Shown one piece after another: positions 1 to 33,166 of a stretch of DNA of 33,166 nucleotides. The position numbers were made by a program, and so were the translations under genes. The notes below the pieces were generated by a model. That model had not been told where the DNA came from and searched no databases. It worked only from the letters and a program-made list of their open reading frames with translations. How positions within the stretch are numbered: the first letter of the stretch is position 1; each line of letters starts with the position of its first letter. The stretch comes from an uncultured Lachnospiraceae bacterium (lineage in GTDB: Bacteria > Bacillota > Clostridia > Lachnospirales > Lachnospiraceae). The stretch covers positions 1 through 33,166 of the forward strand of contig CAMWHY010000019.1 of assembly GCA_947174185.1 (NCBI GenBank), given 5' to 3'.

Positions 1-83
1 CGTTATCATTATATGGGTATATTAAAAAAAACGCAAGGGAAAAATAGGTTAGGATTATTTCCAGAAAAAGGAGGCAAACAGAA

Positions 84-1031
84 ATGGATATACAAAAATC
101 GGATAAGATATATGTCGCCGGACATAGAGGATTAGTGGGGAGCGCTATTGTGCGTTCTTTGGACAGGCAGGGATATCACAATGTGATCGGGCGTACCCAT
201 AGTGAGCTTGATCTCTTAGATCAGGCGGCAGTCAGGGCTTTTTTTGAACAGGAAAAGCCGGATGTAGTGGTTCTTGCTGCAGCGAAGGTGGGAGGTATCA
301 ATGCCAATAATACCGCACCGGCTGATTTTGCTTATGATAATATGCAGATTCAATGTAATGTCATTAAATGCAGTCATGATTATCAGGTGAAGAAACTTCT
401 GTTTTTAGGAAGCACTTGTATCTATCCGAAGCTGGCTCCGCAGCCGATTCCGGAAAATGCTCTGTTGACCGGACCGCTGGAAGAGACCAATGAGGCGTAT
501 GCGATTGCAAAGATTGCCGGGCTTGAGATGTGTAAGTTCTTTAAACGGCAGTACGGGGATAATTTTATCAGTTGTATGCCCACCAATCTTTATGGACCTT
601 ACGACAACTATGATCTGCAGGGTTCTCATGTGCTTCCTGCTATGATCCGGAAATTCCATGAGGCGAAGGTTAATGGTGTGGATCATGTGGAACTCTGGGG
701 AACGGGAGCACCGCTGCGTGAATTCCTTTATGTAGATGATATGGCGGATGCCTGCGTATATCTGCTGGAGCATTATGATGGGGAACAGCATGTCAATATC
801 GGTACCGGTAAGGAGATATCCATCAAGGAATTGGCCGGGCTGGTGCAGCATGTGGTTGGCTATGAAGGTAGGATCGTTTGGAACAGTGAGATGCCGGACG
901 GCACGCCCCGAAAGCTGACAGATGTGACAAAGCTTCATGAGATGGGCTTTATGCATAAAGTAGAATTGAAAGAAGGAGTAAAGCTGGCTTATGACTGGTT
1001 TAGGGAAAATGTAACTGAAGCAAGGATGTAA
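84..1031 (+). CDS. fcl: GDP-L-fucose synthase (GDP-4-keto-6-deoxymannose epimerase/reductase)
   Basis: This 315-residue protein matches the GDP-L-fucose synthase branch of the extended short-chain dehydrogenases, which epimerise and reduce GDP-4-keto-6-deoxy-D-mannose to GDP-L-fucose with NADPH in the cytoplasm. The Rossmann glycine motif VAGHRGLVG is at residues 11-19. The catalytic set Ser110 (in GSTCIYPK), Tyr139 and Lys143 (in YAIAK) is intact, and the length is usual for the family. A clear AAGGAGG at 68-74 sits nine bases before the ATG. The partner gene gmd (GDP-mannose 4,6-dehydratase) is not in the window and usually lies directly upstream, so the true operon probably starts before base 1. 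The product would supply fucose to the glycosyltransferases downstream. Confidence 0.95.
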
Positions 1032-1188
1032 ATAACTATGTAAACAAGATGGTATATAAAACTTGTGTATAAAACAGATAAAATTGTGACTTGAAGAAGA
1101 TAAAATTATTGTTTATTTTCAAGGAATAATGCGGTGTTTTGACATAGTGCGCGATACAATCCACTTTTACTGCTGTTTGGTTTATGGT

Positions 1189-1207
1189 AGGTTAAGTTAT
1201 GTAACCT
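1189..1207. repeat. short inverted repeat upstream of the Spo0A-like gene
   Basis: AGGTTA at 1189-1194 and TAACCT at 1202-1207 form a perfect 6-bp inverted repeat around a 7-nt centre, in an AT-rich 250-bp gap without a gene. It lies about 75 bp before the start of the Spo0A-domain gene and could be an operator or a small hairpin. I found no convincing sigma-A promoter in the gap (the TTGACA at 1139 has no -10 at proper distance). Part of it, TTACATAAC on the reverse strand, recurs in the long hairpin at 16584-16677. Confidence 0.3.
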
Positions 1208-1282
1208 GATTGTTTGGATTTTTCTAAATAATTGCTTAGGAAACAAACAACATACTGTGCTGCCAGAAAGGAGGAAAAGTGG

Positions 1283-1675
1283 ATGCAGCAACAGAACTAT
1301 TGCAGGAGTTATAATATTACTAAAGTCACCGGCCTTTTACACAGGATGGGAGTTCCGGCACATTTGAAAGGATATTATTACTTGAGAAGCGCAATTATGA
1401 TTTCACTGCAAGAGAATAACATGGTCAGCAGTGTGACAAAATTACTGTATCCGAAGATTGCAAAAGAGTATTTCACTACGGAACAAAAAGTGGAACGCGG
1501 TATTCGTAATGCCATTGAAGTAGCATGGAAGCATGGCAGCCCGGATTTCTTTGAGGCAGAGTTTGGATATAGTAATGTTGCCGGATGTGATAGACCATCT
1601 AATAGTGAATGTATTGCAAGAGTTGTTGACCACATTCGAATGGAGGAAATGCTGGAAGAAGAAATACTGGCATGA
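1283..1675 (+). CDS. stand-alone Spo0A C-terminal DNA-binding domain protein
   Basis: The 130-residue protein aligns over most of its length with the effector domain of the sporulation regulator Spo0A. Recognisable blocks are MGVPAHLKGYYYLRSAI, VTKLLYPKIAKEYFTT, VERGIRNAIEVAW and PSNSECIARVVD. Together they cover the helix-turn-helix and recognition helix that bind 0A boxes. There is no phosphoacceptor receiver domain, so it cannot be switched by the usual phosphorelay. I chose ATG 1283 because AAAGGAGG lies just upstream; an in-frame ATG at 1232 has no such site. It forms a single-gene unit closed by a terminator at 1701-1727. It is probably a DNA-binding regulator and might control this polysaccharide locus or compete at Spo0A sites; the targets are inference. 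Confidence 0.85.
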   Translation: MQQQNYCRSYNITKVTGLLHRMGVPAHLKGYYYLRSAIMISLQENNMVSSVTKLLYPKIAKEYFTTEQKVERGIRNAIEVAWKHGSPDFFEAEFGYSNVAGCDRPSNSECIARVVDHIRMEEMLEEEILA

Positions 1676-1700
1676 CTCAGAATGGGTCGAACATGAGTAA

Positions 1701-1727
1701 GGGGCAGGCTGGGACTTGCCCCTTTTT
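1701..1727 (+). terminator. Rho-independent terminator after the Spo0A-like gene
   Basis: GGGGCAGG at 1701-1708 pairs with CTTGCCCC at 1715-1722 (8 bp including one G-T wobble, 6-nt loop) and is followed directly by TTTTT at 1723-1727. It begins 25 nt after the stop codon of the upstream gene and separates that gene from the promoter that follows. Confidence 0.85.
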
Positions 1728-1745
1728 CATGGTTTATGCTATAAT
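1716..1745 (+). promoter_or_regulatory. sigma-A promoter with extended -10
   Basis: A consensus TATAAT at 1740-1745 is preceded by the extended -10 dinucleotide TG at 1737-1738. The best -35 is TTGCCC at 1716-1721, four of six consensus bases at 18-bp spacing, and it overlaps the 3' arm of the terminator. A start near 1752 would give a leader of roughly 70 nt before the gene at 1825. It probably drives the membrane-protein and glycosyltransferase genes that follow. Confidence 0.7.
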
Positions 1746-1824
1746 GTACGCGAAAGCAATAAGCATGCGTGAGCGGGCTTAGCGCTGTGGAACAGTTCTG
1801 ACGAAGTCGGGAGAGGGTTTTTAA

Positions 1825-2817
1825 ATGTATTGGTTGTTGCCCGTTTTCCTATTATTTGCTGCATATCTGATGGGAAGCCTGATCAAAAAGTTATTACATG
1901 ATTCTGAACAAAAGTTTTCGGAGGCGGTTCTGGTGGGTACGCTTCTGATGTTCTTGCTGTGGGAATTTCTTGTGCTGCCCGCCATCAAGATTGTTGCGTC
2001 TTTTGCCTTGGTTTCCAGAATATATAGCGGACTTTTGCTGGCAATCTTTATTCTGTCATTTATTTTTTGCAATAAAGAAATTCGAAAACAGTGGAAAACG
2101 GTGTCTGTCCATGTTTCAGGGCTGGCTCTGGCATGGGGAATACTGGTTGTGATGCAGATAGGATGTTTTCTGGTGCTGGCGCCGGATGTGTCAGGAGATT
2201 TTACTGTGGAAACAGTCAATACGACGATCCAGTCAGACTTGATCTATGAGAATCATCCCGGAATGGGAGATACCTTTGCCTATGGCATTACATTCCGGGG
2301 CAAGCTGGTCAGTCTTCCCTTGTTTTATGCATATTTGAAAGAACTGTTTTGCGTTGGCGAATGGTTTCCCTGCCATGCGTCGGTTTTGGTATATCGTATG
2401 ATACCGATATGGGGGCTGCTGTTAAGTTATATGGTGTATGGGTTGTGGGCGGATGTCTTTTTTGGGAAAACGGATATGTGCAGAAACAGGACGGCCCTTT
2501 TTTTCATAGGACTGGGATTTATCAATATATTTGGCGTTTATTCCGAGAATAGCATCTTTTATTATCAGATGTATCGGGGATTTCGAGGTGAGACGATCGT
2601 ATTCGCGGTGCTGATTCCATATACGGTCTATCTATGCTGGCAGATCTATAGCAATAAAAAGTATGCTTCTGTCATTTATTTAATAATGACAGGAATCACA
2701 ACTCTGGTTCTGACGGATTATCAGAAAGGGCTTATGCCCTTTGCCCTGGTATTTTTCATCTGTTCTTTGATTGCGGCAGGATACCGGATAAGGAGGTGGC
2801 TGCATTGTCGGAATTGA
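1825..2817 (+). CDS. multi-pass membrane protein, N-terminal half of a DUF6077/GT-C-like protein (tentative)
   Basis: The 330 residues consist mostly of hydrophobic helices, about eight or nine membrane segments, with one loop around residues 118-160. That loop carries GDFTVETVNTTIQSDLIYEN and HPGMG. Its pattern (an acidic pair followed by aromatic/valine residues, then a short D-x-I-x-x segment) reminds me of the N-terminal luminal loop of clostridial DUF6077 proteins, which resemble GT-C glycosyltransferases; this is recollection, not a search result. GGGAGAGG at 1809-1816 precedes the ATG. The ORF ends soon after a ninth helix without a soluble domain, and the next gene overlaps it by 13 nt and starts with further helices. 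The two read together like one protein of about 620 residues. The function is not established; a role in polymer assembly is inferred from neighbours. Confidence 0.7.
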   Translation: MYWLLPVFLLFAAYLMGSLIKKLLHDSEQKFSEAVLVGTLLMFLLWEFLVLPAIKIVASFALVSRIYSGLLLAIFILSFIFCNKEIRKQWKTVSVHVSGLALAWGILVVMQIGCFLVLAPDVSGDFTVETVNTTIQSDLIYENHPGMGDTFAYGITFRGKLVSLPLFYAYLKELFCVGEWFPCHASVLVYRMIPIWGLLLSYMVYGLWADVFFGKTDMCRNRTALFFIGLGFINIFGVYSENSIFYYQMYRGFRGETIVFAVLIPYTVYLCWQIYSNKKYASVIYLIMTGITTLVLTDYQKGLMPFALVFFICSLIAAGYRIRRWLHCRN

Positions 2818-3683
2818 TTAATAGTATGCAGTCGGCTTTGGAACTGGCGGGTGGAAGTCCGGGGCTTACGGCGTTGTTTCTGGCGGGGCTGATTGCATTG
2901 TGGAATCAGAAATTTCGAGGGGATCAGCAGTACGGTAATCTGTTCTGGTATGGAGCAATTGCGCTGTTTGTAGTGATCAGTCCGTTTTTTTTGATGCTGG
3001 TGTCTGAATTTTTACCGGAGTTGGCAACAGATTATATGATGCTTTGGATTCTTCCGGTGGCGCCGGTGATTCTGATTACCGGAGTATATGCGTTTTCGTT
3101 CCAAAGGACGAAAAAAGAGAGAATTCTCTTTCTGGCAGCGTTTTTAGCGATCATGCTTCTGGCCGGTACAACGGCATATACCAGAAATCAGTATAAGATC
3201 ATAGAAAATGCAGAGTATATTCCTGATAGTGAATTGGAGATGATATTAAAAGTAGAAGAATATCGTCAGCAGAATGAAATGGAGACGGTATTGCTTTGGG
3301 CGCCGCAGGATATTATGAAATATGCAAGGGTATACAGCGGCAATATCTATCTTCTTTATGGTAAGGATCTGTGGTTGGGGAGTATGGATTCCCAGATGCA
3401 TCAGATCTATGAGGAATGGCAGAGGGAAGCATATATATATATGGAAAATGCGCCTTTATATTTGGAAGAGATTGCAGAGGTTGCAGATACAAGGGGATGC
3501 GATGTATTGATGTTTTCCAGAGAAGTATTTGATATGTATCAGACAGAATTGCCGGAGTATCTTGGAGAAGGACAGTATGTATATGATGAATCGGGAAGGG
3601 ATTATATCTTATATGTGAGGAGACACAGCGTACGCTCTGCATCTGATGCGGCGCGCCAGGGGAATGGATCAGCTTATGAATGA
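2805..3683 (+). CDS. membrane protein with soluble C-terminal domain, probable second half of the preceding protein
   Basis: I place the start at TTG 2805 because AAGGAGG at 2790-2796 is spaced 8 nt from it; a GTG at 2796 overlaps that site and is less likely. This gives 292 residues: roughly four membrane helices in the first 120 residues, then a soluble part of about 170 residues with LLWAPQDIMKYARVYSG and CDVLMFSREVF. Polytopic GT-C-type proteins often end in such a soluble domain of alpha/beta character. I do not recognise a named family. It overlaps the upstream gene by 13 nt in another frame and overlaps the following glycosyltransferase by 20 nt, so all three are translationally coupled. 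It could be a separate subunit or the result of an old frameshift. Confidence 0.7.
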   Translation: MSELINSMQSALELAGGSPGLTALFLAGLIALWNQKFRGDQQYGNLFWYGAIALFVVISPFFLMLVSEFLPELATDYMMLWILPVAPVILITGVYAFSFQRTKKERILFLAAFLAIMLLAGTTAYTRNQYKIIENAEYIPDSELEMILKVEEYRQQNEMETVLLWAPQDIMKYARVYSGNIYLLYGKDLWLGSMDSQMHQIYEEWQREAYIYMENAPLYLEEIAEVADTRGCDVLMFSREVFDMYQTELPEYLGEGQYVYDESGRDYILYVRRHSVRSASDAARQGNGSAYE

Positions 3684-4440
3684 TAAGAATCAGGACATGA
3701 TCAGTATTGTAATACCGGTCCACAATGCAGAACCTTATATTGCGAAGACGATTCGCAGCATCTTGACACAGACGATATCAAATTATGAGGTGCTGCTGGT
3801 GGATGATGCCTCGACGGATAGAAGCCTGGAGAAGATCAAGTTGATTCAGGATCAGAGACTGAAGGTATTAAAAACGCGATCGAAACATGCTGTAGGCGCC
3901 GCGGCGGCAAGAAACTGCGGCATAGAGGCGGCGGAGGGACGATACCTTGCTTTCCTGGATGCAGATGATCTGTGGCATCCAAAGAAGTTAGAAAAAACAT
4001 TGGCGCATATGAAGAAGAAGGACGCGGCTTTTGTTTTTACAGGATATGAATTTGGAGATCAGAATGGCAGAGGGACCGGAAAGATCGTGCATGTGCCGGA
4101 AGTATTGGATTATGAACACGCGTTGTCAAGAACCGTGATCTTTACGTCGACGGTTTTGTTTGATCTGACAAAGATCGATAAGGAGCTGGTTAGGATGCCG
4201 CAGGTAAAAAGTGAAGATACGGCGACCTGGTGGAAGATTTTAAGATCAGGATATCTTGCATATGGTCTGGATGAAAATCTGACGATATACAGAAGGGCAG
4301 GGAAATCCCTATCCTCCAATAAGCTTGAGGCGGTTCGGAGGATCTGGAATTTGTACAAACTGCAGGAGGGTATGAACTTTCCAAAACGTCTGCGCTGCTT
4401 CGTGTGTTGGGCGGTGGGCGCGGTTTACAGAAGATTATAA
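3664..4440 (+). CDS. family 2 glycosyltransferase
   Basis: A GT-A-fold enzyme of family GT2, about 258 residues, of the TuaG/EpsJ-like type. MISIVIPVHNAEPYIAKTIRSI marks the nucleotide-binding start, VDDASTDRS the first acidic motif, AAARNCGIEAAEGRYLAFLD the central strand, and LDADDLWHPKKLEK the DxD metal site. Candidate starts are ATG 3646, 3664 and 3676. AGGGGA at 3658-3663 is too close to 3664 and a little far from 3676, so the start is uncertain by a few residues. It should transfer a sugar from a nucleotide donor to a lipid-linked acceptor at the inner face of the membrane. The acceptor and sugar cannot be read from sequence. A promoter for the next gene lies inside its last codons. Confidence 0.9.
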   Translation: MDQLMNDKNQDMISIVIPVHNAEPYIAKTIRSILTQTISNYEVLLVDDASTDRSLEKIKLIQDQRLKVLKTRSKHAVGAAAARNCGIEAAEGRYLAFLDADDLWHPKKLEKTLAHMKKKDAAFVFTGYEFGDQNGRGTGKIVHVPEVLDYEHALSRTVIFTSTVLFDLTKIDKELVRMPQVKSEDTATWWKILRSGYLAYGLDENLTIYRRAGKSLSSNKLEAVRRIWNLYKLQEGMNFPKRLRCFVCWAVGAVYRRL

Positions 4441-4452
4441 GTATGGTATACT
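4424..4452 (+). promoter_or_regulatory. sigma-A promoter for the phosphoglycosyltransferase gene
   Basis: TTTACA at 4424-4429, a 17-bp spacer and TATACT at 4447-4452, with the extended -10 TG at 4444-4445, make a near-consensus promoter. The -35 lies within the last codons of the upstream glycosyltransferase gene. Transcription should start near 4459, giving a leader of about 57 nt that carries the hairpin at 4489-4503. It would let the committed first step of polymer synthesis be expressed independently of the genes upstream. Confidence 0.75.
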
Positions 4453-4488
4453 GTGTACAAAAATGAAAGTATCATAATATCTGTTTGA

Positions 4489-4503
4489 GCCGCCAAAGGC
4501 GGC
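4489..4503 (+). promoter_or_regulatory. GC-rich hairpin in the leader of the phosphoglycosyltransferase gene
   Basis: GCCGCC at 4489-4494 and GGCGGC at 4498-4503 form a perfect 6-bp stem around an AAA loop in an otherwise AT-rich leader. It ends 12 nt before the start codon at 4516. It has no T-tract, so it is not an intrinsic terminator. It leaves the presumed ribosome site GGGAG at 4506-4510 just outside the stem and could tune translation or stabilise the mRNA end. Confidence 0.4.
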
Positions 4504-4515
4504 ATGGGAGATCAT

Positions 4516-5910
4516 ATGAAAAAATTAGAAACCTCCAGAAGAATATTGCTCCTGATATTGTCTTTGCTGAGCTTGGTATCTCAGGTTGCAGTTTATGCTC
4601 TTTTTTGGTTTCATTCTTATAAAGAGGAGATTGCGATCACATTCTGGATCAAGGGCGATTTGCTGATGATTTCTATTTATGCCGTTCTCCTGTTTTTCTT
4701 TTCTAAAATGTACGGAGGTATGAAGATCGGATATCTGAAAGCGTGGGAGGTCTTTTTCTCTCAGGCTTTTTCAACTACCTGCGTCAATATCATTACCTAT
4801 GCGATGATTTCTTTGATGTCGGCGAAATTGGTAAGCTTGAGAGGTTTTTTGATTTTGCTGGCTGTGGATCTTATCTGGATTGCGTTGTGGACGGCGATCA
4901 GTCAGGGATTGTATTCTATGCTGTTCCCGCCCAGAGATATGCTTTTGGTATATGGCGAGCGTTCACCGGATGATATTATGAGAAAATTTGAAAGCAGGCC
5001 TGATAAGTATCATATCTGTAAATCCATGAATATAGAAGAAGGATATGATGCCATCTGTGAGGAGATTCAGAACCGTTATGATGCCATGGTTTTATGGGAT
5101 CTTCCCACGGTGACGAGAAACAGGCTGTTAAAATATTGTTTTGCCCAGTCTATCCGTGTATATCTGATGCCGAAGATACCGGATGTGCTGATCAAAGGCA
5201 CGACGGAAATGCATATCTTCGATTCCCCCATTTATCTGATCCGTGAATATGCATTGAACATTGAACAGCGTTTTACGAAGCGTTGTATGGATATTTTCTG
5301 TTCCTCTATTTTGCTGATCATTATCTCCCCGGTCTTGCTGATTACAGCTATTCTAATCAAACTTTATGATGGTGGTCCGGTTCTTTATAAGCAGATCCGC
5401 TGCACTTTGAATGGCAAAGAATTTAAAATTTTAAAATTCCGAAGTATGAAAGTGGATGCGGAAAAAGACGGCGTTGCAAGATTGGCAAAGAAAAAGGATG
5501 ACCGAATCACGCCCATCGGGAAATTTATCCGTGCGGTGAGGATCGATGAGCTGCCACAGCTGATCAATATCCTGAAGGGAGAGATGTCTTTTGTCGGACC
5601 ACGTCCGGAGCGTCCAGAAATTATCCAGCAATATCTTGAGGATATGCCGGAATTTGAATATCGGTTAAAAGTGAAAGCCGGACTGACCGGTTATGCGCAG
5701 ATTTATGGAAAGTACAATACTACCCCATATGATAAGTTAAAGCTGGATTTGACATATATTGAAAATTATACGATCTGGTTGGATTTAAAGCTGCTGCTTC
5801 TGACACTTAAGACCGTATTAAAACCGGAAAGCACAGAAGGGGTTGAGAAGAGCCAGACAACTGCGCTGAAAAAAGGTTCGTCAGGGCAGAATAATGAGGG
5901 ACAAGCATGA
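4516..5910 (+). CDS. initiating sugar transferase (polyprenyl-phosphate phosphoglycosyltransferase)
   Basis: About 464 residues. Four or five N-terminal membrane helices (to about residue 137) are followed by a cytoplasmic Rossmann-like segment, then the C-terminal bacterial sugar transferase domain from about residue 254. That domain has the membrane re-entrant helix (SPVLLITAILI), KILKFRSM, the catalytic Asp-Glu dyad at 344-345 in RIDELPQL, and GPRPERP at 361-367. This is the WbaP/EpsL-type layout. Such enzymes transfer a sugar-1-phosphate from a UDP-sugar to undecaprenyl phosphate, the committed step of each repeat unit. I chose ATG 4516, five bases after GGGAG, over ATG 4504, which lies inside the leader hairpin region. 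The stop overlaps the next start as ATGA. Confidence 0.93.
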   Translation: MKKLETSRRILLLILSLLSLVSQVAVYALFWFHSYKEEIAITFWIKGDLLMISIYAVLLFFFSKMYGGMKIGYLKAWEVFFSQAFSTTCVNIITYAMISLMSAKLVSLRGFLILLAVDLIWIALWTAISQGLYSMLFPPRDMLLVYGERSPDDIMRKFESRPDKYHICKSMNIEEGYDAICEEIQNRYDAMVLWDLPTVTRNRLLKYCFAQSIRVYLMPKIPDVLIKGTTEMHIFDSPIYLIREYALNIEQRFTKRCMDIFCSSILLIIISPVLLITAILIKLYDGGPVLYKQIRCTLNGKEFKILKFRSMKVDAEKDGVARLAKKKDDRITPIGKFIRAVRIDELPQLINILKGEMSFVGPRPERPEIIQQYLEDMPEFEYRLKVKAGLTGYAQIYGKYNTTPYDKLKLDLTYIENYTIWLDLKLLLLTLKTVLKPESTEGVEKSQTTALKKGSSGQNNEGQA

Positions 5911-6989
5911 CAGATCATTTTCTGCAGGAGAAGTTTGATAACAGGCGTTTTCTTCTTCTGAACATCAATAAAATATGGCAGATCGCGGTGGGGGCTGTGG
6001 CGGGCGCCTGTCTTTTTGCATTTCTATATTTTTTAAAGACAGATATCCTGAAGGGGGAGCCGCTTTACCGCGCCCAGACACTATATGGAATTACTTTTGA
6101 CAGGGAACAGGTGGATAACATCCATGATTATTATAATGATTATACGTGGAACGAGATTCTGGACTCTGACCAGATTGCCGGCAGAGCAGCTAAGAAGCTT
6201 GGAGATGTCAGCAAGGAAGAGATTGCGGCGGCAACCACGATCCCTACGATGTCGGATATCCGGTTTATCTGGGTTTATGTGGATATGGAAAGCAGTGAGC
6301 AGGCAGACCGTGTTATGGCGGCGATTGGAGAATCGCTGCGGGAGTTTGCTTTGGCTACGGATGGATTCACGGAGATTGCGGTTTGGGATGTGAAGGGGAC
6401 GGAACAGATCAGGGAGGATTCACTGGCCGGCAGGATGACAGTGGCCGGGGCTGTCATTGGAACATTGGCAGCCTGCTTTATCATCTGTTTTGCTAATGCC
6501 ATGGACGATTCTGTTTATACGGAGCAGGACGCAGAAGAAAGACTGGGAGTTCTTCCGGCAGGCGTTATTATGAAGACAGAGAAACAACAGCCGGAATTTT
6601 TTGAGAAAGAGCTTACAGAGAACCTGCAAAAGCTTCTGGGGGATAAGTTTGGTGTAAAGAAGACTGGAAAAATCGGAATCTTGTCAGTTGATTCCATATT
6701 CGGCTTTTCTGCGGAGTGGGAAATGGAGTACCTGAAAGAAGTATTGAAAAAATGTTTTCCGAATGCAGAAATCGTGGAAGCAGCTGTTGAACCAACGGAA
6801 AGGGAGGATGCCGTCCGATCTGGTCTTGACGCCTATATATTGCAGATCCCCTATGGTAAGAAAAATGGGAAGATCTTAGAACTTGTGTGGAAAAACCTTG
6901 CCTTGCAGGAGCGTCTGCCGGATGCCGTGGTGATCGTAGGGGCGGATGAGAAATTTTACCGGCGTTACTATCGTAAGTGTGAAAAATAA
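5907..6989 (+). CDS. Wzz/CpsC-like chain-length protein with an unusual C-terminal domain
   Basis: The 360-residue protein has a cytoplasmic N-terminus and a first membrane helix at about residues 24-43. An external domain of about 130 residues follows, then a second helix at about 177-197 and the Wzz-type border DDSVYTEQDAEERLG. This is the topology of polysaccharide co-polymerases that control chain length together with a Wzy polymerase. The remaining 140 residues (from about 230) look like an alpha/beta domain (KIGILSVDSIFGFSAEWEMEYL, DAVVIVGADEKF). They sit where some co-polymerases carry a tyrosine autokinase, but I see no Walker A motif and no tyrosine-rich tail, so a catalytically dead partner domain is likely. 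The gene is translationally coupled to the phosphoglycosyltransferase, and its stop codon lies inside a palindrome. Confidence 0.8.
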   Translation: MTDHFLQEKFDNRRFLLLNINKIWQIAVGAVAGACLFAFLYFLKTDILKGEPLYRAQTLYGITFDREQVDNIHDYYNDYTWNEILDSDQIAGRAAKKLGDVSKEEIAAATTIPTMSDIRFIWVYVDMESSEQADRVMAAIGESLREFALATDGFTEIAVWDVKGTEQIREDSLAGRMTVAGAVIGTLAACFIICFANAMDDSVYTEQDAEERLGVLPAGVIMKTEKQQPEFFEKELTENLQKLLGDKFGVKKTGKIGILSVDSIFGFSAEWEMEYLKEVLKKCFPNAEIVEAAVEPTEREDAVRSGLDAYILQIPYGKKNGKILELVWKNLALQERLPDAVVIVGADEKFYRRYYRKCEK

Positions 6990-7024
6990 GATTGATATCT
7001 TATTTTTCAATCAGTAATTTGAGG
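6981..7024. repeat. palindromic repeat, copy 1 (left border of the 7.0-11.3 kb cassette)
   Basis: GAAAAATAAGAT at 6981-6992 and ATCTTATTTTTC at 6997-7008 form a perfect 12-bp stem around TGAT. The preceding gene's stop codon lies inside the left arm. The next bases (AATC, then AATTTGAGG to 7024) match, with two differences, the sequence after the second copy at 11278-11342. Here the second hairpin of that copy is present only as one arm. The AT-rich stem includes its own T-run, so it may also weaken transcription past the co-polymerase gene. The repeat is direct relative to copy 2. Confidence 0.75.
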
Positions 7025-7086
7025 TTCTGACATGGGGATAGGATGATAAAAGATACGACAGGCGGTTAGAAAGGAACGATATATCT

Positions 7087-7872
7087 ATGAGGTTACAGGT
7101 GCTGGTGTCGGCGGTTAATCAGAGCCCGGAAGAATTGATATCGCGTATGAAGCTTCAGTCAGATGCTATTATCGTCAATCAGGGGCAGAATCATGCCTTT
7201 CAAAAGCTGATGCAGAATGGATACGAGATCCGTTTTTATGATTTTATGGAGAAAGGCGTCGGCCTCAGCAGGAATACTGCACTGCTTCGGGCAGACGGGG
7301 ATATCCTCCTATTCTCAGATGAGGATATCACGTATGATGATGGCTATGCGGACAAGATCCTTGCGGAATTTGAAAAACATCCGGAAGCAGATATGCTCTT
7401 GTTTAATATGCGGGTAGGAGCATCCAGAGCGACATACCATATTGAGAAATACGGCAGGGTACGATGGTACAATAGTGGGCGTTATCCGACCTACAGTTTT
7501 GCGGTGCGACGAGAGAAGCTTCACCGGAACAACATCACATTTTCGTTGTTATTTGGCGGAGGAGCAAAATACAGCAATGGTGAGGACAGTCTTTTTCTGA
7601 GGGACTGCCTGAAAGCGGGACTTAAGATTTACAGTGTTCCGGTAGAAATTGGGGAAGAAGCGGAAAGGGAATCTACCTGGTTTACCGGATATCATGAGAA
7701 GTTCTTTTTTGACAGAGGGGTATTATATCATTATCTTTATGGCAGGATGGCAGGTTTGTTTGCACTGCGTTTTATTCTGACCAAGAAAGCTTTTATGTGC
7801 AGGGAGATTCCGCCGGGGCAGGCGTTTAAGCTGATGAAGCAGGGAATCCGGGATGCGAAAAAACAGAGATAG
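7087..7872 (+). CDS. glycosyltransferase, GT2-like (GT-A fold)
   Basis: This 261-residue protein begins with MRLQVLVSAVNQ. It has a short first acidic region (SDAIIVNQGQ), then GVGLSRNTALLRADGDILLFSDEDITYDDGYAD at about residues 57-90. This corresponds to the N-x-G/ALLxAxGD and DxD-like metal site of GT2-like enzymes, here with a DED sequence. A C-terminal region with GGAKYSNGEDSLFLRDCLKAGLKIYSVP resembles the acceptor-side ED motif. It lacks the canonical VSVIIP start, so it belongs to a divergent branch. It is the first gene of a block flanked by two copies of a palindrome and lies 21 nt before the polymerase gene. Donor and acceptor are unknown. Confidence 0.82.
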   Translation: MRLQVLVSAVNQSPEELISRMKLQSDAIIVNQGQNHAFQKLMQNGYEIRFYDFMEKGVGLSRNTALLRADGDILLFSDEDITYDDGYADKILAEFEKHPEADMLLFNMRVGASRATYHIEKYGRVRWYNSGRYPTYSFAVRREKLHRNNITFSLLFGGGAKYSNGEDSLFLRDCLKAGLKIYSVPVEIGEEAERESTWFTGYHEKFFFDRGVLYHYLYGRMAGLFALRFILTKKAFMCREIPPGQAFKLMKQGIRDAKKQR

Positions 7873-7893
7873 AGAAATATCAGAGAGGTATGG

Positions 7894-9069
7894 ATGGGGT
7901 ATATTTTATATATTTTGATTACAATTTTATCGGTATGGATTGCCTGTCATGTGACCGGGATGCGTGGCCGCCGGACAGCCGTATCTTTTGATGGACGGAA
8001 GGCGGTTCGGGGAAGCGGCTCCAGACAGGAAAAGATCGACCAGATCTGTGTGATGGCGATCTTTATTCTGCTCTTCGGTGTATCGGCGCTCCGTATTTAT
8101 ACGGGTAATGATTATCAGACGTATATCAGTCATTTCCATGATATCTACCGTGGTAATTATGTTGTGACGGAGCGGGGATTTAATCTGGTTGTGACAGCGG
8201 TCTATCGATTCTTTCAAAAAGAGTGCTATCTTGTAATTTTTGCACTTTTTGCTTTTTTGACAGTTGGAATTTTTTTAAAGGCATTGTATGACCAGAGCGT
8301 AGATTTTCCAATGTCCTTTTTTCTGTTTATGATGCTGGGAATTTATTTTCAGACTTACAATACGGTACGGTATTACTTTGCGCTTGCGATCGTTTTATAT
8401 TCTATGCGTTATGTTCTCAGAAAGCAATACATCAGATTTCTGATCGCCATTTTGATAGCATCGCTGTTTCATAAGACGGCGCTGATTGTAATTCCGTTGT
8501 ATCTGCTTGCCGCGATCCGGTGGAAATGGCAGCATCTTATGATTGCAGGTATATTGGCGGTATCCGGATTGTTTTTTCAGGAACAGTATATGGCGTTGTT
8601 CATAAGGCTGTATCCGTCTTACGTAAATGAAGAGGAATATCTGGCTTCGGGTGGTTTTAGCATCATTAATGTATTCCGCTGCGTGGCTGTTCTGCTATTT
8701 TCATTGTATGTGCTGAAAGGGGAAAAGGAATGGTATGCTGATCGGGAGACGCGTTTTTATTTCCAGTTAAATCTGGGAGCTTTGGCTTTATATCTTTGTT
8801 TTTCCTTTGTTCCATTTTTGTCAAGGATCGGATATTATTTGAACATCAGCCACTTGTTTTTTCTGCCTGTCCTGTTAAGGTTCATCCCAGAGAAAGTTCC
8901 GATGTCGATGGTAGGAAAAATGGGGAATATCAGCAAAAAGAAAATCTGCAGATATCTGGTATTGTTTGCAGGAGTGATCTATTTTATGATGTTTTTGTAC
9001 AAGGCAACAGCGGTCAATGTCAGGATCTTGCCATATCACAGCTGGTTATGGACTGAGATTGCAGAGTGA
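7894..9069 (+). CDS. EpsG-family polysaccharide polymerase (Wzy-like)
   Basis: The 391-residue integral membrane protein has about ten hydrophobic helices and the EpsG-family signature near the first external loop: IYTGNDYQTYISHFHDI with NDY at residues 72-74, then ERGFNLVVTAVY. EpsG-type proteins join lipid-linked repeat units outside the membrane, the role played by Wzy. GAGAGG upstream supports ATG 7894 rather than the out-of-frame ATG 7890. The gene is packed between two glycosyltransferase genes (21 nt upstream, 47 nt downstream) as expected for a repeat-unit-specific cassette. This is the only polymerase in the window; the linkage it makes cannot be predicted. Confidence 0.88.
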   Translation: MGYILYILITILSVWIACHVTGMRGRRTAVSFDGRKAVRGSGSRQEKIDQICVMAIFILLFGVSALRIYTGNDYQTYISHFHDIYRGNYVVTERGFNLVVTAVYRFFQKECYLVIFALFAFLTVGIFLKALYDQSVDFPMSFFLFMMLGIYFQTYNTVRYYFALAIVLYSMRYVLRKQYIRFLIAILIASLFHKTALIVIPLYLLAAIRWKWQHLMIAGILAVSGLFFQEQYMALFIRLYPSYVNEEEYLASGGFSIINVFRCVAVLLFSLYVLKGEKEWYADRETRFYFQLNLGALALYLCFSFVPFLSRIGYYLNISHLFFLPVLLRFIPEKVPMSMVGKMGNISKKKICRYLVLFAGVIYFMMFLYKATAVNVRILPYHSWLWTEIAE

Positions 9070-9116
9070 AACAGCTGGTTGCAGGATGTAAGGGAAGATA
9101 AAGGCAGGAGAAAGAT

Positions 9117-9896
9117 ATGAAATTCTCTATCATTGTGGTATCATTAAATGCCGGGGAGGAACTACGTAAGACCGTAGAAAGCATCCTGATACAGACTTAT
9201 CAAGATTTTGAAATCTTAGTCAAGGACGGTATGTCGAAAGACGGGTCTGTAGAGATGCTTCCCACAGATGACAGGATCCGCCTGATCAGGAAGAAAGACC
9301 AGTCGATCTATGACGCCATGAATCAGGCTGTCAGGGAAGCGGCTGGAGATTATGAGATCTTCTTAAACTGTGGTGATTATTTTTATAATGAAAAAGTTTT
9401 GGCAAGGATCGCCAAAGAGATTGCCGGCAATTCTGCGGATATCTATTATGGTCAATTATACCGGCGTATACAACAGTCAGTGGATGAACCGGCGCACGAG
9501 ATTACGGATTTTGTCTGCTATCGCAATATCCCCTGTCATCAGGCATGCGTTTATGGGAAAAAGATGTTCCAGCAGAGAGGATATGACTTGTGTTATCCGG
9601 TTAGGGCGGACTATGAACATTTTCTCTGGTGCAGATATGAGGGCGGTGCAGTATTTCACTATATGCCCTTCGTGATCGCTTCCTATGAGGGCGGTGGTTT
9701 TTCGGAGACAAAGGACAATTTAAAATGTGCCGCCGATGAGCATAAAAGGATTACCAAAAAATATCTTGGTGTAAAATGTGTGCTTTACCGGGGGATCATG
9801 ATCGTGACGCTGCAGCCATTGCGTAAGTGGATTGCAGATAACCCTCGTCTTTCCAAAGGTTATCAAAGGTTGAAAGGCATGATGTACCGAAAATGA
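9117..9896 (+). CDS. family 2 glycosyltransferase (WcaA-like)
   Basis: The 259-residue GT2 enzyme shows the standard order: MKFSIIVVSLNAGEELRKTV, QTYQDFEILVKDGMSKDGS, then KKDQSIYDAMNQAVREAAGDYEIFLNCGD. The IYDAMNQ block and NCGD in place of DxD are typical of the subgroup that includes colanic-acid-type and amylovoran-type transferases. AGGAGAAAG precedes the ATG. It would add one sugar of the repeat unit on the cytoplasmic side. No membrane helix is evident apart from a mildly hydrophobic C-terminal stretch that could rest on the membrane. Confidence 0.9.
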   Translation: MKFSIIVVSLNAGEELRKTVESILIQTYQDFEILVKDGMSKDGSVEMLPTDDRIRLIRKKDQSIYDAMNQAVREAAGDYEIFLNCGDYFYNEKVLARIAKEIAGNSADIYYGQLYRRIQQSVDEPAHEITDFVCYRNIPCHQACVYGKKMFQQRGYDLCYPVRADYEHFLWCRYEGGAVFHYMPFVIASYEGGGFSETKDNLKCAADEHKRITKKYLGVKCVLYRGIMIVTLQPLRKWIADNPRLSKGYQRLKGMMYRK

Positions 9897-10005
9897 ACGT
9901 TCTGGAAAGAACATGGGGAAGGAAAGTTTTGTAAAAAGATACAGGAAACGTTCTTTGATGTAAGGATGATATGTTAAATGGAATATGAAAGGACAGAGCT
10001 GCATT

Positions 10006-11274
10006 ATGAAGGTATTATGGATCTGTAACTTAATGCCGGCAATTATTGCCAGAGCATTGCATAAACCGGCGACCAATAAGGAAGGCTGGGTTATGGGAAC
10101 CGTATCGCAGGTGATCAAAAACCGCAATCTGACTCTGGGTATTGCATTTCCGGTGTCTGAGGAAGAACCTGTGCATGGACAGGTGAATGATATTGCATAT
10201 TATGGGTTCTATGAGGACAGCGAACATCCGGAGGAGTATGATCATTCTTTGGAATCCTTTCTGGGACTGATCTGTGAAGAATTTCAACCGGATGTAATCC
10301 ACTGTTTCGGTACGGAATATCCCCATACGCTGGCGATGCTTCGGATCAAGGAATGGAAAAGCCGTGTTCTGGTTCATTTACAGGGGATTATGGATATCTA
10401 TGCTTCGCTGTATTACGCAGGTATACCGGAAGATGTGTCAGAACGGGCAACTCTGCGTGACATTATAAAAAAGGACAGTATCTGGCGGCAGAAGGAAAAA
10501 TACGAAAAGCGGGGAGAAAATGAAAAAGAAGTGCTTCGGATTGCGGAGTATGTCTGCGGAAGGACGGAGTTTGATAAACGGTATCTGGAAGATATCAATA
10601 AATCATGTACGTATTATACCATCAATGAGACACTGCGTCAGGAATTTTATGGACCAAGATGGGAACTGGGGAATTGTTCCAGACATACAATCTTTGTAGC
10701 GCAGGGCAATTATCCCATCAAAGGAATCCATTATATGATCACGGCGCTTGCTAAGATTAGAGAGACATATCCGGATGTCCATCTCTATGTGTCTGGCGAC
10801 AATGTAACTGCTTACAGGACATTAAAGGATAAGATCAAAATATCCTCCTATGGTAAGTATCTGCGTGATCTGATGCGTGAGAATCATCTGGAGGAACATG
10901 TGACTTTTCTGGGACAGCTGACGTCTCAGGAAATGGTAGAAAGATATTTAAACACACATGTTTATGTTATTCCGTCCGTGATAGAAAATTCACCGAATTC
11001 CTTAGGGGAGGCGATGCTTCTTGGCATGCCCTGCGTTGCGGCAAAGGTTGGAGGAATCCCGTCGCTGGCGAAGGAAGATGAAGAGATTCTTATGTATGAG
11101 GCACAAGATACGGAAGCTCTGGCAGAAGCGGTAAAGAAGCTGTTTCAGGATGAGAAGCTGGCAGAGGAGCTGGGGCAGGCGGCCCATGCAAGGGCTGTGC
11201 TTACCCATGATGCACAAGCGAATTATAAAATGTTGTGCTGGGTATATGATGCGATAGCACAGAATAATAAGTAG
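10006..11274 (+). CDS. family 4 glycosyltransferase
   Basis: About 422 residues with a GT-B fold. The N-terminal domain starts MKVLWICNLMPAIIARAL, and the NKEGWVMG loop is common in capsule GT4 enzymes. The C-terminal donor domain includes FVAQGNYPIKGIHYMITAL, VTFLGQL and VIPSVIENSPNSLGEAMLLGMPCVAAKVGGIPSL, whose E-x7-E region binds the nucleotide sugar. I chose ATG 10006 because the family typically begins at MKVLW; an upstream in-frame ATG at 9985 adds only seven residues. It is the last gene of the block flanked by the two palindromes, and its stop lies just four bases before the second one. Confidence 0.92.
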   Translation: MKVLWICNLMPAIIARALHKPATNKEGWVMGTVSQVIKNRNLTLGIAFPVSEEEPVHGQVNDIAYYGFYEDSEHPEEYDHSLESFLGLICEEFQPDVIHCFGTEYPHTLAMLRIKEWKSRVLVHLQGIMDIYASLYYAGIPEDVSERATLRDIIKKDSIWRQKEKYEKRGENEKEVLRIAEYVCGRTEFDKRYLEDINKSCTYYTINETLRQEFYGPRWELGNCSRHTIFVAQGNYPIKGIHYMITALAKIRETYPDVHLYVSGDNVTAYRTLKDKIKISSYGKYLRDLMRENHLEEHVTFLGQLTSQEMVERYLNTHVYVIPSVIENSPNSLGEAMLLGMPCVAAKVGGIPSLAKEDEEILMYEAQDTEALAEAVKKLFQDEKLAEELGQAAHARAVLTHDAQANYKMLCWVYDAIAQNNK

Positions 11275-11277
11275 GTA

Positions 11278-11404
11278 GATTGAAAAATAAGATTGATATC
11301 TTATTTTTCAATCGGCAATTTGAGTCAGAGCCTCAAATTGCCTTGGTCGCAGATGAGAAACCGCCTACGCGGATTTCTCATCGCGTGTCATCGCAGCAAG
11401 CTGC
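11278..11404. repeat. palindromic repeat, copy 2, with three further hairpins in tandem
   Basis: This 150-bp gap is almost entirely self-complementary. Hairpin 1: 16-bp perfect arms at 11278-11293 and 11298-11313 (loop TGAT), the longer copy of the palindrome at 6981-7008. Hairpin 2: GGCAATTTGAG at 11314-11324 with CTCAAATTGCC at 11332-11342, a perfect 11 bp. Hairpin 3: GATGAGAAA at 11352-11360 with TTTCTCATC at 11374-11382, continued inward by CCGC/GCGG with one bulged A and outward by CGC/GCG. Hairpin 4: GCAGC/GCTGC at 11393-11404. An in-frame extension of the downstream gene crosses the whole array but has no ribosome site, so I read it as non-coding. It ends 20 nt before the next start codon and may act as a leader or mobile palindromic unit. 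Confidence 0.75.
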
Positions 11405-11423
11405 TCTGGCATGGGGGATTATT

Positions 11424-12635
11424 ATGAAGCTTACATTCATTACGAATTATCTAACCCATCATCAGCTGCCGTTTACGGAGGAGATGTACCGACGGCTGGG
11501 CAGTGATTTTGTTTTTATTGCCACGAACCAAATGGATGAGGAACGGATCCGGATGGGCTGGGCGATCGAAGACCAAAACCGATATCCGTACATCAGGTTT
11601 TATGATGATGATATGCAGTCCTGTGGTGAACTGATTATGGACTGTGATGTGCTGATCTGCGGCGGAACCCATGAAGTGTATATACATCAAAGGATCATGG
11701 CAGGAAAGATTACCTTACGGTATTTTGAACGTCTTTATAAAAAGGGACAATGGCATGCGTTTACGCCAAGGGGCTATATAAAAAAATGGAAAGAGCATAC
11801 TGCCCAGAGAAAGAAACCGGTATATCTTCTTTGCGCCGGTGGATATGTGGCGTCTGATTTTCATTTGTTTCGGGCTTATCCCGGGAAAATGTTAAAGTGG
11901 GGATATTTCCCGCAATTTATCCTGTATGATCTATGGGAATTGATGGAGGGGAAGAAGGGAAGATGCGATATCCTTTGGACCGGCAGGATGATTGGCTGGA
12001 AGCATGCTGAAGATGCGGTGGAAGCGTTAAAACTGCTTTTAGAAAAGAAAGGCACGAAAATAGACATTCACTTAACAATGATCGGAGATGGGGAATGTGC
12101 ATCCCCAATTAAGGGTATGATAGAGAGGGAAGTGATTGACGGAAAAAAACTTTCCGATGTAATCACCATACAGCCGTTTATGAGACCGGATGAAGTACGC
12201 AGTATCATGGAGAAGAGCGATATCTACCTGATGACCAGCGACTATGAGGAAGGCTGGGGAGCTGTGGTCAATGAAGCGATGAACAGCGGATGCGCGGTCA
12301 TTGCGTCCTCCGGTGCAGGAAGTGTGCCGTATCTGATCCGTCACGGGGAGAATGGCATGGTATACCGCAGCGGCGATGTAGAAGAACTGGCTGGATATTT
12401 AGGGCAGCTGGTTAGTGATGTCGCTAAGAGAAAAAAACTTGGGATTGCCGCTTATAAAACTATTGCAGATCAGTGGAATGCGGCTTCTGCCGCAGAACGG
12501 ATGGTGAAGTTTTGTAAGCAGCTGGTGCAGGGAGATTACCAGCCGGAGCCGGAAGGTCCATTGTCGCTGGCAGAACTGATCGACCCCCAAAAGGGATATG
12601 AGTATTGCCATAGGAACGGAAAGGAATCTGGCTAA
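11424..12635 (+). CDS. family 4 glycosyltransferase, paralogue A
   Basis: About 403 residues. The start at ATG 11424 (GGGGGA at 11413-11418) is fixed by alignment with the next gene: MKLTFITNYLTHHQLPF here, MQIIFVSNYINHHQLPF there. An N-terminal acceptor domain is followed by the GT-B donor domain with ILWTGRMIGWKHAEDAVEAL, TSDYEEGWGAVVNEAMNSG and VPYLIRHGENGMVY. The E-x7-E pattern is kept in EEGWGAVVNEA. The HHQLPF opening marks a small capsule GT4 subgroup. It is a tandem paralogue of the next gene and ends in TAATG, sharing one base with that gene's start. It adds a sugar to the growing lipid-linked unit; the specificity is unknown. Confidence 0.92.
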   Translation: MKLTFITNYLTHHQLPFTEEMYRRLGSDFVFIATNQMDEERIRMGWAIEDQNRYPYIRFYDDDMQSCGELIMDCDVLICGGTHEVYIHQRIMAGKITLRYFERLYKKGQWHAFTPRGYIKKWKEHTAQRKKPVYLLCAGGYVASDFHLFRAYPGKMLKWGYFPQFILYDLWELMEGKKGRCDILWTGRMIGWKHAEDAVEALKLLLEKKGTKIDIHLTMIGDGECASPIKGMIEREVIDGKKLSDVITIQPFMRPDEVRSIMEKSDIYLMTSDYEEGWGAVVNEAMNSGCAVIASSGAGSVPYLIRHGENGMVYRSGDVEELAGYLGQLVSDVAKRKKLGIAAYKTIADQWNAASAAERMVKFCKQLVQGDYQPEPEGPLSLAELIDPQKGYEYCHRNGKESG

Positions 12636-13810
12636 TGCAGATCATTTTTGTATCAAATTATATCAATCATCATCAGCTTCCGTTTTGCAAAGCAATGCTG
12701 GCACAGAACAAGGGGGAGTTCCTTTTTATTCAGACAGAACCCATGGAGCAGGAGCGGACGGCAATGGGATGGGCATTAGATGTGAAGGAATATCCTTTTG
12801 TAAGATGCTATTATGAAGAGCCGGAAAGCTGCCAGAAGCTGATCAATGAAGGAGAGATCGTCATTTTTGGCGGTGTGGAGGAGGAATCCTATATAGAACC
12901 CCGATTGGAGTCCGGTAAGCTGACGATCAGGTACAGTGAACGGATCTATAAGGAAGGGCAATGGAAATTTATTTCTCCCAGAGGATTAAAGAAGAAATAC
13001 CATGATCATATCCGTTATCGGAAAAAGAATGTTTATCTGCTTTGTTCCGGCGCTTATGTTGCATCGGATTTTCAATTGATTCATGCATATCCGGGAAAGA
13101 TGTTTACCTGGGGTTATTTTCCGGAGTTTATGGAATACCGGGCAGATGAGCTGATGGATCATAAAAGCGCTGATGGAAGTATAGAAATTCTGTGGGCAGG
13201 ACGTATGATCGACTGGAAGCATCCTGAGCATGCGATTGAGGCTGTGGGGGATGTGCTGAAAGAGAATCCTAAGGTACACCTGACGATGGCGGGCGGCGGT
13301 GAGATGGAGCCGCAGCTTAAACAGATGGCGGCGGAACTGGGAATAGAAGGAAGCATCACATTTACCGGGTTTTTATGTCCACCAGATATAAGGGAGAAAA
13401 TGCTGGGTGCAGACATTTTTCTGTTTACCAGTGATTATAAAGAGGGCTGGGGAGCTGTCTTAAATGAGGCGATGAACAGCGGCTGTGCTGTCGTTGCATC
13501 CTCCGGGATTGGGGCAGTTCCGTATCTTTTGCGCCATGGGAAAAACGGTATGGTGTATCGTAATGGAAAGATAAAAGAATTAAAGCAATACGTCAGGGAA
13601 CTCGTGGGGCAGAAAGGATTGTGCCGCAGTCTTGGACTGGCGGCTTATGAAACGATCCGTAATACATGGAATGCCGATGTGGCGGCGGCGAATCTGCTGC
13701 GTCTGCTGCGTTCCATACAGATGGAACAGCCGGAGGCGGCGGTAAGCGGTCCGGCAAGCCGCGCGGATATCATTGCGCCCGCAAAGGGATATGTGTATAC
13801 AAGAAAATAA
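12635..13810 (+). CDS. family 4 glycosyltransferase, paralogue B
   Basis: This 391-residue enzyme is clearly homologous to its upstream neighbour along the full length, including the shared blocks NHHQLPF, RYSERIYKEGQW, CSGAYVASDFQL, AYPGKM and TSDYKEGWGAVLNEAMNSGCAVVASSG. By eye roughly half the positions are identical, so the pair arose by an old tandem duplication and has since diverged. It probably recognises a different acceptor or sugar. The two genes are coupled through TAATG. The C-terminal tail (GPASRADIIAPAKGYVY) corresponds to GPLSLAELIDPQKGYEY of paralogue A. Confidence 0.92.
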   Translation: MQIIFVSNYINHHQLPFCKAMLAQNKGEFLFIQTEPMEQERTAMGWALDVKEYPFVRCYYEEPESCQKLINEGEIVIFGGVEEESYIEPRLESGKLTIRYSERIYKEGQWKFISPRGLKKKYHDHIRYRKKNVYLLCSGAYVASDFQLIHAYPGKMFTWGYFPEFMEYRADELMDHKSADGSIEILWAGRMIDWKHPEHAIEAVGDVLKENPKVHLTMAGGGEMEPQLKQMAAELGIEGSITFTGFLCPPDIREKMLGADIFLFTSDYKEGWGAVLNEAMNSGCAVVASSGIGAVPYLLRHGKNGMVYRNGKIKELKQYVRELVGQKGLCRSLGLAAYETIRNTWNADVAAANLLRLLRSIQMEQPEAAVSGPASRADIIAPAKGYVYTRK

Positions 13811-13847
13811 TAATACAATAAATTACAAAAGGAGCAGCGTTATTTAG

Positions 13848-14828
13848 ATGAATAAGAATTTAGTTTTTAATATTCTTGCCTATGAGAATGAGTACCAGAC
13901 ATCCACCCAGATGGGAGAAGGCTGTACAAATCTGGTGATCCGCAATTATCTGAAGGATTCCTTTGTCTGCCTGAAATCCTGCTTATTGCATACGCCAGAT
14001 ACAGACGCAAAATTATTTGTGAATTTTGAAATGGTGAAGGAAGATAGGATGTTGTTTGAGGAAAACGGGATCGAGATCTGTCAGCTTGCGTTTGATAAAT
14101 TTCGCTTTCCAAAAGAGTACCGTTGGGCACTGGTCAATTATCGGCTTTGTGTGCTGGATCATATTGTTTATCATATGGAATATGAGAATTTACTTGCGAT
14201 TGATACGGATGAATACTGCGTGGATGATCTTTCAGATGCATTTGCTGAGATGCAGGAAGGAATGGTTCTTTATGATACGGCGGAGCGTTTCAGCCACAGC
14301 GAACGTCAGGCGATCATGGATACGGCGGAGTTTTACTTTGGCAGGCGTGTCAATGTGCCGCATATCGGCGGAGAATTTATCGGTGGCAACAGAGATGCGA
14401 TGAAGGAATTTTTAAAGATCTGTCAGGACGTTATTGATGGTTCCTTTGCTAAGGTAGATGAGAAAAAGCTTTATAAATATAACGATGAATATGTGATGTC
14501 TGCCGCTGCCTATGCGTATGCAGAGAGAGGCAGAATCGTCAATGCAGCGCCTTATATCTATCGGTACTGGACGATCAGGAAGTTTTTCCTGGTTTCTACG
14601 AATTGGAAGTATAATTCCGTCTGTCTATGGCATATGCCGGTGGAGAAAAAGCGTGGAATGTTTAAGCTTTATAACTATTATATGAAATATAAGCGTTTTC
14701 CGGAAAAGGAAAAAGCAGCGGCAATGATGGGATTTGGCAGATCAACAAGACCGTATGTTTTATCTGATTATCCGATCCTGTTTAAAAACCGTCTTGAGGA
14801 GCGGGCAGAGAAGAAGCGGGACAAATAG
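13848..14828 (+). CDS. putative GT-A-type glycosyltransferase
   Basis: The 326-residue protein contains LLAIDTDEYCVDDL with a DxD motif at Asp119-Asp121. It sits after a strand, as in GT8/GT-A-fold enzymes that read a nucleotide sugar through a metal. Downstream are HIGGEFIGGNRDAM and YNDEYVMSAAAYAYAERGRIVNAAPYIYRYW, consistent with an acceptor-side domain that ends in a conserved aromatic cluster. I cannot assign a numbered family. AAAGGAG lies about 13 nt before the ATG, a rather long spacing. It sits 37 nt after the GT4 pair and 14 nt before the MBOAT gene, in the same transcription unit. Confidence 0.75.
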   Translation: MNKNLVFNILAYENEYQTSTQMGEGCTNLVIRNYLKDSFVCLKSCLLHTPDTDAKLFVNFEMVKEDRMLFEENGIEICQLAFDKFRFPKEYRWALVNYRLCVLDHIVYHMEYENLLAIDTDEYCVDDLSDAFAEMQEGMVLYDTAERFSHSERQAIMDTAEFYFGRRVNVPHIGGEFIGGNRDAMKEFLKICQDVIDGSFAKVDEKKLYKYNDEYVMSAAAYAYAERGRIVNAAPYIYRYWTIRKFFLVSTNWKYNSVCLWHMPVEKKRGMFKLYNYYMKYKRFPEKEKAAAMMGFGRSTRPYVLSDYPILFKNRLEERAEKKRDK

Positions 14829-14842
14829 GGAGAGAGAAAAGA

Positions 14843-16267
14843 ATGCTGTTTCCAAGTAATATATTTTTATTTTGTTTTTTGCCCGTCGTGCTTGTTTTAT
14901 ACTATGGCGGCTGTCATGTGCTGCTGAAAAACCACATGGTCGCAAAGAACATTTTATTGCTGATCGCAAGTCTGATATTTTATGCTTATGGGGAAGGATG
15001 GAATCTGATTCTCCTGATTGTCTCTATCGGGATGAATTATGTTTTTGGTCTGTTGTTTGAAAGAAAGACTGATAGTGAACGGGCGGATCATAAAAGCAGT
15101 GGTTTTAGAAGAACCATATTTGTACTGGCGCTTTTGGGAAATCTGGGGATTCTTTTTGTATTTAAATATCTTGATTTCGTAATCGCGAACAGTAACCGTT
15201 TTTTTCATACAAATCTGCCGTTGACAGAGATTGTGCTTCCCATCGGCATTTCCTTTTTTACCTTTCAGGCGCTTTCCTATATTATAGACGTATATCGCGG
15301 TACCGTCCGCGTTCAGCGGGATCCGATCAAGCTGGGACTGTATATTGCACTGTTTCCGCAGCTTGTTGCCGGACCTGTTGTTCGTTATGATGCAATAGAG
15401 AAGCAGATGGTTGATAGGAAGGAATCCTATTCGCTGTTTGGAGAAGGAGTGGTACGTTTTATTGTCGGTCTTGGGAAAAAGGTGCTGCTTGCGGATACAA
15501 TGGCACTGTTTGCGTCGAGGATTTTGACGGAGGTTTCTGGCGGCAGTGCAATCAGCGTTTCGATGGCATGGCTTGGGGCGGTGGCTTATACGCTGCAGAT
15601 CTATTATGATTTTTCAGGATATTCGGATATGGCGATCGGTCTTGGGAAAATGTTTGGATTTACATTTATGGAGAACTTTAACTATCCGTATATCTCAAAA
15701 AGCGTTTCGGAATTTTGGCGCAGGTGGCATATTTCTATTGCTACATGGTTTCGCGATTATGTATATATCCCATTAGGCGGCAATACCCATGACTGGCGTA
15801 CCTACCGGAACATTTTTGTTGTCTGGCTTTTGACCGGCTTGTGGCATGGCGCAGGATGGACGTATATTATGTGGGGAATGTTGTATTTTGTTGTGCTGGT
15901 GGCGGAGCGTCTGACCGGGCTTGGGAGGAGAAGAAAACTTCCGCCGGTGGTTGACCACATCTATACGATGCTGATCGTTATCGTCGGTATGGCGATCTTT
16001 ATGTCGCCGTCATTATCGGTTGCAATGCAGTATTTAAGAAATATGTTTGGAATCGGTGCGGCGGGAGTCGTAGATGCAGTGACGGTATTTTATCTGAAGG
16101 ACAACTGGATCTTCTTTACTCTGGCGGTATTGTTCGTTACACCGATTGGGAAGAAATTGGAAAAGATCTCCTGGTTGTATCAGATCCTTTTGGGATTCAT
16201 TTTACTGCTGTCGATTGTCTATATCCTGAAGGGAAATTATAGTCCGTTTATCTACTTTAGCTTTTGA
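14843..16267 (+). CDS. MBOAT family membrane O-acyltransferase (AlgI/DltB-like)
   Basis: The 474-residue polytopic protein carries the MBOAT hallmarks: IVLPIGISFFTFQALSYIID, YDFSGYSDMAIGLGKMFGF, FWRRWHISIATWFRDYVYIPLGGN and GLWHGAGWTYIMWG. The catalytic-type His is at residue 335. Relatives (AlgI, DltB, PatA) move an acyl group from a cytoplasmic donor across the membrane, where a partner protein places it on a polysaccharide, teichoic acid or peptidoglycan. GGGAGAGA sits before the ATG. The likely partner is the DHHW protein at 16785, as in alginate O-acetylation. The normally tight coupling of such pairs is broken here by 517 bp of repeats. Confidence 0.93.
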   Translation: MLFPSNIFLFCFLPVVLVLYYGGCHVLLKNHMVAKNILLLIASLIFYAYGEGWNLILLIVSIGMNYVFGLLFERKTDSERADHKSSGFRRTIFVLALLGNLGILFVFKYLDFVIANSNRFFHTNLPLTEIVLPIGISFFTFQALSYIIDVYRGTVRVQRDPIKLGLYIALFPQLVAGPVVRYDAIEKQMVDRKESYSLFGEGVVRFIVGLGKKVLLADTMALFASRILTEVSGGSAISVSMAWLGAVAYTLQIYYDFSGYSDMAIGLGKMFGFTFMENFNYPYISKSVSEFWRRWHISIATWFRDYVYIPLGGNTHDWRTYRNIFVVWLLTGLWHGAGWTYIMWGMLYFVVLVAERLTGLGRRRKLPPVVDHIYTMLIVIVGMAIFMSPSLSVAMQYLRNMFGIGAAGVVDAVTVFYLKDNWIFFTLAVLFVTPIGKKLEKISWLYQILLGFILLLSIVYILKGNYSPFIYFSF

Positions 16268-16328
16268 GGCACGGCGGTTGCATTCGGCATATTTAGACAA
16301 TTGCAGGGCTTAGTTTTCTTAATCTTCC

Positions 16329-16470
16329 GTTGCGCAACATAGACAATATCACCGCAGGGCACGCTTCCGCTGCGCACGCTCTGCAGCGGCACTAGGATGC
16401 CAAAGAACGGCATCTAAGTGCCGGCGAGCGTACAAGCACCCTGCTTGTGATATGGTCTATATTGCACAAC
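16329..16470 (+). repeat. 142-nt palindromic structured repeat, copy 1
   Basis: The ends are imperfect terminal inverted repeats of 24 nt: 16329-16352 (starting GTTGCGCAACATAGAC) and 16447-16470 (ending GTCTATATTGCACAAC). Almost the whole element folds on itself. GCAGGG at 16354-16359 pairs with CCCTGC at 16439-16444, ACGCTC at 16376-16381 pairs with GAGCGT at 16426-16431, and an apical hairpin is built from GATGCC and GGCATC around AAAGAAC. A second copy, about nine in ten positions identical and also 142 nt, lies in opposite orientation at 18006-18147. It has no coding capacity. It resembles a non-autonomous mobile palindromic unit (MITE-like). Confidence 0.85.
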
Positions 16471-16583
16471 TGTGTTACTGGAATACTAAAATACAGAAAT
16501 ATATAGTTTGTAGCAATTCCGGATAACAAGTATATCGAATTAATGAAATATAAGATTACTGAAATGCAGGAAACTTGAAGGAG

Positions 16584-16677
16584 GTTTACATAACCTGAAG
16601 TTTGAGCATCTATGTTCCAAAAATGATTTCATTTATGATGTTAGAACATAGATGCTCAAACGAAAAGTTATGTAAGC
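16584..16677. repeat. long intergenic hairpin
   Basis: TTTGAGCATCTATGTTC at 16601-16617 and its exact reverse complement at 16644-16660 give 17 perfect base pairs. The 26-nt loop holds its own small hairpin (AAATGA at 16621-16626, TCATTT at 16629-16634). Outside, TTACATAAC at 16586-16594 and GTTATGTAA at 16667-16675 add nine more pairs across an internal bulge. No T-run follows either arm, so it is not a plain terminator. It ends about 108 bp before the DHHW gene. Possible roles are a leader element, an mRNA barrier or a remnant of an insertion. Confidence 0.7.
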
Positions 16678-16784
16678 CGATCAAAAAGCGTTCAAAAGTA
16701 TTGCTTTAAAGAAACCGGACATCACAAGAGCGATTATAACTTAATTCAACTTTAATATGGCATATTTATGAGAGGATCGAAAAT

Positions 16785-17918
16785 ATGACAGAAAAGAAAA
16801 AATGGCATCTAGGGATACTGATATTTTTCCTGATGGTCATCGTGGTTGGAACAATGCTTAATCTATTGGAGTTTCTTAGGCGTTCCGAACCGGAGGGAAG
16901 GATGCGTGGACTGAATCAGCTGGTTACGGTGGAGGATGCCGCCATCAATGCCTGGGGCGGATTTCAGAGACTGCTTGGAAAACAGGCGGCATATGGTTCC
17001 ACATTTTATGAAGATGTCACTCTTTTGGAGAATGGTTATGCCACAATGGCAGATCGCGATCCAAGCTACGCGGCGGCAGTGGAAGGCGCTGAGGGAGCTT
17101 ATGCTCTGGCACAGGAGATCGGAGCGGAGTTTTTGTATGTACAGACGCCGGCAAAGCAGAGATATGAAGAAGAATTCCCGTCGGGTGTTATCAATTATTC
17201 TATGAGCAAGCATGAAGGCGCAGTCAGCAGTTTAAGACAGGCGGGCGTCCCGCTGATCGATATGCGGGAAGTATTGGAGCAGAGCGGGACAGATTGGTAT
17301 GATTATTTTTATCAGTCAGACCATCACTGGCGGAATAATGCGGCATTTCTTGCATATCAGGAAATCTGCGGCTTTATGGAGGAATGCGGCATGCCCATCA
17401 ATCAGGAATATCTGGAAGAATCACAATATGAGAAGATACTGTATGAAGATGTGTTTTTAGGCACTCATGCCAGAATGGCGGGAACGCTATATGCGGGACT
17501 GGATGATTATGAATTGTGGCTGCCCTTATTTGATACGGCATTTACGCTGGATGTGGCATCTCAGGGGATCCATCTGGAGGGTAACTTTGAGGATTGCTTT
17601 GTTCATTATGAGAATCTGGATCATCCTAGTTTTGATTATTATGCATATTATGCGTATTTAAAAGAGGACTTTGACTGCTTTGAGATCGTCAATCAAAACA
17701 ATCCCGAAGGGGCGCATGTGCTGATTGTCAGGGATTCCAGTGCGGTGCCGGTATCGGTATTTCTGGCAGAACAGTGTTCTGAGCTGGATATTCTGGATCT
17801 CAGATATTCCGGTGATCAGGATATGATCTCGTATATTAGGAAGCAGCAGCCGGATTTGATCTTATATATCTTTGGACCGGGGTATCTTGGCAATGAAGGG
17901 GCGATGATACTAAGATAA
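16785..17918 (+). CDS. DHHW/AlgX-AlgJ-like SGNH acyltransferase partner
   Basis: The 377-residue protein has an N-terminal membrane anchor (about residues 9-27) and an extracellular domain. The domain carries the family-defining SDHHW at 178-182, embedded in WYDYFYQSDHHWRNNAAF, and a second conserved block, VLIVRDSSAVPVSVFLAEQ, near residue 310. In AlgJ/AlgX-type proteins the Asp-His pair of DHHW and a Ser in the other block form the catalytic triad that puts acetyl groups on a polymer. Here SS follows RD, so a nucleophile is available. AGAGGATC lies before ATG 16785. It most likely works with the MBOAT protein upstream. The gene is bracketed by inverted copies of the structured repeat, an unusual setting for it. 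Confidence 0.82.
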   Translation: MTEKKKWHLGILIFFLMVIVVGTMLNLLEFLRRSEPEGRMRGLNQLVTVEDAAINAWGGFQRLLGKQAAYGSTFYEDVTLLENGYATMADRDPSYAAAVEGAEGAYALAQEIGAEFLYVQTPAKQRYEEEFPSGVINYSMSKHEGAVSSLRQAGVPLIDMREVLEQSGTDWYDYFYQSDHHWRNNAAFLAYQEICGFMEECGMPINQEYLEESQYEKILYEDVFLGTHARMAGTLYAGLDDYELWLPLFDTAFTLDVASQGIHLEGNFEDCFVHYENLDHPSFDYYAYYAYLKEDFDCFEIVNQNNPEGAHVLIVRDSSAVPVSVFLAEQCSELDILDLRYSGDQDMISYIRKQQPDLILYIFGPGYLGNEGAMILR

Positions 17919-17920
17919 AT

Positions 17921-17970
17921 GCATACGAATTTGCAAAGGAATATGCAGCTTTGCAGCGAAAATTCGATGC
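17921..17970 (+). repeat. imperfect hairpin directly after the DHHW gene
   Basis: Paired segments are GCAT 17921-17924 with ATGC 17967-17970, CGAATTT 17926-17932 with AAATTCG 17960-17966, and GCAAAG 17933-17938 with CTTTGC 17949-17954. One base is bulged on the left and five on the right. It begins two bases after the stop codon. There is no T-tract behind it, so it may protect the mRNA 3' end rather than terminate. Confidence 0.5.
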
Positions 17971-18005
17971 TGGAAATACTTTCGTCAGCATTTCTCTATA
18001 AATCA

Positions 18006-18147
18006 GTTGTGCAATATAGACAATATCACACGCCGGGTGCTTGTGCACTCGCCGGCACTTAGATGCCGTTCTTTGGCATCTTATGTGCCGTTGCGAAGTG
18101 CACGCAGCGGAAGCGTGCCCGGCGGTGATATGTCTATGTTGCGCAAC
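18006..18147 (-). repeat. 142-nt palindromic structured repeat, copy 2 (inverted)
   Basis: This is the reverse-orientation copy of the element at 16329-16470, of the same length and with the same ends: 18006-18029 begins GTTGTGCAATATAGAC, and 18125-18147 ends GTTGCGCAAC. Where it differs from copy 1 inside stems, both sides of the pair change together. C18034-G18121 replaces A16356-T16442; C18101-G18045 replaces A16376-T16431; T18099-A18047 replaces G16378-C16429. The similarity continues weakly for about 20 bp beyond its right end. It sits 87 bp after the DHHW gene and 81 bp before the phosphoesterase gene. Confidence 0.85.
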
Positions 18148-18151
18148 GGAA

Positions 18152-18181
18152 GTTAGCGAAAATAAAGTTAGCGAAAATAAA
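18152..18181 (+). repeat. 15-bp tandem direct repeat
   Basis: GTTAGCGAAAATAAA occurs twice without a gap (18152-18166 and 18167-18181), followed by GTTTCGC. It abuts the end of structured-repeat copy 2. A degraded single version of the unit can be seen next to copy 1 on the other strand (around 16308-16326). It may mark the border of the element or a slippage event at insertion. The rest of the 310-bp gap 17919-18228 holds only this, the hairpin at 17921 and the repeat copy. Confidence 0.6.
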
Positions 18182-18228
18182 GTTTCGCAGATGCTTAATA
18201 GTGAGATGATATTGTGAGGGGGATTCCG

Positions 18229-19080
18229 ATGACATCCGAAACTGCAAAGAATTTTTTCAGCAGGCGGAAGAAATGGCTTTACTGGGGTGGGATCATTGTG
18301 GCGCTTTTATGCTTCTTCTACTATGAAAACCGCCATCTTGTTGTGACGGAATTTACATATGTCAATGAGTCTGCCGAAAATTTTCCGGACGGATACCGGA
18401 TCGTTCAGATTTCCGATCTGCATAATGCGGTTTTTGGCAGGAATCAACGGGCTCTGATGGATAGAATTACGGAATTGGCACCCGATATGGTTGTAATCAC
18501 AGGAGATATCGTTGACTCGAATCATACGGACATAGATGTGGCGATAGATCTGGTGGTTCAGCTAGTGGGACTGTGCCCCGTATATTACGTAACCGGAAAC
18601 CATGAATACTGGCTGGATGAGGGCGACAGACGGAGGCTGTTTGAGGAAATGGAACAGGCGGGCGCTATCCTCCTGTTTAATGAAGCGGTTACTGTAAACG
18701 CTTCCGGCGGGACATTTGATCTGATCGGATTGGATGACAAGAGTCTTGCCGACGACACGCTTAAGGCACTTTTAAGTGAATGTAACAGTGAAACGCTGAA
18801 TATCGTTCTTGCCCACGAGCCGCAGTACATAGAAAATTACGCTGTGGCAGACGCCGATCTGGTTTTATGCGGACATGCCCACGGCGGTCAGTTTATTTTA
18901 CCGTTGATTGGACCGGTTGTTGCACCGGATCAGGGGTTTTTCCCCCAATATACATCCGGGGCATACCGTATGGAGGATACGACCATGTTTGTCAGTAGAG
19001 GGCTGGGTAACAGCATTATTCCTGTCAGATTGTTTAATGATCCCGAAGTGGTATGCATTGATCTGGCGGCAGGGCATTAG
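18229..19080 (+). CDS. membrane-anchored metallophosphoesterase (YkuE/YaeI-like)
   Basis: From ATG 18229 (AGGGGGA five bases upstream; a GTG at 18214 is inside that site) the protein has 283 residues. One membrane helix at about 16-32 precedes a calcineurin-type phosphoesterase domain. All metal motifs are present: D63-x-H65 in ISDLHN, GDIVD (Asp93), GNHEY (Asn124-His125), AHEPQ (His196) and GHAHGG (His216, His218). Relatives hydrolyse phospho-lipids or phosphodiesters at the membrane. In a polysaccharide locus a role in recycling or trimming lipid-linked phosphates is possible but unproven. The domain probably faces outward, judged from the positively charged N-terminus before the helix. It is separated from the pse operon by a strong promoter. 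Confidence 0.88.
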   Translation: MTSETAKNFFSRRKKWLYWGGIIVALLCFFYYENRHLVVTEFTYVNESAENFPDGYRIVQISDLHNAVFGRNQRALMDRITELAPDMVVITGDIVDSNHTDIDVAIDLVVQLVGLCPVYYVTGNHEYWLDEGDRRRLFEEMEQAGAILLFNEAVTVNASGGTFDLIGLDDKSLADDTLKALLSECNSETLNIVLAHEPQYIENYAVADADLVLCGHAHGGQFILPLIGPVVAPDQGFFPQYTSGAYRMEDTTMFVSRGLGNSIIPVRLFNDPEVVCIDLAAGH

Positions 19081-19129
19081 CCGGTCTGGCATTGCCGATA
19101 AGGCGTATCTGTAGTATTATGGCTTATTT

Positions 19130-19158
19130 TTGACAGTCTCTTTAAAAAAGAATATAAT
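19130..19158 (+). promoter_or_regulatory. perfect consensus sigma-A promoter of the pse operon
   Basis: TTGACA at 19130-19135, a 17-bp spacer rich in A/T, and TATAAT at 19153-19158 match the consensus exactly. The expected start is near 19165, leaving a leader of about 80 nt to the pseB start at 19245. Inside the leader, TGATAA and TTATCA around 19182-19203 form a 6-bp inverted repeat with a 10-nt centre, a possible operator or small hairpin. All genes to about 28104 run in one direction with overlaps or short gaps, so this is likely their main promoter. Confidence 0.88.
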
Positions 19159-19244
19159 AAATTCAATTGTGCAATAATCTTTGATAAGGAATCATTGTTA
19201 TCATAAGAAAAAGAGTGAAAAATGAGAGAAAGGAAACCAAACCC

Positions 19245-20240
19245 ATGTTAAATGATAAGACGATCCTGATTACCGGAGGAACCGGTTCTTTCGGAAAAGC
19301 TTTTACCAGATATGCGCTGACCCATTATCAGCCGAAGAAGATCATTATCTATTCCAGAGACGAATTTAAACAGTTTATTATGCAGAATGAGTTTAAGGAA
19401 TATAAGGATAAACTGCGTTTCTTTATTGGGGATGTCCGGGATGTGGAACGTTTAAGACGCGCCCTTAACGGTGTGGATTATGTCATTCATGCGGCAGCCT
19501 TAAAGCAGGTGCCGGCGTGTGAGTATAATCCCAATGAAGCGATCAAGACCAATATTCATGGCGCTATGAATCTGATCGAGGCGGCGCTTGACTGTGACGT
19601 AAAGAAGGTAGTTGCACTTTCTACGGACAAGGCGGTCAATCCGGTCAATCTGTATGGCGGTACAAAACTGGTGTCCGATAAATTATTTATTGCTGCCAAT
19701 GCTTATGCAGGCGCACAGGATATTAATTTTTCCATTGTCAGATATGGCAATGTGGCAGGAAGCCGCGGTTCGGTCATTCCTTTCTTTCAAAATATTATTA
19801 ATAACGGCGGTAAGGAACTGCCAATCACGGATTACCGCATGACAAGATTCTGGATTTCCTTGACCCAGGGTGTAGAACTTGTAATCAAGGCGTTAGAAGA
19901 AGCAAAAGGCGGCGAGACCTTTATTTCCAAGATCCCTTCCTTTAAGGTTACAGATCTTGCACAGGCGATGCTGCCAGGCTGTGAGATGCCGGAGGTCGGT
20001 ATTCGTGAAGGAGAAAAGCTGCATGAGATCATGGTTACGGTAGAGGATTCTATGACCACCTATGAATATGACAAGCATTTTATCGTATATCCTCAGATGG
20101 TATGGAGTGAGCGCAAGAAACCGAACCCTTCCGGTAAGAAGGTGGCGGAAGGATTTTCTTACACTTCAGGCAATAATACGGAGTGGCTGAGCGTAGAACA
20201 GATCAAAGAATTGTTAAAGACGTTAGATCTGGAGAAATAA
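19245..20240 (+). CDS. pseB: UDP-N-acetylglucosamine 4,6-dehydratase (inverting), PseB
   Basis: PseB carries out the first step of CMP-pseudaminic acid synthesis: dehydration at C4/C6 and inversion at C5 of UDP-GlcNAc. From ATG 19245 (AAAGGAA ten bases upstream; a GTG at 19215 has no site) it has 331 residues, usual for the family. Seen in the sequence are the NADP motif GGTGSFGKAF (11-20), IYSRDEFKQ, GDVRD and AALKQVPACEYNP. The catalytic stretch is STDKAVNPVNLYGGTK with Thr127, Asp128, Lys129, Tyr137 and Lys141. This residue set separates it from epimerases and from the membrane-bound CapD/WbpM type. The expected next enzyme, the aminotransferase PseC, is not encoded after it. Confidence 0.92.
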   Translation: MLNDKTILITGGTGSFGKAFTRYALTHYQPKKIIIYSRDEFKQFIMQNEFKEYKDKLRFFIGDVRDVERLRRALNGVDYVIHAAALKQVPACEYNPNEAIKTNIHGAMNLIEAALDCDVKKVVALSTDKAVNPVNLYGGTKLVSDKLFIAANAYAGAQDINFSIVRYGNVAGSRGSVIPFFQNIINNGGKELPITDYRMTRFWISLTQGVELVIKALEEAKGGETFISKIPSFKVTDLAQAMLPGCEMPEVGIREGEKLHEIMVTVEDSMTTYEYDKHFIVYPQMVWSERKKPNPSGKKVAEGFSYTSGNNTEWLSVEQIKELLKTLDLEK

Positions 20241-20309
20241 GAGATATCATACCAGAAATAGGAAGCTTATCATGTTAGAGAAAGAAGGGTAACAGGAGTA
20301 ATTGGTAAT

Positions 20310-21392
20310 ATGGATAGTCATAGATTGAATAACAATCATAGTTTAAAAATCAACCAACGGTTCATTGGCGACGGACATCCTGCCTACCTGATTGCGGAGA
20401 TGTCTGCAAACCATGCACAAGATAAGACCCGTGCGCTGGAGATCATCCATGCGGCAAAAGAGGCAGGCGCCGACTGCATCAAGATCCAGACCTATACCGC
20501 AGATACCATTACCCTTGACTGCAGAAATTCCTATTTTACTTTTGAAGGCGATGCATGGAAAGGAGAGAATCTCCATGACCTGTATGCCAAAGCATATACT
20601 CCCTGGGAATGGCAGCCGGAGTTAAAAGAAGAAGCGGATAAGATCGGGATAGACTTTTTTTCTACGCCCTTTGATCCCACAGCGGTGGATTTTTTGGAAC
20701 AGATGAACGTTTCCTTTTATAAGATTGCATCCTTTGAGGTTGTGGATATCCCATTGATCAAAAAAACGGCGGCAACCGGAAAGCCGATTATTATGTCGGT
20801 AGGTATGGCGACGATTCAGGAGATTGAAGAAGCAGTGGCTGCAGTGCATTCCATGGGCAATGACCAGCTTGCTTTATTAAAATGCAGCAGTTCTTATCCG
20901 GCGATTCCGGCACACATGAATCTGAAGACGATCCCGGATATGAAGGAAAGATTTCAAGTTCCCATTGGACTTTCGGATCATTCCATGGGAAGCGTTGCCG
21001 CAGTGACGGCAGTTGCTTTGGGAGCAAATATTATTGAGAAACATTTCTGCCTTGGAAGAGAGATCGAAAATCCCGATTCTGCATTTTCCATGGAACCGGA
21101 AGAGTACCGGAAGATGGTGGAAGAGATCAGGCAGGCAGAAAGGGCGATGGGTACTGTTAGTTATGAGCTTTCGGCAGAGGAAGAAAGCAGCCGGAATACC
21201 AGAAAGTCTATTTTTGTATCGGCTGATATTGCGAAGGGCGAGAAGATAACGCCGGAGAATATCCGGGTGGTCAGACCGGCTTACGGCATGGAGCCAAAGT
21301 ATTATGAAGAAGTACTAGGCAGGCGGGCAAAAGTGGAACTTGCATTTGGAACACCGCTTAGCTGGGAGCTGTTGGAAACGGCGGACAGCTGA
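20310..21392 (+). CDS. pseI: pseudaminic acid synthase
   Basis: This 360-residue NeuB-family enzyme condenses phosphoenolpyruvate with 2,4-diacetamido-2,4,6-trideoxy-L-altrose to form pseudaminic acid. It has LIAEMSANHAQDKTRALEII, GADCIKIQTYTADTITLDC and EAYTPWEWQPEL, wording typical of PseI rather than of the sialic acid (NeuB) or legionaminic acid (LegI) versions. The TIM-barrel motifs FDPTAVDFLE, YKIASFEV, CSSSYPA and GLSDHSMG follow, with the metal-ligand His in EKHFCL. The C-terminal SAF (antifreeze-like) domain covers about residues 290-355. AGGAG at 20294-20298 lies before the ATG. It follows pseB after 69 nt. Confidence 0.94.
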   Translation: MDSHRLNNNHSLKINQRFIGDGHPAYLIAEMSANHAQDKTRALEIIHAAKEAGADCIKIQTYTADTITLDCRNSYFTFEGDAWKGENLHDLYAKAYTPWEWQPELKEEADKIGIDFFSTPFDPTAVDFLEQMNVSFYKIASFEVVDIPLIKKTAATGKPIIMSVGMATIQEIEEAVAAVHSMGNDQLALLKCSSSYPAIPAHMNLKTIPDMKERFQVPIGLSDHSMGSVAAVTAVALGANIIEKHFCLGREIENPDSAFSMEPEEYRKMVEEIRQAERAMGTVSYELSAEEESSRNTRKSIFVSADIAKGEKITPENIRVVRPAYGMEPKYYEEVLGRRAKVELAFGTPLSWELLETADS

Positions 21393-21434
21393 TGAGTCTG
21401 GCGTATGTGTTATATAAGGGGAATATAAAATCAG

Positions 21435-22487
21435 ATGACTTTGTATATCAGAACAGAAGCCAATCGCGTCACAGCCACCGGACATATGATGCGGTGTCTG
21501 GCGATCGCTGATGCGGCTGCTGAAAAAGGGATTCGGACAGTATTTATTGTAGCGGAAGAAGGCTCGGAGAAATTTCCGCAGGAGCGGGGATATGAGACGA
21601 TCTGTCTGGGACGCCGGTGGGATGATTTTGCCGGGGAGATTTCTGTGATGGAGAGGCTGATCATCGACCGGCACGTGGAGATGATGCTGATCGACAGCTA
21701 TTTTGTCTCTGAGGATTATATGAAGGCTGTAACCAAAATGACAAGGACCGCATATATTGATGATCTGCATGCAGCGATCTGGTCATGCAGTATTCTCATT
21801 GATTATGCGGTCTATTATGATTTGTTTGACTATCGGAAGGAATACCCGGATACAAAACTACTGCTGGGCTGTAAATTTGCGCCACTGCGTAAGGAGTTTA
21901 AGAATCTGCCTGCGAAGCAGATCAGACAGGCTGTGAAAAAGGTGCTGGTGGTGACCGGAGGGACAGACGAGTATCATTTTATGAGGCAGTTTACTGAGGC
22001 ATTGCTGTCGCAGCGCAGTCTGTTTGCCGGGGTGGAGTTTACGCTGATCTGCGGAGCATTTAACCGGGAGATAGAGGAGATCAGAAGACTTTCCGCAGAT
22101 TATATGGCGGAATCTGATGTCATGAGAATCAAGATCTATCCTTCGCTTCCCACGTTAAAGGATGCAATGCTGGAAACGGATCTTCTGATCACGGCGGGGG
22201 GCACGACGCTTTATGAAATGGCGGCATGTGGGACGCCCGGAATCTGTTTTAGCATGGCGGACAATCAGTTGGACAATGTCAAGGGGTTTGCGTCACGGGA
22301 TCTGGTTTGGTATGCAGGCGATATCAGAAAAGATTTCTCTTTTGACGGATTGATTCAGATAATGAAAGAACTGATGCAGGATTATGCGGCAAGGGCTGCT
22401 GTTTCCGAAAAACTGAGGGCTTTAGTAGATGGAAAGGGAGCGGAGAGGATCGTAGATGCAGTTATCCATTATCGTTCCGGTCTATAA
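21435..22487 (+). CDS. pseG: UDP-2,4-diacetamido-2,4,6-trideoxy-beta-L-altropyranose hydrolase, PseG
   Basis: PseG removes UDP from the diacetamido sugar before condensation by PseI. The 350-residue protein has the GT-B-like architecture of the family. The N-terminal loop ATGHMMRCLAIAD places the catalytic-type His at residue 17, though the first glycine of the usual G-x-G-H motif is Ala14. The C-terminal domain holds VVTGGTDEY, TAGGTTLYEMAACGTPGICFSMADNQLDN and KGAERI, matching nucleotide-binding sequences of PseG. AAGGGGAA lies before the ATG. Its last 32 nt are shared with the next gene in another frame. Its presence in a cluster with PseI-type synthase supports the pseudaminic rather than the legionaminic route. 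Confidence 0.9.
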   Translation: MTLYIRTEANRVTATGHMMRCLAIADAAAEKGIRTVFIVAEEGSEKFPQERGYETICLGRRWDDFAGEISVMERLIIDRHVEMMLIDSYFVSEDYMKAVTKMTRTAYIDDLHAAIWSCSILIDYAVYYDLFDYRKEYPDTKLLLGCKFAPLRKEFKNLPAKQIRQAVKKVLVVTGGTDEYHFMRQFTEALLSQRSLFAGVEFTLICGAFNREIEEIRRLSADYMAESDVMRIKIYPSLPTLKDAMLETDLLITAGGTTLYEMAACGTPGICFSMADNQLDNVKGFASRDLVWYAGDIRKDFSFDGLIQIMKELMQDYAARAAVSEKLRALVDGKGAERIVDAVIHYRSGL

Positions 22488-23502
22488 TATGACCGCGGAC
22501 CAGAAATTGAATCAGTGTCTTGATTCCCTGCTGTCGCAGACGATCTCGGATTATGAGATCATTGCGGTAGACGATGCGTCCACAGATGATTCCCTGAGAG
22601 TGCTCAGACAGTATGAGGAGAAATATCCGGGGCGTATTAAAGTCATTGCCAGTGAGAAGAATCACAGGCAGGGAGGCGCGAAAAACCGCGGCATCAAAGC
22701 TGCACAGGGTGAATGGATCGGATTTATTGACAGTGATGACTGGATCGCTCCTGATATGTATGAAAAGCTTATAACCAAAGCTGAGCAGACCGGCGCTGAT
22801 CTGGCAGGATGCGATTATTCCTATGTGAGCGGATATACGATGCAGCCCGGAAAGATTGTCGTCAATAACACTGCAGAACAGGCGGGCGTATTGGATGCGG
22901 AGAGACATAAGAAGCTGCTGCTTCGTCCCGGCAGTATGGTAGTTAAGATCTACCGCCGTCAGGTGATGATAGAGCATCATTTGGATTTCCCGGAGGATAT
23001 CTTTTATGAGGATAACTGTGCATCGCCGTTGTGGTCGCTTTATTTTACACATTTTGAACGGGTGGAGGAGCCGCTTTACTTTTACCGGATGCTTGAGGAT
23101 TCTACAACGCATTGTGTGACATGGGAACGTTGTCTGGATCGGATGAAGACGGGGGAACTTTTCCTGCAGGAGTGTAAAAAGCGTAACTTATATAATGCGT
23201 ATCGAGACGAGATAGAATACTGGTTCACGAAGATCTATTATGCGACAACCCTGTTTTCCTATATGTATTCCGGCAGACGCCAGAAACTGGCTAATACAGC
23301 GTTGCTGCGGAGGAAGATCAGAGAGTTTGTGCCGGATTTTCAGGACAATCCTTATTATAAGGATATGACGCCAACGGAGGATCAGAAATTGATCGCCATG
23401 CATATGCGGTCTAATTTCCTGTTTTTCTTATATTATAAATTATTATTTGGATACCGCAGATTGAGAAAAAAATTACAAACCGAATCAACAGATGGAAAAT
23501 AG
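22456..23502 (+). CDS. family 2 glycosyltransferase inside the pse operon
   Basis: A 348-residue GT2 enzyme of the EpsJ/CpsJ kind. It shows SIIVPVYNMTADQKLNQCLDSL, VDDASTDDS, GGAKNRGIKAAQGEWIGFIDSDDWI (DxD-type site) and a C-terminal half with DNCASPLWSLYF carrying the usual acidic D/E-D acceptor motif. A weakly hydrophobic, basic tail (FLFFLYYKLLFGYRRLRKKL) may touch the membrane. It overlaps pseG by 32 nt and precedes pseF by 21 nt. The position makes it a candidate for transferring a sugar next to, or possibly the nonulosonic acid itself. Known pseudaminyltransferases belong to other families, so this is only a hypothesis. Confidence 0.9.
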   Translation: MQLSIIVPVYNMTADQKLNQCLDSLLSQTISDYEIIAVDDASTDDSLRVLRQYEEKYPGRIKVIASEKNHRQGGAKNRGIKAAQGEWIGFIDSDDWIAPDMYEKLITKAEQTGADLAGCDYSYVSGYTMQPGKIVVNNTAEQAGVLDAERHKKLLLRPGSMVVKIYRRQVMIEHHLDFPEDIFYEDNCASPLWSLYFTHFERVEEPLYFYRMLEDSTTHCVTWERCLDRMKTGELFLQECKKRNLYNAYRDEIEYWFTKIYYATTLFSYMYSGRRQKLANTALLRRKIREFVPDFQDNPYYKDMTPTEDQKLIAMHMRSNFLFFLYYKLLFGYRRLRKKLQTESTDGK

Positions 23503-23523
23503 ATTGGATTGGGGAGATGAAAT

Positions 23524-24222
23524 ATGAACGCAGTTGCCATTATTACAGCCAGAGGCGGCAGTAAACGTATTCCCAGGAAGAATATCAAACCGTTTTTAGG
23601 AAAGCCGATCATTGCTTATTCTATTGAGGCAGCCATATCTTCCGGTGTTTTTGATGAAGTCATGGTTTCTACGGACGACGAGGAGATTGCGGAGATTGCC
23701 AGAGCATATGGGGCAGAAGTGCCGTTTTATCGAAGCGAAGCGATGGCGGATGATTTTGCGACGACAGCGGATGTTCTGGAAGAAGTGCTAAGGATGTATC
23801 GGGAAAGAGGAAAGAATTTTGACTGCTTTTGCTGTATTTATCCGACAGCGCCGTTTCTGACTGCAGAGAATTTAAGGGCTTCTATGGACACATTGATTCG
23901 TCAGGATGCGGATACTGTGCTCCCGGTAGTAAGATTTTCTTTTCCGCCGCAGCGTGCGGTGGTGATGCAGGATGGGTATTTATGCCCAAAATGGCCGGAG
24001 CACACGCTTACACGTTCACAGGATCTGGAACCGTTTTACCATGACTGTGGACAGTTTTATTGTTTAAGAACGAAGAGCTTTCTGGAACAGAAGAAGGTGG
24101 TAATGGAAAAAACCATGCCGTTTTTTCAGGAGGAAATGCGTGTGCAGGATATTGATACGGAAGAAGACTGGAAGATCGCTGAGATGAAATACCGTCTTAT
24201 GCAGAGCGGAGGGCAGCAATGA
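23524..24222 (+). CDS. pseF: pseudaminic acid cytidylyltransferase
   Basis: The 232-residue enzyme couples CTP and pseudaminic acid to CMP-pseudaminic acid, the activated donor. The CMP-sugar synthase signature ARGGSKRIPRKNIKPFLGKPI is at residues 9-29, followed by STDDEEIAEIARAYGAEVPF, DFATTADVL, CCIYPTAPFLTAENL and the DIDTEEDW end motif. The wording and short length fit PseF rather than NeuA, which often carries an extra domain. GGGGAG lies before the ATG. The stop codon overlaps the start of the next gene in ATGA, so the two are translationally coupled. Confidence 0.93.
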   Translation: MNAVAIITARGGSKRIPRKNIKPFLGKPIIAYSIEAAISSGVFDEVMVSTDDEEIAEIARAYGAEVPFYRSEAMADDFATTADVLEEVLRMYRERGKNFDCFCCIYPTAPFLTAENLRASMDTLIRQDADTVLPVVRFSFPPQRAVVMQDGYLCPKWPEHTLTRSQDLEPFYHDCGQFYCLRTKSFLEQKKVVMEKTMPFFQEEMRVQDIDTEEDWKIAEMKYRLMQSGGQQ

Positions 24223-26285
24223 GTTTGTACTTAAGGACAGCGAATGAGCGGGATAGAAAGCAGCTCTTTGACTGGGCAAATGAAACAAAGACACGTGCCA
24301 ATTCCTTTCATCAGGAAAAGATCTCCTGGGAGGAACATAACGGATGGTACGACCGCGTGATGCAGGCAGAGGATGTGCTGCTTTATATTGCCATGGATTT
24401 TATGAAGCCGGTGGGACAGGTCAGGCTGAACATAGAAGATGATGCCGGCAGGATCAGCTACAGCGTGGATGAGGAATGCCGTGGAGATCATCTGGGACAG
24501 AAGATGCTGGCGTTGCTGGAAAAGGAAGCGGTGGGAAAGGTTACACGGCTTGTTGCGGAAGTAAAGCCGGATAATATGGCTTCCAGACAAAACTTTGAAA
24601 AACTGGGATATGAGCTCTATAAAGAACAGGATGACAGTCATCAGGAAAAGGTCATTTATATCAAAGATCTGGATGCTGCAAAAACAGGGAGTTCATCTGA
24701 TAAGGAACAAAATGCGGCAGCAAAAAAAAGAGAACCGCAGTTTGAAATATTAAGAGTGGTTGCCATGCTGATGGTGATCCTGCTGCATTATATAAGCAAG
24801 GGCGGATTGCTGGCAAATCCGGCTGGAGATATGAGGTTTTCTGACTGGGTGTTTTGGGGATTGGAAGCGTTATGTCTGGTCTGTGTGAATGTTTATGTCC
24901 TGATCAGCGGATATTTCTTTGCAGAAAGCAGATTCCGGCTGGGAAAGATCGCGGGGATCTGGTGTCAGGTGTTTTTCTACAGTGTGGTTATTGCGGCAGT
25001 TTGTATGGCTGTGGGCATTGCGGATTACCGGCAGTATTTTGATCTGTATAACCTGCAGTTCTTTGTTTTTCCTGTGATCAATGGACATTATTGGTTTGCA
25101 ACAGCGTATTTGTTAATGTACCTGTTTTCTCCGGTGATGAATTATGCAATCAAAGGGATGAGCAGGAAACAATTCCAGATGCTGATCCTTTTGCTGTTGA
25201 TCCCGTTTTGTTTCGCAAAATCCATTCTCCCGCTGCCGCTTATGGTGGATGACTGCGGTAACAGTTTTATCTGGTTTTTATGTCTGTATCTGATTGCAGC
25301 ATATATCAGGAGGTACGGGATTCCTTTTCTGGAAAAGAGGAAAAAGGCGTTGGCAACGTACCTGCTTTCGGCGGCAGGTATCCTGGTGGCGTTGGCTTTT
25401 GCCGGTTTCCTGAATCGTCAGACAGGTCATTATGAATATGCGTTAGAAATTCCGCTGCATTATAATTTTTTCTTTATTCTGACTGGCTCGCTGGGACTGT
25501 TTTATTGTTTTAAAACATGGAAGGTGAAAGAAAATGCACTGGTGCGCTATTTAGTGAGGATCGCTCCTTATACCTTTGGGGTATATCTGCTGCATGAGCA
25601 TCTTCTGCTGCGTTTTTGGTGGCCGGAAACCTTTAGGGTGTCGGAGATTTATGGAGCAGCAAGAATCTTTCATCTTCTTTTAACGGTGATTCTATTGTTT
25701 GCTGCGGGGATTCTGGTGGACGTCCTGCGAAGCCTGTTGTTTCTTTGGATTGATAAGCTGATGGTCATTGCGTTGAGGATCTATTATGCGAAGCGGGAAG
25801 CCATGGATTATCTGATCTTTGGTTTCCTGGCTACCCTGGTCAACTGGCTCGCATATGCGGCAGGCATCTTCGGACCTCTGAAGGCAGGGGTAGAATGGAT
25901 TGCCGGCAAAGTATGTGCTCTGGGACTTTTGTCTGCTGCTTCTGATCCCGAGGCCTCAGCAAAGATCATTGTGGCAAATGTCTTTGCGTGGATTGTTGCT
26001 GTGTTGTTTGCTTATTGGACTAATCGGACATGGGTTTTTCGGAGTCAGGTGCACGGAGCAAAGGCAATCCTGAGGGAGTTCACGGCATTTGTCAGCGCAC
26101 GTATTACGTCTCTGTTAGTAGAGACGGTGCTGTTATATTTGTTGGTAGACTGGCTTAAGTTGAATGATCTGTTTTCCAAAATACTGTTAAGTTTTATTAC
26201 GATAGCGCTGAATTATATTTTTAGTAAATTATGGATTTTTAAGAAAAGCGATAAAGTCAGGGAAGAAAAGGATGCAAATGGATGA
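24219..26285 (+). CDS. three-domain fusion: PseH-like N-acetyltransferase, acyltransferase-3, GtrA
   Basis: This 688-residue protein joins three families. Residues 1-150 form a GNAT domain (SYSVDEECRGDHLGQKML with the acetyl-CoA loop RGDHLG at 88-93, then NFEKLGYE). By operon position it is the PseH step, N-acetylation of the 4-amino sugar. After a charged linker (151-172), residues 173-520 are an acyltransferase-3 domain with about ten helices, opening PQFEILRVVAMLMVILLHY with the conserved His190. Residues 529-676 are a four-helix GtrA domain (YLIFGFLATLVNWLAY, FAYWTNRTWVFRS, ALNYIFSKLWIF), a family linked to flipping of undecaprenyl-phosphate sugars. No stop or frameshift interrupts the joins. 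One protein would thus acetylate the precursor, acylate the exported sugar and move lipid-linked sugar. Confidence 0.9.
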   Translation: MSLYLRTANERDRKQLFDWANETKTRANSFHQEKISWEEHNGWYDRVMQAEDVLLYIAMDFMKPVGQVRLNIEDDAGRISYSVDEECRGDHLGQKMLALLEKEAVGKVTRLVAEVKPDNMASRQNFEKLGYELYKEQDDSHQEKVIYIKDLDAAKTGSSSDKEQNAAAKKREPQFEILRVVAMLMVILLHYISKGGLLANPAGDMRFSDWVFWGLEALCLVCVNVYVLISGYFFAESRFRLGKIAGIWCQVFFYSVVIAAVCMAVGIADYRQYFDLYNLQFFVFPVINGHYWFATAYLLMYLFSPVMNYAIKGMSRKQFQMLILLLLIPFCFAKSILPLPLMVDDCGNSFIWFLCLYLIAAYIRRYGIPFLEKRKKALATYLLSAAGILVALAFAGFLNRQTGHYEYALEIPLHYNFFFILTGSLGLFYCFKTWKVKENALVRYLVRIAPYTFGVYLLHEHLLLRFWWPETFRVSEIYGAARIFHLLLTVILLFAAGILVDVLRSLLFLWIDKLMVIALRIYYAKREAMDYLIFGFLATLVNWLAYAAGIFGPLKAGVEWIAGKVCALGLLSAASDPEASAKIIVANVFAWIVAVLFAYWTNRTWVFRSQVHGAKAILREFTAFVSARITSLLVETVLLYLLVDWLKLNDLFSKILLSFITIALNYIFSKLWIFKKSDKVREEKDANG

Positions 26286-28104
26286 ACAAATAGAAATTGG
26301 AACAGGTATGATGAGGGAAAAGGAATCTTTATTTAAAAAATTGGATATTATGCTGCCTGTTTTTCTGTTTTTGTTTGCGTTGATCGGCTGTAATCAGGGG
26401 GCAGACCTGACAGATACAACCTACAGTCTGGGAAATTATCTGTATTTTCGTGAACTGGGCGGAGAATGGATCTATGCCACGTTTTTGGCAAATATGCTTG
26501 GGTATCTTCTCCTGCTGCTGACGGGACACAGGATGATATGGATGAATGTGGCGGGGAGCGTGATCATCGCCGTAACGGCGGTGGTGGTATATTATGGCCT
26601 TAGAAATGATATCCCTCGTGTTATTTTGTTTTTGGGGGAACTGATGGCAGTCGGATTATGCTGGTGTCCCAGGGTGATTTTTTATAATTATCTCACATAT
26701 CTGCTACTGACGACGGCGGCAGTGATGCTTTATCATGCGATAATGACGAAGAAGAAAGGTCTGTTTCTGGCTGCGGGAATATTATTGGGGCTCAATGTCT
26801 TTGTCAGGATTTCCAATTTGACAGAGATGGCGCTGATCCTGCTGGTCTGGTACGGAGCTTTTTTAGATCGATCCGATGACCGGCAGAAAAACATGGTCTG
26901 GCAGCAGACGGGTATCTGTATCGGAGGCTATCTGCTTGGTATACTGATGGGGCTTTTCCTAATGCTCATGACAGTGGGGGCAGACGGCTATTCCCGGATG
27001 TTGAACTGGGTATTTTCTCTGTTTACATCGAGTGGAGAGGCTGGCGGTTATTCCATGAACGGGATGTTTGGAACAATCCTGAAAAATTACATGGGAAGCT
27101 TTCGCTGGCTGCTTTTTATGATGGCTGGGATTGCGGCAGGAACGGTTATGTTTTTTATAAAGAAGGATCGTTTCCTTCAATGGAAAAAGTTTTTTTATCT
27201 GGCTGGAATTGTGATTCTTGGAATTTATTTTTACAGAAATGGCGTATATGATTTCCGTTATTATAATAATGGCAGCATTTTCCACCTTTGTGTGATCTTT
27301 TTTCTGATAGAATGGATTGTGTGCATTTTAATGGTATTTCATAAAAAGGCGGAAAAAGAAGATAAACTTTTTGCTATGCTGACAATGCTGATATTATTAA
27401 TAACGCCGCTGGGAAGCAATAATCATCTGTTTACTTGCATTAATAATATGTTCCTGCTGGCTCCGCTGGGATGTTTTGCAGGATATCGGCTGTATGGACT
27501 TCATCGTAAGGGATGCTGGAGATTCCCCTGTGGCGCTATGTGCATCTCATTGGCGGCAGGACTGCTGGTCCAGAGCTTATTATTTCATGGTTATTTTGTC
27601 TTCCGTGACGGAGTGGATGGTACGCCCAGGGACACGGTGATTACAGAGGAGGGGAACAGTTATCTGGCAGGCATGAAGACGGGGCAGATGCATGCGCAGG
27701 CGATTGAAGGACTGACTGCATATGCCGGAGGGCAGTTTACCGGTGATGAGGAATTGATCCTATATGGCAAACTTCCCGGCGTTGCCTATCTGCTTCATAT
27801 GCCGCCTGCATTTACTACGATCTGGCCGGATCTTGAAAGTTTTCCGAAAGGCCTGTTTACGGAGGAACTGGAGCGGATAACAAGGGAATGTCTTGCCGAA
27901 GAAAGAGAATGGCCGGTTTTGGTCTTATCTTTGGAAACGGCGGCATATGCTATGCAGGATGCCGAAGGAATGCTGGTGCTTGGCGTGGATGAGGAAGAGA
28001 TGCAGGCAGATGAAAAGCTGACGGCACTCTCAGCGTTTATAATATCACAAGGATACCACGAAACCTATTCCAATGAGGAATTTGTTGTTTTAGAAAAAAA
28101 ATAA
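26278..28104 (+). CDS. GT-C-like integral membrane protein
   Basis: I prefer ATG 26278 (AAAGGA at 26267-26272) to ATG 26272, which overlaps the ribosome site; this gives 608 residues. About 11 or 12 hydrophobic helices are followed by a soluble C-terminal domain of about 150 residues. The first external loop after helix 1 contains QGADLTDTTYSLGNYLYF with Asp43 and Asp46. This matches the topology of GT-C glycosyltransferases, whose catalytic acid sits in that loop and which use polyprenyl-phosphate sugars outside the membrane. It overlaps the GtrA-containing gene by 8 nt, and a GtrA flippase plus a GT-C enzyme is a known pairing. The specific family is not recognised, and the sugar is unknown. 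Confidence 0.78.
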   Translation: MDEQIEIGTGMMREKESLFKKLDIMLPVFLFLFALIGCNQGADLTDTTYSLGNYLYFRELGGEWIYATFLANMLGYLLLLLTGHRMIWMNVAGSVIIAVTAVVVYYGLRNDIPRVILFLGELMAVGLCWCPRVIFYNYLTYLLLTTAAVMLYHAIMTKKKGLFLAAGILLGLNVFVRISNLTEMALILLVWYGAFLDRSDDRQKNMVWQQTGICIGGYLLGILMGLFLMLMTVGADGYSRMLNWVFSLFTSSGEAGGYSMNGMFGTILKNYMGSFRWLLFMMAGIAAGTVMFFIKKDRFLQWKKFFYLAGIVILGIYFYRNGVYDFRYYNNGSIFHLCVIFFLIEWIVCILMVFHKKAEKEDKLFAMLTMLILLITPLGSNNHLFTCINNMFLLAPLGCFAGYRLYGLHRKGCWRFPCGAMCISLAAGLLVQSLLFHGYFVFRDGVDGTPRDTVITEEGNSYLAGMKTGQMHAQAIEGLTAYAGGQFTGDEELILYGKLPGVAYLLHMPPAFTTIWPDLESFPKGLFTEELERITRECLAEEREWPVLVLSLETAAYAMQDAEGMLVLGVDEEEMQADEKLTALSAFIISQGYHETYSNEEFVVLEKK

Positions 28105-28152
28105 GAAGAAAATCCATAAAAGACTATCTTTATTTTTGTATCTATTATAAAA

Positions 28153-28161
28153 TGATAGAAT
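28153..28161 (+). promoter_or_regulatory. tentative extended -10 promoter of the ABC-transporter operon
   Basis: TGATAGAAT at 28153-28161 fits an extended -10 (TG-n-TAGAAT). The only -35 candidate at 17 bp is the poor TTTTTG at 28133-28138. A promoter is expected here because a new functional unit starts 93 bp after the polysaccharide genes, but I see no terminator in the gap, so read-through is also possible. Confidence 0.35.
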
Positions 28162-28197
28162 GATTGGTAATGAAATAAAAGGAATGAGGAAACCAGA

Positions 28198-30273
28198 ATG
28201 AGGAAATGGATGAACCGTGCCGCAGTGGGGATTCTTGCGGCGATTGTCCTGTCAGGGACGACATTTGCGGCTTTTGGAATGTATGCCAGAGCAGAGAAAT
28301 CAGATTATGATGATGATGATTTTACGATCGATGCAGAACTTTCTGTATCTGCATCATCGGAATCTTTTAATATTGAAATAGAAGTCACCAATGACGGACC
28401 TGATTTTGAAGGGACAGTGCGTTTGATCGCGGAGAATGGAGGAAACGATACCTGTGCTTATGATACGGCAATCTCCTTGTCTGAAGGCAGTACAAAACAG
28501 TTTGTCGTATCGATTCCCGTCAGCAGTCTGGATACCTATTATAGCGGATATGGACAGACAGGAACAATGTATGTGATTCTTCTGGATCACAAAGGAAATA
28601 GGGTTACGACAGAAAAATTTACCCGGTTTTTTCAGGATTATCAGGAGAAGGTGGTTATTGGTGTATTAAGTGATGCATATGCGGAGTTGAGTTATCTTGA
28701 TGCAAATGGATATGCCATGTATATCATCAACAACAATTATGCGATAGAACTGGTAGAACTTTCAAAAGATACGCTGGCAGACGGGTTGGAGCGTCTGGAT
28801 TATCTGATCATTGATCAATATGATACGTCCCTGTTAAACGCAGAAACCGTTTCCGCAGTGGAAGACTGGACAGACCACGGTGGTATGCTGATCTTTGGCA
28901 CCGGCAATTATGCATATGATGTACTAAGTGGTTTTGATCAGCAGTTTCTACAGACCGAGTGTCTTGGGATCTATGAAGCCATAACAGGGAACTTTGAAAC
29001 GGAAAAGGGATACGGTATGGACATGTACTCCGTAACGGGATCGTATAGCCCGTATGATTATTACGGGATATCGATTGACATGTATATTCCCTCTGTTTAT
29101 GAAACGGATACGGCGATTTTATCTGGTTTCTCTCAGTATGATATGAATTATCATTATGGTTCTGGCTATGCAAGTTCCATCTCATATGGCAACGGCAGTA
29201 TTACTTATCTATATTATGCATTATCAGATCCAGAGATTGCTGCGGCCTGTGCAACAACAAATTATGTTACTGAGAATATTTTGGAAATGGCAGCAGATCA
29301 AACGATGTTGGATTATGCCACATTTCATAATACGGAAGACGGCATTCGTTATTCGTATAGTCTCACAAGTGCACTTGGCATCATCGATATGGAGAAATCG
29401 AATATCAATTATAATGTTTTAAAGGCACTGATCATCCTTTATGTCATATTGGTCGGTCCGATTGTTTATCTGGTATTGAGTCGTCTGAAAAAACGTGAGT
29501 TATACTGGGTGGCCGTACCTGCCATGGCGCTTCTTTTTGTTGGCGTCGTATCCATTGCCGGAAGGGGTTTTAGGATCGCGGATACCACTGTGTGTTCTGT
29601 TACGTTCGTGGATGCTGGGGATACTGGAGATACTGGCTCCGTACTCTATGCATACAGCGCCGGACATGATGACTGGCAGGTAGCTCTTGCAGGGGAGTGC
29701 GCTTATGCGGGACCGCTGCAGAGTAATTACGGCTGGACAAGCGATCCGACGGATTATTATTTTCATGTCATTGAGGATATGTCCGGAACAAGCATAGGGA
29801 TCCGCCCGGATGCCAGCTTTGAGACAGCGATGTTTCAACGTAAGGCTGCAGAGCCGACGGAGGGAGAGCTTTTGGTAGAGGATATCGAGGTTACCACTCA
29901 TAACGTTAAGGGTTATGTTACCAATGAGACAGGATATGATTTCTCTTATATGCTGGTTTATGATAATAGATATTTCGCTGTCGTGGAAGGAGTAGAGGAT
30001 GGTGAAAGAATTAATCTTAGGAATGCCGATGTGATCAGTCAGGCCAATGTTTCCAGTATAGATGATGTATTTTGGCGTACGGCGGAGCAGGAATATGAAG
30101 AAAATAAGACACTGGCAGCGCAAATGGCGGCGCTTTATATCGGATTGATGCAGTCGATTGATTTTGGGGGAACGGTCGTGGTTGGAGTAGTGCCAAATTA
30201 TGACAGGGTCACAGCGGGCAATTGTGCGGAAAATTCTTACGGCGTTTTCTATAGTATACAGGATATATATTAA
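28198..30273 (+). CDS. exported membrane protein of an ABC-transporter operon
   Basis: The 691-residue protein starts with a signal peptide (about residues 1-32, ending near YARA) and a mature part rich in Asp and Tyr. A beta-type domain follows (VTNDGPDFEGTVRLIAENGG, like bacterial Ig/CARDB domains), then an alpha/beta domain (VVIGVLSD..., LDYLIIDQYDTS, GGMLIFGTGNYAYDVL) resembling the glutamine-amidotransferase-like fold of GldG-type proteins. Two membrane helices lie at about 405-425 and 432-452, with a further beta-rich outer domain to the end. Such proteins commonly sit beside ABC ATPase/permease pairs in clostridia, but the role is unknown. Just downstream are the ATPase, permease and a coiled-coil protein. 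No enzyme motif is evident. Confidence 0.8.
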   Translation: MRKWMNRAAVGILAAIVLSGTTFAAFGMYARAEKSDYDDDDFTIDAELSVSASSESFNIEIEVTNDGPDFEGTVRLIAENGGNDTCAYDTAISLSEGSTKQFVVSIPVSSLDTYYSGYGQTGTMYVILLDHKGNRVTTEKFTRFFQDYQEKVVIGVLSDAYAELSYLDANGYAMYIINNNYAIELVELSKDTLADGLERLDYLIIDQYDTSLLNAETVSAVEDWTDHGGMLIFGTGNYAYDVLSGFDQQFLQTECLGIYEAITGNFETEKGYGMDMYSVTGSYSPYDYYGISIDMYIPSVYETDTAILSGFSQYDMNYHYGSGYASSISYGNGSITYLYYALSDPEIAAACATTNYVTENILEMAADQTMLDYATFHNTEDGIRYSYSLTSALGIIDMEKSNINYNVLKALIILYVILVGPIVYLVLSRLKKRELYWVAVPAMALLFVGVVSIAGRGFRIADTTVCSVTFVDAGDTGDTGSVLYAYSAGHDDWQVALAGECAYAGPLQSNYGWTSDPTDYYFHVIEDMSGTSIGIRPDASFETAMFQRKAAEPTEGELLVEDIEVTTHNVKGYVTNETGYDFSYMLVYDNRYFAVVEGVEDGERINLRNADVISQANVSSIDDVFWRTAEQEYEENKTLAAQMAALYIGLMQSIDFGGTVVVGVVPNYDRVTAGNCAENSYGVFYSIQDIY

Positions 30274-30324
30274 AGACAGGCTGTAAAATAAAATTTTCTG
30301 GATGAGGAAGAACGGAGGATTTCT

Positions 30325-31251
30325 ATGCTGCATATCAGTTATCTATATAAAAATTATGGAAAATTTCAGGCAGTCAATAACTTGACGCTCCATATCCCGA
30401 AAGGGGATCTGTTTGGCTTTGTGGGACCCAATGGAGCAGGGAAGACCACCACCATAAGGATCGTCTGCGGTCTTCTGCCGGCAACGGCAGGTTCGGTACA
30501 TGTGAATGGAATTGATGCATTTGCCAACCGGAAAGAGATCAAGCGGCAGATTGGATATGTGCCGGATTTCTTTGGCGTATATGATAATCTGAAGGTGAAA
30601 GAGTATTTGGAATTTTATGGTTCCATGTATGGTATGGATAGTTCGGATATCTTCAAGGTGGCTGATGACCTTCTGGAACTTGTTAATCTGCAAGATAAAA
30701 AGGAAGTTTATGTCGATACGCTGTCCAGAGGTATGAAACAGCGTCTGTGCGTGGCAAGGGCGCTTCTTCATAATCCACAGCTTTTGATCTTAGATGAACC
30801 AAGCTCCGGGCTGGATCCCAGAGCAAGGGTGGAGATGAAGGAACTGCTGATGAATCTGAATTCTATGGGAAAGACCATTATCATCAGCTCTCATATTTTA
30901 TCAGAACTTTCAGAGATGTGTACCAGTATCGGCATTATGAATAGAGGAAATCTGGTGATGGCTGGCAAGATTGATGACATCAGAGATCATATGAACGCGG
31001 ACAACAGAATTATCCTTTCGATTGAGAATGATACCGAGAAGGCTGTGCGAATTGCAAAGGAACACGCAAACGTTATTGTGCACTCTGTCCGTGAAAATGA
31101 ACTGATTATTTCCCATGCAGGTACGACGCAAGAGCTGAATCAAATGATACGACAGATGATGGAGCAGGAGATTCTATTGTCAGGATTCCATAAAGAGGAA
31201 GGGAACTTAGAGGCGCTGTTTATGCAGCTGACAGGAGGGACACCGGAATGA
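30325..31251 (+). CDS. ABC transporter ATP-binding protein
   Basis: The 308-residue ATPase is complete: Walker A GPNGAGKTT at 34-42, Q-loop region IGYVPDFFGVYDNL, ABC signature LSRGMKQR at 133-140, Walker B LLILDEPSSGLD at 153-164 and the H-loop in IIISSHILSE. The Y-D-N-L after the Q-loop and a C-terminal extension of about 80 residues are typical of the CcmA/GldA-like exporters of the ABC-2 class. CGGAGGA precedes ATG 30325. It would power the permease encoded directly downstream, with which it overlaps in ATGA. The substrate is not predictable. Confidence 0.94.
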   Translation: MLHISYLYKNYGKFQAVNNLTLHIPKGDLFGFVGPNGAGKTTTIRIVCGLLPATAGSVHVNGIDAFANRKEIKRQIGYVPDFFGVYDNLKVKEYLEFYGSMYGMDSSDIFKVADDLLELVNLQDKKEVYVDTLSRGMKQRLCVARALLHNPQLLILDEPSSGLDPRARVEMKELLMNLNSMGKTIIISSHILSELSEMCTSIGIMNRGNLVMAGKIDDIRDHMNADNRIILSIENDTEKAVRIAKEHANVIVHSVRENELIISHAGTTQELNQMIRQMMEQEILLSGFHKEEGNLEALFMQLTGGTPE

Positions 31252-32210
31252 AGATCAGGTTGAATCCAATTATGAAAAAAGATATTAAGGTTACTGCCCG
31301 CAGCATGAAAATGGCGTGGGGACTGATGGCTTATGAAGCGATTCTGGCTTTTATGTTTATTATAGCACTTTCTATCCTCAGTTTTGGGTCCAGTTATAAT
31401 TATCAGAATATTTATGGCGAACTGATTTCCCTGTTCCCGGTGATCGGAGTTGCTCAGGTCAGTATGACTGCATTGACGATTCCGATCATGACAGCATCTT
31501 CCATATCAGGGGAAAAGGAGCGGCAGACGTTTGATATCATGTTGACTACCTGTTTATCGCCTGGGGCGATCGTATTTGGAAAGGTAATTTCTTCCGTAGC
31601 GGAAGTCATGCTGTATGTGATAGCAAGTATTCCTATTATGGCGCTTGCATTTGTACTGGGAGGTCTTTCGTGGTGGACGTTGTTTTTGTTCCTTATTGTG
31701 ATCTTTATTTTTGCAACCCTTGCGGGAAGTGTCGGGGTATTTTGTTCTTCGATCAGTAGAAAATCTATTGTTTCGATCATACTGGCGTTTGTCGTATACT
31801 TTCTTGTGTGTTTTTTAACGGTTCTGCCGATGATCATTACTTTGTTTGCCACAAGGGGAGACGTTTATGACAGTACGATCTTCCTTTTGCTGAACCCCAT
31901 CGTATTTCTGGAAGAGTTTTTTATGCTTTCTATGACAGGGGATTCGTTGTTTTCCGGTGAGTTTATTTCGGATTATGGATTTTTAACGGGCCTGATTTCT
32001 CATGGACCGCTTTGGTGCATCCTTTCCGGAATCTGTATGTTGGGCTTATCAATACTGTTTATGCTTCTAGCGGCAAAGAGGATCGATCCGTTGACGGGCA
32101 AGGTCAAAAAGATTGCGAAGAAACAGCCTATCGTACAGAGCGCATTTATCCCCCAAGAGGTTAATAATGTTAATAATATAAATACTGGAAATGAGGTTCA
32201 AAATGGATGA
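31248..32210 (+). CDS. ABC-2 type transporter permease
   Basis: The 320-residue protein has six hydrophobic helices. It begins with the short cytoplasmic leader LNPIMKKDIKVTARSMKMAWGL typical of ABC-2 permeases (GldF/NatB-like). SSISGEKERQTFDIMLTTCLSP, the coupling-helix sequence that meets the ATPase, is clearly present at about residues 84-105. It ends in an Asn-rich tail (VNNVNNINTGNEVQNG). Coupled to the ATPase gene by ATGA, it overlaps the next gene by 8 nt. With the exported 691-residue protein it probably forms an envelope ABC complex. Confidence 0.9.
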   Translation: MKIRLNPIMKKDIKVTARSMKMAWGLMAYEAILAFMFIIALSILSFGSSYNYQNIYGELISLFPVIGVAQVSMTALTIPIMTASSISGEKERQTFDIMLTTCLSPGAIVFGKVISSVAEVMLYVIASIPIMALAFVLGGLSWWTLFLFLIVIFIFATLAGSVGVFCSSISRKSIVSIILAFVVYFLVCFLTVLPMIITLFATRGDVYDSTIFLLLNPIVFLEEFFMLSMTGDSLFSGEFISDYGFLTGLISHGPLWCILSGICMLGLSILFMLLAAKRIDPLTGKVKKIAKKQPIVQSAFIPQEVNNVNNINTGNEVQNG

Positions 32211-33166
32211 ACGTAAATTTTTGCAGAATTTCATAAAGGATTACCGGAGCAAGATGAATTTTGCCCGGCTTTTAAAATGGTGTTTTATGGCTGGTGGTGT
32301 GGGGGCATTTGCTGCGCTGCTGGTGGAGATCATTGCCTTGATCATTCCGTTTTATTATGCCAATCTTGTGGCGGTTCTTTGTGTTTTGATCAGTATTATA
32401 TGCGGCGCCGTTTTGGCAATGGTGAAGAGGCACAGTATGGAAGAAGCAGCGCTTGCCATCGACCGGTTTGGTTTTGAGGAGCGCGTGATTACGGCATATG
32501 AGAATTTGGATGGCGAGGGAGCAGTGCTGTCATTGCAAAGGGATAATGCAGCCCTGCTGCTGGAACAGAATCAGCATATGGTAAAGAAATCAGTGCTTCC
32601 TTCCTGGAAGCTGATGCTGCCGGTGATCATCCTGAGTCTTTTGGCGGTTATCATTATCATGATCCCATCCGAGACCAGAGAGGTTGCGGTGAAGCGGCAT
32701 GAGCTGGCTAAATATGTGGAAGAGCAGCAAGAAGAGATTGAGGAAGCGCTGGAAGCGTTGGAGGAGATTGAGACAAGCGGACTTACGGAAGATCAGATCG
32801 CACAGATCGAAGCAATGAAGGAGTCGCTGAATGCTTCTATGGCAGAGTTGGAGGAACTTACTTCCGGTCAATTTCAAATGCCGGAGGATATGAGGGCATC
32901 AGAGCTTGCCTTACAGCAGGCAAATGAGCGACTGGATTATAAAATGGATAATATGGCCAATCAACTGGGACAGATGATGGAGCAGGGGATGGGGAATGAA
33001 AATATGCAGGCATCTATAGAGAGTATGCAGAATGCGATGGATCAGCTGGCTGCCAATCAAAACGGTCAAAATGGCCAGAATGGTCAAAATAGCCAGAACG
33101 GTCAAAATGGTCATACTGGACCGAAAGGTCAACATGGACACACAGGACAAAATCCACAAACAGCAT
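32203..33166 (+). CDS. coiled-coil membrane protein with Gly-X-Y repeats, 3' end cut by the window
   Basis: ATG 32203 opens a frame that runs without a stop to the window edge (321 codons). GAGGTTC at 32193-32199 is a weak ribosome site, and translation may be coupled to the overlapping permease gene. Two membrane helices at about residues 26-75 and a third at about 137-155 are followed by a Glu-rich coiled coil (about 157-225) and a Met/Gln-rich helical part. From about residue 287 the sequence turns into triplets with Gly at every third place (NGQ NGQ ... HTGPKGQHGHTGQ), a short collagen-like run. The first part resembles DUF4175-type membrane proteins found with MoxR/DUF58 genes; that assignment is tentative. 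It is the fourth gene of the ABC operon and may continue well beyond the edge. Confidence 0.8.
   Translation, partial: MDERKFLQNFIKDYRSKMNFARLLKWCFMAGGVGAFAALLVEIIALIIPFYYANLVAVLCVLISIICGAVLAMVKRHSMEEAALAIDRFGFEERVITAYENLDGEGAVLSLQRDNAALLLEQNQHMVKKSVLPSWKLMLPVIILSLLAVIIIMIPSETREVAVKRHELAKYVEEQQEEIEEALEALEEIETSGLTEDQIAQIEAMKESLNASMAELEELTSGQFQMPEDMRASELALQQANERLDYKMDNMANQLGQMMEQGMGNENMQASIESMQNAMDQLAANQNGQNGQNGQNSQNGQNGHTGPKGQHGHTGQNPQTA

Follow-up and report, generated by a model that had tools for sequence, protein, structure and literature searches.

The window analysed here, i.e., the whole stretch of 33,166 nucleotides at positions 1 to 33,166 of contig CAMWHY010000019.1 (assembly GCA_947174185.1, an uncultured Lachnospiraceae bacterium), carries a cell-surface sugar cluster between positions 14843 and 26282, with genes for an MBOAT acyltransferase, an AlgX-like protein, a metallophosphoesterase, NeuB and an acyltransferase. 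This cluster is the setting of two copies of a 142-nt repeat (Table 1). A preliminary description of the window, drawn from its letters, had reported them as inverted copies alike at about nine in ten positions, and they are indeed 90% identical and opposite in orientation. Their favoured (i.e., best-folding) strand runs antisense to both neighbouring genes at copy 1, and sense to the genes on both sides at copy 2. The 24-nt terminal inverted repeats ascribed to each copy do not bound the mobile unit, since further arms, bearing other terminal repeats, extend beyond them.

The arms of both copies are worn. On the far side of copy 1 (16471..16525), a search for the terminal repeat recognised none, and a target duplication is degenerate at copy 2 and not clear at copy 1. 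The downstream arm of copy 2 contains a short tandem duplication (AAAATAAAGTTAGCG). The gene starting beyond this copy encodes the metallophosphoesterase, for which the list of open reading frames gives an upstream GTG at 18214, and the inserted 280 bp of copy 2 hold no ORF of 80 aa or more.

Table 1. Features of the two repeat copies and of the neighbouring hairpin repeat in the window.
Feature	Position	Strand	Remarks
Copy 1, outer arm (35 nt)	16294..16328		degenerate terminal repeat TAGACAATTGCAGGGCT, with 4 mismatches when compared with that of the family
Copy 1, structured core (142 nt)	16329..16470	-	best-folding strand is window minus
Copy 1, other outer arm	16471..16525		decayed end (GTTTGTAGCAATTCCGGATA); boundary set by eye, uncertain
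Hairpin repeat B	16580..16679		separate repeat, AGGTTTACATAAC...GTTATGTAA, 18-bp stem
Copy 2, inserted segment (~280 bp)	17918..18197		missing from three relatives, which show a clean junction
Copy 2, upstream arm	17924..18005		TACGAATTTGCAAAGGA at its start, a weak terminal repeat with 5 mismatches
Copy 2, structured core (142 nt)	18006..18147	+	best-folding strand is window plus
Copy 2, downstream arm	18148..18197		ends in terminal repeat at 18181-18197 (2 mismatches)
Copy 2, target-side flank	18198..18231	+	Shine-Dalgarno-like GTGAGGGGG; ATG 31 bp from the element end

Copies, empty sites and element ends

Searching the bacterium's own genome (G000; 2.96 Mb in 200 contigs) with copy 1 yielded 19 matches, 15 of which were full length (all 142 positions) at 85-100% identity. 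Among 40 genomes searched, own included, the core was present in five (G000, G008, G012, G018 and G022), all of them from one genus represented by 24 genomes (own included). When the flanks of the 15 copies were oriented alike, arms could be followed outside the core for 35 nt on one side and for 35 to ~80 nt on the other, and in the better preserved copies these arms end in TAGGTAATTGCGAAACTC... and ...GTTTCGCAAACGCCTA. Judging from these flanks, the 142-nt segment is the core of a longer MITE with arms ending in TAGGYRWTTGCRAAACT. Outside the ends, 10-12-bp direct repeats were read by eye in several of the better preserved copies, rather than counted over all copies (e.g., TATCTGATTT in L009, TATTGTTAAA in L013 and ATAGAGTCATTA in L148).

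The terminal repeat itself is abundant. With up to two mismatches, TAGGYRWTTGCRAAACT occurred 28+24 times in G000 (6+3 for a reversed control) and 63+66 times in G022 (8+7 for the control), while, of the 299 family genomes searched, 37 contained the exact repeat, with 4 control matches in the same table. Copy numbers for G022 are underestimates, since its assembly (seen, for instance, at L137, L139 and L152) has runs of N inside many MITEs and contigs that begin at MITE ends. Grouping 46 copies by flank similarity gave 35 clusters, a low estimate because the neighbouring B repeat inflated the clustering, and most sites differ between sister species. Matches not spanning the core nearly end to end, a short variant (L176) and nine copies of the A2 subfamily were dropped before the counts on 37 copies reported below. 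Copies of the A2 (L170) and A1 (L052) subfamilies lie upstream of the same dnaK-like gene (by eye), at nearly the same position in two species, and are possibly independent insertions at one target.

The site of copy 2 was uninterrupted in three of four relatives, reading ...ACTAAGATAGTGAGATGATATTTGGAG... in G018 (L221) and in G008 (UBA7481; L222), and the same with two substitutions in G012 (L223); in the window, the ~280 bp are inserted between ACTAAGATA and ATAGTGAGATG. In the fourth relative, UBA7480 (L224), what remains at this site is rearranged: positions 1225-1900 of L224 comprise only the 3′ part of the element, followed by ~500 bp of extra DNA with a short ORF and then by shared sequence. 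Copy 1 is present in the sister genomes, with internally deleted forms in G012 and G008. The possibility that the two inverted copies enclose an invertible segment was rejected, as the three sister contigs follow the order of the window throughout (plus-strand matches only) and simply lack copy 2.

One copy of the separate hairpin repeat B (in L147) sits between the same outer terminal repeats, TAGG...TTGCGAAAC. Among 20 copies of B, many double changes by transversion and few intermediates were seen, a pattern suggesting that arm-to-arm correction likely acts on this repeat. Correction of one palindrome arm from the other had been proposed earlier for the 142-nt repeat; it is probably at work in neighbouring B, but is not needed for the core.

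A proposed helper IS and the insertion sites

An IS bounded by the same two ends as the MITE, including the asymmetry between left and right (TAGGTAA / TAGGCGT), occurs in other genera of the family, and in genome G126 it is 1745 bp long. It contains one open frame of 505 residues and is flanked by the duplication AATTCTATATTG; the IS copy examined in full (by eye) is devoid of the core. Its transposase matches DUF772 (5.6e-14) and reaches 21.2 bits against DDE_Tnp_1, just under the 23-bit cut-off. Against the IS1182 model (NCBIfam NF033551) it scores 7.5e-22 and 77.9 bits, which is far below the curated cut-off of 270, so that it is termed IS1182-like only. Of 13 IS loci tried, L215 lacked the pair of ends (its IS copy being the one in L208), and perfect 11-12-bp duplications were present at 5 of the 12 IS copies with such a pair. 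In L208 (G126 C6), the IS1182-like IS is interrupted by a mobile gene, the product of which resembles, by eye, an rve-type (IS481/ISNCY-like) transposase.

Relatives of the transposase (E ≤1e-40) were found in 27 of the 299 family genomes, and terminal repeat and transposase occurred together in 11 genomes versus 3.3 expected (Fisher p 7.7e-5). The transposase query P0001 had no match in the draft assembly of G000; among the 24 same-genus genomes (own included, all drafts), only G010 matched it, with two matches at 30-35% identity. Since no helper-type transposase was found there in these draft assemblies, the MITE appears to be orphaned in G000. As other candidate helpers, the DDE_Tnp_1 (IS4-type) transposases of G022 and G008 were rejected, given that a matching pair of ends was found in 0 of 8 loci within the stretch examined, and so was a 2.4-kb end pair in G008 C45, the frames of which resemble ordinary genes (by eye).

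The element thus displays what is expected of a MITE, i.e., ends shared with an IS, target duplications, multiple copies, polymorphic sites and no transposase of its own. The idea of a non-autonomous mobile unit, one of two put forward in the preliminary description, is borne out by the 15 dispersed copies, the empty sites, the target duplications in the better preserved copies and the IS with the same ends. A transposase of the IS1182-like kind would have moved the MITE in trans.

For ISs and MITEs alike, the ends also show a peak ~30 bp ahead of start codons. Among 163 distinct element ends, 91 had an outward start codon preceded by a Shine-Dalgarno sequence within 250 bp, and for 71 this codon lay at 20-37 bp, compared with 3.2% of 20,000 positions drawn at random from these loci; in these counts ends were merged only where their 60-nt flanks were identical, with the result that some orthologous sites are counted repeatedly, and the loci are a non-random sample. 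Of the ends facing a start codon before any gene end, 66/76 did so at 17-37 bp. Measured from the element end, the Shine-Dalgarno sequence begins at 16.3 ± 3.1 bp and the start codon at 29.8 ± 3.7 bp (72 ends within 15-40 bp). The IS copies behave alike, 9 of the 12 with a pair of ends having a start at 26-33 bp. Copy 2 of the window fits this spacing (31 bp), while a search at copy 1 for a start codon with Shine-Dalgarno sequence at such a distance found none. A preference for AT-rich DNA alone was rejected as the cause, since 121 other genes show an even AT content in their upstream DNA (0.58-0.63 at distances of 11 bp and more). The spacing reflects either target choice or very strong selection; in the former case, the transposase would choose sites just upstream of Shine-Dalgarno sequences.

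Fold and distribution of the core

Both copies fold over nearly their whole length, as had been claimed, and do so unequally on the two strands. For copy 1, the window minus strand reaches -90.3 kcal/mol (z -11.7, 100 shuffles) versus -73.2 for the opposite strand, and for copy 2, the window plus strand reaches -93.2 kcal/mol (z -11.1) versus -80.0. In both copies the favoured strand reads GTTGTGCAATA...GTTGCGCAAC, and the consensus fold energy is -86.6 on this strand versus -59.5 on the other. The predicted fold comprises a long stem, a three-way junction, a hairpin with a GNRA tetraloop, a CUUAG/CUUAUGU internal loop and a U-rich apical loop.

Within the home genus, 37 copies (35 distinct) have 98.9% of their cells paired, and 13 of 57 pairs are changed on both sides, a number reached in 0 of 500 shuffles (identical rows were removed before pairs were counted). 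Chance can be excluded for the repeats because of the 15 full-length copies and these double-changed pairs. The three double changes in stems noticed between the two window copies correspond to alignment pairs 30:118, 41:98 and 43:96, each of which is compensated in the family. A lack of further copies, or copies with uncompensated arms, had been named as evidence against a conserved structure; further copies exist, and their arms are compensated.

Moreover, the mismatches point to one strand, though modestly so when the home genus is taken alone. When the home-genus structure was chosen with G-T and A-C scored alike, 158 cells were G-T versus 30 A-C. Counted by column, mismatches shared by at least two copies were G-T in 11 cases versus A-C in 1, and singletons 10 versus 8 (p 0.049). 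Single changes in the home genus thus look unbiased, while shared changes look mostly G-T.

Among the 299 family genomes, own included, a covariance model built from 37 copies matched in 84, corresponding to 84 of 298 sampled genera, with at most 10 candidates per genome scored and matches being full length among the matches listed. Across the class, a second covariance model (E ≤1e-6) gave matches in 11 of 391 genomes, each of which belongs to this family. Judging by listing order, the family accounts for ~16 of the 391, and 0 of the ~375 others matched, a result suggesting that hairpins as such do not trigger the model, although such strict filters lose weak matches.

In a cross-genus set of 47 copies (44 distinct, four home-genus rows), 93.8% of the cells are paired, and 56 of the 57 pairs are compensated among the 44 distinct copies (0 of 500 shuffles), in an alignment fitted to the model; alignments A3 and A4 were both fitted to the model structure, which favours that structure. 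A set of 74 distinct copies (71 from other genera and three from the home genus) has a GNRA tetraloop in 73, with counts of GAAA 26, GAGA 22, GGAA 8, GCAA 7, GGGA 7 and GCGA 3, and AAAA in the remaining one. The internal and apical loops are conserved in this set too. After removal of three G-T-rich columns, its mismatches on one strand comprise 123 G-T versus 41 A-C (p 1e-10), a G-T count somewhat inflated by the model having been fitted on the same strand, which affects the unpaired GNRA loop less; other mismatches account for 263 cells. By these features the core looks like a structured RNA and not just like a DNA palindrome.

The frame around the core varies. In several genera the core is framed on both sides, at ~32-37 nt, by TAGGYRWTTGCRAAACT, and elsewhere by TAGCYATGAGCAAAAC (L267), AAAATCAGGGACAAAAGC (L318) or GTGTTTTGGxGATGAAAGG (L326 and L327). 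Flanking inverted repeats exceeded the 99% control in 10 of the 74 copies and were weak or undetected by this test in the others, the decayed window copy included; copies with undetectable ends may be old or differently bounded. An identity with integron attC sites was rejected, as the core ends vary between genera and do not follow the attC R-box order.

No Rfam 15 family matched over the core at gathering score, in the window or at 20 loci from other genera. At E values up to 1, one sub-threshold miRNA model fell over a core, with an E of 0.95 (chance level). A TwoAYGGAY RNA (RF01731, 102.5 bits) is present at positions 1167-1330 of L268, outside the core and ~170 bp from a core copy.

Interpretation and comparison with known systems

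We consider it probable that the repeat is a MITE with a structured-RNA core, the fold of which is conserved on one strand, moved by an IS1182-like helper and with ends close to start codons. The second idea of the preliminary description, a transcribed structure, is indirectly supported by the GNRA loop, the excess of G-T over A-C on one strand and the covariation across genera. The core would act as an RNA transcribed along with the leaders and operon spacers in which it lies, and its compact fold could close off the inserted DNA while leaving the nearby ribosome-binding site free. Insertion would then cost the host little, and the element could persist.

We favour a role of this kind for the RNA, in which insertion near a ribosome-binding site becomes tolerable, but about this role in particular we are rather doubtful. 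Similarly speculative is a wider scheme, in which a selfish, family-wide superfamily would share this RNA heart, selected because it helps the element itself to spread, combine it with several ends and helpers, target sites upstream of Shine-Dalgarno sequences and keep the invaded gene translated through its RNA. In the home genus, the favoured strand was sense to the gene whose start it faces in 24 copies and antisense in 8 (p 0.007; 32 of 46 copies assigned), or 22 versus 8 when shared sites had been removed by eye (p 0.016). In other genera this bias was absent, a hand count giving 9 sense versus 9 antisense within 100 bp (13 versus 9 when the four home-genus rows among the 47 rows are included). 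The selfish-RNA reading is weakened because the sense bias disappears there.

The matched arms might instead reflect DNA only, i.e., a long palindrome in which replication or repair uses one arm as the template for the other, with no function as RNA. The pattern in the 18-bp stem of the 20 B copies is as expected from arm-to-arm correction, and the outer stem of the core carries all four Watson-Crick types at most of its pairs across genera. Arm copying is strand-blind, however, yet a GNRA loop is found in 73/74 copies and G-T exceeds A-C on one strand, and the internal and apical loops are conserved though pairing cannot correct loops; we regard this explanation as improbable. A strand-specific fold would also suit a structure in single-stranded DNA, where the folded strand serves as substrate for a recombinase, replication protein or transposase (as in attC or REP-like systems), and GCGAAAGC-type hairpins are very stable in DNA too. 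Double-stranded transposition is indicated instead by the terminal repeats, the duplications of 10-12 bp and the DDE transposase, the fully examined IS copy does without the core, and a role of this kind seems very unlikely to us.

The location upstream of start codons and the home-genus sense bias could be taken to favour a host cis-regulatory RNA (a riboswitch or attenuator) that owes its spread to mobile elements and its present retention to the regulation of neighbouring genes. Against this stand the genes at the two window sites, which are mutually unrelated by Pfam, the distribution of 46 copies over 35 flank clusters and the many antisense copies, and we deem it very unlikely as well. 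Under the preferred reading of a mobile MITE with an RNA core, the tight Shine-Dalgarno spacing suggests a bacterial transposase with unusual target choice.

MITEs are usually seen as degenerate leftovers of ISs, the folds of which follow from their palindromy. Here, the RNA probably does something, because an RNA-like fold occurs in 84 of 298 sampled genera of a major gut family, and its description would fill a gap for annotators and in Rfam, where this common family is missing. The core resembles the structured RNAs of Rfam in its conserved fold and covariation, with no Rfam 15 family lying over it. REP and REPIN sequences are dispersed palindromic elements that rely on a Y1 transposase located elsewhere; the present element differs from them in its DDE-type ends, its target duplications and its much greater length.

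In the titles and abstract openings of literature on Lachnospiraceae MITEs and structured RNA, IS1182, Shine-Dalgarno insertion and compensatory repeats, the element was not described. Likeness of the helper to the IS1182 family rests on the match of its transposase to the family model (7.5e-22), on DUF772 and on the sub-threshold DDE_Tnp_1 match. For IS1272, a member of this family, parts of the published account state that it makes no target duplications and replaces inverted repeats (PMC5678879); unlike IS1272 as portrayed in those parts, the IS found here has 11-12-bp duplications and adjoins Shine-Dalgarno sequences.

BOX, RUP and SPRITE of Streptococcus pneumoniae are, according to parts of their description (PMC3049150), small non-autonomous elements with terminal repeats and folded transcripts, thought to be moved in trans by ISs, and the QMITE2 paper states in general terms, in the portion considered, that MITE transcripts fold (PMC10969869). 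The element described here is like these in being small and non-autonomous, with terminal repeats and a strong predicted fold. Compared with what those parts of both papers convey, it is unlike them in having one fold with a GNRA loop and a three-way junction in 84 of 298 sampled genera of a family, with ends that vary and that peak ~30 bp before starts. The nearest described kind is that of the structured pneumococcal MITEs for the element and the IS1182 family for its helper.
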